Origin: Winogradskyella schleiferi
Lineage (GTDB): Bacteria; Bacteroidota; Bacteroidia; Flavobacteriales; Flavobacteriaceae
NCBI RefSeq assembly: GCF_013394655.1
Contig: NZ_CP053351.1
Span: 3,450,001 to 3,514,000, forward strand
DNA: 64,000 nt
Direction: 5' to 3'
This document shows positions 1 through 64,000 of the stretch, piece after piece. A model generated the notes under the pieces. The model saw nothing but the letters and a program-made list of their open reading frames with translations. It was not told where the DNA came from and searched no databases. The translations under genes were made by a program, and so were the position numbers. Numbering within the stretch: the stretch's first letter is position 1; each line of letters opens with the position of its first letter.

Positions 1-1245
1 ATCTAAAAAACTACCAACAAATGTGTCGGATAGATTTAGGCCACCTTTGCCAGAAATATTAAAACCTTTATAGGTCTTAGAGTATGTTCCTTCAATGCCG
101 AGGAAATTAGATATAATTCTATTGGGTATAGTTTGCTGATTTGGAAATAACACGATACTATTATAACCATAATTAATATCGGTATAGTTCAGAGCAAAAC
201 CCACTTGACCCAATGTATTATTAGAATAGTTAAAGCCAAGCGATGTTTGAAAGTTCTCTAAGGTTACTTTATCATTAATACTATTGGTAAAAACATCGCC
301 AAAAAAAGCGGTCGCGGCAGCAGTCTGGTCATACTGATAGTATTTATCTTCGAAAGAAACTTTGTTAATCAACGAAATAACATTGCTATTTAAAGAATCA
401 TTTTCTTTGGTTATTCTATAAGACTGTTCAAAATAAAAACGTTTCCCTTCTAATATGTTTTCCGCATTCTCAAAATTTGGATCGAATACAGATCGGTCTT
501 TGAACTCTTCGTTTCCAGAGGTAAAATTTTCTAGGTCCTCATCTGTTATTCCACCATTTTCTTGGTTTAGTAAATCTTGCATTACTATGTACCCTTTGGC
601 AAAATACCTATTGTTCTTGGTGTTATAATTTGTAGTGAAACGAAAATTGCCAGAACTTGTTAATATATTCTGATACTTTCCTAAGGACCTTAAGCCTTTA
701 TATGCTAAGGAAAAATTAAACTGTTTAGATAAATTAACCGTAAAAAAAGCATCTAACAGTTGTCCTTGCTCAAAAGCGGTTTTATAAGTTAGTCTTGTCC
801 ACGGCGTCGGTACTTCATAAAACAGAATATCTTCATGTTCTAAATAGTTAAAGTGACGCGCTCTTGCACCAAAACTAGGTTGGGTTTTATTTTCTGAAGC
901 ATTAAAGCTTAGTGTATTATAGGTCTGCCCAATATTAGAAAATGGCATCAAACCAAAATTATCTTTTTGTAGGTAGTTGAATTTATAATCTTTTTTTATG
1001 GATAGTGTGGTATCGGTTGCTATGGAATCTACTTGACTATTAAATTGTAAGTACATATCTATCTTTGCAACTTTTTTGAAACCTGTTGAACGATTTACGG
1101 AAGTGGAGTCTTCATTCAATCGATTATTATTTAATTGACTCGGGCTATTTAAATCATTTTCTGAATCTCTAACTTGCTTTTGCGGAACCTGTGCGTTTAA
1201 TAGACCCGCAAATAAAAGCACACTGTATAATGGAAAAAATCTCAT
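1..1245 (-). CDS. Putative outer-membrane porin (Porin_10-like), 3' end cut by window
   Basis: An open frame of 415 codons runs from the ATG at 1245 to the window edge, so the C-terminus is missing. The protein begins with a Sec signal peptide (MRFFPLYSVLLFAGLLNAQ). After a polar linker of about 40 residues it is rich in alternating Tyr/Phe/Asn segments typical of outer-membrane beta-barrels. Stretches such as FRFTTNYNTKNNRYFAKGY followed by an ENGGI motif resemble the 'putative porin' family of flavobacteria (Porin_10). I infer an outer-membrane barrel of unknown substrate. It is transcribed leftward, away from the intergenic stretch at 1246-1664. The family call is from memory of the family; the barrel nature and signal peptide are seen directly. 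Confidence 0.65.
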   Translation of the reverse strand, partial: MRFFPLYSVLLFAGLLNAQVPQKQVRDSENDLNSPSQLNNNRLNEDSTSVNRSTGFKKVAKIDMYLQFNSQVDSIATDTTLSIKKDYKFNYLQKDNFGLMPFSNIGQTYNTLSFNASENKTQPSFGARARHFNYLEHEDILFYEVPTPWTRLTYKTAFEQGQLLDAFFTVNLSKQFNFSLAYKGLRSLGKYQNILTSSGNFRFTTNYNTKNNRYFAKGYIVMQDLLNQENGGITDEDLENFTSGNEEFKDRSVFDPNFENAENILEGKRFYFEQSYRITKENDSLNSNVISLINKVSFEDKYYQYDQTAAATAFFGDVFTNSINDKVTLENFQTSLGFNYSNNTLGQVGFALNYTDINYGYNSIVLFPNQQTIPNRIISNFLGIEGTYSKTYKGFNISGKGGLNLSDTFVGSFLD

Positions 1246-1664
1246 AACTATTTATCATTATTATCCGATAAAAGAAACAAAAACACTAATATCAATATGT
1301 TTGGCCTTAGTCATTTTTGTTACTAATCCCGAAATTTGTTGGCAAAGAACAAATCTAACTTGCTAATAAAACATAACTTTTTTAACGAAGGAATCCATTT
1401 TCTTTTGTCCCTTTTAATTTTTATTCAAAAAAGCAAGATGTTGAACTCTCTTGAACTATTGAATTCGCTAAGATTAAAAAGTTTAAATGAGTTTGTTATA
1501 AATATTTCACAAAATAATAGCTTTTCATAAAATTTAAGAAGTAAAAACACTTTTAATCTTCCTCTAACGAAAATTAATCAGTCTCAAAGTCTATATGAAA
1601 AAAAAGAGGTCGTCTAAAAATTATTTAGACGACCTCTTTAAAATATATTTATTATTACTAAAAT
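1246..1664. other. Intergenic region, 419 bp
   Basis: No convincing gene is present. A 64-codon open frame on the plus strand (1336-1530) has low-complexity Leu/Asn/Ser composition, no recognisable domain and no promoter, so it is not called. The right end holds the terminator hairpin of the uptake operon. The rest is AT-rich DNA that should contain the promoter of the leftward porin gene, but I see no clean TAnnTTTG box. Confidence 0.5.
1603..1639 (-). terminator. Terminator of the SusC/SusD operon
   Basis: A perfect 16-bp inverted repeat (1603-1618 with 1624-1639) surrounds a 5-nt loop. The stem core is GGTCGTC/GACGACC and both ends are A/T runs. It lies 25 bp past the stop of the last gene of the minus-strand operon and is followed on that strand by a T-rich tract, as expected for an intrinsic terminator. 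Confidence 0.85.
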
Positions 1665-3026
1665 TTATAGGGAAACTGCACTATACCTAATGGTTGTATT
1701 ACTTGCAGGGGTAAATGTAAATATTTGATTACTAAATGCATTAAGGGTAGTAGGTTGATCTACATATAAGCCTTCAGGATCTGCTATAACATCTATAAGC
1801 GGCTGCACAGCATCTGTAAAAAACGCTGGAACTGTGGTTCCCGTTATCGTTAAATAAACCTTGTCATCTACAATTTCTTTGCTGATATCATAAAATGCAC
1901 CACCAATGGTTGATCCAATATACAATTGACCTGTATCTAAATTCAAGTCATATAAATCAATCCTTGTAACATCAAACAGAGCTACAGAGGCATTTAAGTC
2001 ATTTACTAAATCTACGAAACATTGGTTAGTTAAATCTGGAGTCCAATCATCGCCCAAAGTATTTAAAAATGGATGATGTAAAATAAGAAACTCTCCTAAT
2101 TCCGAGTAACCTAGAATAGGTAGAACAGGGGTTACAGAATACCCTATAACAGCTGACACTCCATTTTGTGAAGCTACATATTGTATTGTTTCTGAAGTCT
2201 CATCTAAAAAGAACTCTTCTAATAGTTCACCGTCAACCTCTATACCAGGACTTACTAATATACTGTTTTCAGTAAACAGTATACCTAAATCGAATTCATC
2301 GAAAGATCCATCTAATCCAACAAATCTAGGTTCAGCGAATAAGGTAGAACCATTATAGTTAAGATTATAACCTTGCGTACCTGTACTAGAGGTAATCTCC
2401 ATAAATGAGAAAGTTCCCGATGAGCAATCATTAAAATCAAGTCTTCTCTGATAACTCTGTTGAACGCTTGCCAAACTTTCTGCATCGAAATCGGTAAAAT
2501 TAGTAGGCGTTAATGTTAACGAGGCTGTATTTCTATTTCTTACATCCCTGAAATAAATAACACCATCTTCATCTACACTAAAGTATTGAAAATTATTAGT
2601 GCCTGCATAGCCAGTACCTGTTTGTACAGGATTACCATCTGGGTCTACTGCATCTGGATTAGTACCTTCAGTAATATGATTACGTGTTGTAAATACAAGC
2701 TCTGTAGTTACATTATATCTCACATCGTAAGAGGACGTTTGAAAATCAAAATCACCATTTAGAATATCTGAAGTTTGCCTTACCGAGCCATCCTCGTTAA
2801 ATTGCATATAAAATGTAAACCCTCCTCTTTCATCATCCTTGGTGAAATACGTTGCCTTAAAGCCTTGTTGCGAAACCAACAATTGTCTAAGTTCATCTAC
2901 TCTTTCTTGGATTCTAAGTGCTGGTGGGCTATCGAATGTTTCTTCAGTAATATCATCATTACATGAAAAGGTAAATAGAAACAATAATGATAGTATCCAA
3001 TAATGTGTATAAATATTTTTTTTCAT
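1665..3026 (-). CDS. DUF4302 domain lipoprotein of SusC/SusD operon
   Basis: 453 residues. The N-terminus is a lipoprotein signal peptide with lipobox-like FTFSCND (Cys at about residue 22). The following region (ERVDELRQLLVSQQGFKATY, then a glycine-rich turn and FTFYMQFNEDGSV) matches the start of DUF4302 proteins as I know them. These are Bacteroidota lipoproteins encoded next to SusC/SusD pairs. It is the last gene of the operon, 21 bp after the metallohydrolase gene, and is followed by a strong terminator. Its position suggests a surface or periplasmic accessory of the uptake complex, perhaps substrate binding; this is inference. Confidence 0.75.
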   Translation of the reverse strand: MKKNIYTHYWILSLLFLFTFSCNDDITEETFDSPPALRIQERVDELRQLLVSQQGFKATYFTKDDERGGFTFYMQFNEDGSVRQTSDILNGDFDFQTSSYDVRYNVTTELVFTTRNHITEGTNPDAVDPDGNPVQTGTGYAGTNNFQYFSVDEDGVIYFRDVRNRNTASLTLTPTNFTDFDAESLASVQQSYQRRLDFNDCSSGTFSFMEITSSTGTQGYNLNYNGSTLFAEPRFVGLDGSFDEFDLGILFTENSILVSPGIEVDGELLEEFFLDETSETIQYVASQNGVSAVIGYSVTPVLPILGYSELGEFLILHHPFLNTLGDDWTPDLTNQCFVDLVNDLNASVALFDVTRIDLYDLNLDTGQLYIGSTIGGAFYDISKEIVDDKVYLTITGTTVPAFFTDAVQPLIDVIADPEGLYVDQPTTLNAFSNQIFTFTPASNTTIRYSAVSL

Positions 3027-3047
3027 AATAACTTTTTTAAATCGTGA

Positions 3048-4016
3048 TTAGTCGTCTATTGAATCTAACAATGCCTGATGAGCTAGTGCCTGAAGTTCAT
3101 AAAGGTCAATACCAAAATCCTGAGCAAAATATTCAACTACTATTTGTTCTTTTTCTCTAATAATATTAATAGCCTCTGTATTTATAATTCTATTTCCGTC
3201 AACATCCAATTCGTAGTCCTGAGTATCTGGATCATATATACCAATATTATTTACTAAATCATCCCATTGTTCTCTAGATCTTATCAGCATTTGTGCAATC
3301 ATCTCCACAAAATCTTCACCAGACTGGTTAGACGCATAATTAGTAATATAACCCAAACTTCTAGCCTCTTCATTAGTACGGTTAAACCATTGTGCCGTAT
3401 AATTTCCAGGATTGATAACATCAAAAGCTGTATTGTATGGTATGGTTTGATTTAGAATGTGACCATATTCATGATGCACTGTACTAATTGGACCAACTAC
3501 ACTTCTTTGAACATCAAAATCGTCAGAATCACCAATAACATCACTTTCGTAAGCAATAGTTGAGAAATCTAACTCATCTAAATTAAAAAGTGTAATTCTA
3601 GCACCTGCCTCAGCAATACCTAAAGTTATTGTTGGCACACCAGGATTATAATTAAAACCACCTGCAAGAACAAATTCTCTTGGGGCAATATTTTTTATGA
3701 AATTTTCTCCACCAACAGCATTGTATGGCTCTATCCAAACATCTAAAAGAACCTGTGCGATTTTTTCAGCATTTTCAGGAAATGGCGGGTGCAAATATCT
3801 ATTCACACTGGTATCATTTACATCCCATTGGTATTGAATATCAATATTATATGGGGCTACAAAGTTGCTTCGAAGCCATATATCGAGTTCATTAAGTATA
3901 GGAGTAGAAGTGTCTATTTGGCTACCGGACACATTATCTTCTGAGCCGTCACACCCTAATAGAGTTATAAAGACCGTTAGAAAAACTAATGGTAATATTT
4001 TAAAACGATTATTCAT
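3048..4016 (-). CDS. Substrate import-associated zinc metallohydrolase lipoprotein
   Basis: 322 residues with a lipoprotein signal peptide (lipobox LLGCDGS). A zinc-protease motif HEYGH lies in the middle (context STVHHEYGHILNQ). Length, lipidation and the location between susD and a DUF4302 gene fit the family described as substrate import-associated zinc metallohydrolase lipoproteins (TIGR04549, from memory). It probably acts at the cell surface or in the periplasm, cutting a peptide-like substrate before or after import by the SusC/SusD complex. The gene lies 32 bp after susD and 21 bp before the DUF4302 gene. The HExxH motif is seen; the substrate is unknown. Confidence 0.8.
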   Translation of the reverse strand: MNNRFKILPLVFLTVFITLLGCDGSEDNVSGSQIDTSTPILNELDIWLRSNFVAPYNIDIQYQWDVNDTSVNRYLHPPFPENAEKIAQVLLDVWIEPYNAVGGENFIKNIAPREFVLAGGFNYNPGVPTITLGIAEAGARITLFNLDELDFSTIAYESDVIGDSDDFDVQRSVVGPISTVHHEYGHILNQTIPYNTAFDVINPGNYTAQWFNRTNEEARSLGYITNYASNQSGEDFVEMIAQMLIRSREQWDDLVNNIGIYDPDTQDYELDVDGNRIINTEAINIIREKEQIVVEYFAQDFGIDLYELQALAHQALLDSIDD

Positions 4017-4048
4017 AATATTTGTATTTAATTTATCTAAATTTTAAA

Positions 4049-5542
4049 TTATCTTGGATTTGCTTCAATACCGAATGATTGCGCATCCGTTGGTATTTGT
4101 ATCGCTCTTCTAAGATCGTTTTTACCTAATGTATAAGAATTCCCACTAAAATCAAAATGTACAACTTCAATGTGATGCCTCTTAACATCAAACCATCTCA
4201 CTCCTTCGTCGTGGAACATAGCTCTTTTCATATATAAAATAGCATTAATATATGGTAAAACATCACTAGGTATGGAATAATATGGGGTATAAATATTAGG
4301 ATCATCAATTGCAAATCTCGTTTCGAGATCTGATTGAGACAGTACATTACTTGGACCATAATCATCGGTCTTAACAGAATACGATAAATTGATATCTGCT
4401 AAAGCTTCGTCTTTCATACCAAGCATTGCATACGCTTCTGCTCTGTTAAGTAAGACTTCATCTGTGCTCAACAAAACGAAAGTGGTAAAAGCAAAGCCAG
4501 TACCAGCAGCCTGATTTGTTACTCTGAAATATTCTTCATACTTAGGAACATTGTTTGCAATATCAGTTCCAAATACCCTGTAAGCCCAAGTTGAATTGGT
4601 ACCATTATTACCACCAAAAATCACATTAGTTAATCCAGGACTCAAATTATAACGAAGTAAGGCAAAATCTCTTGCATATGTGGAATTACCAGCAACAAGC
4701 AATAGGTTTGCAGGCTCGGTAGATGAGAAATACCCTATACTTAATTCATCATAAGTTTGTGCTAAATAATCATCCGTATTGATAACACGAAGTCCATTAG
4801 CTCCAGAAGCACCTAAGGCCAAGGAACTGTGGTCAATTACTTTTTGCCATTCGGCTATATTCAAATAAAATTTTGCAGCAAAGGCATTAGCTGCTTTTCT
4901 TGTAAAATGATAAGCTGGTTCATCATAAATATCTTCAATCAAAGGTAAACCATTTACAATATCTTGCTCAATTAAATCGTATACTTCTTGAACAGAAGCC
5001 CTAGAGTACGCTGGAAGTAACGTTTCTTCAGGCTCTGTGACGTAAGGAATCCCCAAGTCTGTACTCGCTGTGTTAGGATCGTAAGCTTTAGCGAAAATAT
5101 TTACTAACATGAAGTGCGCATATGCTCTACAAATTAATGCTTCACCCCTTAAAGCACTTTTATTCCCAGTGTCAGGCAGACCTTCTAAAGACTCTAGAGC
5201 CTGATTAGCTTGGGCAATAGCTTTATATGCTTCGTTCCAATAATTTGTTGGTGTATCAGAATCTGTGTCATTAATATCCCTCCAAAAATACATCTCTTCA
5301 TTTATTCGCGGATTGATAATTGCATCAGGTCCCTTATCTGCAGCGTTATCTGACATAGGCTGCGTAAAAGATACGTAGGCAGCTTGCGGATAAGCGGCAA
5401 CAAGTAGTTCTGCTACTTTTTCCTCAGAATCAATAGTTGTTCTGTTATCAGGTATTTCACTTAACACGTCATCACATGAAAAGGAAACTGCTAGAATTAT
5501 AAGAAAAAAGAATTTTGATAATTTTTTATTTAACATTTTCAT
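4049..5542 (-). CDS. RagB/SusD family nutrient uptake lipoprotein
   Basis: 497 residues. It has a lipoprotein signal peptide (lipobox VSFSCDD) and the typical SusD N-terminal region with an NYWNEAYKAIAQANQALE helix (about 100-120). It ends in the SusD C-terminal pattern (VRWFDVKRH followed by a short tail). SusD-like proteins form the surface lid of a SusC transporter and bind the substrate. The gene starts 11 bp after susC and leads into the metallohydrolase gene. A second in-frame ATG lies two codons downstream; the first is kept. The substrate cannot be read from sequence. No glycosidase genes flank it, and the partner metallohydrolase points to peptides rather than glycans. Confidence 0.9.
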   Translation of the reverse strand: MKMLNKKLSKFFFLIILAVSFSCDDVLSEIPDNRTTIDSEEKVAELLVAAYPQAAYVSFTQPMSDNAADKGPDAIINPRINEEMYFWRDINDTDSDTPTNYWNEAYKAIAQANQALESLEGLPDTGNKSALRGEALICRAYAHFMLVNIFAKAYDPNTASTDLGIPYVTEPEETLLPAYSRASVQEVYDLIEQDIVNGLPLIEDIYDEPAYHFTRKAANAFAAKFYLNIAEWQKVIDHSSLALGASGANGLRVINTDDYLAQTYDELSIGYFSSTEPANLLLVAGNSTYARDFALLRYNLSPGLTNVIFGGNNGTNSTWAYRVFGTDIANNVPKYEEYFRVTNQAAGTGFAFTTFVLLSTDEVLLNRAEAYAMLGMKDEALADINLSYSVKTDDYGPSNVLSQSDLETRFAIDDPNIYTPYYSIPSDVLPYINAILYMKRAMFHDEGVRWFDVKRHHIEVVHFDFSGNSYTLGKNDLRRAIQIPTDAQSFGIEANPR

Positions 5543-5553
5543 AGTATAAATTT

Positions 5554-8500
5554 TTAAAAGCCAACGCTTAGAGTAAAAGTAAATTGTCTTGTAATTGGAT
5601 AGGCGACACCACCAGAATTAGCAAATTCAGGGTCTTGGCCTCCTAAGTCATCATCAGAATATAATAAAAATAAATTAGTTCCTTGTAACGCCAATCTTAA
5701 ATTTGACAGTCCAATTTTTTCAACAGTTTCTGAAGGAAATGTATATCCTAAAGTTATATTCTTCATTCTTATAAAATCACCATCTGCAATTCTTTCTGTA
5801 GAATAATTATAAGCATTATAGGCTCTAATAACCCTATTTCTACTTTCGTCATCTGTCTCGATAAGTTGATTACTCGCAATAGTAGGAATATTAGTGAAAT
5901 TCTCATCACCAGGCTGTAACCATCTGTTTACAAATTCTCTAGGAAAAACACTTAAATCAGAATAAAAAGCAGAGTATGTTGGATTTAAACGAATTTTATT
6001 TCCAGCTGAAAAAGAAACAAAAAAGCTAAAATCCCAATTTTTATAATTAAAATTATTTGACAAACCACCAGTTAAAGTAGGAAGCGTTGAACCCTCGTGT
6101 ACCAAATAATCTGTTACATTATCAGTATCTTGAAAATCAACACCGCCGAATTCATCAACACCCTCACCAAAATTAAATGTAGGTAAACCAAACTCGTTTA
6201 ATCCTTTAAAATCAAAAGAAAAAATTGAACCTGGAGCATAACCTATAGCGTTACCTCTACCAGTACCTGATACTAAATCAAATACGTTAGTCTGCTGTCT
6301 CAATTTAGTGATTTCTTGTTTTATATGAGAGATATTAAAACCACTAGACCATCTAAGGTTACCACCATTACTATTGTCAATATTTATAGTGTTTACCTGA
6401 AATTCAACACCATTAGTGTCCATTTCAGAATTGTTACCTAGCTTTAAAGCTTCCCCTCCAATACCAGAGGTTCTAATTAAATCTATTAAATCAATACCTT
6501 TCCTAGAATATACATCGGCGACAATTTGTATGCGCTGATTAAATAAGCCTAATTCAAAACCTAAGTTTAATTCTTTAGTACGCTCATAGGTCAGGTCGCT
6601 GTTCTGAAGATCTACAATATCTATATAATTCTCTCTGTCATCTGGACTTAATCTATCTGTAACCAAGTTTTGGAATACGGCTAGATTGTTACTTGCGGCA
6701 TCTGCAATTAAACCAGAAACACCATAACTTGGTCTGAACACTAAACTAGATATAAGATCAGAATCTTCTAGAAAACCTTCTTTATGTATATTCCAACGAC
6801 CAGCTACAGAATATGTTGGTAACCATCTTGCTTCTGATGATTGTCCTGCTCTATTTGAGCCTTCATAATTCCCAGTAACGTTTAAAACATATTTTTTGTC
6901 ATAATCGTAACTAGCTTGTATTGCTAAAGACACTTCTCTTTGACGCGTTTCCTGCGAAAAGAAATAATCATTACCATCTAAAACGGCTTTTCTCAAAATA
7001 TCAGGATCTGTAAATATGGCGCCACCTCTTGAAAATTGGTAACCATAACCTGTAAATGAGGATTGTGATCTATCAGCATGTCTGTATTCTTGTGTAGCAT
7101 AAACATTTAATCCATGAACATCATTGAATACTTTTGAATAATTCAATGAATTTCTAAATGTGTAAGTTGTAAGTGTATTTTTGGATTCGGTAAGAATACC
7201 ACCAAATGGCAATACTACTCTTGGCAGTGCATTGGGATCTGCAGGATCCGTAAACAAAAACGTATTTGCATTTCTTACTACTGAAGTTTCATCTGCTCTG
7301 TAAGCTCCGGCAACGTTTGAATTTTCAGTAGCACCTTGCTCTCCATTAGATGTAACATATCTCGCAGATCCTAAAAAGGTATATGTTAAATCATCACTGA
7401 TGTCATATTCTGCTTGACCTTGAAATTTGATATCAAACACTTTAATATTAAGATAATTGTTATCAACCTCATTTATTATATTGAAAGGCGCCCAATTATT
7501 TCTATAATATTCTAAATTTCCATTTTCATCCCTCGGCCTTAATGCTCTACTTGTACTTAAAGCATAATTAAATGGGTTTATATCAAAATCTCTACTAAAA
7601 GATCCTGAAACGACATCCTGTTGTCTGTCTTGAGCTCCTGGTGTCTTTTGATCTCTAATATTTCCTTGTAAAAGAAATGATAATTTCAACTTATCATCAC
7701 TTAAGTAATAATCATTTCTTATTGTAGATGTTATTCTTCTAACCCTGTCGGCAATAGTCCATCCTCCATCAGTAAAATAACCCAAAGACGCAAACGTGGT
7801 AGAATTTTCACTACCACTAGAAAAACTAATGTTGTGGGTTTGCGTTGGCGTCATGTTAAACAATTCTTTAAACCAATCCGTGTTTGCCAATTCATAAGGC
7901 TGAAGAAAAGCGGCTTTTGCCTCAGGCGTATTAGGAATCCCGAAAGTCCCATTAGTCTCGTTATATGTATTTATAGCCTGTGCTCTAATATTATAAACAC
8001 CACCATTTCTACCTTGTAATACCGATGGATAATCTAAAAACCCTTTTTGTTCTAATTCTCTGTAAACAGAAATCGTTTCTTGGGAATTTAATAAATCATA
8101 TTGACTGTATCTCGGTCTGTCTCGCATAAGAAATTCAGCATTATAATTAAATCTTGGCGCTTGGTTTTTCTTACCAGATTTTGTAGTAATCACCACAACA
8201 CCATTTAGTGCTCGTGCACCATATAAGGCAGTTGCCGAAGCATCTTTTAAAATTTCAAAACTTTCAACATCCGACGGGTTTAATCCTGCAATTGCAGAAC
8301 TTAAAAGCGTATTTGGATCTCCTGACACCAAATCAGCTACTGAAATATTAACTATTTCCTCCTGGATAACACCATCAACAATCCAGATAGGTTTTGTATC
8401 ACCTAAAATTGACGAAGACCCTCTAATTGTTATACGAGGTGCAGCACCAAATGTTCCTGTCACGTTTTGAACAGCTACACCTGCAGCACGCCCTTCCAAA

Positions 8501-8925
8501 GCTTGAGATATATCTGGCACACCGTCCATTTTAATATCTACAGCTTTTATAGTTTGAGATGCACCTGTAAATATTTGCTTATTAATAGTTTGATATCCTG
8601 TTACAACCACCGCATCCAAGCTTTCAGCATCTTCTTTCATTGCCACATCAATGGTCGTATTATCTGCAACAGTTATGGACTGTTTTCCAAAGCCTAAATA
8701 ACTAAACGTTATTACTTCGCCAGTACTAGCGGTTATAGAATACTTACCGTCAAAATCTGTTTGAGTACCTCTACTAGTACCCTTTACTAAAACGTTAACC
8801 CCTGGAAGTGGCAAACCATCGGCTGCCGTTGTTACAGTACCCGTCACAGTTTTATCCTGCGCAAAAGAAAACTGCATAACAAAGGCCATAAAAAGCGTCA
8901 ATAACCATGTTAATCTTAATTTCAT
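5554..8925 (-). CDS. SusC/RagA family TonB-linked outer-membrane transporter
   Basis: About 1,123 residues from the chosen start (MKLRLTWLLTLFMAF...FAQ signal peptide). An ATG 12 codons upstream (8961) is possible but would put extra residues before the signal peptide and would overlap a candidate -7 promoter box. Domains in order: carboxypeptidase-like regulatory domain (about 24-100), TonB box (DAVVVTGY), plug domain with the DGVIQEEI and LKDASATALYGARALNGVV motifs typical of SusC, and a 22-strand barrel ending in Phe (FTLSVGF). It forms the outer-membrane channel of the SusC/SusD pair powered by TonB-ExbBD. It is the first gene of a four-gene operon. Confidence 0.93.
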   Translation of the reverse strand: MKLRLTWLLTLFMAFVMQFSFAQDKTVTGTVTTAADGLPLPGVNVLVKGTSRGTQTDFDGKYSITASTGEVITFSYLGFGKQSITVADNTTIDVAMKEDAESLDAVVVTGYQTINKQIFTGASQTIKAVDIKMDGVPDISQALEGRAAGVAVQNVTGTFGAAPRITIRGSSSILGDTKPIWIVDGVIQEEIVNISVADLVSGDPNTLLSSAIAGLNPSDVESFEILKDASATALYGARALNGVVVITTKSGKKNQAPRFNYNAEFLMRDRPRYSQYDLLNSQETISVYRELEQKGFLDYPSVLQGRNGGVYNIRAQAINTYNETNGTFGIPNTPEAKAAFLQPYELANTDWFKELFNMTPTQTHNISFSSGSENSTTFASLGYFTDGGWTIADRVRRITSTIRNDYYLSDDKLKLSFLLQGNIRDQKTPGAQDRQQDVVSGSFSRDFDINPFNYALSTSRALRPRDENGNLEYYRNNWAPFNIINEVDNNYLNIKVFDIKFQGQAEYDISDDLTYTFLGSARYVTSNGEQGATENSNVAGAYRADETSVVRNANTFLFTDPADPNALPRVVLPFGGILTESKNTLTTYTFRNSLNYSKVFNDVHGLNVYATQEYRHADRSQSSFTGYGYQFSRGGAIFTDPDILRKAVLDGNDYFFSQETRQREVSLAIQASYDYDKKYVLNVTGNYEGSNRAGQSSEARWLPTYSVAGRWNIHKEGFLEDSDLISSLVFRPSYGVSGLIADAASNNLAVFQNLVTDRLSPDDRENYIDIVDLQNSDLTYERTKELNLGFELGLFNQRIQIVADVYSRKGIDLIDLIRTSGIGGEALKLGNNSEMDTNGVEFQVNTINIDNSNGGNLRWSSGFNISHIKQEITKLRQQTNVFDLVSGTGRGNAIGYAPGSIFSFDFKGLNEFGLPTFNFGEGVDEFGGVDFQDTDNVTDYLVHEGSTLPTLTGGLSNNFNYKNWDFSFFVSFSAGNKIRLNPTYSAFYSDLSVFPREFVNRWLQPGDENFTNIPTIASNQLIETDDESRNRVIRAYNAYNYSTERIADGDFIRMKNITLGYTFPSETVEKIGLSNLRLALQGTNLFLLYSDDDLGGQDPEFANSGGVAYPITRQFTFTLSVGF

Positions 8926-8954
8926 AAAAACAATTGTTTGAGTTAGTCTAGCTG

Positions 8955-8985
8955 CAAACATCTTAATTTAATATTGAATAAGCAA
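8955..8985 (-). promoter_or_regulatory. Candidate promoter of the SusC/SusD operon
   Basis: On the minus strand a TTG (8983-8985) is followed after 20 nt by GATGTTTG (8955-8962), 7 of 8 matches to the Bacteroidota -7 box TAnnTTTG. The implied start site lies about 20-25 nt before the ATG at 8925, which supports that start over the upstream ATG that overlaps this box. Confidence 0.35.
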
Positions 8986-9116
8986 GCGTTTATGCTAAAA
9001 AAATGTTAACTATGCTACGGCTTTCCAAAGATTCGCTAAAACCCTTATTCTTTAACGTTTTAGGCACTAATTCGTCTTTTAGATGCGAAAACTACACAAG
9101 GGTTGCGTTAAAATTT

Positions 9117-9124
9117 TAACTTTG
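9117..9124 (+). promoter_or_regulatory. -7 promoter box upstream of rnhB
   Basis: TAACTTTG is an exact match to TAnnTTTG. It lies 17 nt before the TTG start of rnhB, so the leader would be very short. No TTG occurs at the ideal -33 distance (the nearest is 11 nt upstream). Confidence 0.5.
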
Positions 9125-9141
9125 TTCAAAAATTTAACATA

Positions 9142-9744
9142 TTGTCCTTAAAAAATAGATATTCTTCTTACGATTTAGAATGTGGTACTGATGAGGCAGG
9201 TAGAGGTTGTTTGGCAGGTCCCGTTACTGCAGCTGCTGTTATTTTACAGCCTACGTTTGAAAATATTATATTAAATGATTCCAAACAGCTCTCAGAAAAA
9301 AACAGATATTTATTGAAACCTATCATCGAAAATGAATGTATTTCTTTTGGAGTTCAACATATTTTAGAGCCTGAAATTGACGATATAAATATATTAAATG
9401 CATCCATAAAAGCCATGCAAGGGTCTATTTCCCAATTAAGCCCAAGTCCTGAATACATTATAGTAGATGGAAATAGTTTTAAACCTTTTCAATCAATTCC
9501 ACATGCCACTATAGTGAAAGGCGATAGTAAATACTTAAGTATTGCAGCTGCTTCTGTATTGGCAAAAACATACCGAGATGATTATATGGCAAAAATCCAT
9601 AACGAATTCCCTATGTACAATTGGAAACAAAATAAAGGGTACCCAACAAAAGAACACCGAGCTGCTATTAAAAAATACGGTATCACCAAATACCACAGAA
9701 AATCATTTAGATTATTACCTCAGCAATACAAATTGGATGTATAA
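9142..9744 (+). CDS. rnhB: Ribonuclease HII
   Basis: 200 residues. RNase HII removes RNA from RNA-DNA hybrids and single misincorporated ribonucleotides. The diagnostic [14 protein letters not shown] motif lies at about residues 15-28 with the catalytic Asp-Glu pair. [10 protein letters not shown], a [11 protein letters not shown] segment and [12 protein letters not shown] follow in the usual order. The start is TTG: no ATG precedes the GTDEAGRG motif in frame, and a -7 box lies just upstream. The length is normal for the family. It is divergent from the SusC operon and 34 bp before the next lipoprotein gene. Confidence 0.95.
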
Positions 9745-9749
9745 CTTTT

Positions 9750-9757
9750 TATATTTG
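9750..9757 (+). promoter_or_regulatory. -7 promoter box before the 785-residue lipoprotein gene
   Basis: TATATTTG matches TAnnTTTG exactly and lies 21 nt before the ATG at 9779, in the short gap after rnhB. A TTG lies 14 nt upstream, closer than usual, so the gene may also be read through from rnhB. Confidence 0.4.
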
Positions 9758-9778
9758 CAGTCTTAATATTCTATATAA

Positions 9779-12136
9779 ATGAAACGACTGGTTTTTTTAT
9801 CTATTTTTATTATCACCCTATTGTCCTGTCAAAGAGACTATAACAAAACCAAATTACCTTATAAATTTATTCCAACAGAAACGAATGCTATTATTAAAAT
9901 CAACGAACTCAATGATTTCCTCAACAGCATAGAAAACAATGAAATTCTAACAGACTTATATAATAAGGAGTTAAAAAACGCTTCCAAAATTCTAAAAAAC
10001 TTCAATACTACCAATCCAATTTATATAGCCTTTGCTGATTCAACCCATTCAAATTATTTAATGCTCACTAAAAATGACAGTACGTTATTTGTTATAGATT
10101 CTATTTCGAATCATATTTCGGAAACTTTAGTGGATTTAAAAATTGAAAAGACTCAAATAGATGATAATGTCGTTTACCATAAGATTATCGGAAACACTTT
10201 TGCCGGATCAAACGATCTAGAACTTTTAAAAACTCTGGATTATGAAAATGAAAACGCAGCGCTCAGTAAATTAATTGAAACTACGGATGACAAATCGGTC
10301 GCTTCTATTCTATTCAATTCAAAAGCACCAAATTATTCTAAATTGTTATTTTCAGACGCGGTAGCTAAAGACAATACTGACTTTACAATTTTAGATATTG
10401 GTTATTCTGACAAAGGCATAAATTACAATGGAATTTTGACATCCAAAGATTCAAGTGCCAATGTTCTCAATAGTTTCAAAAACACGATTCCACAAAAAAT
10501 CAATACGCCTTCAATTGCACCCTATAATGCAAGTTCTTTAATTAGTATTGCTTATGATGATTTTTCGGCATTCAATAGAAATCTGTTAAAAGATAGCACA
10601 ACAGCTACTTCCGAAACCTTCCTGAACTTCACCAACGAAATTGCGCTTATTGACGACGCTATTATCCTTCATTCACTAGACACGAATTTGATTTTAGAAT
10701 CCATTGAAGATAAATCTAATATCGAGTCGTTTAGAGATATAGACATCTATGAATTTGGTGATTCAGACGTCTTCAAATCCAATCTAAAACCTTTTATAAC
10801 TTTTGAAAAAGCCAATTACTTTGCAGTTTTCGAAAATTTTATGGTTTTTGCCAGTTCTACGGAAACCCTAAAATCAATTTTAACTGATGCATTAAACAAC
10901 AATACCTTGTCAAATACGGAAGCTTTCCAAAGTATTAATGATAATTTAAGCGATGAAGCTTCACTATTTATCTTTAAAAATTCGGAAGGTTTATCCGATG
11001 TTTTGGGCAAAAACATGATAGGTTATAATGCCAATGCCGTTCAGTTTATACACGAAGACAACTATACGCATATTAATGGTGTTATTCAGAAATTCAAAAA
11101 GAGAGCTGCTTCAAATTCAGTGGCCGAAACATTTACAACCAAGATTGACGCTACGATTTTAGCATCACCTCAAGCGGTTAAAAACCATGTGACCAATTCC
11201 CATGATATTGTGGTGCAAGACGTAAACAACATGCTTTATCTTATTTCGAGTTCAGGAAATATACTTTGGAAAAAACAGATACAAGGAAAAGTCTTGGGTC
11301 AAATTGAGCAGATTGACATGTATAAAAACGGCAGGTTGCAACTGGCTTTTACAACACCAAACCGGTTGTACGTTTTGGACAGAAATGGCAAAGATGTATC
11401 ACCGTTTCCTCTAAAATTCAATGATGCTATTACGCATCCACTTTCCGTTTTTGATTACGATAAACGAAAAGATTACAGATTATTGGTTACTCAAGGCAAA
11501 AACCTGTTAATGTATAATGCCAAAGGCCAATCTGTTGATGGTTTTAAGTATAAATCTAATGGTTCTGATATTAACACACAACCCAAACATTTTAGAATAG
11601 GCTCAAAAGATTATATTGTTTTTGGAGCAGGCGAAAATCTTCAGGTTTTAAACCGACAAGGTAATGTGAGAATCAACGTGAAAGATAAAGTTCGCTTTTC
11701 CGGCAATGCCATTTATTTATACCAAAATAAGTTCACAACTACTAATACGCTTGGTCAACTTATTCAGGTCGATACAAAAGGAAAACTAAGCACAGAAAAC
11801 CTCAACTTAACCAATAAACACCAAATTACAACAACAAGCAAAACTCTGGTTTCCTTGCGCGAAAATAGATTGGTTATCAAATCTAGAACTATAGACTTAG
11901 ATTATGGCGATTATACCGAGCCAAGCATTTTCTATTTGAATGACAAAATCTACGTAACCACTACAGATTTACAATCCAAAAAAGTGTATCTATTTGATAG
12001 CCAAGCAAAATCCATCCCGAATTTTCCCGTTTTCGGCACAGCAAGCGCAACACTGGAAAAACTGGATGGCGAACGCGGCTTAGAACTCATTTCACAAAGC
12101 GACGATAAAACGATAGTCGTTTACAAATTACACTAA
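9779..12136 (+). CDS. Large lipoprotein with C-terminal beta-propeller-like repeats
   Basis: 785 residues with a lipoprotein signal (LLSCQRDY, Cys at about 17). The first ~450 residues are acidic, low in motifs and unrecognised. From about residue 475 the sequence shows repeated blade-like units: NNMLYLISSSGNILWKKQI, RLYVLDRNGKDVSPFP, NLLMYNAKGQSVDGF, YVTTTDLQSKKVYLFDSQ. These resemble PQQ/WD-type beta-propeller blades. Such a propeller usually acts as a binding scaffold; no enzymatic residues are evident. It sits 34 bp downstream of rnhB on the same strand. Function unknown; an envelope role is inferred from lipidation only. Confidence 0.7.
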   Translation: MKRLVFLSIFIITLLSCQRDYNKTKLPYKFIPTETNAIIKINELNDFLNSIENNEILTDLYNKELKNASKILKNFNTTNPIYIAFADSTHSNYLMLTKNDSTLFVIDSISNHISETLVDLKIEKTQIDDNVVYHKIIGNTFAGSNDLELLKTLDYENENAALSKLIETTDDKSVASILFNSKAPNYSKLLFSDAVAKDNTDFTILDIGYSDKGINYNGILTSKDSSANVLNSFKNTIPQKINTPSIAPYNASSLISIAYDDFSAFNRNLLKDSTTATSETFLNFTNEIALIDDAIILHSLDTNLILESIEDKSNIESFRDIDIYEFGDSDVFKSNLKPFITFEKANYFAVFENFMVFASSTETLKSILTDALNNNTLSNTEAFQSINDNLSDEASLFIFKNSEGLSDVLGKNMIGYNANAVQFIHEDNYTHINGVIQKFKKRAASNSVAETFTTKIDATILASPQAVKNHVTNSHDIVVQDVNNMLYLISSSGNILWKKQIQGKVLGQIEQIDMYKNGRLQLAFTTPNRLYVLDRNGKDVSPFPLKFNDAITHPLSVFDYDKRKDYRLLVTQGKNLLMYNAKGQSVDGFKYKSNGSDINTQPKHFRIGSKDYIVFGAGENLQVLNRQGNVRINVKDKVRFSGNAIYLYQNKFTTTNTLGQLIQVDTKGKLSTENLNLTNKHQITTTSKTLVSLRENRLVIKSRTIDLDYGDYTEPSIFYLNDKIYVTTTDLQSKKVYLFDSQAKSIPNFPVFGTASATLEKLDGERGLELISQSDDKTIVVYKLH

Positions 12137-12216
12137 AAACCCTCTCTATTTTTCTTGAAGAAAGACTTCTATTTTGAAATCTGATATTCTCAAAAATTAA
12201 GACCAATAATTTACTC

Positions 12217-13266
12217 ATGATAAAAAGACATAAAGCCTCAATAAAAAGTTGTATCATCCACAAAGTCGGCAACAAATTTAACGGCACTAAAAATGCCTTT
12301 TCGGATGCTATTGTGCATTTTGATGAAGCGACTTATAATTTAATGTTACCATATCTTTTAAAGCCCTTCGTAAGTGTTGCAGAAAGTTATCGCTTTCACC
12401 ATCACAGCGACGTCGGACTCAATGAAATCAACACCTACAGTGAACAGTTATTTAAAGATGATGTAGATTTTGTAGAAGTTTCCAAACACATCGTTACACA
12501 CCTTTTTGAGCAAAGTAATTCGGCTCAAATCAAAACTGGCGATGTACTTATCTGCCATTTTGAAAACGTGCAGTATGAAGACTATTTTACAGATGCCATA
12601 GGGATCTTTAAAATTGAAAATAAAACGGAGTTTTTTCAGACCTACTTAGAAGATAATAACTACGATATTTTAGTTCAAAAAGGCATCCAAGCTAAAAAGG
12701 TGGATAAGGGTTGTTTAATCTTAAATACCTCTGATATGGAAGGCAAGATTGTGTTTAGCGTCGATAACAATACTTACGATACGCAATATTGGATAAAAAG
12801 TTTCCTAAGTATCAAATACCCAGACGATAGTAATCAACACACCAAAAATTGTATTGAGTTATGTAGGGAGTTTTCTAAAGAAGTTTTGCAACCCAATTTT
12901 GGAGGCCAAGAACAAAGTAATTTCTTGGCAAAAACGGTTGATTTTTTCAAAGAAAATGAAATCATAAATATCGATACTTTTAAAGAAGAGGTCTTTGATG
13001 AAGAAGACAAAATTCAACTGTTTGAAGATTATAAAAAAACGTACGAATCCGATAACAAAGTCCTCATCAGGAACCAGTTCGATGTTTCTGAAATTGCCCT
13101 AAAAAAGCAAAAACAAAAGATTAAAACCGAAATAAAACTAGACACAAACATCCAAATAAGACTCGATGTTGATGCACCAGATGCTTCTGCAGAATATTTG
13201 GAACGCGGTTACGATGAAGAGAAAAAAATGCACTTTTATAAGGTTTTTTTTAATGATGAGAGCTAG
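12217..13266 (+). CDS. Nucleoid-associated protein, NdpA (37-kDa) family
   Basis: 349 residues and soluble, with no signal peptide. The N-terminal HKVGNKFNG segment, the central VLICHFENVQYEDYFTDAIGIFKIENK region and the C-terminal KIKTEIKLDTNIQIRLD region match the NdpA/YejK nucleoid-associated family as known from E. coli and found in many Bacteroidota. NdpA of E. coli binds DNA and the nucleoid; here the role is inferred. The gene is 80 bp after the preceding lipoprotein gene and 3 bp before a small membrane-protein gene, so the latter pair is probably cotranscribed. Confidence 0.8.
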   Translation: MIKRHKASIKSCIIHKVGNKFNGTKNAFSDAIVHFDEATYNLMLPYLLKPFVSVAESYRFHHHSDVGLNEINTYSEQLFKDDVDFVEVSKHIVTHLFEQSNSAQIKTGDVLICHFENVQYEDYFTDAIGIFKIENKTEFFQTYLEDNNYDILVQKGIQAKKVDKGCLILNTSDMEGKIVFSVDNNTYDTQYWIKSFLSIKYPDDSNQHTKNCIELCREFSKEVLQPNFGGQEQSNFLAKTVDFFKENEIINIDTFKEEVFDEEDKIQLFEDYKKTYESDNKVLIRNQFDVSEIALKKQKQKIKTEIKLDTNIQIRLDVDAPDASAEYLERGYDEEKKMHFYKVFFNDES

Positions 13267-13269
13267 ACT

Positions 13270-13551
13270 ATGAAAACATTTATAAAAATATTTATAATTG
13301 TCTTATTAGTGGATATACTTCTAGGTTTTACCATGTCCTATATCGTTGGCTCGGATCAACCAAATTTTATATTTGAAATAATTGACGAAATTATTTCCTT
13401 CCCTATTAGTTTATGGAATCGATTAGTGCCCAATCAAGGGATTTACGCAAAGTCTACAAATGTTTTTTGGCTCGTGATTCTTTTTAATGCGCTCATCCAA
13501 GCACTTGTTGTTTTTATGTTAAAAAAATTACTGAAACGTTCAAAACAGTAA
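13270..13551 (+). CDS. Small two-helix membrane protein, unknown
   Basis: 93 residues with hydrophobic segments at about 5-27 (IKIFIIVLLVDILLGFTMSYI) and 66-85 (VFWLVILFNALIQALVVFML), then a basic tail KKLLKRSKQ. It starts 3 bp after the NdpA-type gene, which supports it as a real cotranscribed gene. I do not recognise a family. Confidence 0.6.
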   Translation: MKTFIKIFIIVLLVDILLGFTMSYIVGSDQPNFIFEIIDEIISFPISLWNRLVPNQGIYAKSTNVFWLVILFNALIQALVVFMLKKLLKRSKQ

Positions 13552-13612
13552 AACTATTAGAACTTAGTTATAGCCTGACTTTTTAAATACAAAAGGCTAA
13601 CTTCGTTTATAT

Positions 13613-13630
13613 GTGCTGAATTTGTTTCAG
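13613..13630 (+). repeat. Dispersed repeat fragment (copy 1)
   Basis: TGCTGAATTTGTTTCAGT differs at one position from the segment at 50743-50760. The unit is an imperfect palindrome (CTGAA...TTCAG) of the kind I know as a short intergenic repeat in flavobacterial genomes. Both copies here lie between genes. Confidence 0.55.
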
Positions 13631-13732
13631 TAACTTTTGATATAAAACATCGAAACATATTCAAAACAATCAGCCCTCGTCTAAAAAATTAGCTATTGGT
13701 CATTTTGACCGAAAGTCTTGAAATAATGAGAG

Positions 13733-13780
<48 letters not shown>

Positions 13781-13859
13781 GCGGTCATTTGAGTATGACA
13801 CTTGTTTTTATTTGGATTTAAACATTTAAACAAATAATTTAGAACATCAATAGAATATT

Positions 13860-14807
13860 ATGAGAAGATTTGTTCAATTAATCGTTTGTGGTTTAGGTTT
13901 ATTGTTTTTCCTTTTTGTTAAACCAATTGTGAATTATGTCAAGAATTTCGCAGGTTTTGAAAATTGGGAAAGCTCTATCCTTATTCCACAAAGAGAAAAT
14001 TTTTTAATTGCATTATTGGCTTGGTTATTAATTATTTTTTTACGCAAGGGAAAACGGATTTTCTTGAAACAATATGATCTTTCGGCAGAAGATAATTTAG
14101 ATGCGAGAAAAATGTATACCCAAATTAATCTGTTGGAAAAAATCATAATTTTCTTTATCGTTCTTTTTGCGGCCGGTTTTATATTACTGTCTTTTGATGG
14201 CATTAAAAAAATAGGCTACGGTATATTTGCTTCCGCAGGTTTAGCAGGAATTATTATTGGTCTATCAGCTCAAAAAGTAGTTGGCGCTTTATTGGCCGGA
14301 ATTCAAATTGCTATTACACAGCCTTTTAGAATTGACGATGCCGTTGTGGTAGAAAATGAATGGGGTTGGATAGAAGAAATTAACCTCACTTATGTCGTAG
14401 TTCGTCTGTGGGATAAAAGACGATTAGTGTTACCTTCAAACTATTTTTTAGAAAAGCCCTTCCAAAACTGGACGCGAACGTCTGCAAATATCATTGGCTC
14501 TGTTTTTATACACACCGATTACACCGTTTCTTTTGAAGCGATGCGAGAGGAATTAGACCGCATTTTAGAGCATACCGATTTATGGAATAAAGAAGTGAAG
14601 GTATTACAAGTTACAGATGCAAAAGAGCACTCCGTAGAAATCAGAATCTTAGTAAGCGCAAAAAACTCACCTACAGCGTGGGATTTACGTGTTCATGTCC
14701 GTGAAAAAATGATTGAATTCTTACAAAAGAATTATCCTGAAAGTTTACCAAAAACACGTATTTTGTTAGATGATAAAACAAAGCCTGATACTAAATCAGT
14801 TGAATAG
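13860..14807 (+). CDS. Small-conductance mechanosensitive channel, MscS family
   Basis: 315 residues. Hydrophobic segments at about 5-22, 45-62 and 92-112 precede the pore helix (GIFASAGLAGIIIGLSAQKVVGALLAGIQ, about 121-150), with the Gly/Ala pattern of TM3 of MscS. The beta domain follows (RIDDAVVV...GWIEEINLTYVVVRLWDKRRLVLPSNYF). The channel opens under membrane tension to release solutes on hypo-osmotic shock. The gene stands alone on this strand, convergent with lipB. It is slightly longer than E. coli MscS (286 residues). The ligand or tension threshold cannot be inferred. Confidence 0.9.
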   Translation: MRRFVQLIVCGLGLLFFLFVKPIVNYVKNFAGFENWESSILIPQRENFLIALLAWLLIIFLRKGKRIFLKQYDLSAEDNLDARKMYTQINLLEKIIIFFIVLFAAGFILLSFDGIKKIGYGIFASAGLAGIIIGLSAQKVVGALLAGIQIAITQPFRIDDAVVVENEWGWIEEINLTYVVVRLWDKRRLVLPSNYFLEKPFQNWTRTSANIIGSVFIHTDYTVSFEAMREELDRILEHTDLWNKEVKVLQVTDAKEHSVEIRILVSAKNSPTAWDLRVHVREKMIEFLQKNYPESLPKTRILLDDKTKPDTKSVE

Positions 14808-14885
14808 CGATCTTAAACACACACATTTAAAAGCTGTTTCAACTGCCATATGAGATATGTTGATTCACACCATTCCATTACCAAA

Positions 14886-15590
14886 TTATGTCCTAACAAA
14901 TTTAGCTTGGAACAGCTTCTCAAAATGCTTTAAAAGTTTTTCTTTCAACGCTGCTTCGTCAATTTTTTCAACACCCAATTCAACATTCAAAGACGTAACT
15001 GCCTTTCCTTTAATGCCGCAAGGAATAATATGGTCAAAATAACCTAAATCAGCATTCACATTAAGCGCAAAGCCATGCATCGTTACCCAACGGCTTGCTC
15101 GTACGCCTAAGGCACAAATTTTTCGAGCAAACGGTGTACCAACACCCAACCAAACCCCTGTTTCGCCTGGACTGCGTTCCGTCTTAAGTCCATATTCAGC
15201 TAAAGTGAGAATAATCATTTCTTCTAACAATCGTAAATACTTATGGATATCTGTAAAGAAATTATCCAAGTCCAGAATCGGATAACCCACAATCTGTCCT
15301 GGTCCATGATAAGTGATGTCGCCTCCTCTATTTATTTTATAAAAGGTCGCATTTTTGTTGGTTAATTGCGCTTCAGAAAGTAACAAATTAGATAGGTCAC
15401 CGCTTTTGCCCAAAGTATAAACATGTGGATGTTCTACAAAAAGAAAATGATTATCGGTTTCTAACCCAGTGTCTTCCCTTCTATTCTTAATTTTAGTATC
15501 TAAAATAGCTTTAAAAAGTGATTCTTGGTAATCCCAAGTGTCTTTAAAATCTTGAGTTCCTAAATCTTGGAATTTTATGGTTTTGTTCAA
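14886..15590 (-). CDS. lipB: Octanoyltransferase (lipoyl(octanoyl) transferase)
   Basis: 234 residues. LipB moves the octanoyl group from acyl carrier protein to lipoyl domains of 2-oxoacid dehydrogenases and the glycine cleavage H protein. Motifs in order: EHPHVYTLGKSG, NRGGDITYHGPGQIVGYPI (about 92-110), the Lys region ARKICALGVRASRWVTMHG, and FDHIIPCGI with the catalytic Cys. The length is normal. It is 3 bp downstream of a lipoprotein gene and probably cotranscribed with it. Confidence 0.96.
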   Translation of the reverse strand: MNKTIKFQDLGTQDFKDTWDYQESLFKAILDTKIKNRREDTGLETDNHFLFVEHPHVYTLGKSGDLSNLLLSEAQLTNKNATFYKINRGGDITYHGPGQIVGYPILDLDNFFTDIHKYLRLLEEMIILTLAEYGLKTERSPGETGVWLGVGTPFARKICALGVRASRWVTMHGFALNVNADLGYFDHIIPCGIKGKAVTSLNVELGVEKIDEAALKEKLLKHFEKLFQAKFVRT

Positions 15591-15593
15591 ATC

Positions 15594-16361
15594 TTAATCT
15601 TCTAAAACAACTTCAAAATCCAATAATTTTGGATCTTTCAGCATATCGATGAATCCAACTTCAAAGGTAACTGTCTTTCTATCTTCACTAAACATCGCAC
15701 CTTCTTTTGAAAATGATTTTACAGCTCTGGGAAAATGATAATTAATTTTATAGTTGGAGCCTCCAAACATCATGGCAGATTGCCCCAAACTATCGATAGA
15801 TTGCTGATGTTTTTCTACATCAACAATTTCAACATTTCGTTTAAAAATTTTACCGTCGAAAGCGTAATTTACAGTTGTAGAACCATCGTCTGCCATACTA
15901 GAAAAAGGGCTTGAAGGTGTATTTTGAGATGCACCACCTTTACCTTGGAGATTACTAAAACTATTCATGGCTTTAAACATATCCTGTAAGCTATTAGCAT
16001 CTTTAAAATCCGTTTCCAAATCCATAGTCATAGAATTTTGTTCAGGATCCATAACCATATGCAGTCTAAAATCTTCAAGGGCTTTAATTTTTTGCTGTTC
16101 TTCCTGAGATAAAGTAGCGATACTATCTTTATACTCTTCAATAAAATCTTTAAAGACTATTGTAGAATCCATAGCCTTTTCAAGATCTTCAGAAGATTTT
16201 CCATCGCCCATTTCCGACACCATTTGCATCATTTCAGAAGCATCTAAAGAAAACTTCATTTTACCGCTACCATCTTCATTAATGTAGATATTTTCAGAAA
16301 ACTGACAGTTTGTAAGTAACACAGCGAACAAACAAGACAGCACTATATAGACATTTTTCAT
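15594..16361 (-). CDS. Lipoprotein of unknown function upstream of lipB
   Basis: 255 residues with a lipoprotein signal peptide (LLTNCQF, Cys at about 19). The mature protein is acidic and Met-rich (MKFSLDASEMMQMVSEMGDG, QNSMTMDLETDF) and ends with a compact beta-rich segment (NYHFPRAVKSF...VTFEVGFIDML). No known domain was recognised. It starts the two-gene unit with lipB. Confidence 0.7.
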   Translation of the reverse strand: MKNVYIVLSCLFAVLLTNCQFSENIYINEDGSGKMKFSLDASEMMQMVSEMGDGKSSEDLEKAMDSTIVFKDFIEEYKDSIATLSQEEQQKIKALEDFRLHMVMDPEQNSMTMDLETDFKDANSLQDMFKAMNSFSNLQGKGGASQNTPSSPFSSMADDGSTTVNYAFDGKIFKRNVEIVDVEKHQQSIDSLGQSAMMFGGSNYKINYHFPRAVKSFSKEGAMFSEDRKTVTFEVGFIDMLKDPKLLDFEVVLED

Positions 16362-16402
16362 TTTTAGATTTTATTTGGTTCTTAAGTGTCAAAGATAAGA
16401 AT

Positions 16403-16561
16403 TTATCGTTCAGGATTATTTAATATAACCAAAGCGGCAATAACTCCTGGAACCCAACCACAAAGCCACAATAAAAAAGTAATAACAATAGAACCACAAC
16501 CTTTATCTAAAACAGCTAAGGGTGGACAAATAATAGAAAGGATAACACGCCAGATACTCAT
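16403..16561 (-). CDS. YqaE/Pmp3 family small membrane protein
   Basis: 52 residues, read on the minus strand from the ATG at 16561 to the TAA at 16403-16405. The sequence MSIWRVILSIICPPLAVLDK, then CGSIVITFLLWLCGWVPGVI and AALVILNNPER, is a textbook YqaE/Pmp3 pattern: two membrane helices, an ICPPLAV motif in the first and LCGWVPGVIAAL in the second. Members are linked to membrane potential or salt stress in yeast and bacteria; the role here is unknown. It is 41 bp upstream of the lipoprotein-lipB pair on the same strand. Confidence 0.85.
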   Translation of the reverse strand: MSIWRVILSIICPPLAVLDKGCGSIVITFLLWLCGWVPGVIAALVILNNPER

Positions 16562-16637
16562 AATTCGATTTTTGATTTGATGTATTTATAGGACGTTAAT
16601 TCGATCAAAATGTTACAATTTTTGTGATTTCTATATA

Positions 16638-16667
16638 TTGAAATAAGAATAAAATTATGTAGATTCG
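16638..16667 (+). promoter_or_regulatory. Promoter of the membrane-bound LuxR-type gene; possibly leaderless
   Basis: TTG (16638-16640), 19-nt spacer, then TAGATTCG (16660-16667; one mismatch to TAnnTTTG). The ATG at 16672 begins 5 nt after the box, so transcription would start at or within a few bases of the ATG, giving a leaderless or near-leaderless mRNA. Confidence 0.5.
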
Positions 16668-16671
16668 TTAC

Positions 16672-17727
16672 ATGCGACTACTGATTCTTTTGGTCTTTTT
16701 AGTTATGTCTTTAGTTTGTAAAGCACAGTATTCATTTTCGGGCTATACCAATACCGAAGAATGGGATCGGTCTGTATATCTTTCTATAGTTGAAGATTAC
16801 CGAAAAATGTCTGGCGTATATTCTGAACAAATCATCGCAAAAACAACCGCAGATTCTACTGGTTATTTTGAATTTAAGGGCAATATGCTCGATGCCGAAA
16901 ACCGAATCTATCGTATTCACGTGGATCGCTGTTCTGAAGTCCAACAAGATATCAATCATTTTAATGGGCATTGTAATGATAGCGAAGCACTGTTGTTTAT
17001 TGCCAAAAATACGGACAGTTTGAAGCTGCCCTTATCGTTTGGCAATCAGGTTTTTTGTAGTGTAGAATCCAATAATCCCAAAGCCAATGCGTTTGTAAAA
17101 ATCGACTCGTTGAAAAACGATATGCGTTTTGCTTATGGCGAATTTAGAAGCGAAGCCAACCGTAAACTCAACAACAAAAAGTGGTTTAAAACCCTTCAAT
17201 CTTTCGGAGAAGCTTTGAATGAGCCGCTTGCAGAACTCTACATTTATTCCTATTTATCGGATAGAAGTAGTGATTTGCACAGTTATTATGTCGAAGACTT
17301 AAAACAAAATGATTATTATAATCATCTCAAATCACGTTTGGAAACCACGTATCCAAACGCTAGCTATACCCAACAATACACTAACGAATTAGAAGCCGAC
17401 CGTTACATGTTAGCCGCTTCAGATGGAAACTCGCCGTCCAACTGGCGTGTTCTACTCTACATCTTTTTAGGCCTTTCTTTAATTCTGAATTTATTTTTTC
17501 TATTCCAATTTTGGAAACGTAACCAATCTAAAATAGAGGATTTAAAAGCCAAATTATCAAAACAAGAACAAGTCGTTTTAGAGCATTTGCTCTTGGACAA
17601 ATCCAATAAAGACATTGCAGAAGCCCTTTTTTTAAGCGTAAGTACGGTTAAAACGCATACAAACAACATTTACAAGAAATTAAATGTACAATCTAGGGAT
17701 GACGCAAAATCCCTATTTATCAAATAG
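16672..17727 (+). CDS. Membrane-anchored LuxR-type transcriptional regulator
   Basis: 351 residues. There is an N-terminal signal peptide (MRLLILLVFLVMSLVCKAQ), then about 240 residues of predicted periplasmic domain with four or more Cys. A transmembrane helix follows at about 262-282 (VLLYIFLGLSLILNLFFLF), then a basic linker and a C-terminal LuxR/GerE helix-turn-helix (about 292-350: LSKQEQVVLEHLLLDKSNKD, ALFLSVSTVKTHTNNIYKKL). This is a one-component layout: an exported sensor domain coupled through the membrane to a DNA-binding domain. No kinase or receiver domain is present. Targets are unknown; the DUF1573 gene 109 bp downstream is a candidate. Confidence 0.85.
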   Translation: MRLLILLVFLVMSLVCKAQYSFSGYTNTEEWDRSVYLSIVEDYRKMSGVYSEQIIAKTTADSTGYFEFKGNMLDAENRIYRIHVDRCSEVQQDINHFNGHCNDSEALLFIAKNTDSLKLPLSFGNQVFCSVESNNPKANAFVKIDSLKNDMRFAYGEFRSEANRKLNNKKWFKTLQSFGEALNEPLAELYIYSYLSDRSSDLHSYYVEDLKQNDYYNHLKSRLETTYPNASYTQQYTNELEADRYMLAASDGNSPSNWRVLLYIFLGLSLILNLFFLFQFWKRNQSKIEDLKAKLSKQEQVVLEHLLLDKSNKDIAEALFLSVSTVKTHTNNIYKKLNVQSRDDAKSLFIK

Positions 17728-17836
17728 TTACAAAATTCAACCTTGGTACTAGTACCGATTTCCAACCCTGTTTATTCAAAATTCACATCTTTAATCTTGA
17801 TGTTTGTTTCAATATTAATCAATAAAATTTTTTATT

Positions 17837-18244
17837 ATGAAACGCACATTAAACATTGCCATTCTATTAGTTTTAACACTAAGTTTTTTTAATGCCGCAC
17901 CAACAGAATTCGACAAATACGATTCTAAAGTCGCCGTTATAAAATTTAAAACCGAAGTTCTTGACTATGGCACCATTATCCAAAATTCTGATGGCACACG
18001 ACTTTTTACGTTTACCAATACAGGTGACGCACCTTTACTTATAACAAAAGTAACAACCACTTGTGGCTGCACAGTGCCAAAATATTCTAAAGTACCCGTT
18101 TTACCAGGGGAGACTGGAGAATTGAACATTAAGTACGACACGAAAAGACTTGGTGCTTTTACAAAGACCATAACTGTGATGTCTAATGCTGAAGGTGGAA
18201 ACAAAATTCTGAAAATCAAAGGGACAATTGTGACGGCTGAGTAA
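17837..18244 (+). CDS. DUF1573 domain secreted protein
   Basis: 135 residues with a signal peptide (RTLNIAILLVLTLSFFNAA). The remainder is one DUF1573 domain: FDYG-type entry (VLDYGTIIQNSDGTRLFTF), then the conserved TTCGCTVPKY motif and VLPGETGELNIKYD. The domain has an Ig-like beta-sandwich fold common in Bacteroidota exported proteins. Function unknown. It stands alone 109 bp after the LuxR-type gene. Confidence 0.85.
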   Translation: MKRTLNIAILLVLTLSFFNAAPTEFDKYDSKVAVIKFKTEVLDYGTIIQNSDGTRLFTFTNTGDAPLLITKVTTTCGCTVPKYSKVPVLPGETGELNIKYDTKRLGAFTKTITVMSNAEGGNKILKIKGTIVTAE

Positions 18245-18267
18245 AAGCTGTGAATTAATTCAATACT

Positions 18268-18358
18268 TTGTCATTTCGACAGACTGAAGCATGAGTGACG
18301 AGAAATCTCATTTGAAACTATTATAACTGAGATTTCTCGATTTTGCTCGAAATGACAA
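18268..18358. repeat. Nested palindromic intergenic repeat
   Basis: Outer arms TTGTCATTTCGA (18268-18279) and TCGAAATGACAA (18347-18358) pair perfectly over 12 bp. Inner arms CGAGAAATCTCA (18299-18310) and TGAGATTTCTCG (18328-18339) also pair perfectly. The 91-bp unit would fold into a long hairpin. I recognise its ends as a common intergenic repeat of flavobacterial genomes; this recognition is from memory. Confidence 0.8.
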
Positions 18359-18397
18359 CAAATTTAATTTTTTCTTAAATCATCATCTCATCAAGAA

Positions 18398-18573
18398 ATG
18401 AAAACGAACATTTTTTCAACCCAAAAGAAAGTAAAACTTAATTCAGTTTAAGAACAAAACGCTATGTCTACGGCAATAATTTAAAAATAGTGAAACAGTC
18501 TCAAAAAGCGCAGAAATTAGATTCTGAAAATAGGCAAATTCATAAAAATATTGCGGCTTTAAAATCTATGTAA
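18398..18573 (+). pseudogene. Possible frameshifted small gene
   Basis: An ATG frame (MKTNIFSTQKKVKLNSV) stops after 17 codons, and an overlapping frame continues as SLRTKRYVYGNNLKIVKQSQ and on to IHKNIAALKSM. Joined by one frameshift near 18448 they would make a basic protein of about 58 residues. No family was recognised, so this could also be chance coding-like sequence. Confidence 0.25.
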
Positions 18574-18603
18574 AAAGGTGTTCGCTAATTTTCTGAAATA
18601 ACG

Positions 18604-18611
18604 TAATTTTG
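18604..18611 (+). promoter_or_regulatory. -7 promoter box of lysS
   Basis: TAATTTTG matches TAnnTTTG exactly, 41 nt before the lysS ATG. A TTC lies 20 nt upstream in place of the usual TTG. A GCCGAAAAAGGC short hairpin (18621-18632) falls in the leader. Confidence 0.45.
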
Positions 18612-18652
18612 CATCGGTCTGCCGAAAAAGGCAGAATTCTAAAATAATAAGA

Positions 18653-20341
18653 ATGCAACTTTCAGAACAAGAATTAGTAAGACGCCAAAAGTTAGAAAAG
18701 CTAAGAGCTTTAGGTATTAATCCTTATCCAGCGGATTTATATCCAGTGAACCATACTTCGAAACAGATAAAATCCAATTATGAAGAAGGTAAACAGGTCG
18801 TTATTGCTGGTCGTCTCATGGCCATTAACATTCAAGGAAAAGCATCTTTTGCACAATTGCAGGATAGCGAAGGTCGTATTCAAGTCTATTTTAATAGGGA
18901 TGAAATCTGCGAAGGCGAAGACAAATCTAAATACAATGATGTCTTTAAAAAATTATTGGATTTAGGCGATTTTGTTGGTATTGAAGGCACACTTTTCACC
19001 ACGCAAGTTGGTGAGAAAACGGTTATGGTAAAAGATTTTAAATTGTTGAGTAAAGCGTTGAAACCTTTACCAATCCCAAAACAAAAAGATGGGAAAACTT
19101 ATGATGCGTTTACGGATCCTGAGCAACGCTATAGACAACGTTATGCCGATTTAGCGGTTAATCCACACGTGAAGGAAGTCTTTGTAAAGCGTACAAAATT
19201 GTTTAATGCGATGCGCCAGTTCTTTAATAACGCTGGTTATTTTGAAGTGGAAACGCCAGTTTTGCAACCTATTCCTGGAGGTGCAGCAGCACGACCGTTT
19301 GTAACACATCACAATAGTTTAGACATTCCGTTGTACATGCGAATTGCAAACGAATTATACCTAAAGCGTTTAATCGTAGGCGGATTTGATGGCGTCTATG
19401 AATTCTCTAAAAATTTCCGTAATGAAGGTATGGACAGAACCCATAACCCAGAGTTTACGGCCATGGAAATCTACGTCGCTTATAAAGATTACAACTGGAT
19501 GATGGATTTCTGCGAGCAGTTATTGGAGCATTGTGCTACTGCCGTTAACGGAACTTCAGAAGCTACTTTTGGTGAGCATAAAATTAATTTTAAAGCGCCA
19601 TACAAGCGTATTACGATGCGTGATTCAATTTTGGAATTCACAGGTTTTGATATTTATAATAAGTCTGAAGACGACATTAGAGCAGCAGCAAAAGGTATGC
19701 ATATCGACGTGGATGAAACCATGGGTAAAGGCAAGCTGATTGATGAGATTTTCGGTGAGAAATGCGAAGGAAATTATATTCAGCCAACATTCATTACCGA
19801 CTATCCAAAAGAAATGAGTCCGTTATGCAAAGAGCACAGGGAAAACCCTGAATTGACGGAACGTTTTGAATTGATGGTCTGTGGTAAGGAAATTGCCAAT
19901 GCCTATTCTGAGTTAAATGATCCAATAGACCAGCGCGACCGTTTTGAGCACCAATTAAAATTAGCTAAAAAAGGGGACGACGAAGCAACAGAGTTTATAG
20001 ATGAAGACTTTTTACGAGCTCTAGAATACGGCATGCCACCAACCTCTGGAATGGGAATTGGTATGGACCGTTTAATTATGTTCCTAACTAACAATCAGAG
20101 TATCCAAGAAGTATTGTTCTTCCCGCAGATGCGACCAGAGAAGAAAAAAGTTGATCTTAGCGATAATGAAAAGGCCATTTTAGAAATTCTAAAACCTGAA
20201 AAACGAATGGACCTAAATGGCCTAAAATCGAAATCTGGATTGAGTAATAAAGGATGGGACAAGGGTATAAAAGGTTTAGGTAAACATGGTTTAACAAAAG
20301 TTGAAAAAACGGGTGATGGTTTGTTTGTTGAGATATTGTAG
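18653..20341 (+). CDS. lysS: Lysyl-tRNA synthetase, class II
   Basis: 562 residues. It charges tRNA-Lys. An N-terminal OB-fold anticodon-binding domain (about 45-150) is followed by the class II core. Motif 1 is YFEVETPVLQPIPGGAAARPF (in two parts around 198-220), motif 2 FRNEGMDRTHNPEFTAMEIY, and motif 3 GMGIGMDRLIM (about 464-474). It has a ~60-residue C-terminal extension after the catalytic core (KAILEILKPEKRMDLNGLKS to LFVEIL) that E. coli LysS lacks and that I recall as usual in flavobacteria. An exact -7 box lies upstream and a terminator follows. Confidence 0.97.
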   Translation: MQLSEQELVRRQKLEKLRALGINPYPADLYPVNHTSKQIKSNYEEGKQVVIAGRLMAINIQGKASFAQLQDSEGRIQVYFNRDEICEGEDKSKYNDVFKKLLDLGDFVGIEGTLFTTQVGEKTVMVKDFKLLSKALKPLPIPKQKDGKTYDAFTDPEQRYRQRYADLAVNPHVKEVFVKRTKLFNAMRQFFNNAGYFEVETPVLQPIPGGAAARPFVTHHNSLDIPLYMRIANELYLKRLIVGGFDGVYEFSKNFRNEGMDRTHNPEFTAMEIYVAYKDYNWMMDFCEQLLEHCATAVNGTSEATFGEHKINFKAPYKRITMRDSILEFTGFDIYNKSEDDIRAAAKGMHIDVDETMGKGKLIDEIFGEKCEGNYIQPTFITDYPKEMSPLCKEHRENPELTERFELMVCGKEIANAYSELNDPIDQRDRFEHQLKLAKKGDDEATEFIDEDFLRALEYGMPPTSGMGIGMDRLIMFLTNNQSIQEVLFFPQMRPEKKKVDLSDNEKAILEILKPEKRMDLNGLKSKSGLSNKGWDKGIKGLGKHGLTKVEKTGDGLFVEIL

Positions 20342-20361
20342 TTTAGAACTACATTAATTTT

Positions 20362-20394
20362 AAAAAGTGCTAATCTCAAATTAGCACTTTTTTT
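20362..20394 (+). terminator. Terminator of lysS
   Basis: AAAAAGTGCTAA (20362-20373) and TTAGCACTTTTT (20381-20392) form a 12-bp stem with a 7-nt loop followed by a T run, 20 bp after the lysS stop. Confidence 0.85.
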
Positions 20395-20411
20395 ATGATT
20401 TAAATTAAAAA

Positions 20412-20614
20412 TCAACTATCGTTAATATGACATTCTTTTCTCTCCAATGCAGTAGCTATAATATGGTCCAAATATGCTCCACAAAAAGTTAATTTAGTAT
20501 CGAAATTAAGATGCTTTACCTCTAGAACATTGTATTTCAGTTTTCTATATTCCTTAAGACAAAAGGATTGATAAGCTATTCTGGTTTTACAAAGACCTGA
20601 TTATTAATTTGAAC
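20412..20614 (-). pseudogene. Decayed N-terminal fragment of PLP deaminase (ACC deaminase/D-cysteine desulfhydrase-like)
   Basis: The minus-strand translation contains EYRKLKYNVLEVKHLNFDTK followed by LTFCGAYLDHIIATA. This aligns without gaps to residues around 40-75 of the intact protein at 34420-35325 (KYRKLKYNIEEAKRLEATSL, then LTFGGAFSNHIAAVA), with 19 of 35 identical. Upstream, a shifted frame gives VQINNQVFVK, matching the VNITIK segment of the intact copy, so a frameshift lies near 20583. The stretch that should hold the SGNK catalytic Lys reads LKEY, so the Lys is gone. The frame stops soon after the matched region. It is an old truncated copy, not a functional gene. Confidence 0.65.
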
Positions 20615-20639
20615 ACGCTTTAAACTCACATTAATCAAC

Positions 20640-20796
20640 ATTATACCTAATTTTTAAACAAAACATCAAAAATAAAGTTAAAATAACTATGTTTTTTTAT
20701 ATATTGTAAAATACATCCCCTACATATCTATTATTCAACTTCCTACCGCATTAATGTGCGTGTAATGATTTTATTGTGCTTCAAAAATAATAGATT
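20640..20796. other. Upstream region of first giant adhesin gene
   Basis: Very AT-rich leader. A short TGTAAAATAC and a CGCATTAATGTGCG inverted motif (20748-20761, arms CGCA/TGCG around TTAATG) lie in it. No clear TAnnTTTG box was found. The whole gap after lysS (20342-20796) otherwise holds the lysS terminator and the deaminase pseudogene. Confidence 0.35.
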
Positions 20797-23700
20797 ATGA
20801 CAAGAGTTTTACTACTAATACTATTCTTTACTTATGTGAATTTTTCTTTTTCGCAAGATGACCCATGTAATGCTATGCCCTTACCATTAAGTGCTGTTGG
20901 TTCCTGTACATATATTATAGGAGATAATACTGGGGCAACAGATTCAAGCAACGCAAATATTGATTCTCCTACTGGGTGTGGGCCATATGGCGCAAACTAC
21001 AATGGTGCTGATGTTTGGTTTTATATAGATCTTGGGCCTACTACTACAGGCATACAAATAGACTTAACTCACATTGGAACGTCTAATTTTGATGATGGTG
21101 TTGTTGCGCTTTATACTGGTAATTGTAGTGGAACTTTAACTATTGTTGCATGTGATGACGATTCGGGTTCTGGTTTACTTGAAGCCAATATTAGTGTTTT
21201 AAATGGACTTACTCCTAATACAAGGGTTTATATTCGTGTTTGGGATTGGGGAGGCAATGACGAAGGTGCATTTAATATTTGTGCTTCAGAGATTGAAGAT
21301 CCTTGCAACAACACAACCAATATACCCAGTTGTGGAACTACAGCCATAAATACCACAATAGCTTCAGGGTTTGGCGCATTTAATGACTCAAGCTGTTTTG
21401 ACGTTCCAGGTGACGAAGCTGTTTTTTCATTTACACCAACAGTAACTGGCAATTATTCGATTACCCAGATCTCAACTTTCGGTCATATTAATTATTTGTA
21501 TCAAACGAATTGTGCACCAACAGGATGGACATGTATTGATGATTTAATTGGCAATAATGAAACAAGTGGTACTTTTACCTTGGTGGCCGGAACAACCTAT
21601 TATATCTTGCTTGATTCGGAAGACAATTCTGGAGGTAATGTTAGCTTTACTTTAAATTGCCCAATACCACTACCAGGATGTGGCGATTCATTTTACGATA
21701 GTGGAGGTTTAGGCGGTAACTACAGTAATAATGAAAATGAAACGACAACTATTTATCCCGATACACCAGGTGATGCCGTGACTGCAACATTTACAACTTT
21801 CGAAACAGAAGAAGATTATGATTTTCTCTTTATTTATGATGGTCCTAATAATACATTCCCTCTTATAGGAACATACACTTACACAAATAGTCCAGGCACT
21901 GTTACTTCTTCAGACCCGAGTGGCGCGCTAACCTTTGTGTTTACAAGTGATGGTTCAATTACTGACCTTGGATGGGAAGCCGATATTACATGCGCACCTT
22001 ATGTCCCTCCAACAATCTGCGGATCTACATTTACCGATAGTGGTGGTGGAGGTAACTACTTTAATGATGAAAATACAACTACAACATTAACTCCAGATGT
22101 ACCTGGTACTAATTTGGTTGCAACTTTTACAGCTTTCGAAATAGAAGACAACTATGATTTTCTATACATTTATGATGGTCCTAACAATACATTCCCACTT
22201 ATAGGAACTTACACTGACACAAATAGTCCAGGCACTGTTACTTCTTCAGACCCAAGTGGCGCGCTAACCTTTGTGTTTACAAGTGATGGTTCAATTACTG
22301 ACCCTGGATGGGAAGCCGATATTACCTGTGTAAACAATTGCAACCTCATAATTACAGACACTATTTATCCATTAGGTGCTGACGATTGCACACTTGATTA
22401 TATAGAACTCACCACAAATGCTCCTATACCAGAGCCAACCAACACCATATACTCTGAAAATTTTAGTGGAGGAGCTTTTCCTGCTGGATGGACAAGAGTG
22501 AATGGAGCAGCTAGTGCCAATTGGATAATTTCCAATACAACTAATGCTGGAGGAACAGCAAATGAAGCGATGTTAGATTGGACAGGTGGAAGCCATAATA
22601 GCACTTGGAGGTTAAGTTCTCCTCTTATTGACATTACTGGTCAAACAAATCTCCATCTTGGTTTCAGACAGGATTTTAATGTTGTTTCATCTCCCACAAT
22701 GATAGGCATTTATGTAGAAACCTCTACTGATAACACAAATTGGACAACTCAATATTCCGTTTTAAACCCTTCTGCAGATGTAATTAGTACAGAAAATATT
22801 GACATTTCAGCTTTAGATGGTAATACTGATTTATATATAAGATTTAGGCTGTCTGGTAATACCACATATTTAATTGATTGGTCAATCGATGATATAATAA
22901 TTACTGCAGACGGCATTCCATCACCACCACAAGTAACCTGGTCTCCTGCAGATGGCCTTTATACAGATGCCGCATTAACCACACCTTACGTTTTGGGTAA
23001 CTTTGCCGGCACAGTATATGCCGCACCAAATGGTGTTGAAATTTATACTGCTGAATATCCAATTGGCTGTACTGATAACGTAACTGTTACCTTTAACAAG
23101 AAAATATGGAATGGCACTCCTGGTAATACAGATTGGAACACCGCTACTAATTGGCTACCTAATGGTGTACCCGTTATTACAAATTGTGTTGTAATTCTAG
23201 ATACTGGTGGAAATAATCCCATTATTAATGGCACCACTGATGGCTTTGGCTATACATTAACTGTAGAAAATAATGCAGCACTTACACAACAATCTAACTC
23301 TACACTAACCATTGACAACACGGTTACGGTGCAAACTGGTGGCTTATACACTATGGAAGACAGTTCTAGTCTTATACAAATTGATAATGTTAATAACACG
23401 GTGGATGGTACATTTACAATGGACAGAACAGCCATGATAAGACAGAATGATTATGTTTATTGGTCTTCACCAGTTTCTAACTTCAGTTTATCTAACATTT
23501 ATGGTGCTAATACTCCAAATTACACTTACCAATGGATACCAACCATACCAGCTGGAAACACACCTCCACCAGTTACCCCAATCTGTTTTGGTGACTGGGC
23601 TTCGTATTCAGGTAATATGGATATAGGTAAAGGTTATATCTCAAGAGCTCCAATTGGCCATCCCGCAGGACCAGCAGTTGCAACAGCTACATTTACAGGT

Positions 23701-24882
23701 ACAGCCAATAATGGTGTTATCACACAAGCCATAATTAGCGGAAATAATAACATACTCAATAACAATTTTACCCATATTCCAAACGGTACACCTCTAACCG
23801 TAACGCCTTTGGATGATAACTGGAATTTAATCGGAAACCCATACCCATCAGCCATAAGTGCCGATGATTTCTTGTCTTTCCCTGGAAATTCAATAATTGA
23901 AGGCGCTGTTCATATTTGGACGCACGGTAGCGCTCTTGGCACCTATACCGATTCGTTTTACAATGATTTTGATCAGAGTTATAACCCAAATGACTACATC
24001 ACATATAATTTAACAGGTGTTACCAATCCTAACCCAACATTTGCTGGCGAAATTGCGTCTGGTCAAGGGTTCTTTGTACTTTCCCTTAATGACAATGAGA
24101 CTGGCAGCGTGACTTTTAATAATTCTATGAGAAGTAATGGGTATGATAATAGTGATTTTTATAGAACTAGCTCAGATGATGAGGAGGATGAAACAAGTAC
24201 AATTGAACGCCATCGGATTTGGCTCAATTTAATTGCTCCAAACCAAAATTCTTCAAGTACTCTTGTCGGTTATGTTGCAGGAGCTACACAAGCAAAAGAC
24301 AGGTTATATGATGCTTACACCTTTGAATCCAACACTTTAAGTATTTACTCGAAAATAGAAGATAAAAGTATGTCTATACAAGGACGTCAATTACCATTCG
24401 ATTCTAACGACCAAGTGCCTTTAGGGATAGATGTTCCAGAAAGTGGAGATTATATGATAGGTATTGCTGCATTAGACGGTCTATTTGAAGGAGAAAATGG
24501 TCAGGACATTTATTTAGAAGACACGACTACTGGCATTATTCATGATTTAAGAAATAGCCCATATTCCTTTAACATAGAAGAAGGCACTTATAGTGACAGG
24601 TTTTTATTAAGATACACTAACGAGACTTTGAGTGTTAATACATTTGAAGACACTTCGAATTTAACAATCTATATCGAAGACGAATTGGTTCAACTAAAAT
24701 CTGAAACACAAGCTATTAAGTCTGTGAAAGTATATAATGTTTTAGGACAAACCTTGATAGAAACAGGTACAATTAATAGTTTCCACTATGCGCTTCGGGA
24801 TTTAAGTCCTACTAACGGTGTTCTATTTGTTAAAGCCATATTAAATGATGGTAGGCAGAAAATTCAAAAGATTATGTATTGA
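20797..24882 (+). CDS. Giant T9SS-secreted adhesin-like protein with CUB-like domains (paralogue 1)
   Basis: 1,361 residues. Signal peptide (RVLLLILFFTYVNFSFSQ). N-terminal Cys-containing domains (about 25-290) resemble choice-of-anchor/pre-peptidase beta-sandwiches. Two CUB-like domains follow (from about 294 CGDSFYDSGG and 407 CGSTFTDSGG). A jelly-roll domain starts at about 550 (SENFSGGAFPAGWTRV). A long shared module begins at about 768 (KIWNGTPGNTDWNTATNWLP), containing DDNWNLIGNPYPSAIS and SGQGFFVL. The type A T9SS sorting domain is at about 1280-1361 (SVKVYNVLGQTLIETG...). It is probably exported across the outer membrane by T9SS and attached or released. It shares its last ~590 residues with the genes at 35559 and 40401. 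Confidence 0.85.
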   Translation: MTRVLLLILFFTYVNFSFSQDDPCNAMPLPLSAVGSCTYIIGDNTGATDSSNANIDSPTGCGPYGANYNGADVWFYIDLGPTTTGIQIDLTHIGTSNFDDGVVALYTGNCSGTLTIVACDDDSGSGLLEANISVLNGLTPNTRVYIRVWDWGGNDEGAFNICASEIEDPCNNTTNIPSCGTTAINTTIASGFGAFNDSSCFDVPGDEAVFSFTPTVTGNYSITQISTFGHINYLYQTNCAPTGWTCIDDLIGNNETSGTFTLVAGTTYYILLDSEDNSGGNVSFTLNCPIPLPGCGDSFYDSGGLGGNYSNNENETTTIYPDTPGDAVTATFTTFETEEDYDFLFIYDGPNNTFPLIGTYTYTNSPGTVTSSDPSGALTFVFTSDGSITDLGWEADITCAPYVPPTICGSTFTDSGGGGNYFNDENTTTTLTPDVPGTNLVATFTAFEIEDNYDFLYIYDGPNNTFPLIGTYTDTNSPGTVTSSDPSGALTFVFTSDGSITDPGWEADITCVNNCNLIITDTIYPLGADDCTLDYIELTTNAPIPEPTNTIYSENFSGGAFPAGWTRVNGAASANWIISNTTNAGGTANEAMLDWTGGSHNSTWRLSSPLIDITGQTNLHLGFRQDFNVVSSPTMIGIYVETSTDNTNWTTQYSVLNPSADVISTENIDISALDGNTDLYIRFRLSGNTTYLIDWSIDDIIITADGIPSPPQVTWSPADGLYTDAALTTPYVLGNFAGTVYAAPNGVEIYTAEYPIGCTDNVTVTFNKKIWNGTPGNTDWNTATNWLPNGVPVITNCVVILDTGGNNPIINGTTDGFGYTLTVENNAALTQQSNSTLTIDNTVTVQTGGLYTMEDSSSLIQIDNVNNTVDGTFTMDRTAMIRQNDYVYWSSPVSNFSLSNIYGANTPNYTYQWIPTIPAGNTPPPVTPICFGDWASYSGNMDIGKGYISRAPIGHPAGPAVATATFTGTANNGVITQAIISGNNNILNNNFTHIPNGTPLTVTPLDDNWNLIGNPYPSAISADDFLSFPGNSIIEGAVHIWTHGSALGTYTDSFYNDFDQSYNPNDYITYNLTGVTNPNPTFAGEIASGQGFFVLSLNDNETGSVTFNNSMRSNGYDNSDFYRTSSDDEEDETSTIERHRIWLNLIAPNQNSSSTLVGYVAGATQAKDRLYDAYTFESNTLSIYSKIEDKSMSIQGRQLPFDSNDQVPLGIDVPESGDYMIGIAALDGLFEGENGQDIYLEDTTTGIIHDLRNSPYSFNIEEGTYSDRFLLRYTNETLSVNTFEDTSNLTIYIEDELVQLKSETQAIKSVKVYNVLGQTLIETGTINSFHYALRDLSPTNGVLFVKAILNDGRQKIQKIMY
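21890..21991 (+). repeat. Intragenic direct repeat (CUB-like domain end), unit 1
   Basis: About 100 bp here are almost identical to 22226-22327 in the same gene (offset 336 bp); only a few point differences were seen, for example CCGAGT/CCAAGT and CTTGGA/CCTGGA. The repeat encodes the last third of consecutive CUB-like domains. Confidence 0.8.
22226..22327 (+). repeat. Intragenic direct repeat (CUB-like domain end), unit 2
   Basis: Second copy of the 21890-21991 unit. The rest of the two domains is more diverged, so the similarity is patchy, as expected after gene conversion or recent partial duplication. Confidence 0.8.
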
Positions 24883-24903
24883 GTTTTAGGTTATCGAAAT
24901 AAA

Positions 24904-25007
24904 ACAAAAATGACCTCATTATCTAATAGTTGAGGTCATTTTAATTTTCCAAAGCTTCGTTCTAAAATGATATTGTTTTAAGCTATAGTCCAATTTCTTA
25001 AAACATT
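24904..25007 (-). pseudogene. Decayed copy of the HExxH membrane-protein gene (3' part)
   Basis: Read on the minus strand: LNVLRNWTIA-stop-NNIILERSFGKLK-stop-PQLLDNEVIF. The intact protein at 44830-45165 has KYKNWQLAYRNISFEREAYK, then NEKNLDYLNSRPLF at the same place. Shared positions include NW, A, NI, ER and K, and the two sites have the same location directly after a giant adhesin gene on the opposite strand. Two in-frame stops show it is dead. Confidence 0.6.
24907..24942 (+). terminator. Terminator of giant adhesin gene 1
   Basis: AAAATGACCTCA (24907-24918) pairs with TGAGGTCATTTT (24931-24942) over 12 bp with a 12-nt loop, 24 bp after the stop codon. It lies inside the decayed gene copy on the other strand. 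Confidence 0.8.
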
Positions 25008-25172
25008 TAGTCATCTTGATCATGCGTTTCTATTAATCAGACAAGCATTTACTATGCCTATAACGTACCGTGTTTTACATCATTACAAGGTCAAAAAAAT
25101 AGGAAACATAAAATAATTGCCACATTTTTAGTATTTTCACATCTGCTATAAATAATGAAACATTCCATTATT

Positions 25173-26429
25173 ATGAAAAAGATTTTTATACTATTGGCTG
25201 GTATAGTTTTAACGGTTTCCTGTGGTAATGATACTGATGACTTAATACCAGTACCTGACTGCAACACCGTAACCAACTTATCGTCAAATTCAGTTACCGA
25301 CAACTCAGCAATAATTACTTGGGATACTTCAGACAACGCAGCTTCTTATGCAATAGAATATGGCATTTCCGGATTTGCCTTAGGTAACGGAACAACAGTT
25401 TCTGAATCTGATACAGCCATTGAACTTACAGGTTTACAAGCCAACACACCATATGATTTTTATATTCAAACGATTTGTAGCGCAAGTAACACTAGCGCAT
25501 ATTCAGATGTTTATAGTTTTACAACCTTAGTTCCAAATGTCGTTGCAGCTTTTGAGACCAATCTTTCTGAACTGAATTTATTTACTGGCAGTTTGAATGC
25601 ACTCAATATCAGCCCAAAAGCATTTGAATATAACTTGAATTCTGCCTTGTTCACAGATTATGCCCACAAACAACGTATAATTGCTTTACCAGAAGGCACA
25701 AGCATGGAATTTGATGGCGATGGTTTACCCATTTTTCCAGACCATACGGTTATTGCAAAAACATTCTACTACAATATAGATGAACGTGATCTTAGCCTAG
25801 GGCGACAAATTATTGAAACTCGGATTTTAATTAAGTTAAATGGTATTTGGGAAACCGGAGATTATAAATGGAACGAGGCACAAACTGAAGCCGTATTGGA
25901 TTTAGAAGGAAGCACATTGCCTGTCACATGGATTGATGCCGCTGGGAATTCAAATTCAACAAACTATAAGATCCCTTCAAATACAGATTGTTTTACATGC
26001 CATGCCAATAATGAGGAGATATTTCCTATAGGTCCAAAATTAAGGTCAATGAATTTTGATATCAATGGCGTGAATCAATTGGAGCAATTTATAAGTAACC
26101 AACACTTAACAGGGTTAGAAAATACCGCCTCAGTTAGAGTACTTCCAAATTGGGAAGACATCTCGCTTCCCTTGGAAACCAGAGCAAGAGCTTACATGGA
26201 CATTAACTGTGCGCATTGCCATATTCCGGGAGGCACTTGTGCAGACCAATCTTCTTTAAATTTCGCACTTGAAACACCTTTAGAAGAGAGTAACATTGTA
26301 GAGCAAAGTGTCTCAATTGATTATAGAGTTTCATTCTTTTCAGAAGGCGTAAGTATGCCATTTATTGGAACTACCATGCGTCATGCCGAAGGCTTGGATA
26401 TGATTCAAGAGTATATGAATTCCCTTTAA
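25173..26429 (+). CDS. SO2930-like diheme c-type cytochrome lipoprotein with fibronectin III domain
   Basis: About 418 residues from the chosen ATG, which begins the lipoprotein signal (MKKIFILLAGIVLTVSCGND); an ATG 6 codons earlier (25155) is possible. A fibronectin III domain (about 30-120, ending YSDVYSFTTL) precedes the catalytic-type region: LSELNLFTGSL, LFTDYAHKQRIIALPEGTSM, TFYYNIDERDLSLGRQIIET. Two heme c motifs follow, CFTCH and CAHCH. The arrangement matches the SO2930/HNE_0200 diheme family I know from proteobacteria and Bacteroidota. It probably carries out electron transfer at the periplasmic face or cell surface; the partner is unknown. It stands alone. Confidence 0.75.
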   Translation: MKKIFILLAGIVLTVSCGNDTDDLIPVPDCNTVTNLSSNSVTDNSAIITWDTSDNAASYAIEYGISGFALGNGTTVSESDTAIELTGLQANTPYDFYIQTICSASNTSAYSDVYSFTTLVPNVVAAFETNLSELNLFTGSLNALNISPKAFEYNLNSALFTDYAHKQRIIALPEGTSMEFDGDGLPIFPDHTVIAKTFYYNIDERDLSLGRQIIETRILIKLNGIWETGDYKWNEAQTEAVLDLEGSTLPVTWIDAAGNSNSTNYKIPSNTDCFTCHANNEEIFPIGPKLRSMNFDINGVNQLEQFISNQHLTGLENTASVRVLPNWEDISLPLETRARAYMDINCAHCHIPGGTCADQSSLNFALETPLEESNIVEQSVSIDYRVSFFSEGVSMPFIGTTMRHAEGLDMIQEYMNSL

Positions 26430-26491
26430 GTCTCAGGTCGAAGTATGTTTTTAAGAATCACGTTAAAAAAACACTAAAATCGCTATTTAAA

Positions 26492-26522
26492 TTGACAGAT
26501 TCTTAACAGAACTGTATTTTCG
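26492..26522 (+). promoter_or_regulatory. Promoter of the DUF5117-type metalloprotease gene
   Basis: TTG (26492-26494), 20-nt spacer, TATTTTCG (26515-26522, one mismatch to TAnnTTTG). It ends 25 nt before the TTG start codon at 26548. Confidence 0.5.
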
Positions 26523-26547
26523 TCGAAATTTAATAAAAACGACGATT

Positions 26548-29031
26548 TTGAAAAACGTATCCATCAAACTATTCTTTGTAGTTTTAGGTTTAATTGCATT
26601 TTCATGCTCAACTGCAAAAAAAGCTGGTAAATCAAAAAATGATGCCACAGCAATGGCAAAACCTTCAGGAAAAAAACCTGGAAAAAATGACCCAAAACCT
26701 TTTGACAAAGTCATTACTAAAGAGGCTAAAAGTGATAAAGGCTTATTTACCGTCCATAATTTAGATGATAAGTTCTTTTATGAAATCCCAGATTCTCTTT
26801 TTAATAAGGAGATGTTGATGGTGACGCGTATTTCCAAAACAGCTTCAGGACTTGGTTTTGGAGGTGGTAAAATGAACGAGCAAGTATTGCGATGGGAAAA
26901 GAAAGGTAAAAAAGTAGTCCTTAGAGTTGTATCTTACAATGTCGTAGCTGCTGATTCACTTCCTGTTAACGAAGCAGTTTTAAATTCTAATTTCGAGCCT
27001 GTTTTATTCACATTCCCTATTGCAGCATACGGTAAGGATTCTACAAGTACCGTAATTGATGCTACTCCTCTATTTGAAAAAGATGTAAAGTCATTGGGAT
27101 TGTCGCAACGAGCAAGAACACCCTATAAAGTCTCACGTTTGGAAAGCGATAAATCATTTATTGAAAGCATTAAAAGTTACCCAAGAAATATTGAGGCAAG
27201 ACACGTAAAAACCTATGCTGCCGGAAATCCACCATCAAATACCAGCACTGGAACAATTTCAGTAGAAATTAATAATTCTATGGTTCTATTGCCAGACAAC
27301 CCAATGAAGCGTCGTTATTTTGATGAACGTGTCGGCTGGTTTACAAGTAGCCAAACCGATTATGGTTTGGAAGATCAAAAAAGTAAATCTTTACAATTCT
27401 TGGACCGTTGGCGATTAGAAGTTAAAGATGAAGACATCGAGAAGTTTCAACGTGGCGAATTAGTAGTCCCAAAAAAACAAATTGTGTACTACATCGATAG
27501 GGCAACACCAGAAAAATGGAGAACGTATATTAAGCAAGGCATTGAAGATTGGCAGGTGGCTTTTGAAGCTGCAGGATTTAAAGAGGCTATTATCGCTAAG
27601 GATCCGCCAACTGTTGAGGAAGATCCTGAATGGAGCCCAGAAGATGCACGTTATTCAGTGGTTCGTTATTTAGCCTCTCCGATTCCCAATGCCAATGGAC
27701 CTCACGTAAGTGATCCAAGAACGGGAGAGATTTTAGAAAGTGATATTAATTGGTATCATAACGTGATGTCATTATTACGTGGTTGGTTTTTTGTACAAAC
27801 CGCAGCGATTAATCCTGATGCCCAGAGTCCACAGTTTAAAGATGAAGTTATGGGACGTTTAATTCGTTTTGTATCTGCTCACGAAGTAGGTCACACTTTA
27901 GGCTTACCGCACAACATGGGAAGCAGTGTGGCTTATCCTGTTGAAAAACTGCGTGATGCAGAATTCACTAAAAAATTCGGCACTGCACCATCCATAATGG
28001 ATTATGCTCGTTTTAATTATGTGGCACAACCTGGTGACGAAGGTGTGGCTTTAATGCCAGACATCGGCACTTACGATAAATATGCTATTGCTTGGGGTTA
28101 TAGACCGATTTTAAATAAAACGGCAGAAGAAGAAAAACCAATTCTTAATGAATGGATTACCAAACATGCTGGAGACCCAATGTATCGCTTTGGACATCAG
28201 CAAGCAGGTGATGTTGTAGATCCTAGTTCACAAACTGAAGATTTAGGGGACAATGCTATTTTGGCCAGTGCATATGGAATTAAAAACTTAAAGCGAATTG
28301 TGCCTAACTTAATTGAGTGGACTACAGAAGCTGGTGAGGATTATGATGATTTAGAGGAAATGTACGGTCATGTATTATCCCAATTTAACCGTTATATGGG
28401 CCATGTTTCCAATAATATTGGTGGTGTTTACGAATATTATAAAACGGCAGATCAAGATGGTGCGGTTTATACTGCGGTCCCAAAAGCACATCAAAAGGAA
28501 GCCATGAAATTCATTCAAGATAATTTATTTGAAACGCCGGAATGGTTAATTGACAAAGAAATTTTTGATCGTATAGAGTTTTCAGGTTCGGTGGAGCGCC
28601 TTAGAGGACTGCAAGCAAGAACGCTTAATAATATCATGAGCTTAGGTAAAATGCAGCGATTAACAGAAGCGCATACTTACGATAGCGCGAGCTATTCTTT
28701 AACAGATATGATGAGCGATTTACGTAAAGGCGTTTGGAGCGAATTGCGTTCTGGAAAATCAATTGACACGTACAGACGTAATTTGCAACGTGCTTATATC
28801 GATAGAATGGCCTACTTGATGACGGCAAAAGATCAAAGCGGAAGATCTAGAAGTCCTTATGTAAAAATGACTGCTGTTAACACTAGCCAATCCGATATCA
28901 GAGCGGTTGTTAGAGCTGAATTAAAAACGCTACGATCTCAACTTAGAAATGCACGTGGTGGCGATGCTATGAGTAGAATTCATATTGCAGATGCTATTGA
29001 ACGTATTAATCTTATTTTGGATCCTAAGTAA
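26548..29031 (+). CDS. Zinc-dependent metalloprotease (DUF5117/DUF4953/DUF5118 type)
   Basis: 827 residues starting at TTG (KNVSIKLFFVVLGLIAFSCS, lipoprotein signal). No earlier ATG fits and the promoter ends just upstream. An N-terminal extension rich in Lys/Pro is followed by the DUF5118/DUF5117 region (KGLFTVHNLDDKFFYEIPDS..., RYFDERVGWFTSSQTDYG). The catalytic domain carries the met-zincin motif HEVGHTLGLPH (about residue 450) with Met-turn SIMDYARFNY, then the DUF4953 region. It is probably an exported peptidase anchored as a lipoprotein. Family members are common in Bacteroidota and their substrates are not known to me. Confidence 0.88.
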   Translation: MKNVSIKLFFVVLGLIAFSCSTAKKAGKSKNDATAMAKPSGKKPGKNDPKPFDKVITKEAKSDKGLFTVHNLDDKFFYEIPDSLFNKEMLMVTRISKTASGLGFGGGKMNEQVLRWEKKGKKVVLRVVSYNVVAADSLPVNEAVLNSNFEPVLFTFPIAAYGKDSTSTVIDATPLFEKDVKSLGLSQRARTPYKVSRLESDKSFIESIKSYPRNIEARHVKTYAAGNPPSNTSTGTISVEINNSMVLLPDNPMKRRYFDERVGWFTSSQTDYGLEDQKSKSLQFLDRWRLEVKDEDIEKFQRGELVVPKKQIVYYIDRATPEKWRTYIKQGIEDWQVAFEAAGFKEAIIAKDPPTVEEDPEWSPEDARYSVVRYLASPIPNANGPHVSDPRTGEILESDINWYHNVMSLLRGWFFVQTAAINPDAQSPQFKDEVMGRLIRFVSAHEVGHTLGLPHNMGSSVAYPVEKLRDAEFTKKFGTAPSIMDYARFNYVAQPGDEGVALMPDIGTYDKYAIAWGYRPILNKTAEEEKPILNEWITKHAGDPMYRFGHQQAGDVVDPSSQTEDLGDNAILASAYGIKNLKRIVPNLIEWTTEAGEDYDDLEEMYGHVLSQFNRYMGHVSNNIGGVYEYYKTADQDGAVYTAVPKAHQKEAMKFIQDNLFETPEWLIDKEIFDRIEFSGSVERLRGLQARTLNNIMSLGKMQRLTEAHTYDSASYSLTDMMSDLRKGVWSELRSGKSIDTYRRNLQRAYIDRMAYLMTAKDQSGRSRSPYVKMTAVNTSQSDIRAVVRAELKTLRSQLRNARGGDAMSRIHIADAIERINLILDPK

Positions 29032-29049
29032 TCCAAATTATAATTCATA

Positions 29050-29083
29050 AAAAAGGCTTCAAGATAATATTTTGAAGCCTTTT
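29050..29083 (+). terminator. Terminator of the metalloprotease gene
   Basis: AAAAAGGCTTCAA (29050-29062) pairs with TTGAAGCCTTTT (29072-29083) around a short AT loop, 19 bp past the stop codon. Confidence 0.8.
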
Positions 29084-29277
29084 CTGCTTTCAATAATTTA
29101 ATTCAATTACTAATTTGAAATACCGCCATAAAATGCCGATTTTTCCAATACAAAAATTTCAGACAAGGAATAGTATAATTAAAGTATGATGATTGTTCTG
29201 CATAAAGAAGACTATATCAGTGATTAGCAATTTTCGATGCGTGATACCATTTTTTCTATAGGTAAAGACTAAAAACC

Positions 29278-30120
29278 TTAAAATAAAACTGCTTTTATCG
29301 TTTTATGATAATCTTCAAACTCTATGAGGTTATTATGACCAGCACCTTCAACCGTTATAAAATTTAAGTTTTCAATATGTAATTCTGAAAGTTTCTTTCC
29401 AGAAGCGTAAGGCACGACGCCATCATCAGTGCCATGAATAATTGTGATTGGACATTTTGTTTTGAGTAAATATTGATGGGTAGGAAAATGATACTTCAGC
29501 AATTGTTTTACAGGAAGTATAGGAAATCGATCTTTCGCCACATCCAGAATACTGTAATAAGGTGTTTCTAAAATCAGCTGCTTTGGATTATTTTTTGAAG
29601 CTAAATATGATGCAATTCCTGTTCCTAAAGATCTTCCGTGAAGTGTGATTTGTTTTTCAGCATAGTGATTTAACAAATAGTCATAACAAAACTGGGCATC
29701 ACTGTAAAGTGCCGCTTCACTTAACTTTCCGGTACTTTTCCCGTAAGTTCTGTAATCCATAATCAGCACATCGTAATTCAAGTCCACAAAATATTCGGCA
29801 ATGGTTCCCCAACGACTCAAATCGCCAGCGTTTCCATGAAAATAAAGGATAACGCCCTGCCTGTCCGACAGGCAGGCTTTTGGATTTTCCAGCTTAAAAT
29901 GAAGGGCGTTTATCGTTGTGTTCTCATCAGTTTTTAGAAATAACTCTTCAAAATTATGATTGAACTGATAGTTGTAATCTTGCTCTAAAGTCGTTGGCAA
30001 AAACAATAACTTTTCCTGAAAAAAATAAAGTGCAGATGCTATCATAATATATAAACCCAAAAGTACAATGATGAACTTTTTAAGCCTTCTTTTTAGTGGT
30101 TTTCGAATTGTGGATAACAT
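29278..30120 (-). CDS. Membrane-anchored alpha/beta hydrolase (copy 2 of tandem pair)
   Basis: 280 residues. A basic N-terminus is followed by one membrane helix (FIIVLLGLYIMIASALYFF, about 17-35), then an ABHD12/13/17-like hydrolase domain. HGNAGDLSRWG oxyanion region, nucleophile GRSLG (LHGRSLGTGIA), Asp in HGTDDGVVPY and His in EGAGHNNLIEF complete the catalytic triad. The start at 30120 overlaps the end of the upstream paralogue by 41 bp; later Met codons would remove the anchor. Residues about 82-88 (ACLSDRQ) are encoded by an exact 21-bp palindrome absent from the adjacent paralogue. Likely an esterase or thioesterase at the inner membrane; substrate unknown. Confidence 0.85.
   Translation of the reverse strand: MLSTIRKPLKRRLKKFIIVLLGLYIMIASALYFFQEKLLFLPTTLEQDYNYQFNHNFEELFLKTDENTTINALHFKLENPKACLSDRQGVILYFHGNAGDLSRWGTIAEYFVDLNYDVLIMDYRTYGKSTGKLSEAALYSDAQFCYDYLLNHYAEKQITLHGRSLGTGIASYLASKNNPKQLILETPYYSILDVAKDRFPILPVKQLLKYHFPTHQYLLKTKCPITIIHGTDDGVVPYASGKKLSELHIENLNFITVEGAGHNNLIEFEDYHKTIKAVLF
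29856..29876. repeat. In-frame 21-bp palindrome inside hydrolase gene
   Basis: Arms CCTGCCTGTC and GACAGGCAGG flank a single central base, 21 bp in all, exactly seven codons. The adjacent paralogue goes directly from Lys to Gly-Val at this place (ESKGVVLY versus NPK-seven residues-GVILY). The GC content (14 of 21) stands out from the AT-rich gene. Confidence 0.85.
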
Positions 30121-30958
30121 TGATACTTGTGGTTTCTAAGTCGATGGTTTTGGGTTCGCTATTCAAAATATCATCTAGCATATTGTGATAAGATTCAAAA
30201 TTATTCAAATTTTTATGTCCACCTTCAATAACCGTATGCATTTTTGTAAGCTTTGGGTTAATCTGTGCTAATTTTACACTCGATTTATAGGGAATCAACT
30301 TATCGTGCGTACCATGAATAATATGAATTGGGCATTGTACATATTTTAGCCATTTGTAAGTTGGCAACGGGTATTTAATCAATAAGGACAATGGCATAAA
30401 GGGCATGTAGCGTGCCGTAACTTTGGTTAAACTATAATAAGGCGCATCTAAAATTAATAGTTTTGGATGATTCATGGATGCCAACTTCGCCGCAAAACCA
30501 GAACCTAAAGAACGACCATAAAGGATAATTCGGTCTTCAGTGGTTTGCTTTTTAATTTCATCATAAACCAATTGTAAATCGCGCTTTATGGCTTTTTGAG
30601 AACGCTTCCCTGTGCTTTTTCCGAAACCACGATAATCTACCATCAACACATTATAACCATGTCTCGTAAAATCGACCGCAAACTTTCCCCAACCTTTGAT
30701 GCTTTTTGAATTTCCTTTGAGATACAACACCACACCTTTACTTTCACCATTAGGAAAAAAGCGTAAACCGTTAATAATGGCGCCATCCCTTGTTTCTAAA
30801 TTATACTCTTTGGTATCTTGGTTTTCATAATCGAATTGAAAATCCTTAGTCAGTTTTTCGGGCTTAAAAAGCATATAATCTTGCAGATAATAAAGCGCAA
30901 TGCTAATCGCTAAATAAATGGCTAAGATTAAGATTATGATTGAAATCCAGTACGTCAT
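30080..30958 (-). CDS. Membrane-anchored alpha/beta hydrolase (copy 1 of tandem pair)
   Basis: About 292 residues from the ATG at 30958, which starts the membrane helix directly (MTYWISIIILILAIYLAISI); an ATG 11 codons upstream (30991) is an alternative. Same architecture as its neighbour: helix, then hydrolase core with GVVLYLKGNSKSIKGWGKF, nucleophile GRSLGSGFA, HGTHDKLIPY and EGGHKNLNNF. The oxyanion HG is KG here (LKGN), a change from the neighbour's HGN. The pair arose by tandem duplication. Substrate unknown. Confidence 0.82.
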   Translation of the reverse strand: MTYWISIIILILAIYLAISIALYYLQDYMLFKPEKLTKDFQFDYENQDTKEYNLETRDGAIINGLRFFPNGESKGVVLYLKGNSKSIKGWGKFAVDFTRHGYNVLMVDYRGFGKSTGKRSQKAIKRDLQLVYDEIKKQTTEDRIILYGRSLGSGFAAKLASMNHPKLLILDAPYYSLTKVTARYMPFMPLSLLIKYPLPTYKWLKYVQCPIHIIHGTHDKLIPYKSSVKLAQINPKLTKMHTVIEGGHKNLNNFESYHNMLDDILNSEPKTIDLETTSINVIHNSKTTKKKA

Positions 30959-31390
30959 ATCAATATCAGAATACTTTTTTAAAGATAACAAAAATTAATG
31001 CTTATACATATTTCATAAAAACATCAGCAAAAGGATCTTGATTAACGACCATATAATAAATTAAGGCGCCAAGCCATCTATGAACAAACCCATGCACATA
31101 TATTTTCTTTGCTTTTAAATTTATATCCATAGAATAAAGCCAATATAAAAATCCCACACATTAATCACAGTGGTAAGATTAGCTTAAGGAAAATTGAAAA
31201 TCATATGTTCTGAAATTTTTTTGTAGCTGTATATCATATATGTTGACCAAAGCCAGCGTAAATTAGGATATCTGTAACAACGTTAGAACTACTAAATCCG
31301 TAATGTTAAATTTATTGTTAAAAACAGATGACTTATTAAACGTTTCAGATCGTCATCTGTCTAAACCAGTATAACATAAATTATAAAAAG
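30959..31390. other. Intergenic region with small open frame and inverted repeat
   Basis: 432 bp. On the minus strand a 42-codon frame (31002-31130; MDINLKAKKIYVHGFVHRWL then GALIYYMVVNQDPFADVFMK) reads like a protein end and may be a gene remnant, but no family was recognised. ACAGATGAC (31324-31332) and GTCATCTGT (31352-31360) form a 9-bp inverted repeat with a 19-nt spacer, 31 bp before the gene at 31391. It may be an operator or a hairpin in the leader. Confidence 0.4.
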
Positions 31391-31834
31391 ATGAAAAAAT
31401 TAGTAATTATTGCCCTAGCCCTTGTGAGCCTGAACGGTTTCGCTCAACGAAAGGAAAATAAAAAAATGGACAGAGAAAATAGGACCGAGTTGAGAAAAGA
31501 TATGACTCCTTCTGAAATTGCAGATTTAAAATCAAAACACCTAACCCTAGAATTAGATCTTACGGATGCGCAACAAAAGCAAGTGCATAAACTGATTTTA
31601 GAACAGGCCGAAACGAGACAAAGTAAAAGAGCTGCTCTTAAAATAGAAGATGGCGAAAAAAGAGAAAAACCATCTAAGGAAGAAATGCTAAAGATGCATA
31701 ATCAAAGATTGGACGCGCAAATAGAAATGAAGCGAGAAATGAAAAAAATCTTAACTGAAGATCAATATGCCAAGTTTGAGAAAATGAAACCTAAAAAACA
31801 AGGAAAAAGAGGAAAGCGCAGTAAAAAAGATTAG
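31391..31834 (+). CDS. Small secreted Spy/LTXXQ-like protein
   Basis: 147 residues. Signal peptide (MKKLVIIALALVSLNGFAQ) followed by an all-helical, highly charged protein. The segment LTLELDLTDAQQKQVHKLIL and the later ILTEDQYAKFEKM resemble the LTxxQ repeats of Spy/CpxP-like periplasmic proteins. The C-terminus is strongly basic (KPKKQGKRGKRSKKD). Spy-type proteins bind unfolded proteins or metals; the role here is inferred from similarity only. It is single, with an inverted repeat upstream and a terminator downstream. Confidence 0.65.
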   Translation: MKKLVIIALALVSLNGFAQRKENKKMDRENRTELRKDMTPSEIADLKSKHLTLELDLTDAQQKQVHKLILEQAETRQSKRAALKIEDGEKREKPSKEEMLKMHNQRLDAQIEMKREMKKILTEDQYAKFEKMKPKKQGKRGKRSKKD

Positions 31835-31853
31835 TTCAAACTTCTTATTCAAT

Positions 31854-31881
31854 AAAAAGTATCGGTTCTCCGATACTTTTT
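31854..31881 (+). terminator. Terminator of the Spy-like gene
   Basis: AAAAAGTATCGG (31854-31865), TTCT loop-forming bases, CCGATACTTTTT (31870-31881) followed by more T. It is 20 bp after the stop. Confidence 0.88.
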
Positions 31882-31937
31882 TATTTTGTTGAATAAAATG
31901 ATTACTTTAGTACCTGAATTTAATTAAACAATCCAAA

Positions 31938-32273
31938 ATGAAAAAAGTATTTACGCTATGTTTATTTGTTTTTGCGCTTCTTGTTGGGTCGAACTCAGTA
32001 ATGGCACAACAAACGGTAGACAATACACAGATCAAAACTAAAACCTTCAGCTCAAAACAAGACATGCGCCAACACGTGTCGGCAGTTTGCGATTTTGTTA
32101 AAGCTAATAAAACTCAACGTAATCAAATTTATAGCGCTTCAAAAGCACTTTACGAAGGTAAATTGAATGATGAATCTATCGAAAAATTGGAAAAAGTATA
32201 TAACGAAACAATTAAAGAAGCTTTATCGAAAGAGCAATACGAACTTTTCAAGACGTATAATTTAAAAAGATAA
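31938..32273 (+). CDS. Small secreted helical protein, unknown
   Basis: 111 residues with a signal peptide (KKVFTLCLFVFALLVGSNSVMAQ). The mature 85 residues are helical with a LTxxQ-like end (EALSKEQYELFKTY) comparable with the preceding gene's EDQYAKFEKM. It may be a short relative of the Spy-like neighbour. No family firmly recognised. Confidence 0.6.
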   Translation: MKKVFTLCLFVFALLVGSNSVMAQQTVDNTQIKTKTFSSKQDMRQHVSAVCDFVKANKTQRNQIYSASKALYEGKLNDESIEKLEKVYNETIKEALSKEQYELFKTYNLKR

Positions 32274-32276
32274 AAT

Positions 32277-32303
32277 AAAAAGCCTCGCACTGCGAGGCTT
32301 TTT
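32277..32303. terminator. Bidirectional terminator between 31938 gene and hemL
   Basis: AAAAAGCCTCGCA (32277-32289) and TGCGAGGCTTTTT (32291-32303) form a symmetric GC-rich hairpin with A and T runs on both sides. It can end transcription from both convergent genes. Confidence 0.88.
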
Positions 32304-32305
32304 TA

Positions 32306-33592
32306 TTACAATGTTTTGGCTATTGTTTCTACTGCCGAAATCGTAGTATTCAAATCCTCATAAGTTAACGCATCGGTTATAAACCAAGTTTCAAAAGCAC
32401 TCGGCGCAATATAAATGCCTTCGTTCAGCATACCATGAAAGAATGTCTTAAAGGTTTCATTATTTCCTTTGGCAGCTGAATCAAAATCTACTACTGCTGT
32501 TTCAGAAAAATGAACAGATATCATAGAACCAATTCTGTTGATGGTATGTGCTATATTATTTTTATTCAACGCATCCGAAATACCGTCGTGAAGATATTTC
32601 GTTTTCTCTTCTAGCCTATTCATCAATCCTTTATCTGAATTAATTGTTTTAAGCATGGCCAAACCTGCTGCCATCGCCAAAGGATTCCCGCTCAATGTTC
32701 CAGCCTGATAAACAGGCCCTATTGGTGCTAAATAATCCATAATTTCATTTCGAGCAGCAAAGGCGCCTACTGGCAAGCCTCCACCAACGACCTTACCAAA
32801 ACAAACAATATCTGCATCGACATTCTTTAGCTCTTGCACGCCACCTTTGGCCAGTCTAAAACCAGTCATTACCTCATCAAATATCAATAAGATATTATGG
32901 TCATCGCATAAGGTTCTCAACCCTTCAAGAAAACCATCGACAGGCGGAATACATCCCATGTTTCCTGCAACAGGCTCAATAATAATAGCGGCGATTTCGT
33001 TTTTATTGGATGCAACGAGTTTCTTTACATTATCGATATCATTATATCTCGCCAATAAGGTATCCTTCGCCGTTCCTTGGGTTACTCCAGGACTATTTGG
33101 TGTCCCAAAAGTAATGGCACCACTTCCTGCAGCGATTAGAAACGAATCGCTATGACCATGATAACAGCCAGCGAATTTAATGATTTTGTCTTTTTTTGTA
33201 AATCCTCTTGCCAATCGAATGGCACTCATACAAGCTTCTGTCCCAGAATTCACAAACCTAATTTTATCAATATTTGGCACCATGGAAACGGCCAATTCCG
33301 CAATTTCGGTTTCAATGGCTGTTGGCATTCCAAACGAGGTACCTTGTTTTGTTTTTTCAATTACGGCATCCACAACAGGAGGAAATGCATGACCTAATAA
33401 CATTGGTCCCCAAGAATTTATATAATCTATAAAACGATTTCCATCTTCGTCATAAACATATGCACCTTTGGCTGATTTTGCAAAAATTGGAGTGCCTCCA
33501 ACGGCATTGAATGCCCTTACGGGCGAATTTACGCCTCCAGGAATAACCTTTTGCGCTTCTTTAAACAATGCACTACTTCTTTGATATAACAT
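32306..33592 (-). CDS. hemL: Glutamate-1-semialdehyde 2,1-aminomutase
   Basis: 428 residues. It converts glutamate-1-semialdehyde to 5-aminolevulinate in the C5 heme pathway, using PLP. Motifs: [11 protein letters not shown] near the N-terminus, [40 protein letters not shown] and the PLP-lysine motif [14 protein letters not shown]. The length is normal. It is the last gene of a three-gene operon (PLP deaminase, glucosaminidase lipoprotein, hemL) with gaps of 5 and 3 bp. Confidence 0.97.
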
Positions 33593-33595
33593 AAA

Positions 33596-34414
33596 TTAAT
33601 TAGGAATAATAAGTTGTTGACCTATAGTTAGGTTATTTGATTTTAAATTGTTTTCCGCCTTAATGGCGTCAACGGTAGTTTTATATAATCTAGAAAGGGA
33701 ATATAAAGTATCACCTTTTGTAACCGTATGTTTTTTTGTGACTGATTTTCTATTTCCTTCGATTATTGTAGTTGATTTTCTTGCGGTTTTAGATGCTGTT
33801 CCTTCAAGAACCTCATAATCATATTTATAAAGTTGATAACGCTCTATTAAACCAATCAATTTTTGAGGATATTTTCTATCGGTAGCATAACCTGCAGCCC
33901 TCAAGCCTTTGGCCCAGCCTTTATAATCATCTGGTTTTAATTGGAACAAACTGGCATAACGACTACGTCCTGTTAAGAATTCTGAATGATCCTCATAAGA
34001 CATCTCCGCTTTTGGGTATTTTCTGAAACATTCTTGGGAGCGATCATCATCGTGATAAATTTTAGCGCCTTTCCAACCATGACATTTAATGCCAAAATGA
34101 TTATTCGCCTTTACCGCTAATCGTCCTCGACCAACACCAGATTCCAAAACACCTTGAGCCAGTGTAATACTCGCCGGAATTTTATGCGTTCGCATTTTGT
34201 CTTTTGCTATATCTGCATAAAGCGCAATATAAAGATCTACAGTGCTCGGTGGATCGTTCGACTTTTCAACAGGTTTTTCTGTGTTTTCTTCTCGCTCCTT
34301 CACAACGACCGTTTTATTTTTACTTTCGTTTTTCTTCTTAGTTACAATACCCTTTTTGGGACCACAACTAAGTGCAGACAACACTATTAATATGATTATA
34401 TATCTAAACTTCAT
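33596..34414 (-). CDS. Glucosaminidase lipoprotein with LysM domain
   Basis: 272 residues. Lipoprotein signal (IVLSALSCGPKK), then a Lys/Glu-rich linker. A glucosaminidase (peptidoglycan hydrolase) domain covers about 60-200 with ITLAQGVLESGVGRGRLAVK (catalytic Glu in LES), NNHFGIKCHGW and RAAGYATDRKYPQKLI. One LysM domain lies at the C-terminus (about 225-272: HTVTKGDTLYSLSRLYKTTV, then GQQLIIPN). It probably cuts beta-N-acetylglucosamine links in peptidoglycan at the inner face of the outer membrane. It is cotranscribed with hemL 3 bp downstream. Confidence 0.92.
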   Translation of the reverse strand: MKFRYIIILIVLSALSCGPKKGIVTKKKNESKNKTVVVKEREENTEKPVEKSNDPPSTVDLYIALYADIAKDKMRTHKIPASITLAQGVLESGVGRGRLAVKANNHFGIKCHGWKGAKIYHDDDRSQECFRKYPKAEMSYEDHSEFLTGRSRYASLFQLKPDDYKGWAKGLRAAGYATDRKYPQKLIGLIERYQLYKYDYEVLEGTASKTARKSTTIIEGNRKSVTKKHTVTKGDTLYSLSRLYKTTVDAIKAENNLKSNNLTIGQQLIIPN

Positions 34415-34419
34415 TTTAT

Positions 34420-35325
34420 TTACACTTCTATTAAAGGTTGATTTTTACGTTTCAACATGGCATTAACTCCAGCGATACCTTGCAGACCTCCAGTGTGTAT
34501 GACCAATATTTTTGAATCCTTTGGAAAAAATCCCTTTTCAATTAAATCAAATACACCAAATACCATTTTGCCTGTATAAATAGGATCTAATGGAATACCA
34601 TAATCTTTCTTAAATCTGTTTATAAACGCAATCAATTCAGGCTTTATTTTACCATAACCGCCAAAATGGTAATCCGTTATTAAATCCCAATGGTCTTGGT
34701 TTGCAAATTTACGAATATCTTGTTGTAAAGATTCACCTTTCAAAGCAGGAAAACCCAATATGCTCTGATGGCTTTGCGCAGCATTGATTATTCCTGAAAT
34801 TGTACCACCAGTTCCTACGGCGCAACAGATATAATCAAAATTAAAATCATCTGTTTGTAAAATCTCTTCGCAACCTTTAACGGCTAAATCATTAGTTCCA
34901 CCTTCTGGAAGTAAGTAAAAATCGTCAAAACGTTTTTTTAATTTTCCTATAAAATCGTCACTGGTTTTCTTTCTGTACGATTCCCTAGAAATAAACTCAA
35001 GATGCATGCCACGAGTCTTTGCAAATAGTAACGTTGGGTTTAATTCTTGTTTTGCACCCAGCTCCTTACCTCTTATAACACCAATAGTTTTGAATCCATT
35101 TGCTTTTCCTGCATAAGCAACTGCGGCAATATGATTTGAAAATGCACCACCAAACGTTAATAATGATGTTGCTTCAAGCCGTTTGGCCTCCTCTATATTA
35201 TATTTTAATTTTCGGTACTTATTTCCAGAAATGAAGGCATGAATTAAATCCTCTCGCTTAATGGTAATATTTACTGAAGAATTTTCAATTGACAGGTTTT
35301 GATTAAGATTTTGAAAATTGAGCAA
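34420..35325 (-). CDS. PLP-dependent ACC deaminase/D-cysteine desulfhydrase family protein
   Basis: About 301 residues from a TTG at 35325. An earlier in-frame TTG (35355) would overlap a -7 box (TATTTTTG on the minus strand, 35338-35345), so the inner start is preferred. Family signatures: IKREDLIHAFISGNKYRKLKYN with the PLP Lys in SGNK, LTFGGAFSNHIAAVAYAG, CCAVGTGGTISG phosphate loop and ILVIHTGGLQG. Members break D-cysteine or 1-aminocyclopropane-1-carboxylate; the bacterial ones outside plant-associated species usually act on D-amino acids. First gene of the operon with the glucosaminidase and hemL. A decayed copy lies at 20412-20614. Confidence 0.88.
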   Translation of the reverse strand: MLNFQNLNQNLSIENSSVNITIKREDLIHAFISGNKYRKLKYNIEEAKRLEATSLLTFGGAFSNHIAAVAYAGKANGFKTIGVIRGKELGAKQELNPTLLFAKTRGMHLEFISRESYRKKTSDDFIGKLKKRFDDFYLLPEGGTNDLAVKGCEEILQTDDFNFDYICCAVGTGGTISGIINAAQSHQSILGFPALKGESLQQDIRKFANQDHWDLITDYHFGGYGKIKPELIAFINRFKKDYGIPLDPIYTGKMVFGVFDLIEKGFFPKDSKILVIHTGGLQGIAGVNAMLKRKNQPLIEV

Positions 35326-35558
35326 TTTTTTTTTTTGCAAAAATAGGCAACTCAATTTAATTAATTGATCTCAATATTTGTAAGTAAATTCATATTTAAA
35401 GTAATTTATCGATGTTTTTAGTCGTTTTATCGATAAAAAATTATTATTTTTAGTTTTTATTCACTACACTTGACGAATATTTGAGCCCTAAATAAAATCG
35501 ATATAGAACAAATTACGTATATCCTTTTAGATTTCCCCTCATCTAAAACCTACTTATT

Positions 35559-38500
35559 ATGAAGAATAAACTACATTCTCCGTTATTTCGTCTATTTAAC
35601 AATTGTTTAATATTCGACAAACAGCCTTTTGTTTTATTATTATTTATAGCCTTGCTGTTCACGAGCAGCTTGGTTCATGCGCAACTACCTCAATTTGATG
35701 ATTTTGAATCTGGCTGGGGAAATTGGAACGATGGAGGAAATGATTGTAACTTAGACAATAATGGATATATCAATGGTAATGATACGGTAAGACTGAGAGA
35801 CGACAGTGGAACCAACTCATCCACATTTAGCAATACTATTGATTTAACATCCTATTCTTCGGTAACTTTTAGTTTTCTATTTTATCCAGTAAGTATGGAA
35901 AATGGAGAAAATTTCTTTGTAGAGTATAATGATGGGAGTGGTTACTCAACAATAGCGAACTATATAAGAGGAACTCACTTTAATAATGATACGCTTTATT
36001 CGGAGTCGATAACATTAACTTCAGGTGCATATACCTTCAGTACAAACTCAAGATTCAGGATTCGTTGTGATGCTAGTGGTAATGGAGATTATGTATATAT
36101 AGACGACATCAATATTACTGGTGGCAGTACCCCTTGTATTGAACCAACCAGCCAACCCTCTAATCTAATTTTTAGTAATACAACTGAGAGTTCAATGACG
36201 GTTAATTTCACACCTGCTCCTAGTACAGCAGATAATTTTTTGGTAGTTTATAATACAAGTGGAAATACACCTACAATTAATGATGGACAACCATATTATG
36301 TTGGCGGAGCAATTATTTATCAAGATAATAGAGTTATCGGTAATGATTACACCACAACATTTGAGTTATCTTCCCTTTCTCCAAACACAACCTATTATTT
36401 CTTTGTATTCGCATTTAATGACAACTGTAGTGGTGGACCAGATTATCTAACGAGCTCTCCTTTAATTGGCAATGAAACAACAGAACTCTATTGTACGCCT
36501 AGCAGTACTAATACCAGTAGATATATTGATGATTTTTCTACAACAGGAGGCACGGCTAATATTACCAATAACAATTCTGGTTTTTCGACTGATGGTTATG
36601 GTGATTTTACTTCTAATTTTGTGACTCAAGAGGCTGGTTTAGATATCGATTTTACTGCAAACTTTCAAGGTGGCACCCATGGCTTTGGTATTTGGGTAGA
36701 TTTCAATGACGATGGCGATTTTACAGATACAGGGGAAGAGGTTTACCTGAGTGGCTTTTACGGCGACCCAATTAGTGATACCTTTACAATCCCAAATGGA
36801 ACCGCTTTAGGTAGTTACCGTTTGCGTATAGTTGCAGATTGGAATGACACTACGCCAAGCTCATGCAGTATTAGTGGTTTTGGAGGGGAAGCAGAAGATT
36901 ATATTTTAAACGTGGCTCCTAACCCCCCTTGTACCGAACCTATTGACCCACCTTCTAATATGACCTTCAATAGTACGACTGAAACCTCTATGATTATGAA
37001 TTTCACACCTGCACCAAGTACTGCAGATGGTTTTTTGGTCGTTTATAATACAAGTGGAAATATACCTACAATTAATGATGGACAACCATATTATGTTGGC
37101 GGAGCAATTATTTATCAAGATAATAGAGTTATCGGTAATGATTACACCACAACATTTGAGTTATCTTCCCTTTCTCCGAACACAACCTATTATTTCTTTA
37201 TATTCGCTTTTAACGACAACTGTAGTGGTGGACCGGATTATTTATTTTCAAATCCTTTACTAGGAAACAACGCCACTTTCGAATTCTGTACTACATCTAA
37301 CGCCTTAGGAACATCAGATTTAGGGTGTCCATCCGTAGATGCAGGCGGCGCAGGATTAAATGGATTGGATGTAAACTTAAATTGTTTCGATTCATATACA
37401 ACAACATTAGAAGCACAATTCCTAGAATTAGGAGATACATCAAGTTATGATGTTGAAACCATTGATTATAATCCGCCATTTCAATATGGATGTCTTGAAA
37501 ATCCTGTAAGTGTTAATATAGATGACAGGTGGTCCGACGTTATAGATTTACCTTTTGATTTTTGCTTTTATGGCACTACATACGATTCTTGTGTGATCGG
37601 TTCAAATGGCGTCATATCTTTTGATACAAGTTTGGCTGATTCCTATTCTGGTTGGGAAATTACCACAGGCTTACCTAGTTTCACAAATAGTGATGCCGGA
37701 TATTTCGGACCATCTATTTATGGGGCTCACCATGATGTGGATCCTAGTGTTGGTGGCGAAATCGGATACCAATTAATTACCTTAGACTCTGGTTGCCAAG
37801 CGCTCGTAGCTTCGTGGTATCAGGTACCAATGTATGCAAATAATTCTATAATATATACAGGAATGATGGTATTTTATGAAGCCACCAATATTATAGAGGT
37901 TTACATAAAGGAGAAAAATATCGATGGCACCTGGAACGATGGTAATGCAGTTATTGGACTTCAGAGAGATGGCACAGAAGGTGTTGTTGCCCCTAACAGA
38001 AATGCATTAGACGCCAATTGGACAGTAAGTGAAGAAGCTTGGAGATTTGTACCATCTGGACCGTCGATAACGAGTTTAAAATGGTACGAAAATTCTATTT
38101 CAGTTGCCAATGAAATTATTGACACAGATAACGATGGGCAAATTACTGTAACACCTTCTGATACTACCACTTATATTGCAGAAGTCTCTTATGATGTTTG
38201 TGATGGCCCAACACTGGTAACAACAGATGCTACAACAGTTACTATTTCTGGTCGGAAAATATGGAATGGTTCAATCAATTCTAACTGGGATACCGCAAAT
38301 AATTGGACACCATCTGGTGTACCTGTTAGTACTAACTGTGTTTTTATTCCTCCTACTTTAAATAACCCCATTATTAACGGAGTAATTAAAGGTAAGGGCT
38401 ATAATTTAGAGATTGCAGATGGTGCCACTTTAACACAACAATCCAATTCATCGCTCACCATTGAAGATAAAATTACTATAAACAACAACGGTGAGTTCGA

Positions 38501-39992
38501 AATTAGGGATAGTGCAAATCTAATTCAGGTTCTCGATGTCGCCACCAATGAAAATACTGGTACTGCAAAAGTCCAAAGAGAGGTTACAGGGTTAAATACT
38601 TATGACTATGTGTATTGGTCATCACCTGTTGAAATATTTGACGTGTCCGATATTTCCCCAAGCACCTCAACTGGTGGCAGATACGAATGGATACCAACCG
38701 TAAATAACGGTACCGCTGGAAATCACGGAGAATGGACCACAATATCTGGTAACATGAACATTGGACAAGGTTATGCCATTAGAGATTTAGGAGGCACTTT
38801 AATACCTGACATTGCACAATTTGAAGGTAAATTAAACAATGGACAGATAACGCATGTTATTAAAAGGGGGACTTATAATGGTGCTAATTATGCAGGTATA
38901 GGAAATATAGCAACCGCAGAAGATGATAATTGGAATTTAATAGGAAACCCATATCCTTCAGCGATATCATTGGCAGATTTTACGGCCGCAAATCCAGACA
39001 TTGATGGTACGTTGTATTTTTGGAGACATAACTCGGCTCCAAGCACTTCAACAACAGACCCTTTTTATGAAGGTTACCAATATAATTATACGGCCAATGA
39101 TTATTTAAGCGCCAATAGTTTAGGCTCAACACCTTTTGGCTTTAGTGATTACATTGCTGCTGGTCAAGGCTTTTTTGTACAGTTACTCCACACCGCTTCG
39201 CAATCCACAGGAATTGTCTTTAATAATTCCATGAGAGGCGTTTATGACAACAGTGGATTCTATAGATCGGCCAGCTCTGCTACAAATGGTGAATTTGAAG
39301 CCAACGAAAAACATAGAATCTGGTTAGATTTAATAGATGAAAACAATACAGCATTATCGGTGCTGATTGGTTATGCCACTGGTGCAACCGACGCTATTGA
39401 CAGATTATATGATGGTCATCTATTAAACGATACCAACTATCAATTCTATTCAATTGTAGAAGATCCTATCAAGGACAATAAATTGGCTATTAACGGACGT
39501 GCTTTACCTTTTGAAGATACGGATGTGATTCCTCTTGGCTATAAAGCACCTGCACAAGGACAATTAACCATTGGAATCAATAATTTAGATGGTGTATTTG
39601 ACTTAACAAATCAAGGTATTTATTTAGAAGATACAATGATGAATTTGATTCACGATTTAAGAGCTAACCCTTATGTGTTCACATCAGATCAAGGCGCATT
39701 TGACGATCGTTTCCTACTTAGGTTTACTTCCGAAACCTTAAGCATTAAGGATCAGGAGGCATTAATGAATTTAACGATTAGAAACCACAATAATACCATT
39801 GAGGCCACATCTACAAGAGAGACGATTAAAACATTTGAATTGTTTGATATCACTGGTCGTGTAATTCATAAAAACCTAAAAGTTGAGAGCGCAAATTACA
39901 GCTACGAAACTCATAATCTTAGTCGTGGAACTTATGTGGTTACCGTCACCCTTGATAATGGCGTTACTAAAACTAAAAAATTGATCATTTAG
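35559..39992 (+). CDS. Giant T9SS-secreted adhesin-like protein with FnIII, GEVED and nidogen-like domains (paralogue 2)
   Basis: 1,477 residues. The N-terminus has a 45-residue signal region with the hydrophobic core at about 25-42 ending in VHAQ. A jelly-roll domain follows (about 48-190). Two FnIII domains (from about 195 and 455, each with PTINDGQPYYVGG) flank a GEVED domain (DFNDDGDFTDTGEEVYLSG...GEAEDYIL). A nidogen-like domain spans about 630-830 (SVNIDDRWSDVIDLPFDFCF, GSNGVISFD). The shared C-terminal module starts at about 905 (KIWNGSINSNWDTANNWTPS) and the T9SS type A sorting domain is at about 1400-1477. It is paralogous to 20797 and 40401 over the last ~570 residues only; the N-terminal domains were swapped. 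Confidence 0.85.
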   Translation: MKNKLHSPLFRLFNNCLIFDKQPFVLLLFIALLFTSSLVHAQLPQFDDFESGWGNWNDGGNDCNLDNNGYINGNDTVRLRDDSGTNSSTFSNTIDLTSYSSVTFSFLFYPVSMENGENFFVEYNDGSGYSTIANYIRGTHFNNDTLYSESITLTSGAYTFSTNSRFRIRCDASGNGDYVYIDDINITGGSTPCIEPTSQPSNLIFSNTTESSMTVNFTPAPSTADNFLVVYNTSGNTPTINDGQPYYVGGAIIYQDNRVIGNDYTTTFELSSLSPNTTYYFFVFAFNDNCSGGPDYLTSSPLIGNETTELYCTPSSTNTSRYIDDFSTTGGTANITNNNSGFSTDGYGDFTSNFVTQEAGLDIDFTANFQGGTHGFGIWVDFNDDGDFTDTGEEVYLSGFYGDPISDTFTIPNGTALGSYRLRIVADWNDTTPSSCSISGFGGEAEDYILNVAPNPPCTEPIDPPSNMTFNSTTETSMIMNFTPAPSTADGFLVVYNTSGNIPTINDGQPYYVGGAIIYQDNRVIGNDYTTTFELSSLSPNTTYYFFIFAFNDNCSGGPDYLFSNPLLGNNATFEFCTTSNALGTSDLGCPSVDAGGAGLNGLDVNLNCFDSYTTTLEAQFLELGDTSSYDVETIDYNPPFQYGCLENPVSVNIDDRWSDVIDLPFDFCFYGTTYDSCVIGSNGVISFDTSLADSYSGWEITTGLPSFTNSDAGYFGPSIYGAHHDVDPSVGGEIGYQLITLDSGCQALVASWYQVPMYANNSIIYTGMMVFYEATNIIEVYIKEKNIDGTWNDGNAVIGLQRDGTEGVVAPNRNALDANWTVSEEAWRFVPSGPSITSLKWYENSISVANEIIDTDNDGQITVTPSDTTTYIAEVSYDVCDGPTLVTTDATTVTISGRKIWNGSINSNWDTANNWTPSGVPVSTNCVFIPPTLNNPIINGVIKGKGYNLEIADGATLTQQSNSSLTIEDKITINNNGEFEIRDSANLIQVLDVATNENTGTAKVQREVTGLNTYDYVYWSSPVEIFDVSDISPSTSTGGRYEWIPTVNNGTAGNHGEWTTISGNMNIGQGYAIRDLGGTLIPDIAQFEGKLNNGQITHVIKRGTYNGANYAGIGNIATAEDDNWNLIGNPYPSAISLADFTAANPDIDGTLYFWRHNSAPSTSTTDPFYEGYQYNYTANDYLSANSLGSTPFGFSDYIAAGQGFFVQLLHTASQSTGIVFNNSMRGVYDNSGFYRSASSATNGEFEANEKHRIWLDLIDENNTALSVLIGYATGATDAIDRLYDGHLLNDTNYQFYSIVEDPIKDNKLAINGRALPFEDTDVIPLGYKAPAQGQLTIGINNLDGVFDLTNQGIYLEDTMMNLIHDLRANPYVFTSDQGAFDDRFLLRFTSETLSIKDQEALMNLTIRNHNNTIEATSTRETIKTFELFDITGRVIHKNLKVESANYSYETHNLSRGTYVVTVTLDNGVTKTKKLII
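36246..36446 (+). repeat. Intragenic near-identical direct repeat, unit 1 (FnIII)
   Basis: 201 bp matching 37041-37241 at a fixed offset of 795 bp with fewer than about ten differences by eye. It encodes most of the first FnIII domain. The flanking DNA of the two domains is clearly more diverged. Confidence 0.85.
37041..37241 (+). repeat. Intragenic near-identical direct repeat, unit 2 (FnIII)
   Basis: Second copy of the 36246-36446 unit, separated from it by the GEVED domain. The sharp borders of high identity suggest recent gene conversion. Confidence 0.85.
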
Positions 39993-40020
39993 ATTATAAG
40001 TTATATATTTAATTTTATTA

Positions 40021-40105
40021 GAAAGACCTTGACTATTTGAAATCAAGGTCTTTTTCTTTTTTTATACACTGCTCCTTCAATAGTTATATTTCCATAGACC
40101 AATTA
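40021..40105 (-). pseudogene. Decayed copy of the HExxH membrane-protein gene (3' end)
   Basis: The minus-strand DNA aligns to the 3' coding end of the intact gene at 44830-45165. Shared blocks include TTGG(C/T)CTA, GAAATAT, TTGAA, TATAAAAA and CCTTGA...TCAAGG with the same spacing. Translation gives KKEKDLDFK-stop-SRSF against KNEKNLDYLNSRPL, 9 of 14 residues the same or similar. Frameshift and stop codons show it is dead. It lies directly after giant adhesin gene 2, as the intact gene does after gene 3. Confidence 0.7.
40022..40056 (+). terminator. Terminator of giant adhesin gene 2
   Basis: AAAGACCTTGA (40022-40032) pairs with TCAAGGTCTTT (40043-40053), followed by more T, 30 bp past the stop. 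The hairpin corresponds to coding DNA of the decayed opposite-strand gene. Confidence 0.85.
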
Positions 40106-40400
40106 CTAACATACGTACTCCATTCAAGGGATATAAATTCTTATGTTTAGATTGGACTTAATTAATAGGAAAAAAAGTGAATTTCAAGTCGCCATTATTA
40201 AAGTTAGATTTTCATCAATAACCAACACAATAACTACGCTTAACTTACTGATTTTTAAAAAGAATGAGCTCATTTCAAAAGGTAAAAAAGTGATTTTAGC
40301 GTTCAAATTATGTGCTTAGTCGAAAAGCGGGCAATCATATCATTCTAACTAATTGATATATTGTAAATTATATTCATATTTATTCCCTTATTATATAAGT
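40106..40400. other. Upstream region of giant adhesin gene 3
   Basis: About 295 bp, AT-rich. No open frame and no clear promoter box. The first ~40 bp may be a further diverged part of the decayed gene copy. An in-frame ATG at 40353 lies upstream of the chosen start but precedes residues unlike a signal peptide. Confidence 0.4.
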
Positions 40401-43400
40401 ATGATGAAAAAATTACTTTCGTTAGTCCTATTTACAGTTTTAATAGTAGCCAAGTTAAACGCACAAGGAGATTCTGTCGCTAATGCAGAAGCCTTTTGTT
40501 CGGGTGGTGGAGAATTGGTATTTAACAATATAACTGGGTCACCTAATCTAACTACAGTTGGTTGCTTAGGCAGTATACCAAATGCCGCCTATTATTTTTT
40601 GGAAACAGATCGTCCAGGTGATTTGGTTTTTACTATATCACAAACGGATCTAGGTGGTACACCAATAGATGTAGATTTCATTGCTTGGGGACCTTTCGCG
40701 TCTATTGCTGCAGCTGACGCAGCTATTAATTTAGTACCATGTACTCCAACAGCATGTCCAGACAATACTATTGATCCAACTTTCTATCCTTACGCAAGTG
40801 ACAATATAGTAGATTGTAGTTATGATCCCGCTCCAATAGAAAATTTGAGTATCACTAATGCCATGGCTGGAGAAATCTATATCGTTCTAATTACTAATTA
40901 TGATGATATTCCAGGGAATATTTCTATTCAACAAACGTTTGGAACAGGTTCTACAAGTTGTAGCGGTATTCCTATTTGCGGATCGGGCTTTTATGACAAC
41001 GCAGGACAAACTTCTGATTACGCTAATAATGAAGTAAACGACACCACTACGATTTTCCCTGATGTTGCTGGAGGTATAGTAACCGTGACTTTTAATTCTT
41101 TTGATTTAGCAGACGCAGGTGACACACTTGCCGTCTATGATGGAGATACCGCAACGACTTTAGTAGGAACATATTCAGGTACCTCAATCCCTGGCCCATT
41201 CACGTCGACAGATCCCTCTGGCGCATTAACCTTTGTTTTTAATAGCAACGCCTCTGGTGTTGCTTCAGGATGGGATGCCGACGTCACCTGTACGGAACCT
41301 CCACCGATTCCAGTTTGTGGAACTACATTTACAGATAGTGGAGGCATTGGAAGCAACTACTCATATGATGAATATAATATCACAACGTTTTACCCTGATT
41401 CGGCTGGCGAAGTGATTACTGTTACCTTTAATTCATTTGATATTGAATTTATTTTTGATTATATGAATGTTTATGATGGCCCAAATACATTAGCAAGTTC
41501 TTTAATTGGAACATTCTGGGGCAATGAATTGGCTTTAAGCTCAATTACATCAACGCATCCAACAGGTGCATTAACATTTCTTTTCTCTAGTGATAATATT
41601 GGCAATTATCCTGGTTGGTCCGCAGACGTTACTTGTGCCATCCCAACTTCCGATTGCGGAATAACCTTTTATGATACAGGAGGTAGCTCTGGAAATTACG
41701 CTAACAATCAATATAATATTAATACATTTTACCCAGATACTCCAGGTGACTTGGTTACTGCAACGGTTAATACTTTTAACGTAGAAAATGGTTTCGACAT
41801 ATTGTACGTAGTTGATGGTCCAAATCAGTATGGTACTTTAATTGGTTCATATACTGGCACCACTATTCCAACCTCGTTTACATCTACACATGCCTCAGGT
41901 GCTTTAACATTTGTTTTTTCCAGTGATGTCAGCAATGTGTCTTCAGGTTGGGATATTGAAATAACTTGTGTTGATCCGCTGAGTTCATGCGGCACAACTT
42001 TTTATGATGATGGTGGACAGGGTGGAAATTATTCTAATAATCAAAATGATGTAACTACAACCTTTTTTCCAGATAATCCTGGTGATGTTGTTACAGCTAC
42101 ATTTACATCGTTTAATACTAGATTATCTCCAGATAATCTTGAGGTTTTTGATGGTCCAGATGCTACATATCCTTCTTTAGGTGTCTATTTTGGAAATATA
42201 ACCCTTGGGCCTTTTACTTCATCAGATGCGTCTGGTGCATTAACTTTTGTGTTTAATAGTAATAATAGTCAAAATCGAGCCGGTTGGGCAGCAGACATTA
42301 CATGCAGCACGTCGCCATGTAATCTATCCATTAGGGACATTCCAAATGGAGCTTCATGTAACCCTATATACACAGAACTTTCTGTGAGTGACAACGTTGT
42401 TTTTTCTGAGAATTTTGAGGCTTTTGGTACGCCTTCGGGTTGGACTATCGACAATGGTCCTAATAATACAGAATGGTATGTTAGCAATTCATCAAATGCT
42501 GGTGGTGATGCTAATGAATTTATTTTGGCTTGGTTAAGAGGAAATCGAAATAGTAACGGAACATGGAGTTTAACAAGCCCAGTAATAACCATAAATGGAA
42601 TTACAAACTTGGAATTAAGTTATTATCAATTTTTAGAAGATTTTGATTTTACGAATTATCCTTATTCAATTTTTATTGAAACATCTTTAGATAGTGGCCC
42701 ATGGATTGGACAAAGTTCAATGACACCAACTGGAGATGTAGGTCCAAACATCCCAAACATTGATTTATCCACTTTATCCGGGACAACATTACAAATTCGA
42801 TTTCGAATGACCGGAATGCCATATGGCTTTTTTAATTGGGCAATAGACAATGTATTGGTTACTGGAGATGGACCTCCATCTGGCGGACAAATTACTTGGT
42901 CTCCACTTACAGATTTATTTACCGATGCATCATTGACAACAGTATATTCAGGTGGATTTGCCGAAACTGTATTTGCAACCCCTAATAGCACCACAACTTA
43001 TACGGCTACTGACACTTCGAATAGCTGTACGGATACCGTAGATGTCATTATAGACCTTAAAACTTGGATTGGTGGAGATACAACAGCTCCTAATACTGAC
43101 CCTGTTGATTGGATGAATGCTGGCAATTGGTCCGGTGGTACTATACCCTCTGCTACAGATTGTGTGCTTATACCTAATACTTTGAATAACCCAATACTTT
43201 ACTCAGGTGATAATGGAACCAGTCTAAATTTAACTATTAATGCTGGCGGCATTCTAAATCAAGAATCGAATTCCACGCTTACTGTAGTGAACAACATTTT
43301 AGTTAGTACTGGTGGCACCTATGAGATGGAAGATAGTGCGAGTTTAATACAAATAGACAATGTGGCTAACACAGTTGATGGTGCATTTACGATGCAAAGA

Positions 43401-44846
43401 ACAGCCAACATCATAGAAAACGATTACGTGTACTGGTCGTCACCTGTAACGGCTTTTAATATTGAAGCTATTTCACCAGGAACTCCCAATGGATATAAAT
43501 ATAGATGGCTACCAACAGTAGGTACTCGTTTTCCTGGACCTGCACCAGATTTTGTCCCTAACGATTATGGAGATTGGCAAAGTACCAACACAGGAATCAT
43601 GGCTATAGGTAAAGGCTATATTGTAAAAGGGCCTACTGGACATGGTGGCACACCTGCTCCTTACACAGCAACCTTTTCAGGAACACCAAACAACGGCTTC
43701 ATCACTCAATCTATTGAAAGAGGAACGTATACTGGTACTCCCTATACGTATATTCCAAATGGGTCTGCAACACTTACCGTAACTAGTGACGATGACAACT
43801 GGAATTTAATAGGAAATCCATACCCTTCCGCCTTACATTGCATAGACTTTTTAACAGCCAATACCAATGTAGATGGTACCGCTTATATATGGACCCATGG
43901 TACGGATATTGGTACTGGAAACGGGCAATCTTTTTATGATGAATTTGCTTATTCTTACAGCGGAGCGGATTACCTGGCCGTTAATGCCACGGGAAATTCA
44001 ATTCCAGAAACTTATAAAGGTTTTATTGGTGCAGGACAAGGCTTTTTTGTATTAATGTTAGATACAGGATTACCTAGTCAAGTGGTAACTTTTGAAAACA
44101 GCATGCGGAATTTCGATTATAGAAATGATCAATTCTTTAGAAACACAACCACATCTGATGAAGACTCAGATACCAAACATAGAATTTGGTTAGACTACAT
44201 TAATCCTTCTGGAGGTACCAACACCGCACTGGTCGGATATATTGATGGTGCAACAAATCTGAAAGATAGAATGTTTGATGCCAAAATCACTAGAGGCGAT
44301 GGTTTGAACCTTTATTCCATAATAAATGATGATGCCTATATTATTCAAGGCAGACAAACACCATTTGTAGATTCAGATACGGTTCCACTAGGCATTAATA
44401 TTACCCAAGCCGGCATACAGACCATAGCCATTAATACATTAGACGGATTATTCCATGAAACAGACCAACAAATTTATATTGAAGATCTCGTCACAGGAAT
44501 GATACATAATCTTAATAACGCTCCCTACATATTTACAAGTGAAATCGGCGAAATAGAAGATCGATTTATCCTAAGATATACAACAAATACACTTGGTGTA
44601 AAAGATATAGATACTTTAAACGGCATCAAAGTATTTAAGAAAGAGGATCAAATTGTAGTTAAATCTGATTTTGAAACTATTAAGTCCATTCAGGTTTACG
44701 ATCTATTAGGCAGAGATCTTTTTACCAATACCTCAATCAACCATAGTCATTATTCAATTGAAGGTATCAGCCCAAAAACAGCAACCTTATTCTTAAAAAT
44801 AAAATTAGTCGATGGCCAACAAAAAATAGCTAAGCTAATTTTCTAA
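40401..44846 (+). CDS. Giant T9SS-secreted adhesin-like protein with four CUB-like domains (paralogue 3)
   Basis: About 1,481 residues from the ATG at 40401 (MMKKLLSLVLFTVLIVAKLN, signal peptide ending at AQ). An N-terminal domain (about 20-190) is followed by four CUB-like repeats, each opening with CG-x-x-F-x-D-x-G: CGSGFYDNAG, CGTTFTDSGG, CGITFYDTGG, CGTTFYDDGG (about 193-640). A jelly-roll domain (SENFEAFGTPSGWTID), the shared module (about 890 onward; DDDNWNLIGNPYPSALH) and a type A T9SS sorting domain (SIQVYDLLGRDLFTNTS...) follow. It ends 17 bp inside the convergent HExxH gene. It is tandem with paralogue 2, 409 bp after it. Confidence 0.85.
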   Translation: MMKKLLSLVLFTVLIVAKLNAQGDSVANAEAFCSGGGELVFNNITGSPNLTTVGCLGSIPNAAYYFLETDRPGDLVFTISQTDLGGTPIDVDFIAWGPFASIAAADAAINLVPCTPTACPDNTIDPTFYPYASDNIVDCSYDPAPIENLSITNAMAGEIYIVLITNYDDIPGNISIQQTFGTGSTSCSGIPICGSGFYDNAGQTSDYANNEVNDTTTIFPDVAGGIVTVTFNSFDLADAGDTLAVYDGDTATTLVGTYSGTSIPGPFTSTDPSGALTFVFNSNASGVASGWDADVTCTEPPPIPVCGTTFTDSGGIGSNYSYDEYNITTFYPDSAGEVITVTFNSFDIEFIFDYMNVYDGPNTLASSLIGTFWGNELALSSITSTHPTGALTFLFSSDNIGNYPGWSADVTCAIPTSDCGITFYDTGGSSGNYANNQYNINTFYPDTPGDLVTATVNTFNVENGFDILYVVDGPNQYGTLIGSYTGTTIPTSFTSTHASGALTFVFSSDVSNVSSGWDIEITCVDPLSSCGTTFYDDGGQGGNYSNNQNDVTTTFFPDNPGDVVTATFTSFNTRLSPDNLEVFDGPDATYPSLGVYFGNITLGPFTSSDASGALTFVFNSNNSQNRAGWAADITCSTSPCNLSIRDIPNGASCNPIYTELSVSDNVVFSENFEAFGTPSGWTIDNGPNNTEWYVSNSSNAGGDANEFILAWLRGNRNSNGTWSLTSPVITINGITNLELSYYQFLEDFDFTNYPYSIFIETSLDSGPWIGQSSMTPTGDVGPNIPNIDLSTLSGTTLQIRFRMTGMPYGFFNWAIDNVLVTGDGPPSGGQITWSPLTDLFTDASLTTVYSGGFAETVFATPNSTTTYTATDTSNSCTDTVDVIIDLKTWIGGDTTAPNTDPVDWMNAGNWSGGTIPSATDCVLIPNTLNNPILYSGDNGTSLNLTINAGGILNQESNSTLTVVNNILVSTGGTYEMEDSASLIQIDNVANTVDGAFTMQRTANIIENDYVYWSSPVTAFNIEAISPGTPNGYKYRWLPTVGTRFPGPAPDFVPNDYGDWQSTNTGIMAIGKGYIVKGPTGHGGTPAPYTATFSGTPNNGFITQSIERGTYTGTPYTYIPNGSATLTVTSDDDNWNLIGNPYPSALHCIDFLTANTNVDGTAYIWTHGTDIGTGNGQSFYDEFAYSYSGADYLAVNATGNSIPETYKGFIGAGQGFFVLMLDTGLPSQVVTFENSMRNFDYRNDQFFRNTTTSDEDSDTKHRIWLDYINPSGGTNTALVGYIDGATNLKDRMFDAKITRGDGLNLYSIINDDAYIIQGRQTPFVDSDTVPLGINITQAGIQTIAINTLDGLFHETDQQIYIEDLVTGMIHNLNNAPYIFTSEIGEIEDRFILRYTTNTLGVKDIDTLNGIKVFKKEDQIVVKSDFETIKSIQVYDLLGRDLFTNTSINHSHYSIEGISPKTATLFLKIKLVDGQQKIAKLIF

Positions 44847-45165
44847 AATAATTTACAAACGCAAACAAAGGCCTTGAATTTAAATAGTCAAGGTTTTTTT
44901 CGTTTTTATAAGCTTCCCGTTCAAAGGAAATATTTCTGTAGGCCAATTGCCAATTTTTATACTTAATCAATCGAATCGAAAATTCAACTATATAAAGGAT
45001 AAAGAACGGCACTATGAGTAATTCAAGTTGCTGTCTTAAATGGATTTTTTCATGATTTATCAATACCTTGTTTTCCTTCAACCCCTGAAACTTTAAAAAC
45101 ATAAAAGGAAAAATTGTTAAACCCAAATACCCTTTCGGCACCATATATTTAGAAATTAAGATCAT
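44830..45165 (-). CDS. Small membrane protein with HExxH motif, unknown
   Basis: 111 residues. An HEKIH motif lies at about 39-43 (INHEKIHLRQQLELL) just before a membrane helix (LLIVPFFILYIVEFSIRLI, about 49-67). The C-terminal part is charged (NISFEREAYKNEKNLDYLNS). I recognise the type as a conserved flavobacterial hypothetical; function unknown. HExxH next to a membrane segment is suggestive of a metallopeptidase but the protein is very short. It overlaps the end of adhesin gene 3 by 17 bp in convergent orientation. Decayed copies lie after adhesin genes 1 and 2. Confidence 0.75.
   Translation of the reverse strand: MILISKYMVPKGYLGLTIFPFMFLKFQGLKENKVLINHEKIHLRQQLELLIVPFFILYIVEFSIRLIKYKNWQLAYRNISFEREAYKNEKNLDYLNSRPLFAFVNYFRKLA
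44868..44897 (+). terminator. Terminator of giant adhesin gene 3 (inside opposite-strand gene)
   Basis: CCTTGA (44872-44877) and TCAAGG (44888-44893) form a stem followed by seven T. The same CCTTGA...TCAAGG hairpin is present at 40022-40053. Here the DNA also encodes NLDYLN of the intact opposite-strand gene. Confidence 0.6.
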
Positions 45166-45265
45166 AACCTGTTCGTTTCAAAAATCAAACCATTCTCATT
45201 TTCATGAGAATGACTGCAGAATGGAAACCTTGACAATGGCAAGGAATTCTTTCTCGAATTTACAT

Positions 45266-45273
45266 TATCTTTG
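45266..45273 (+). promoter_or_regulatory. -7 promoter box of DUF5522-hutU; possibly leaderless
   Basis: TATCTTTG matches TAnnTTTG exactly and ends 6 nt before the ATG at 45280, so the mRNA may begin at or next to the start codon. No TTG at -33 was found. Confidence 0.5.
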
Positions 45274-45279
45274 TTATAT

Positions 45280-45465
45280 ATGAAAAAATACGTCCCAATT
45301 GAAGACGGAGACTTCTATCTAACACCAGAAGGTTACCGTTGCTTTACGGAACAATACCATTTAAAACGAGGGTATTGTTGCGAAAGCGGTTGCAGACATT
45401 GTCCATATGATTTCAATCCTTCGGGTTCGCTGAGTACAGGCAACAATAATTTTAAAAAAAAGTAA
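45280..45465 (+). CDS. DUF5522 domain protein
   Basis: 61 residues from the ATG at 45280. A TTG three codons upstream lies within the -7 box and is rejected. The core YLTPEGYRCFTEQYHLKRGY followed by CCESGCRHCPYDF carries four Cys and one His in a CC-x3-C-x-HC pattern and matches the DUF5522 family. The Cys cluster suggests zinc or Fe-S binding; the role is unknown. Its stop codon overlaps the ATG of hutU by one base (TAATG), so the two are translationally coupled. Confidence 0.85.
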   Translation: MKKYVPIEDGDFYLTPEGYRCFTEQYHLKRGYCCESGCRHCPYDFNPSGSLSTGNNNFKKK

Positions 45466-47513
45466 TGCAGACTACAACGTTATCATTCAAAGATCAAATA
45501 CTAGCTGGTATTCCTAATAGTTTACCAGAGCCTAAACCTTTTGATGTTTCAATAAATCACGCTCCTAAACGTAAAGCTATTCTATCTGAAGAGGAAGAAA
45601 AATTAGCCTTAAAAAATGCCTTACGTTATTTTGACAAAAAACATCACAAAACCTTATTGCCAGAATTTAAGAATGAATTGGATACTTATGGTCGTATTTA
45701 CATGTATCGCTTAAGACCCGATTATAAAATGTATGCACGTCCAATTTCAGCATATCCTGCAAAATCTAAACAAGCCGCAGCCATTATGCTGATGATTCAG
45801 AATAATTTGGATCATGCCGTAGCACAACATCCGCACGAATTGATTACTTATGGTGGGAATGGTGCTGTGTTTTCAAATTGGGCACAATACCGCTTAACCA
45901 TGAAATATCTGGCGGAAATGAATGACCAGCAAACCTTAGTGATGTATTCTGGTCATCCTATGGGATTGTTTCCTTCTCACAAACAAGCACCAAGGGTTGT
46001 CGTCACAAATGGCATGATGATTCCTAACTATTCCAAACCAGATGATTGGGAAAAATTCAACGCTCTTGGTGTGACGCAATATGGTCAAATGACAGCTGGA
46101 AGCTATATGTATATTGGGCCACAAGGCATTGTACATGGTACAACAATAACGGTTCTAAATGGTTTCAGGAAAATTAACAAAGAGCCCAAAGGGAATTTAT
46201 TTGTAACTTCAGGATTAGGAGGCATGTCTGGTGCCCAACCTAAAGCTGGAAATATTGCGGGTTGTATCACAGTTTGTGCAGAAGTCAATCCTAAAATCAC
46301 ACAAGTTCGAATAGATCAAGGTTGGATTGACGAAAAAATTACCGATTTAGATCATCTTGTTGTAAGAGTAAATAAAGCTAAAGCTGAAAAAGAAACCATT
46401 TCCATTGCTTACTTAGGAAACATAGTGGATGTATGGGAAAAATTTGATGAAGCTAATATCCATATCGACTTAGGAAGCGATCAAACATCGCTTCATAATC
46501 CATGGGCAGGAGGTTACTATCCAGTTGACATGTCTTTTGAAGAGGCTAATGAAATGATGGCAAGTCAACCCGAATTATTTAAAGAAAAAGTTCAAGAAAC
46601 TTTACGTCGTCATGCGGATGCGATTAATAAACACACCGCAAAAGGTACTTATTTCTTTGATTATGGAAATGCCTTTCTACTCGAAGCATCACGTGCAGGA
46701 GCTGCCATTTACAAAGATTCAACAGGAAATTTTGTTAGCAAATCTACCCTCTCTTCCCTTGGGGAAGAGACCGAGAGATGGGCATATCCTAGTTATGTCC
46801 AGGATATTATGGGACCTATGTGTTTTGATTATGGTTTTGGGCCATTCCGTTGGGTTTGCGCTTCGGGAAAACCAGAAGATTTAACAAAAACTGATGAGAT
46901 TGCTTGCCAAGTTTTAGAGGATATCAAAAAGAATTCGCCTGAAGAAATTCAGCAGCAAATGGCAGACAATATTCAATGGATTAAAGGCGCACAAGAAAAC
47001 AAACTCGTCGTAGGTTCACAAGCCAGAATCCTTTATGCAGATGCCGAAGGCCGAATGAAAATAGCAGAAGCCTTTAACCAAGCCATTGCAGATAATGAAA
47101 TTGGAACGGTAATTTTAGGTAGAGATCATCACGATGTTTCAGGTACCGATTCGCCATACCGAGAAACGAGTAATATTTATGATGGCTCACGTTTTACGGC
47201 AGATATGGCGATCCACAATGTTATTGGAGATAGTTTTAGAGGCGCAACTTGGGTCAGTATTCATAACGGCGGAGGTGTTGGTTGGGGAGAAGTAATTAAT
47301 GGTGGTTTTGGTATGGTTCTTGATGGTACTAAAGAGGCATCAAACCGGTTAAAACAAATGCTGTTTTGGGACGTTAACAACGGAATTTCAAGACGCAGTT
47401 GGGCGAGAAATGAAGGAGCCATATTTGCGATAAAACGTGCTATGGCATCAGAACCTAACTTAAAAGTAACCTTGCCAAATTATGTGGATGATGATTTATT
47501 AGAATATTTATAA
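45465..47513 (+). CDS. hutU: Urocanate hydratase
   Basis: 682 residues. Urocanase turns urocanate into imidazolone propionate in histidine breakdown. The sequence shows TYGGNGAVFSNWAQYRLTM, YSGHPMGLFPS, GQMTAGSYMYIGPQGIVHGT, TSGLGGMSGAQPKAG (NAD-binding loop), DQTSLHNPWAGGYYPVDMSF and SIHNGGGVGWGEVINGGFGM, all typical. It is slightly longer than the roughly 660 residues I expect in Bacteroidota. The excess falls at about residues 417-438, where a palindromic repeat is inserted in frame (46748-46783). No other hut genes are in the window. Confidence 0.95.
   Translation: MQTTTLSFKDQILAGIPNSLPEPKPFDVSINHAPKRKAILSEEEEKLALKNALRYFDKKHHKTLLPEFKNELDTYGRIYMYRLRPDYKMYARPISAYPAKSKQAAAIMLMIQNNLDHAVAQHPHELITYGGNGAVFSNWAQYRLTMKYLAEMNDQQTLVMYSGHPMGLFPSHKQAPRVVVTNGMMIPNYSKPDDWEKFNALGVTQYGQMTAGSYMYIGPQGIVHGTTITVLNGFRKINKEPKGNLFVTSGLGGMSGAQPKAGNIAGCITVCAEVNPKITQVRIDQGWIDEKITDLDHLVVRVNKAKAEKETISIAYLGNIVDVWEKFDEANIHIDLGSDQTSLHNPWAGGYYPVDMSFEEANEMMASQPELFKEKVQETLRRHADAINKHTAKGTYFFDYGNAFLLEASRAGAAIYKDSTGNFVSKSTLSSLGEETERWAYPSYVQDIMGPMCFDYGFGPFRWVCASGKPEDLTKTDEIACQVLEDIKKNSPEEIQQQMADNIQWIKGAQENKLVVGSQARILYADAEGRMKIAEAFNQAIADNEIGTVILGRDHHDVSGTDSPYRETSNIYDGSRFTADMAIHNVIGDSFRGATWVSIHNGGGVGWGEVINGGFGMVLDGTKEASNRLKQMLFWDVNNGISRRSWARNEGAIFAIKRAMASEPNLKVTLPNYVDDDLLEYL
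46748..46783. repeat. In-frame palindromic repeat inside hutU
   Basis: CTCTTCCC (46752-46759), TTG, GGGAAGAG (46763-46770) form an 8-bp perfect stem flanked by CCCTCT and CGAGAGATGGG. Encodes STLSSLGEETERW, between GNFVSK and AYPSYVQDIMG. Similar DNA lies at 61115-61131. The urocanase family normally runs almost directly from the LLEASRAGA helix into YPSYVQDIMGP. Confidence 0.65.
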
Positions 47514-47529
47514 TTAAAAAAAAAGCGAT

Positions 47530-48099
47530 ATGAAACAATTAATGAAACCACTTAAAATTTTACCTGCACTACTTTTATTGGTGGTGCTCTCATCATGTAG
47601 CTCAGTTAAAGTTGCAGCGGATTATGATAGAGAAGCCAATTTTGATACTTATAAAACTTTTGCGTTTTTTAAGCCAGGAATTGATAAAGCAGAAATTAAT
47701 GACATAGATAAGCGCAGAATCCTTAGAGCAATTGAAGCAGAGCTCATGGCAAAGGGTATGACAAAATCTGAAAATCCTGATATGCTAGTGAGCATTTTTA
47801 CAAAATCGAACCAACGTGTTGATATCTACAACAATTCTTGGGGCGCTGGTGCTTGGGGCTGGGGAGGTTTCAACCGATGGGGTTGGGGCTGGGGTCCTGG
47901 TATGGGTTGGGGAGGAAACAATGTTTCCACTACAACTGAAGGAATGCTATTTATTGATTTTATAGACGCCAATAAAAAAGAATTAGTCTGGCAAGGTTCT
48001 GGTACTGGTTATTTGGTAACTAGAAATGTTGACAAGAAAGAAGCGAGAATCAAAGAATTTGTATCTAAAACAATGGAGCAATTTCCACCAGCACAATAA
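47530..48099 (+). CDS. DUF4136 domain lipoprotein
   Basis: 189 residues with a lipoprotein signal (LVVLSSCSSVKV). DUF4136 features: VAADYDREANFDTYKTFAFF near the start, then an aromatic Gly/Trp-rich stretch (about 103-133; WGWGGFNRWGWGWGPGMGWG) and the conserved EGMLFIDFIDANKKELVWQG. Outer-membrane lipoprotein of unknown role. It begins 16 bp after hutU and may be in the same transcript. Confidence 0.88.
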   Translation: MKQLMKPLKILPALLLLVVLSSCSSVKVAADYDREANFDTYKTFAFFKPGIDKAEINDIDKRRILRAIEAELMAKGMTKSENPDMLVSIFTKSNQRVDIYNNSWGAGAWGWGGFNRWGWGWGPGMGWGGNNVSTTTEGMLFIDFIDANKKELVWQGSGTGYLVTRNVDKKEARIKEFVSKTMEQFPPAQ

Positions 48100-48120
48100 T
48101 ATACAATTGAATTACAACAA

Positions 48121-48151
48121 AAAGAGCATCGATTAATCGATGCTCTTTTTG
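48121..48151 (+). terminator. Terminator after the DUF4136 gene
   Basis: AAAGAGCATCGA (48121-48132), TTAA, TCGATGCTCTTT (48137-48148) and further T: a perfect 12-bp stem 21 bp past the stop codon. Confidence 0.9.
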
Positions 48152-48188
48152 TTTCTATCATTCGCATAGTGTTTAAATCTAAATACTA

Positions 48189-48196
48189 TATCTTTG
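48189..48196 (+). promoter_or_regulatory. -7 promoter box of the SulP gene
   Basis: TATCTTTG is an exact TAnnTTTG match, 22 nt before the ATG at 48219. No TTG was found at -33. Confidence 0.5.
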
Positions 48197-48218
48197 CCGA
48201 CTTTTAAGAGCATATATT

Positions 48219-49895
48219 ATGATACTAGGTCAACAAACCCGAAAAAACTTTACACAAAACCCAAAGAATGATATTCTTTCAGGATTAACTGTGGCTTTAG
48301 CGTTAGTACCAGAGGCCGTAGCTTTTGCATTTGTAGCTGGCGTAGATCCATTAGTTGGACTATACGGTGCATTTATGATGGGTATTGTAACGGCCCTTTT
48401 CGGAGGACGACCAGGAATGATCTCTGGGGCTACGGGAGCGATGGCAGTTGTTATGGTGCATCTTATCCAAAAAGGAAATGAAGTTGGCTTAAATCTTGAA
48501 AATCCTATTGAAAACCTTGGTTTGCAATGGCTTTTTATCACCTTACTATTTGTAGGTGGCATTCAAATTCTCGCAGGAGTTTTTAAACTTGGAAAATTTG
48601 TGCGCCTAATACCTCATCCTGTGATGATGGGTTTTGTTAATGGATTGGCCATTGTTATTTTCCTATCGCAATTAGGCTTGTTTCCTAATGCGGTTCCAAA
48701 AGATATTTCCTTTTTAGATAACACATCAGCATGGTTTTCTGCTCTTTTTTCTAATGCAATATTCTGGAAAATGATGGGATTTATTGGGTTGACCATGGGA
48801 ATCATGTATGGTTTGCCTAAATTGACTAAGAAAATTCCAGCTGCTTTAATCGCCATCATTGTAGTAGCATGTATTACTATTTTTGGACATATTGAAGTAA
48901 GTACAGTGGGTTCTTTTATAGCTGAAGGTGGTGGCGAAGGATTAGAAGGCGGACTTCCTACTTTTCAAGATCAAATATTTGGCTTATTCAACACACTTTC
49001 TGGACATTGGAGCTTAATCCTCTCTACCGCTTTTATTTTAGCAGCCGTTGGTTTAATTGAATCACTAATGACCTTGAACCTCATAGATGAAATGACCGAA
49101 ACACGAGGAAACGGCAACAGGGAATGTATAGCCCAAGGTGGCGCTAACATGTTGAACGGCCTTTTTGGTGGTATGGGAGGCTGTGCCATGATTGGGCAAT
49201 CCATTATCAACGTAGATTCCGGTGGTCGCGGTAGACTGTCTGGCGCTGTGGCAGCAATTGCCCTACTCTGCTTTGTTTTATTTGGTGCGCCTTTAATTGA
49301 GCAAATTCCAATTGCAGCATTGGTAGGTGTTATGTTTATGGTGGTTATTGGTACATTTGCTTGGAGTAGTTTTAGAGTCATAAGAAAAATACCATTATCA
49401 GATGCTATTGTATTAATAGCCGTTTCGGCAATTACGGTATGGCAAGATTTAGCCATTGCCGTTATTGCTGGCGTTATCATTTCGGCATTAGTTTTTGCGT
49501 GGAAAAATGCGACTATGATTAGAGCTCGAAAACGTATGCAGCCAGATGGCACAAAAACCTACGAAATTTGGGGCCCATTATTTTTTGGATCCATTCAGAA
49601 TTTCAATTCAAAATTCGATGCTAAAAACGATCCTGACAAAGTTGAAATTGACTTTGTTGAGTCTCGTGTGAGTGATCATTCTGCAATGGAAGCTATCTTT
49701 AATCTGGTCAATAAATATGAAGCTGAAGGAAAATCGATTAAGCTGAAGCATTTAAGTGAAGATTGCAAGGCTTTAATGTACAAAGCCAGTCCAAAATTTA
49801 AGGAGGTCATTATTGATGCCATTGACGATCCTCGTTACCATTTAGCGGCTGATCCTGAAAAATTTACGAAGCCATTATCTGAGTACGATGTTTAA
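48219..49895 (+). CDS. SulP family anion transporter with STAS domain
   Basis: 558 residues. SulP proteins carry sulfate, bicarbonate or dicarboxylates with Na+ or H+. The N-terminal signature DILSGLTVALALVPEAVAFA is at about 18-37, followed by 10-14 hydrophobic segments up to about 425. GGMGGCAMIGQSIINVDSGGR is the conserved core region. The C-terminal STAS domain (about 440-545) contains SDHSAMEAIFNLVNKYEAEG. Shorter members of this type are often bicarbonate transporters, but the substrate cannot be decided here. It is a single gene. Confidence 0.9.
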   Translation: MILGQQTRKNFTQNPKNDILSGLTVALALVPEAVAFAFVAGVDPLVGLYGAFMMGIVTALFGGRPGMISGATGAMAVVMVHLIQKGNEVGLNLENPIENLGLQWLFITLLFVGGIQILAGVFKLGKFVRLIPHPVMMGFVNGLAIVIFLSQLGLFPNAVPKDISFLDNTSAWFSALFSNAIFWKMMGFIGLTMGIMYGLPKLTKKIPAALIAIIVVACITIFGHIEVSTVGSFIAEGGGEGLEGGLPTFQDQIFGLFNTLSGHWSLILSTAFILAAVGLIESLMTLNLIDEMTETRGNGNRECIAQGGANMLNGLFGGMGGCAMIGQSIINVDSGGRGRLSGAVAAIALLCFVLFGAPLIEQIPIAALVGVMFMVVIGTFAWSSFRVIRKIPLSDAIVLIAVSAITVWQDLAIAVIAGVIISALVFAWKNATMIRARKRMQPDGTKTYEIWGPLFFGSIQNFNSKFDAKNDPDKVEIDFVESRVSDHSAMEAIFNLVNKYEAEGKSIKLKHLSEDCKALMYKASPKFKEVIIDAIDDPRYHLAADPEKFTKPLSEYDV

Positions 49896-49979
49896 TCGTC
49901 ATTTTAAGCTAAATTATAAACTAAGCCTTAGATAGTTAACAACTATTAATTGATTTTTAAAATAAGCGCCTTAAAATAA

Positions 49980-50008
49980 TTGACATTCAACTATTTAAAC
50001 TATCTTTG
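49980..50008 (+). promoter_or_regulatory. Promoter of cold-shock protein gene
   Basis: TTG (49980-49982), 18-nt spacer and TATCTTTG (50001-50008, exact TAnnTTTG). One of the clearest promoters in the window. The leader is about 20 nt. Confidence 0.65.
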
Positions 50009-50032
50009 CCACTTAATTTAATATATTTTAAT

Positions 50033-50224
50033 ATGAGTACTGGTACAGTAAAATTTTTTAATGACTCTAAAGGTTTTGGATTCATAACAGAAGAAGGAAA
50101 CAACAAAGAGCATTTTGTACATATTTCTGGTTTAGTCGATGAGATTAGAGAAGGTGATAATGTAGAATTCGATTTAGCAGAAGGAAAAAAAGGGTTAAAT
50201 GCAGTAAATGTAAAGGTTATATAA
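50033..50224 (+). CDS. Cold-shock domain protein (CspA family)
   Basis: 63 residues, start at the ATG of MSTGTVKFFNDSKGFGFITE; an upstream ATG-less extension lies in the leader. RNP1 (KGFGFI) and RNP2 (HFVHIS) motifs of the cold-shock domain are both present, and the domain fills the protein. It binds single-stranded RNA/DNA as an RNA chaperone. Strong promoter and terminator make it a single-gene unit. Confidence 0.95.
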   Translation: MSTGTVKFFNDSKGFGFITEEGNNKEHFVHISGLVDEIREGDNVEFDLAEGKKGLNAVNVKVI

Positions 50225-50252
50225 TTATATATCTTACAATCTTTTTAAGTAT

Positions 50253-50283
50253 AAAACCTATCTTTTTAGATAGGTTTTTTTTG
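50253..50283 (+). terminator. Terminator of the cold-shock gene
   Basis: AAAACCTATCT (50253-50263), TTTT, AGATAGGTTTT (50268-50278) then T run. It may also serve the convergent SMR gene, which ends at 50285. Confidence 0.88.
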
Positions 50284-50284
50284 T

Positions 50285-50611
50285 TCAATTTGCTACGAAT
50301 TTAAGTCCCACAATTGACATAATTAAAGTAGATATAAAAAATAAACGCCAAAACGTAGCGGGTTCCTTAAATACAAATATTCCTACGAGAACAGTACCTA
50401 CAGCTCCAATTCCTGTCCAAACTGCATAAGCCGTCCCAATAGGTAATTCTTGCGTTACTTTGACAAGTAGATACATGCTTATTGCCAAACACAACAAAAA
50501 ACCAATGTACCAATAGGTGGTTTCAGGACCTGTTGATTCTTTTGCTTTTCCGAGACAGGCTGCAAAAGCGATTTCGAATAAACCTGCAATGATCAGTAAT
50601 ATCCAGTTCAT
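50285..50611 (-). CDS. SMR family small exporter (SugE/Gdx-like)
   Basis: 108 residues, four membrane helices. The essential Glu sits at position 13 (LLIIAGLFEIAF). The segment LPIGTAYAVWTGIGAVGTVL is nearly identical to the matching segment of E. coli SugE/Gdx, a guanidinium exporter. The Trp at position 16 of Gdx is Phe here, so the substrate is left open (guanidinium or quaternary ammonium compounds). It works as a dimer; a paired partner gene is absent, which favours a homodimer. No guanidine riboswitch was evident upstream. Confidence 0.88.
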   Translation of the reverse strand: MNWILLIIAGLFEIAFAACLGKAKESTGPETTYWYIGFLLCLAISMYLLVKVTQELPIGTAYAVWTGIGAVGTVLVGIFVFKEPATFWRLFFISTLIMSIVGLKFVAN

Positions 50612-50742
50612 ATTTTTGAAATTTATTCAATGTTCTAATAACGAAGTTCGCCGTTTTTAAGGAGATTATCAAATTACTTTCAACGTTTAATTTTTAAAAC
50701 AATTTCTTTATCTTAAATTTACCGTTAGTTTTTACGATTGTA

Positions 50743-50760
50743 TGCTGAACTTGTTTCAGT
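50743..50760 (+). repeat. Dispersed repeat fragment (copy 2)
   Basis: TGCTGAACTTGTTTCAGT, 17 of 18 identical to 13613-13630. It lies 67 bp upstream of dnaG. Confidence 0.55.
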
Positions 50761-50826
50761 TAAGTGGGAAACTTCTAAATCACAAATATCTTAATATAAA
50801 AGATCCCCATTTTTATGGGGAATGTT

Positions 50827-52791
50827 ATGATCTCACAAAATTCCATAGCACAAGTTTTTGAAACCGCTCGCGTCGAAGAGGTTATTGGCGATTTTGTTCA
50901 ACTTAAAAAATCAGGAAGTAACTTTAAAGGCTTAAGTCCTTTTAGCGAAGAGCGTTCCCCGAGTTTTATGGTCTCTCCCGTAAAACAAATATGGAAGGAT
51001 TTCTCAAGTGGCAAAGGTGGAAATGCAGTCACCTTCTTGATGGAACACGAGCATTTTACCTATCCTGAAGCCATAAAATACCTTGCCAAAAAATATAATA
51101 TTGAGATTGAAGAAACCGAACGAACCGACGAGGAAAAGGCACAAGCGGATACCAGGGAAAGTTTGTATTTGGTTAGCGAATATGCAAATACCTATTTTCA
51201 GAAAGTATTACATCATACCAATCAAGGTAAAGCCATAGGACTAAGTTATTTTAAGGAACGAGGGTTCTCTGAAGAAACCATTAAAAAGTTTCAGTTAGGC
51301 TATTCGTTAGACGAGTGGCAAGCCTTTACAGATGATGCCTTAGGCAAAGGCTATAAACTGGAATTTCTGGAACAGACCGGTTTAACTATTGTTAAAGGCG
51401 ACAAACGATTCGATAGATTTAAAGGCAGAGTGATGTTTCCTATTCACAGTATGAGTGGGCGTATACTCGGTTTTGGTGGTCGTATTTTGGTCAACGATAA
51501 AAAAGCGGCTAAATACCTCAACTCACCCGAAAGCGAAATCTACCATAAAAGTAAAGTGCTTTATGGCTTGTTTCATGCCAAGCAAAGCATTGCTAAAGAA
51601 GACAATTGTTATTTGGTAGAAGGCTATACTGATGTCATTCAGTTTCATCAAACTGGAATAAAAAATGTGGTGTCCTCTTCAGGAACTGCTTTATCTGCAG
51701 ATCAAATCCGATTAATCAACAGGCTCACCAATAATATCACCGTTCTCTTTGATGGCGATGCTGCAGGAATAAGAGCATCTATTAGAGGTATTGATTTAAT
51801 TTTGGAACAAGGCGTAAACGTGAAGATTTGCACGTTTCCTGATGGCGAAGATCCCGATAGTTTTTCAAAATCGAATACTTTAGAAGAACTAACTGCATAT
51901 CTCAATGATAATGCTAAGGATTTTATTCAGTTTAAAGCATCTTTATTAGTTAAAGAAGCGGATAATGATCCTATAAAAAAAGCCGAGACTATTCGCGAAA
52001 TCGTCAATAGTATTGCCAAAATCCCTGACCAGATAAAACGCGAAATTTATATCCAAGAGTGTGCACGAATCATGGATATTAGTGAAAACGTATTGTTCAG
52101 CACTTTAGCACAGATCAATAAGAAAGAATCTCAAGATGCCAATAAAACCTTTAAACAGGATCAAAAAGCGTTTCAAGTTGTAAAAAATGAACCTCAAACG
52201 AAGCAAAAAGTTGATGTTCAATTTGAATTGGAACGCAAAATCATAGAAATTTTAATGTTGTATGGTGACAGAACGGAACAGTTCGAGGATTTAATACTAA
52301 CAGAAGAAGAGTCCACCGGCGAACTGGTTTTAGAACCCACAAAACACGAAACACGCGTCTTCGAAAAAATATACTTAGACCTTCAGGAAGATGAAATGCA
52401 GTTTTCTAACCCACAATTCAAGGTCCTCTACTACTCCATTATTGATAAATTGAATCAAGATGAAAATTTTTCGACTAAAAACTTCGTCAATCAACTCGAT
52501 CAAGATGCCGCAAGTACAGTAACCAGTATTTTAATGGAGGATGAACGCTATAACTTACATGATTGGCAACGTAACCAGATTATCCCAAAAGAAAAAAAAG
52601 ATTCTATTTCACAATTGGTAAGTCAAACCATATTGAGTTTGCGTTGTCATCTTATCGATAAAAAAGTAGCGGAATATAAAAACGAAACATTAAACGAAAA
52701 TGCCGACACACGTTCCATCATAGAAGATGTGAAAGACTATGTGGGTCTTAAAATGTTATTGTCCCGTAAATTAGGTAAAGTTGTTGGCTAA
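50827..52791 (+). CDS. dnaG: DNA primase
   Basis: 654 residues from the ATG of MISQNSIAQVFETARVEEVI; an ATG four codons upstream is less family-like. It makes RNA primers for replication. The N-terminal zinc-ribbon region is present in outline (SPFSEERSPSF, WKDFSSGKGGNAV) but all four metal ligands are replaced (Ser37, Ser40, Asp58, Ser61). The catalytic core (DFERGFS... YFKERGFSEETIKKFQLGYS) and TOPRIM motifs (YLVEGYTDVI and LFDGDAAGIRA) are intact. A C-terminal helicase-binding-type region follows. It is 4 bp from the convergent response-regulator gene. Confidence 0.96.
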   Translation: MISQNSIAQVFETARVEEVIGDFVQLKKSGSNFKGLSPFSEERSPSFMVSPVKQIWKDFSSGKGGNAVTFLMEHEHFTYPEAIKYLAKKYNIEIEETERTDEEKAQADTRESLYLVSEYANTYFQKVLHHTNQGKAIGLSYFKERGFSEETIKKFQLGYSLDEWQAFTDDALGKGYKLEFLEQTGLTIVKGDKRFDRFKGRVMFPIHSMSGRILGFGGRILVNDKKAAKYLNSPESEIYHKSKVLYGLFHAKQSIAKEDNCYLVEGYTDVIQFHQTGIKNVVSSSGTALSADQIRLINRLTNNITVLFDGDAAGIRASIRGIDLILEQGVNVKICTFPDGEDPDSFSKSNTLEELTAYLNDNAKDFIQFKASLLVKEADNDPIKKAETIREIVNSIAKIPDQIKREIYIQECARIMDISENVLFSTLAQINKKESQDANKTFKQDQKAFQVVKNEPQTKQKVDVQFELERKIIEILMLYGDRTEQFEDLILTEEESTGELVLEPTKHETRVFEKIYLDLQEDEMQFSNPQFKVLYYSIIDKLNQDENFSTKNFVNQLDQDAASTVTSILMEDERYNLHDWQRNQIIPKEKKDSISQLVSQTILSLRCHLIDKKVAEYKNETLNENADTRSIIEDVKDYVGLKMLLSRKLGKVVG

Positions 52792-52795
52792 ATGC

Positions 52796-53425
52796 TTATG
52801 CCAAGTTATGATGCTTAGCCTGATGAATTAAATCTACAATGTTAGTCACATTAAGTTTCTTAAACAAACGCGCTTTATACGTGCTCACAGTTTTTTCATT
52901 AATGTCTAACTCTTGAGCTATTTCTTTGTTCTTACGGCCAATGGAAAGTAATTTTAAAACTTCAACTTCTCTAGTTGAAAGCTTTTTGAACATTCTGCTC
53001 CTACTCTTGCGTGTATCTTCATAGCGAAAATGTTTGTCCATTTTTTCACTTAGTGACGTTTCTCCAGTACTGATTTTACGCACAGCAGCTTCTAGTTCTT
53101 CAACACTAGCTGATTTATTCAAATAACCCGACGCTCCGGCTTTAAGCGTACTAATGGCATAAATTTCTTCTGGCTGATGGCTAAACATCAACACATTTAC
53201 AGATTTATTTTCTTTTTTAATAGCTCTTAGCGCAGTAATACCATTAAGCTCTGGTAAATCGATTTCAGATATAATAACATCAACTTTATGACGTCTCACG
53301 AATTCAAATATCTCAATTCCACTGCCTAAACTGCCTATAACTTTAAAATCTGGTTTACTATTTAAAAATAATTCTAATCCAGTTCTAACGATTGGATGAC
53401 TGTCAACAATCAAAATGTTTATCAT
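52796..53425 (-). CDS. NarL/FixJ-type response regulator with altered receiver site
   Basis: 209 residues. Receiver domain (about 1-120) followed by a LuxR-type helix-turn-helix (about 145-205: LSTREVEVLKLLSIGRKNKE, then IAQELDINEKTVSTYKARLF). Asp8 is present but the usual second acidic pocket residue is Ser9 (LIVDSHP). The phospho-acceptor position aligns with Glu54 (VIISEIDLPELNG) rather than Asp. The conserved Lys of the GYLNK motif is present. It may act without phosphorylation, as a mimic of the active state. It is convergent with dnaG and 134 bp downstream of nadE's end, same strand as nadE. Confidence 0.9.
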   Translation of the reverse strand: MINILIVDSHPIVRTGLELFLNSKPDFKVIGSLGSGIEIFEFVRRHKVDVIISEIDLPELNGITALRAIKKENKSVNVLMFSHQPEEIYAISTLKAGASGYLNKSASVEELEAAVRKISTGETSLSEKMDKHFRYEDTRKSRSRMFKKLSTREVEVLKLLSIGRKNKEIAQELDINEKTVSTYKARLFKKLNVTNIVDLIHQAKHHNLA

Positions 53426-53559
53426 GACAATTGTATTTTGGTTTTTGGTTAGGGTTATGTATAATTAAAGGCGCAATTGAATACAACAGTGGAGATTTGT
53501 TAAACAAAAATAATCAAAAATTAAATAAATTAGTAACATTATTTGCTAAAATGCAAATA

Positions 53560-54348
53560 TTATTTTAATTTGTTGGGAATTTCGCAAATCGGTATTGGAG
53601 TCATTTTGTGTTTGTTTGAGGTATTGTAACGCATAAAAATTTCAAAGGCTTTACGTTGTCTTCCTTCAAAATCTTCAACTGTTTTACCTTCATCTTTCAT
53701 TTGCATAGCCCATTCCAATTCTGGATAAGATGCGCCAATTTGATCCTCGTCACTTCGTGCATCTCCAAATAAACCATCACTAGGAGCCGCTTTCATAATA
53801 GATTCTGGCACTTTTAAATAGGCTCCAATTTGGTAAACTTCAGACTTTAATAAATCTGCAATCGGACTCAAATCGACTCCTCCATCTCCATATTTCGTAT
53901 AAAATCCAACACCAAAGTCTTCAACTTTGTTGCCAGTTCCAGCGACTAACAAGCCTAACAGACCAGCGTGATAATACAAGGTAGTCATTCGCAAACGGGC
54001 TCTAGTATTTGCCAAAGCCATATCAACCGTAGTTTGTTTACCTTCTAAACTAACTTCGGTTTTAAATTCTTCAAACACAGGTGTCAAATCAACAACCGTG
54101 TCTTTTACATTAGGAAAACGCTCTTTTAATTGTGCAATGTGTTCTTGGGCTCTAGTGACATGACTTGGGGCCTGATGGATGGGCATTTCAATACACAAAA
54201 GATCTAAGCCTGTTTTCGCACAGAGTGTGGACGTTACAGCAGAATCAATTCCGCCTGAAATACCAATAACAAAACCATTGACCCCAGCTTTTGTGGCATA
54301 ATCTTTTAACCAATCTACAATATGATTTATTACCTTTTCCGTTTGCAT
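53560..54348 (-). CDS. nadE: NAD+ synthase (ammonia-dependent type)
   Basis: 262 residues. It makes NAD from deamido-NAD, ATP and ammonia. The P-loop of ATP pyrophosphatases is seen as GISGGIDSAVTSTLC (about 28-42). LVAGTGNKVEDFGVGFYTKYGDGGVDLSPIADL (two adjoining parts, about 145-178) and the C-terminal KHKMTPIP segment are typical. There is no glutaminase domain, so it belongs to the short form. It is divergent from gldB, a gene order I know from other flavobacteria. Confidence 0.95.
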   Translation of the reverse strand: MQTEKVINHIVDWLKDYATKAGVNGFVIGISGGIDSAVTSTLCAKTGLDLLCIEMPIHQAPSHVTRAQEHIAQLKERFPNVKDTVVDLTPVFEEFKTEVSLEGKQTTVDMALANTRARLRMTTLYYHAGLLGLLVAGTGNKVEDFGVGFYTKYGDGGVDLSPIADLLKSEVYQIGAYLKVPESIMKAAPSDGLFGDARSDEDQIGASYPELEWAMQMKDEGKTVEDFEGRQRKAFEIFMRYNTSNKHKMTPIPICEIPNKLK

Positions 54349-54390
54349 AATTTTTAATTTTTTATTTTAGAACTCATTTATAAAGAAGTG

Positions 54391-54398
54391 TACCTTTG
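54391..54398 (+). promoter_or_regulatory. -7 promoter box of gldB-gldC
   Basis: TACCTTTG matches TAnnTTTG exactly. It overlaps an in-frame TTG at 54396, ruling that codon out as the gldB start, and lies 49 nt before the chosen ATG. Confidence 0.5.
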
Positions 54399-54446
54399 CA
54401 CAACAAAAATAACGCAATAGTGTTAGGATTAAAAATGTTTTACCAA

Positions 54447-55409
54447 ATGCAAATTAAATTTTATGTTTTATTAGTTGTCGGATTGCTGTTTCTGTCCTGT
54501 AGTGAAGAGTCTAAAGTTGCAAAAGAAATTGCAAATATTGAAACCGATTTCACTGTTGAACGTTTTGACAAGGCTTTTTTTGAAGCAAAACCTGAAAATT
54601 TACCGAAATTAAAAGAAGCATATCCCTTCTTTTTTTCCAAACATATACCAGATTCAATTGTGATTCATAGAATGAAGGACACTTTACAACATGAATTATT
54701 AACAGAAGTCCAAAATACGTTTCCAGATTTTAAAACTTCAAAACAAGAATTGGAAGGTTTATTCCAACATTTAAAATATTACGATAAAACATTTACTGCC
54801 CCAAGAGTAATTACATTGACAAATGATGTCGCTTACAGAGACAAAACCATAGTCAATGATTCTTTAGTGCTCATTGCTTTAGATAATTATTTAGGAGCTG
54901 ATCACCAATTTTATCAGAACATACCCATGTTTATCGCCGCAAATATGCGTAAAAGTCAAATTGTATCTGATGTGACTGATAATTATGCCAAAAAATATGT
55001 CTTTCAGACCGATAGAAAAACATTATTGGATGAAATGATCTACTTCGGGAAGTTACTCTACTTTAAAGATGTAATGATTCCGTTTAAAACAGATGCTGAA
55101 AAAATAGGCTATTCCGAAGCTCAGATCAAATGGGCGGAAGCCAATGAAAGTCAAATATGGAGCTATTTTATTGAAAAGGAATTGCTGTACGATACAGATC
55201 CTAAATTACCGAACCGATTTATTGCAGATGCTCCTTTTTCTAAGTTTTATTTAGAATTGGATAATGAGTCTCCAGGACGTTTAGGACAATATATAGGTTG
55301 GCAAATTGTAAAGGCTTACGCTGAAACAACAGGTGAAGACATCATGACCATAATGCAAACAGAGCCACAAATTATATTTAACAAAGCTAAATTTAAACCC
55401 AAAAAATAA
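54447..55409 (+). CDS. gldB: Gliding motility lipoprotein GldB
   Basis: About 320 residues from the ATG of MQIKFYVLLVVGLLFLSCSE (lipobox LFLSC); an ATG four codons upstream (54435) is an equal alternative. The mature protein begins with IETDFTVERFDKAFFEAKPE and contains YPFFFSKHIPDSI and PGRLGQYIGWQIVKAYAETT, as in GldB. In Flavobacterium johnsoniae GldB is needed for gliding and is linked to the T9SS motor complex. It overlaps gldC by one base (TAATG) and is divergent from nadE. Confidence 0.92.
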   Translation: MQIKFYVLLVVGLLFLSCSEESKVAKEIANIETDFTVERFDKAFFEAKPENLPKLKEAYPFFFSKHIPDSIVIHRMKDTLQHELLTEVQNTFPDFKTSKQELEGLFQHLKYYDKTFTAPRVITLTNDVAYRDKTIVNDSLVLIALDNYLGADHQFYQNIPMFIAANMRKSQIVSDVTDNYAKKYVFQTDRKTLLDEMIYFGKLLYFKDVMIPFKTDAEKIGYSEAQIKWAEANESQIWSYFIEKELLYDTDPKLPNRFIADAPFSKFYLELDNESPGRLGQYIGWQIVKAYAETTGEDIMTIMQTEPQIIFNKAKFKPKK

Positions 55410-55747
55410 TGTCTAAAGTTATAAAATCGAAAATAGTATTAAACGTTGAACTCGATGAAAACCGCGTGCCAGAAAAACTAAATTGGTCTGCACAAGATGG
55501 TGGCGTAAACAACGAAGAAGCGAAAGCCATAATGTTATCGGTGTGGGATGGAAATGCTCAGGAAACATTAAAGATTGACTTATGGACCAAAGATATGCCT
55601 GTTGATGAGATGAAACTCTTTTTTCATCAAACCTTAGTCACTATGAGTGATACCTTTTTAAGAGCTACACAAGACGAAAAAATGACCGCTACAATGAAAG
55701 ATTTTTGTGATTATTTTGCTGAAAAGTTAGAATTAAAAAAACAGTAA
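55409..55747 (+). CDS. gldC: Gliding motility protein GldC
   Basis: 112 residues, soluble. SKVIKSKIVLNVELDENRVP, then LNWSAQDGG, AKAIMLSVWDG and LWTKDMPVDEMKLFFHQTL are the standard GldC pattern. GldC is an accessory of gliding; deletion in F. johnsoniae only weakens motility. It is coupled to gldB by a TAATG overlap and followed by a terminator. Confidence 0.95.
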   Translation: MSKVIKSKIVLNVELDENRVPEKLNWSAQDGGVNNEEAKAIMLSVWDGNAQETLKIDLWTKDMPVDEMKLFFHQTLVTMSDTFLRATQDEKMTATMKDFCDYFAEKLELKKQ

Positions 55748-55751
55748 ATTA

Positions 55752-55786
55752 AAAAATCCCAGATTAAAACTTAATCTGGGATTTTT
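55752..55786 (+). terminator. Terminator of gldB-gldC
   Basis: AAAAATCCCAGATTAA (55752-55767) and TTAATCTGGGATTTTT (55771-55786), a perfect 16-bp stem with a 3-nt loop, 5 bp after the stop. Confidence 0.92.
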
Positions 55787-55816
55787 ATATGTCTACTGTT
55801 GGTATTATTCAATTAC

Positions 55817-56824
55817 TTATAAATTATCTGCTTCATGTACTGTTTGGTAATAAGGTTCAATCTTAAAACTTTCGGAAGCAATATTCATATAATCCTCTTT
55901 ATTCTTTCTTTTGTGTTGCACAAATTTAGTTGGGTCATAAACGGTCCAGACGGTAAGTTCATTTAATCGTCCTGTTTTTGTTTTCTTGTCAATTTCATTC
56001 TTTTTAATCAATCGGTCAACCGCATCTTGGTCACTCATTTTTTGTATTTTCTCAGAGCTCTGACCATTATTAATTTTATAAACTACCCAATAGGTACTAT
56101 AAATTCTATTTGATTTTGCTAATTCAATATCAGGTATTGAAGCTTCAACAGTTTTTTTTGTTACTTTCGCTTTCGATTTAAACAGAGATAAACTGCTCAT
56201 CATAGGTTGTTTTTTCTCAGCAATAGTTTCTTTTTCAGTAAGTTTAATTTCTTTTTTAGCTGGTGTTGCTTTTTTACCTGCGACTGCTAAATCAATTTTT
56301 TTCATATAACTTTCTTCCCCATAAGTCTCTTTTTGAGGTAAAGTTGATTTCTTTGTATCAACAGCCACTTTTACTTCTGCTTCATATTTTGGTTCTTCAC
56401 TTTTTGGTGGTTCAACATCAGCAATGATCTCTTTTTTTGGAGCTGTTTTTGTACCAAAAAGATCTGAACTATCCGTTATTAAAGGTGCTGCTTCACGAAA
56501 ACCGAAGGGTTCATTTCTCAATAAAGTAATTACGATTAATTTGTCGCTAAGAAGTGCTTCAACAATATATCTACCCACTGGGACATCTGCAATTGGAATC
56601 ACCACATCATTATCCCTAACTTTTATAACACGCTCAAAATCGTCATTAAAAATTACGACTTCATAAATGGTACGTTCACATTTTAAAATAAGGTTATCTC
56701 CTGTGTTGTTGAGGTTATGTTTTAGCTCTTTAGCTCTAACATTTACGTTTTGGTATAGGGTAGATTTTTGACCATAAGCTATAGAAGCCAAAAGCACGAA
56801 TGCGAGTGTATACAGTAGTCTCAT
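55817..56824 (-). CDS. Secreted protein of a four-member tandem family (member 1, long form)
   Basis: 335 residues from the signal peptide start (MRLLYTLAFVLLASIAYGQ); an upstream ATG (56869) adds residues unlike a signal. N-terminal module about 20-110: RAKELKHNLNNTGDNLILKC, YEVVIFNDDFERVIKV, VVIPIADVPVGRYIVEALLS. A long Lys/Glu-rich linker (about 125-215) is unique to this member. The C-terminal module (about 225-335) contains YWVVYKINNGQSSEK, VDRLIKKNEIDKKTKTGRLN, ELTVWTVYDPTKF and YYQTVHE. Function unknown. It is the first of four adjacent paralogues on the minus strand with large intergenic gaps. Confidence 0.8.
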   Translation of the reverse strand: MRLLYTLAFVLLASIAYGQKSTLYQNVNVRAKELKHNLNNTGDNLILKCERTIYEVVIFNDDFERVIKVRDNDVVIPIADVPVGRYIVEALLSDKLIVITLLRNEPFGFREAAPLITDSSDLFGTKTAPKKEIIADVEPPKSEEPKYEAEVKVAVDTKKSTLPQKETYGEESYMKKIDLAVAGKKATPAKKEIKLTEKETIAEKKQPMMSSLSLFKSKAKVTKKTVEASIPDIELAKSNRIYSTYWVVYKINNGQSSEKIQKMSDQDAVDRLIKKNEIDKKTKTGRLNELTVWTVYDPTKFVQHKRKNKEDYMNIASESFKIEPYYQTVHEADNL

Positions 56825-57123
56825 AATAAGTAGGTTTTTGTTTTGGGAAACAATTTGAACACTAAACAAACCACTATGGCTGCTTACATGTTAACGACAA
56901 AGTTATTCGCTTTTTTGTATCCTGTTTTATATTTCAGACACGCTACTTGTTTTTTGGTTAATGTGTATTAAGGGTCGTTATAACACAAAAAATACGGTAT
57001 AAAAGGGCAATTAATATTGATTTTAGAGACCTTTTATTTGTTCAAATAAGATTTTCATAACTTATTACTTAAATGTAATCTTATAGATAGCGGCATTTAA
57101 ACAAGATGCATTGAAAGTGAACC
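56825..57123. other. Intergenic region upstream of family member 1
   Basis: 299 bp without a gene. A segment at 56973-57010 resembles one at 58123-58148 upstream of member 2 (GGTCGTTA at one end, AAAAGGGCAA/AGAAGGGCAA at the other). On the minus strand the conserved end reads TTGCCCTT and may be the -33 part of a shared promoter. Confidence 0.45.
56973..57010 (-). repeat. Conserved upstream element of family member 1
   Basis: GGTCGTTA and GGGCAA blocks with about the same spacing as at 58123-58148 (38 versus 26-36 nt, depending on how the A run is counted). It lies about 150-185 bp upstream of the start codon in both genes. Confidence 0.4.
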
Positions 57124-57882
57124 CTAAAGGTTGGCAACTTTATTATGAGTAGAAAAATAGGGTTGGGTATTAAATAAATCTGATGTCAATGAATAGAAAA
57201 AGTCTGGATTCGAAACCTGGTGTTCCATAAATTTTGTAGTGTCATAAACTTCCCAAACCATTAATTCGTTCAGTTTACCCGAAGGACTATTGAGCTCTAG
57301 CTTATGTTTGAGAATCATTCTGTCAACAGTTTTCTTATCCACTAGTTGCATGGTTTTGCTAGAACCGCTTTCATTATTAATTTTAGTAACAGCCCAATAA
57401 AATTTCTGGTTTGCAGAGGTCTGTTTTTTTGGTTTCGAACCATTTAAAATTAAAGCTATACTCGTATTTGGAGTTTTCTTTATCACATTTAGACTTTCGT
57501 CTAACATCATGCCTTTTCCTTCGGCTATATCATTATTTTTATTCGAGTTTTTATCAACGCGATCATCGTATCGCATTATACCAAAGATGAAAACTTTATC
57601 AACCAATTTAGCTTCAATAACAAATTTGCCTTCTGGAATATCGTTTAATGGGATTTGTGCAGCCCATCCATCTACTGGGATTGTTTTTTCAAAATCTTCG
57701 TTAAAAATGTCAACTTGTAAGATTTTAGTTTCACTCCCTATAATTAAGCTATCATTAGAAGCATTTAAATTGTGCTTTAATTCTTTCGCTTTCGGATTAA
57801 AGTTCTTTAGCAATGTAAAATTTTGACCGTAAGCATTTACAATGGAAAGCAGGACGAGTAGTGTGCAGATGTTCTTTATCAT
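57124..57882 (-). CDS. Secreted protein of tandem family (member 2)
   Basis: 252 residues from MIKNICTLLVLLSIVNAYGQ. N-terminal module: NPKAKELKHNLNASNDSLII, ILQVDIFNEDFEKTIPV, AQIPLNDIPEGKFVIEAKLV. C-terminal module: FYWAVTKINNESGSSKTMQL, VDRMILKHKLELNSPSGKLN, ELMVWEVYDTTKF. Like the others, a short linker joins the two modules. The earlier ATG at 57939 is rejected as it would precede the signal peptide. Unknown function. Confidence 0.8.
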   Translation of the reverse strand: MIKNICTLLVLLSIVNAYGQNFTLLKNFNPKAKELKHNLNASNDSLIIGSETKILQVDIFNEDFEKTIPVDGWAAQIPLNDIPEGKFVIEAKLVDKVFIFGIMRYDDRVDKNSNKNNDIAEGKGMMLDESLNVIKKTPNTSIALILNGSKPKKQTSANQKFYWAVTKINNESGSSKTMQLVDKKTVDRMILKHKLELNSPSGKLNELMVWEVYDTTKFMEHQVSNPDFFYSLTSDLFNTQPYFSTHNKVANL

Positions 57883-58248
57883 AACATTTACTTTTAAAAT
57901 TTGAGGGCGGTTTGCAAATATTGTCAAGTTAGAATACATCCATATTTGCTTATTCTAACACCAAGTTATGACCATATATCTATACCTGATTATTTTTAAG
58001 ACATGTTGCGTTTTTTTTAGACAATTCACGCTCTTGTACGATATAAAGCAAAAAAATAGGATTTAATTGAACTTCATAAATAGGTTATATTGCCATGTAT
58101 AGAAGTCGGTTTGCGAAAGGTTGGTCGTTATTCTATAACTACCAATATAGAAGGGCAAGAATTAATTATGAAAGTAATAAAGGAAAAAAGTATTTATTCT
58201 CAACAAGTACAAATTTACTCGTGAGCAAAAATTAAATACCTTAAGATT
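57883..58248. other. Intergenic region upstream of family member 2
   Basis: 366 bp. It contains the conserved element 58123-58148. No open frame of interest. AT-rich, without a firm TAnnTTTG box on the minus strand. Confidence 0.45.
58123..58148 (-). repeat. Conserved upstream element of family member 2
   Basis: Counterpart of 56973-57010: GGTCGTTA at 58123-58130 and AAGGGCAA ending at 58158 (the block continues past this feature). On the minus strand TTGCCCTT is followed after 18 nt by TATAGAAT, a possible promoter arrangement. Confidence 0.35.
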
Positions 58249-58983
58249 TTAATTATTGACGAGCTTATTGATGCTTTTGGATGTATCAGATGCATAATAT
58301 GGCACTACATTAAATAGATTTGATTCAGAAGATTTAAAATAGGTCGCATTTCTAAGCTGTTTGCGCATAAACTTTGAGGTATTATAGACTTCATAAACCA
58401 ACAATGTATTATTCTTTGCAATTTCTGTACTTAGTTCCAATTTATTCAAGGAAATCATTCGAGAGACTTCTTCCTCATTTTCCATACTCATAGATTTATA
58501 GGTGCCAGAAGTTGTGTTTTTTTCATATACCACCCAATACAATGACCGAACCGTGTCTCTTTTTTTTGTTAATTTTTTGGTTCCTAATATTGAACTATGA
58601 TCTGAATGTTCTACTTTACTCGTTGTAGTGACAATTTTAGGTTCTTCAACCTTTGGCTCTATAGGTTCATTATTCACGAGATACATGATAATCCGTTTTC
58701 TCCCCAGTCTCGCTTGCACAATAAATTCTCCTATTGGTAAATTGCCAACGTCAATTTTAGATTCAGTTCCATTGACCATGACGGTTTGCATATAATGCTC
58801 GTTAAAAATATCGACTTGTCGGATTATTTTTTCACTCTTTAAAATTAAACTATCTGCATTTTTATTGAGACTATGCTCCAATTCACGAGCGTCACTATTG
58901 TCATTTTTTTGAAATACTACTACCTGTCCAAAACTAAAGCTGGAAAATAGAATAAATAGTAGTAAGCAAAAATTTTTAATCAT
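58249..58983 (-). CDS. Secreted protein of tandem family (member 3)
   Basis: 244 residues. Signal peptide MIKNFCLLLFILFSSFSFGQ. N-terminal module: DARELEHSLNKNADSLILKS, EKIIRQVDIFNEHYMQTV, KIDVGNLPIGEFIVQARLG. C-terminal module: YWVVYEKNTTSGTYKSMSM, VSRMISLNKLELSTEIAKN, LLVYEVYNTSKFMRKQLRN and SNLFNVVPYY. Closest to member 4 (shared ELSTEIAK, FMRKQLR). The 'QVDIF...GNLPIGEFIVQA' part resembles T9SS type A sorting domains. Function unknown. Confidence 0.8.
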   Translation of the reverse strand: MIKNFCLLLFILFSSFSFGQVVVFQKNDNSDARELEHSLNKNADSLILKSEKIIRQVDIFNEHYMQTVMVNGTESKIDVGNLPIGEFIVQARLGRKRIIMYLVNNEPIEPKVEEPKIVTTTSKVEHSDHSSILGTKKLTKKRDTVRSLYWVVYEKNTTSGTYKSMSMENEEEVSRMISLNKLELSTEIAKNNTLLVYEVYNTSKFMRKQLRNATYFKSSESNLFNVVPYYASDTSKSINKLVNN

Positions 58984-59018
58984 GGTGCTTTAGAAAACAT
59001 TGAGTATAATATAAAATA

Positions 59019-59057
59019 GTTTAAACGTTTTGATTTTGTGCGAAAATCCAATTTTTT
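59019..59057 (+). repeat. GTTTAAACGTTT direct repeat, copy 1
   Basis: GTTTAAACGTTTTG, then GTGCGAAAATCCAATTTTTT. It lies 35 bp upstream of family member 3 and contains the palindrome GTTTAAAC; possible regulatory site. Confidence 0.5.
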
Positions 59058-59307
59058 CACCCTGTTATAGCCTATTTTTTTTTTAGAACCATATACTCAG
59101 CCATGGAACGAAAATAAACCAAAACCAGAATGAAACAATAAAAATTTTCAGCTATAAGAAAACGCTTAAACTACCTGAATACAAAGATATTAAGAATTAG
59201 TGTTATCGCATATCTTTATTTGTGCATGTCATAGTTTATTTGCGTATTTTGACGAAATTAACAGTAATAATGTTCTACTGATACTATATAAATTTACAAA
59301 TCAAGTG

Positions 59308-59348
59308 GTTTAAACGTTTCGTTTTGAAGCGAAAATTTGAAATTTTTT
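59308..59348 (+). repeat. GTTTAAACGTTT direct repeat, copy 2
   Basis: GTTTAAACGTTTCG, then AAGCGAAAATTTGAAATTTT. It lies about 110 bp past the end of member 4 and 325 bp upstream of member 3. Confidence 0.5.
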
Positions 59349-59457
59349 TGAACAATTTAAGTCAATTTTGAGCGCGTAGACCGAGCAGATTTAAGTATAA
59401 AACCTTTGATTCAATAGAGCCATTCCTATTATAAATCAGAAAATTTAAAAGTATGAC

Positions 59458-60174
59458 CTAATGGGTTCCTACATTTAAATTTTCTGATTTATAATAGGGA
59501 TTAACATTAAAAAATCTTGATTTAGATGATTTAAAGTATGTTGGTTTTCTAAGTTGTTTACGCATAAACCTTTTAGTATTATAAACTTCGTAAACAACCA
59601 ATGTATTGTCCTTTGCAATCTCTGTACTCAATTCCAATTTGTTCTTAGAAATCATTTTAGCTACCTCCTGCTTGGTTTTAAAACTCATTGTTTTAAACGA
59701 TCCCGATCCCATATTTTTCTCATAAACAACCCAATAGCTAATACTTAGTTCTTTTAATTTTTCTCTAGGTTCTATACTCTGGTTCTCAAAATTAATATCA
59801 GGATTTTCATTACTGCGTACTTTAACATCTGCAGTTTCGAGGTTTTTGACCAAAGATGTCTTTTTTTCCAAATACATAACAATCCGTTTTCGGTCCACCC
59901 TAGCTTGCACAACATACCTACCAGCAGGTAAATTAGCAACCTCAATCTTAGATTCATTGCCATTAACTTCTACGCTACTCATATAGTACTTGTTAAAAAT
60001 ATCGACTTGGCTGATTACTTTTTCACTTTTAAAGATTAAACTATCCCTACTTTTATTTAGGCTATGGTCTAGAACTCGAGCTGCTCTATTGTCATTTTTT
60101 TCAAAACTTATGTCTTGTCCATAACTATATACAGCTAATAGTGTAAATACAAAAAAGCAAAGATTTCTAATCAT
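59458..60174 (-). CDS. Secreted protein of tandem family (member 4)
   Basis: 238 residues from MIRNLCFFVFTLLAVYSYGQ; an ATG 26 codons upstream is rejected because it precedes the signal peptide. N-terminal module: AARVLDHSLNKSRDSLIFKS, EKVISQVDIFNKYYMSSV, KIEVANLPAGRYVVQARVD. C-terminal module: YWVVYEKNMGSGSFKTMSF, VAKMISKNKLELSTEIAKD, NTLVVYEVYNTKRFMRKQLR, RFFNVNPYY. Unknown function. It is the first transcribed if any read-through occurs, but gaps of 366-474 bp argue for separate promoters. Confidence 0.8.
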   Translation of the reverse strand: MIRNLCFFVFTLLAVYSYGQDISFEKNDNRAARVLDHSLNKSRDSLIFKSEKVISQVDIFNKYYMSSVEVNGNESKIEVANLPAGRYVVQARVDRKRIVMYLEKKTSLVKNLETADVKVRSNENPDINFENQSIEPREKLKELSISYWVVYEKNMGSGSFKTMSFKTKQEVAKMISKNKLELSTEIAKDNTLVVYEVYNTKRFMRKQLRKPTYFKSSKSRFFNVNPYYKSENLNVGTH

Positions 60175-60373
60175 GATGTTGTCGGGGAATATGATATAAT
60201 TATGCTTACAAAGATAATCGGAATTATGTCTACACCATAACTCAATTAGCACAAGTCTTAATTCATTTAGGTGCTTAGATGGCGTTAATATTCATAAATA
60301 GTACAGTGACCAAAAATTAATAAGTCTTCAGCTTATCCTAGTTTATTTCAACTTAAAATAATTAAATTAGCCT

Positions 60374-60997
60374 ATGCGAAAAATATTGTTTGGTGTTATA
60401 ATTACCTTAGTAGTTTTATTCACTTTTAAATACTGCGAAGACAAAAAAGAAGATAAAATAATTATTGAAGCACACAGTGCTTTAATCCAAGAACAAATAA
60501 AAAACGTTGGTAAATTAGTCGTTACCGAAGGGCATTTTTCTGAAGTATTTAGCTATAAGAACTCTAAAGCCATTTTCGGAGACCTAATTTCTGCCGAAAA
60601 AAAAGCTCTAGTTGTTGTGAATGCAGATGTTACTGTAACCTACGATTTAAGTAAAATTGAATACAATATTGACGAAGCCACAAAGACACTTCAAATTAAT
60701 AGTATTCCAAAAGAGGAAATAAAAATAAATCCGGATTTTGAATATTATGACGTACAAGCCGATTTCCTAAATCAGTTTGACGCCAAAGATTATAATAATA
60801 TTAAGGATACCGTAAAAAAATCGCTGATGAAAAAAATTGAAGCCTCCGATTTAAAATCCAACGCACAAAACCGATTAATGAGTGAGTTATCCAAGTTCTT
60901 TATCTTAACCTCTTCGTTAGGTTGGAAGTTGCAGTATAATGAAAATTCTATCGAGGATTTAAATCAACTGCAGGATTTAGAAATAATTTTGGATTAG
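60374..60997 (+). CDS. DUF4230 domain protein
   Basis: 207 residues. One N-terminal membrane helix (ILFGVIITLVVLFTFKYCE), then the DUF4230 pattern: LIQEQIKNVGKLVVTEGHFS, KKALVVVNADVTVTYDLSKI, YDVQADFLNQF and SLGWKLQY near the end. Anchored in the membrane with the domain outside. Function unknown. It stands alone on the plus strand opposite the secreted family. Confidence 0.85.
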   Translation: MRKILFGVIITLVVLFTFKYCEDKKEDKIIIEAHSALIQEQIKNVGKLVVTEGHFSEVFSYKNSKAIFGDLISAEKKALVVVNADVTVTYDLSKIEYNIDEATKTLQINSIPKEEIKINPDFEYYDVQADFLNQFDAKDYNNIKDTVKKSLMKKIEASDLKSNAQNRLMSELSKFFILTSSLGWKLQYNENSIEDLNQLQDLEIILD

Positions 60998-61113
60998 TCT
61001 TTATAAAGTTTGAGAAAATAGTTCTGCAAAGTTTACAATTTTACGGAGCTGCAGATTTAATTGAAAAAAATGGCGTTAAATCTATGTCTATAGACAAAAC
61101 AAAGACCAAAAAG

Positions 61114-61140
61114 CCCTTTCCTTGGGAAAGGATTTAGGAT
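61114..61140. repeat. Palindromic repeat at the end of the rhodanese gene
   Basis: CCTTTCC (61115-61121), TTG, GGAAAGG (61125-61131), then ATTTAGGATAGG. Same layout (TTCC-YTTG-GGAA core plus a tail) as 46748-46783 in hutU. The tail supplies the stop codon and last residues (ILS) of the rhodanese gene on the minus strand. A short open frame upstream on the plus strand (61010-61134) reads coding-like but was not recognised. Confidence 0.55.
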
Positions 61141-61445
61141 AGGATTTTTCGTTTCAAGCTACCTATTCCTCCGCCATTGATGGCATCAATCCCATTAGTT
61201 TTTAATAGGCTAGCGGCATTTGCAGAACGCATTCCACTTGCGCAATGTGCAATAATAGGCTTATTGAGTTTCTTAATTTCATTTATTCTATTCCCTAATT
61301 CTTGAAGAGGAATATGTTTAGCGTTTTTTATATGTCCACCTTGGTATTCACTTTTAGTTCTAACATCTAAAATAACAGCCCCTTTTTCAATATATTCTGA
61401 AACGTTATCAGTTGATTTTCCAAATAAAGCATTTAATATTCCCAT
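61134..61445 (-). CDS. Rhodanese-like sulfurtransferase domain protein
   Basis: 103 residues from the ATG at 61445 (MGILNALFGKST); an ATG six codons earlier is possible. It is a single rhodanese domain: GAVILDVRTKSEYQGGHIKN near the start and the active loop IIAHCASGMRSA with the catalytic Cys, then NGIDAINGGG. It moves sulfane sulfur or works as a binding module. No signal peptide, so cytoplasmic. The end of the gene runs into a palindromic repeat that supplies the stop codon. Confidence 0.9.
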   Translation of the reverse strand: MGILNALFGKSTDNVSEYIEKGAVILDVRTKSEYQGGHIKNAKHIPLQELGNRINEIKKLNKPIIAHCASGMRSANAASLLKTNGIDAINGGGIGSLKRKILS

Positions 61446-61495
61446 AGTATTTATTTTTGTCAAAATTCAAAAAATCTTTCAGAACCTAACGTAAC

Positions 61496-61503
61496 CAAAG
61501 TTA
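61496..61503 (-). promoter_or_regulatory. -7 promoter box of the rhodanese gene
   Basis: On the minus strand TAACTTTG is an exact TAnnTTTG match, 50 nt before the ATG. It sits in a GTAAC-CAAA-GTTAC palindrome (61491-61504) between this gene and the divergent TetR gene; this could bind a regulator of both. Confidence 0.45.
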
Positions 61504-61557
61504 CATTAAATTATATTGTGCTTAGAAATCTTCCTATTTTAGTGCTTTTCAACATTT

Positions 61558-62133
61558 ATGAAACCAGAAACACGTCAACAACAGATTATAAGAGTCGCGG
61601 CCAAACTGTTTAAAGAAAAAGGCTACAGCGCAGTAACCATGCGAGATTTAGCCAGAGCTATGGGAATCAAAGCAGCAAGTCTCTACAATCACATCAATTC
61701 AAAACAAGATATTTTAAATACCATCATTATTTCATTGGCTGAAGAGTTTACAGTTGGCATGACAGAAATTAGTACTTCAAATAAATCCTGCATAGATAAG
61801 CTTAAAAAAATCATCGAATTACACGTTCATATTTCAAGTAAAAACAGTTACGGAATGGCATCCTTAAATAACGATTGGATGCATTTGGAAAAACAATTAA
61901 TCTACTACAAAAAACTCAGAAGTGATTACGAAAACGATTTTAAAATTATTCTCGAAAAAGGCATAAAATCTGGAGAAATCATAAATGTAAAACCAGATGT
62001 TATGATGTTTTCAATTTTAACAACCTTACGTTCACTTTACATCTGGATTCCAAAAAAGGAGGCTATAAACCTTCAAGAATTAACGGATAACTTATGCAAT
62101 ATACTTATCAATGGTATTACCAATAAATCATGA
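61558..62133 (+). CDS. TetR family regulator, probably of phenylacetate genes
   Basis: 191 residues. The N-terminal helix-turn-helix (about 6-52) reads RQQQIIRVAAKLFKEKGYSA, VTMRDLARAMGIKAASLYNH, INSKQDIL. The ligand domain follows and is typical in length. It is placed directly before paaE and a 16-bp palindromic operator, which suggests it is a PaaR-type repressor that responds to phenylacetyl-CoA; this is inferred from context. Confidence 0.85.
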   Translation: MKPETRQQQIIRVAAKLFKEKGYSAVTMRDLARAMGIKAASLYNHINSKQDILNTIIISLAEEFTVGMTEISTSNKSCIDKLKKIIELHVHISSKNSYGMASLNNDWMHLEKQLIYYKKLRSDYENDFKIILEKGIKSGEIINVKPDVMMFSILTTLRSLYIWIPKKEAINLQELTDNLCNILINGITNKS

Positions 62134-62191
62134 CTTTACACGCGATTTGTAGCCAATTAACATATTAACAAAATCTTTAGAATTAATTTTA

Positions 62192-62223
62192 TAACTTTGT
62201 CATGCAAACTAACAAGTGTTAGT
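62192..62223 (+). promoter_or_regulatory. paa operon promoter with TetR-type operator
   Basis: The -7 box TAACTTTG (62192-62199) is an exact TAnnTTTG match. Nine nt later comes the perfect palindrome ACTAACAAGTGTTAGT (62208-62223; arms ACTAAC/GTTAGT). The operator would cover the transcription start, the usual place for repression. The ACTNAC type arms resemble known PaaR sites of other phyla, from memory. Confidence 0.65.
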
Positions 62224-62231
62224 CACCTGTT

Positions 62232-62285
62232 CCTACAAGCTTTCGTTTTGGTGACTGAGCTTAGTCGAAGTCAAAACCTTGTAGG
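62232..62285. repeat. Hairpin repeat in paaE leader
   Basis: CCTACAAG (62232-62239) and CTTGTAGG (62278-62285) form the outer arms, with GTTTTG/CAAAAC as inner arms. The tip contains GACTGAGCTTAGTCGAAGTC (62253-62272), 17 of 20 identical to the segment inside paaA at 63731-63750. Confidence 0.65.
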
Positions 62286-62364
62286 TATAATTAAAAGTCG
62301 AATTTGTTTTAAAAGACATCCGAGTACAATTTAAAAAGATACCACGCTCAAGGTGTGGCACAAG

Positions 62365-63438
62365 ATGGCAGAATTTCACAAATTAAAAGTTGCAGACATA
62401 TATAAGGAAACCGAAGACACTTCGGTGATCACTTTCAATGTACCTTCAGAATTACAGAACGAATTCAAATTCCGTCAAGGGCAACATTTAACACTAAAAG
62501 CAGATATCAATGGTGAAGATGTGCGACGTTCATATTCACTATGTTCAAGCCCAAATGAAAATGAGTGGAAGGTCGCGGTAAAATTAATTCCTGACGGAAA
62601 ATTTTCTAGCTACGTTAACAACGAGCTCAAAACCAATGACGACATTGAAGTGATGTCGCCAAGTGGAACCTTCGGTGTTGAGGTCAACGCAGAAAAAGCC
62701 AAGAATTATTTATTTTTTGCGGCTGGAAGTGGCATTACACCTGTCCTATCCATGGTAAAAGCACATTTACAAGGTGAACCAAATTCAACTTGCAAACTAT
62801 TTTACGTCAATAAAACCGCAAAATCCATTATCTTTAAAGAAGAATTGGAACAACTGCGGAACACCTATTTTGGAAGATTGGAAATCTATTATTTCCTAAC
62901 CAAGGAACGACGGGATATAGAATTGTTTAACGGACGTTTCGATGATGACAAGATGAAAGTTCTTACAAAAACCTTCATCGATATTCCAGACACCAGCGAA
63001 GTATTTCTCTGTGGTCCAGAAAAAATGATCAACTATGTCAGCTCCTATTTAATAGAAGCAGGCTTACCAAAAGAATTAGTGCATTTTGAGCTGTTCGTAA
63101 AAGGCCTTTCAGATGAAGATATCAAGCGAGCAGAACGACTGGCACAACAAAATGTAGAAGGCACAAAAATAACAATCGTAGATGGCGGAAAAGAATTTTC
63201 CTTCACTATGACCAAAGAATACGACAACATTCTAGATGCAGCCTTGGGCGCTGGAGCCGATTTGCCATTTGCCTGCAAAGGAGGCGTTTGCAGCACCTGT
63301 AAATGCGAAGTAAAAGAAGGTGCTGTAGAGATGAAAATCAACTATGCATTAGACGAAAAAGAAGTGTCGCAAAATTTAGTGTTAAGCTGTCAATCTGTAC
63401 CAACATCAGACAAAGTCGTGGTCGATTTTGACGTTTAA
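62365..63438 (+). CDS. paaE: 1,2-phenylacetyl-CoA epoxidase reductase subunit
   Basis: 357 residues from the ATG at 62365; a GTG four codons earlier is less likely. PaaE passes electrons from NADPH to the PaaABC(D) epoxidase, which forms ring-1,2-epoxyphenylacetyl-CoA. FAD-binding domain with RRSYSLCSSP (about 53-62), NAD(P)-binding domain with YLFFAAGSGITPVLSMVK and VFLCGPEKMI, and a C-terminal plant-type 2Fe-2S ferredoxin domain with CKGGVCSTC and the last Cys in LSCQS. Length and domain order are normal. It is preceded by the operator and followed by a repeat then paaA. Confidence 0.94.
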   Translation: MAEFHKLKVADIYKETEDTSVITFNVPSELQNEFKFRQGQHLTLKADINGEDVRRSYSLCSSPNENEWKVAVKLIPDGKFSSYVNNELKTNDDIEVMSPSGTFGVEVNAEKAKNYLFFAAGSGITPVLSMVKAHLQGEPNSTCKLFYVNKTAKSIIFKEELEQLRNTYFGRLEIYYFLTKERRDIELFNGRFDDDKMKVLTKTFIDIPDTSEVFLCGPEKMINYVSSYLIEAGLPKELVHFELFVKGLSDEDIKRAERLAQQNVEGTKITIVDGGKEFSFTMTKEYDNILDAALGAGADLPFACKGGVCSTCKCEVKEGAVEMKINYALDEKEVSQNLVLSCQSVPTSDKVVVDFDV

Positions 63439-63494
63439 TTAAACGATCCTGTAAGGTTTTCAAAACCAGACCGGTTTAGAATTAATAATAATTT

Positions 63495-63588
63495 GGGCGT
63501 TACTCTACTTCGCTAAAGAGCTTCGTAGAGTCGGGCTTTCCGCTATATCTTTTTTGATAAAAAAAGGAGCCGCTACAATCCCTAACGC
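63495..63588. repeat. MITE-like intergenic repeat between paaE and paaA
   Basis: 94 bp bounded by inverted GCGTTA (in GGGCGTTAC) and TAACGC (in CCTAACGC). Inner hairpins: ACTCTAC/GTAGAGT (63502-63508 with 63525-63531) and CTTTTTT/AAAAAAAG (63549-63566). It includes TCGGGCTTTCCGC and CCGCTACAATCCC, which I recognise from a repeat common in Bacteroidota genomes. No transposase is encoded. Confidence 0.7.
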
Positions 63589-63701
63589 ACTTGTCTGCCA
63601 ACAATAGGCAATATCAGAAACCTTTAATTATTTGCTAAGGTTTAAAAAGAAGTTCAACAAGCTGAAGGCTAAAAGCCAACAGCTAAAAGCTTAGAAAAAA
63701 A

Positions 63702-64000
63702 ATGAGTGAAGAACAAATAAAAAATTTAGAGGCTGAGCACAGTCGAAGTCTAGAAGAACAATTCGAGGCACGTATCGCAAGAGACGAAAAAATCGAACCG
63801 AAAGATTGGATGCCAGAAAAATATCGTAAGACACATATTCGTCAAATGTCGCAACATGCACATTCCGAAATTGTAGGTATGCTTCCCGAAGGCAATTGGA
63901 TAACGCGCGCACCTTCATTACGACGAAAAGTAGCGTTATTGGCAAAAGTGCAAGATGAAGCTGGTCACGGTTTATATTTATATTCAGCAACCGAAACTTT
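63702..64000 (+). CDS. paaA: 1,2-phenylacetyl-CoA epoxidase subunit A, 3' end cut by window
   Basis: The first 99 codons are present. PaaA is the catalytic diiron subunit of the phenylacetyl-CoA epoxidase. [40 protein letters not shown] and [17 protein letters not shown] are strongly conserved; the DEAGH carries diiron ligands. Residues about 10-16 (AEHSRSL) are encoded by a repeat-like segment (63731-63750) and are unusual for the N-terminus. It begins 263 bp after paaE, across a repeat. Confidence 0.94.
63731..63750. repeat. In-frame repeat segment inside paaA
   Basis: GGCTGAGCACAGTCGAAGTC is 17 of 20 identical to the tip of the hairpin at 62253-62272 in the paaE leader. It encodes AEHSRS and sits between NLE and LEEQFEARI; the reading frame is kept. 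Confidence 0.65.

Follow-up and report, generated by a model that had tools for sequence, protein, structure and literature searches.

In-frame insertion of palindromic DNA is best known from Rickettsia, whose palindromic elements (RPEs) were reportedly described by Ogata in 2000 and 2002. The small dispersed repeats (SDRs) of cyanobacteria, the subject of work by Elhai in 2008, are said to be hairpin-forming sequences of 21-27 nt that insert into one another and are embedded in heptameric repeats. To our knowledge, SDRs are confined to cyanobacteria and in-frame coding insertion is not a theme of the work on them. MITEs carry terminal inverted repeats, are associated with target duplications, and are longer than the element described below.

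RPEs are given as approximately 150 bp in length and as originating from Rickettsia in the portion of a review drawn on here, which treats MITEs alongside them (PMC10969869). GTAG- and CGTC-tagged REPs are palindromes of 20-40 bp that sometimes lie inside open reading frames (ORFs), including those of repair genes, and the same text, as far as the portion used here goes, documents intragenic palindromes outside Rickettsia (PMC3733652). REPINs are described, in an extract of their source, as REP doublets that occur with RAYTs (PMC3116915); the work of Elhai is cited there as well. A previous sequence-only reading of the DNA analyzed here knew of no description of in-frame palindromes for flavobacteria. 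Because intragenic palindromes are already known outside Rickettsia (PMC3733652, in the portion cited), the novelty is narrower than that reading implied. Our searches of the openly licensed PMC literature found no paper for LPAGQAG, PAGQAG, AERSRS, or the CCTGCCTGCCGGACAGGCAGG version, which is not proof of absence, and searches for palindromes with flavobacteria or Bacteroidetes returned nothing naming the element, judged by the listings for all but PMC3733652.

The window (the whole stretch of 64,000 nucleotides that was analyzed) is part of a 4.56-Mb single-contig genome (G000:C1:3450001-3514000), and its features are collected in Table 1. The earlier reading had pointed to an exact palindrome of seven codons in one of two tandem hydrolases. 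The palindrome, here termed type A, is indeed perfect, with 10-bp arms around one central base, and its seven codons are read on the minus strand. Also as described, the segment is GC-rich in AT-rich DNA (71% G+C versus 35% across the window), and the adjoining paralog lacks the seven residues, with Lys joined directly to Gly-Val at the insertion point. In an AlphaFold model of the hydrolase (mean pLDDT 83.6), the inserted residues 82-88 lie between strands 69-75 and 90-95, and mean pLDDT is 64 in block 81-90.

Table 1. Features of the window and their positions (position 1 is the first base of the window; G011 is the sister genome).
Feature	Position	Strand	Description
Type A palindrome, 21 bp	29856..29876	.	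In-frame insertion, ACLSDRQ; exact sequence CCTGCCTGTCCGACAGGCAGG
Alpha/beta hydrolase gene with insertion, 280 aa	29278..30120	-	ORF; Pfam Abhydrolase_1/Hydrolase_4
Adjoining hydrolase paralog without insertion	30080..30991	-	ORF comparison
Peptide spanning the insertion in the window hydrolase			ENPKACLSDRQGVIL
hutU palindrome-like stretch	46748..46783	+	Variable loop; rejected as support
Intergenic type B copy	62255..62270	+	CTGAGCTTAGTCGAAG; also in G011 save one core base
paaA (phenylacetyl-CoA epoxidase subunit A)	63702..64000	+	Runs past window edge; full 326 aa in L029
Type B element in paaA	63726..63749	+	Core CTGAGCACAGTCGAAG at 63733-63748; in frame as LEAEHSRS after MSEEQIKN

The 21-mer very probably represents a single copy of a mobile micro-element that is REP-like and non-autonomous, and our best reading is that this element works like RPEs, to which it need not belong. 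The arms alone are not very rare: base composition predicts 0.14 palindromes of this kind for the window, and two odd-centered ones are present. This, together with the uniqueness of the exact copy in the genome, is what could be said for an origin by slippage or mutation at a hydrolase loop that tolerates change. We regard such a chance origin as very improbable, given that unrelated genes from other phyla carry identical or near-identical 21-mers in frame and that a reversed-pattern control returned zero. The palindrome stands above chance because it is an exact 21-bp gain relative to homologs and because it recurs elsewhere.

The best 120 of 4,618 hydrolase homologs included the window's own protein. 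ACLSDRQ is missing from the other 119 (119/119), each of which runs directly to the next aligned residue; one of them (P0099) carries a different insertion just upstream of the type A site. At the DNA level, 29 loci were fetched from elsewhere in the genus, and the 21 bp are lacking at all 28 sites that could be read. The alignment with orthologs that the sequence-only reading had proposed thus shows the seven residues to be missing elsewhere. Retention of an ancestral part of the hydrolase that other lineages lost is the least probable of the explanations weighed, since these 119 homologs and the paralog all lack the insert and no point was found in its favor. The sister genome, G011, is the closest among the sampled genus genomes as judged by the hydrolase gene, and its alignment with the window at this site contains a single 21-bp gap. 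On the coding strand, AAAG|GC in G011 corresponds to AAAG, the 21 bp, and GC in the window, and comparison with this empty site reveals no target duplication. The hydrolase insertion is a clean 21-bp gain.

A genome-wide search, with a single occurrence counting against mobility, had also been proposed, and its outcome was divided. Taken literally, CCTGCCTGTCCGACAGGCAGG occurs once in the whole genome (reversed-pattern control, 0). A looser type A pattern was found at 12 distinct places, that is, approximately 11 weaker look-alikes beside the exact copy; some of these are chance matches, since the control also yielded one. Because the exact 21-mer occurs only once, the case rests on the weaker relatives here and on the exact or near-exact copies in other genomes.

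The same genome contains 20 exact copies of a second repeat, type B (CTGAGCGNAGTCGAAG), which is only imperfectly palindromic. Five of these copies lie inside ORFs of at least 100 aa, all in the same frame and encoding AE(R/Q/H)SRS, and the other 15 do not. Two A-like sites (L005 and L013) are each in the center of a type B repeat, an arrangement with a chance probability of approximately 8e-9 under a rough model that takes 22 B sites and the nine better copies resembling type A. In G011, type A likewise occupies the center of a type B repeat (3296214-3296217) where the window's genome has an uninterrupted B-like repeat, a difference of 21 bp. Type A is also centered in other palindromes at L174, L227, and L183, and an Andersenbacteria locus (L177) contains one larger repeat both without type A and with type A at two places, the addition being 21 bp in each case. 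At positions 2200-3245 of that locus, a heptosyltransferase ORF carries composite repeats (PSYEG...SPLSKGEK) in frame, with type A nested in these larger elements.

Type A (consensus CCTGCCTGYCNGRCAGGCAGG) is rare in the window's family: the strict pattern was found at seven places in 6 of 299 family genomes, the window's genome included. In named genomes at least 117 stretches were identified. Eighty records were listed by name, 73 of them labeled as MAGs, and the 107 readable loci hold 109 copies. These are distributed among Bacteroidota, Omnitrophota, Patescibacteria, Nitrospirae, Proteobacteria, and other phyla; occurrence of the same 21-mer across phyla overturns the earlier framing of the palindrome as a flavobacterial matter. 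In 15 genomes picked for holding type A, the copies numbered 19, 4, 7, 16, 8, 10, 15, 9, 5, 3, 1, 1, 1, 1, and 1, with none for the reversed pattern; the 16 copies were in a genome of 0.9 Mb. All multi-copy genomes in this set are MAGs, and the three isolates in it (L175, L183, and L215) have one copy each. One pair is directly tandem (G357:C107), and copies are otherwise mostly single. A viral collection yielded 11 stretches in 10 contigs, and phage are not favored as the vehicle because copies in viral contigs are so few.

More than half of the copies (58 of 109) lie inside ORFs of at least 120 aa and are bordered there by 25 aa or more in both directions. With loci from the family search added, 61 type A-bearing ORFs were read, and 60 of the proteins were scanned with Pfam; 52 had a match at 1e-8 or better and eight did not. 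Type A falls inside a single Pfam domain match in 27 of the 60, among them TilS, MetRS, LeuRS, FolD, SufE, AroA, Tgt, GrpE, RadA, RibD, glutamate dehydrogenase, and ribonucleotide reductase. In alignments with PDB structures, the type A site coincides with a gap of 6 residues in RadA and of 7 residues in each of AroA, FolD, and SufC; in FabG, type A is within an unaligned stretch longer than seven residues.

The two main versions of type A contain no stop codon in any of the six frames, and the codons at the edges of an insertion (NNC, NCC, GGN, and GNN) can never be stops, as each has either C as its last base or G as its first. Since 21 bp amount to seven codons, this means that an insertion can neither shift the frame nor end translation. 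The reading phase of type A in the 61 ORFs is biased (35:13:13, p = 0.0004), favoring LPAGQAG-like peptides, and the domain subset is also uneven (15:7:5, p = 0.04). This bias fits selection after insertion. Copies in genes would persist where the extra heptapeptide lands in a tolerant loop, and the inserted peptide itself is probably without function.

The flanks of the 109 copies reveal a weak target rule. Position -1 is G in 56 and T in four, +1 is A in six, and none of the eight positions to the left or right has a fixed base. Three copies lie between perfect direct repeats of at least 4 bp (approximately one expected), an outer stem score of at least 8 was obtained for four copies (0.2-0.36 expected), and period-7 flanks were detected at four copies and at none in the control. 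The excess of outer stems is modest, and that of nesting involves few copies.

Where empty sites are readable, type A has been gained as exactly 21 bp without target-site duplication; it recurs across phyla and lies within conserved genes and within other repeats. We infer that type A moves as a single-stranded hairpin and that an enzyme acting in trans presumably inserts it into replicating DNA, at loops or gaps. An HUH/Y1 tyrosine transposase is the leading guess for that enzyme, albeit a weak and rather doubtful one. Points that weigh against the mobile-element reading are the rarity of type A in the family, the MAG label of most records and of every multi-copy genome, the single exact copy in the window's genome, the weakness of the target rule, the small number of nested copies, and the outcome of the following search for a linked enzyme.

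To look for such a partner, we examined 41 loci that represent all 42 Y1_Tnp matches listed in 60 genomes of the genus, with approximately 1.5 kb on either side and fewer bases at contig ends. No A-like site was present near the Y1 gene at any of these 41 loci. In the 15 type A-bearing genomes, two of 53 Y1 loci (all matches listed) had an A-like site, each on one side only: one at L318, one mismatch from the main version and 429 bp from the locus center, and a weak one at L340, 1,360 bp from the center. Many of the Y1 genes tested are flanked on both sides by another palindrome (e.g., the D type around L034; also L405, L406, L412, and L416), and the test had power because such palindromes do flank Y1 genes on both sides. 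L034 (G000:C1:3988101), the only Y1_Tnp gene of the window's genome, was rejected as the partner of type A; the palindrome that flanks it on either side is a different one (GCACTCGTCGGAGACGAGCGC or a near copy). Across the 94 loci examined, no Y1 gene could be tied to type A. When Y1 proteins were searched by BLAST against ORFs near type A, one locus (L201) was recovered.

These data bear on two further explanations. Type A could be the classical REP of one particular RAYT transposase that spreads it within each genome. Its size, G+C-rich hairpin, and intragenic copies recall REPs (PMC3733652, in the portion cited), Y1_Tnp is present in 14 of the 15 type A-bearing genomes (the exception is Muricauda G370, without a match), and other palindromes do accompany Y1 genes. 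We nevertheless consider this unlikely, as neither a GTAG nor a CGTC tetranucleotide is at an end of type A and A-like sites are at none of the genus Y1 loci and at only two in type A-bearing genomes. Alternatively, ordinary repair might capture 21-nt hairpin fragments, from self-complementary DNA or reverse-transcribed RNA, where DNA is broken or a fork has stalled; no transposase would be involved, and the fragments would spread by uptake and recombination. The lack of target duplication at the sites read, the weak target rule, insertion of some copies at palindrome centers where fork stalling is expected, the single copies in several genomes, and the absence of a linked Y1 gene are all in keeping with such capture. 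However, for captured fragments the sequence varies remarkably little between phyla, and the presence of 19 copies in one genome and of 16 in another of 0.9 Mb implies that amplification took place; capture is a possible but doubtful account.

A mobile micro-element, as preferred here, shares features with several described systems. Like RPEs, type A is a palindrome inserted in frame in unrelated genes that stay open, and several families coexist in one genome; the likeness to RPEs drawn by the sequence-only reading holds to this extent but fails on size (a net gain of 21 bp versus approximately 150 bp). Compared by description only, type A further differs in being found across phyla and in being incapable of introducing a stop or a frameshift, whereas RPEs are from Rickettsia. 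Type A resembles SDRs, by their description, in its length within 21-27 nt, its hairpin potential, its nesting in other small repeats, and its period-7 flanks (4/109 versus 0), but it is cross-phylum and in coding frames. It differs from GTAG- and CGTC-tagged REPs in having neither tag at an end of the 21-mer, and from the former also in not being tied to the Y1/RAYT genes examined. Like REPINs it is miniature, non-autonomous, palindromic DNA, although its copies are mostly single and REPINs are doublets. MITEs are also non-autonomous and are known to form intragenic fusions, but type A lacks target-site duplications and its empty sites gain exactly 21 bp.

Tentatively, and as a possibility worth serious attention, we propose that type A ranks with the smallest known mobile DNAs, moving between phyla without its own transposase and homing to the centers of hairpins and other repeats. 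As its sequence closes no reading frame, it would spread through essential genes and add heptapeptides to bacterial proteins at a steady pace. If aminoacyl-tRNA synthetases, RadA, SufC, FolD, GrpE, and ribonucleotide reductase are hit in frame by a 21-bp element in several phyla, that element would quite generally give rise to small protein insertions and also to misread 'lineage-specific' indels. The questions posed are what moves 21 bp without coding content and why the sequence is frame-proof.

The sequence-only reading had generalized from the hydrolase to short palindromes inserting in frame in this genome, citing two further stretches. The one at 63731-63750 held up: it is a real in-frame insertion of type B, and PaaA reads MSEEQIKN[LEAEHSRS]LEEQF. 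Among the best 120 PaaA homologs, 110 have no insertion at this site and 10 have one, which in a single case is shorter by a residue; this patchy distribution reflects either transfer or repeated hits. The other stretch, in HutU, was rejected as a third in-frame insertion, as the loops of other species differ in length, some have closely similar protein sequence, and the stretch is common to the window and G011. At the level of the genus, a sigma factor of G011 carries a 15-bp palindrome (CCGATAGCTATCGGA) in frame close to its start, and this palindrome or a variant core is present at the site in 5 of 30 genus loci read (L342-L371). A porin-like protein of G011 has a 24-bp element in frame near its start that encodes VLSQAEG (1 of 11 loci read; 12 found) and is related by eye to L019. 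The generalization thus applies to type A and the sigma-factor palindrome, but type B is only imperfectly palindromic and the 24-bp element is not a good palindrome. Type B in TsaC coincides with only a short gap in a PDB alignment, which is suggestive of an insertion.

In a sampled comparison of the window's genome with G011 (263,769 aligned columns in 48 segments), there were 57 gaps of 10-80 bp. Fifteen were in ORFs, 10 of these being multiples of three, and the majority of the gaps shown are not good palindromes. At L278, L281, L288, and L290, a long Y1 frame has a CAAGGTTTNNNAAACCTTG-type palindrome in frame in mid-ORF. In L281, the only one of these examined with Pfam, Y1_Tnp is fused to coproporphyrinogen III oxidase in one ORF, with the palindrome between the two domains. 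These mid-ORF palindromes strengthen the general point of in-frame palindrome insertion.

Several minor observations were made in the course of this work. Y1 (RAYT-like) frames of 490-530 aa occur at those four loci and at other Winogradskyella loci, with CAAGGTTT...AAACCTTG palindromes near the start and, in the four, also in mid-frame. The N-terminus of the sigma factor (L342-L371) has palindromes with differing cores at one site, as if repeatedly hit or rewritten. Window positions 63500-64000 are 99% identical to G011, most large aligned segments being approximately 85-95% identical, which suggests that the paa region may have been transferred recently. A run of A at approximately 13731-13773 is about 43 longer than in G011, from slippage or as an assembly artifact. 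Finally, positions 48116-48153 form a perfect 38-bp palindrome (AACAAAAAGAGCATCGATT/AATCGATGCTCTTTTTGTT).
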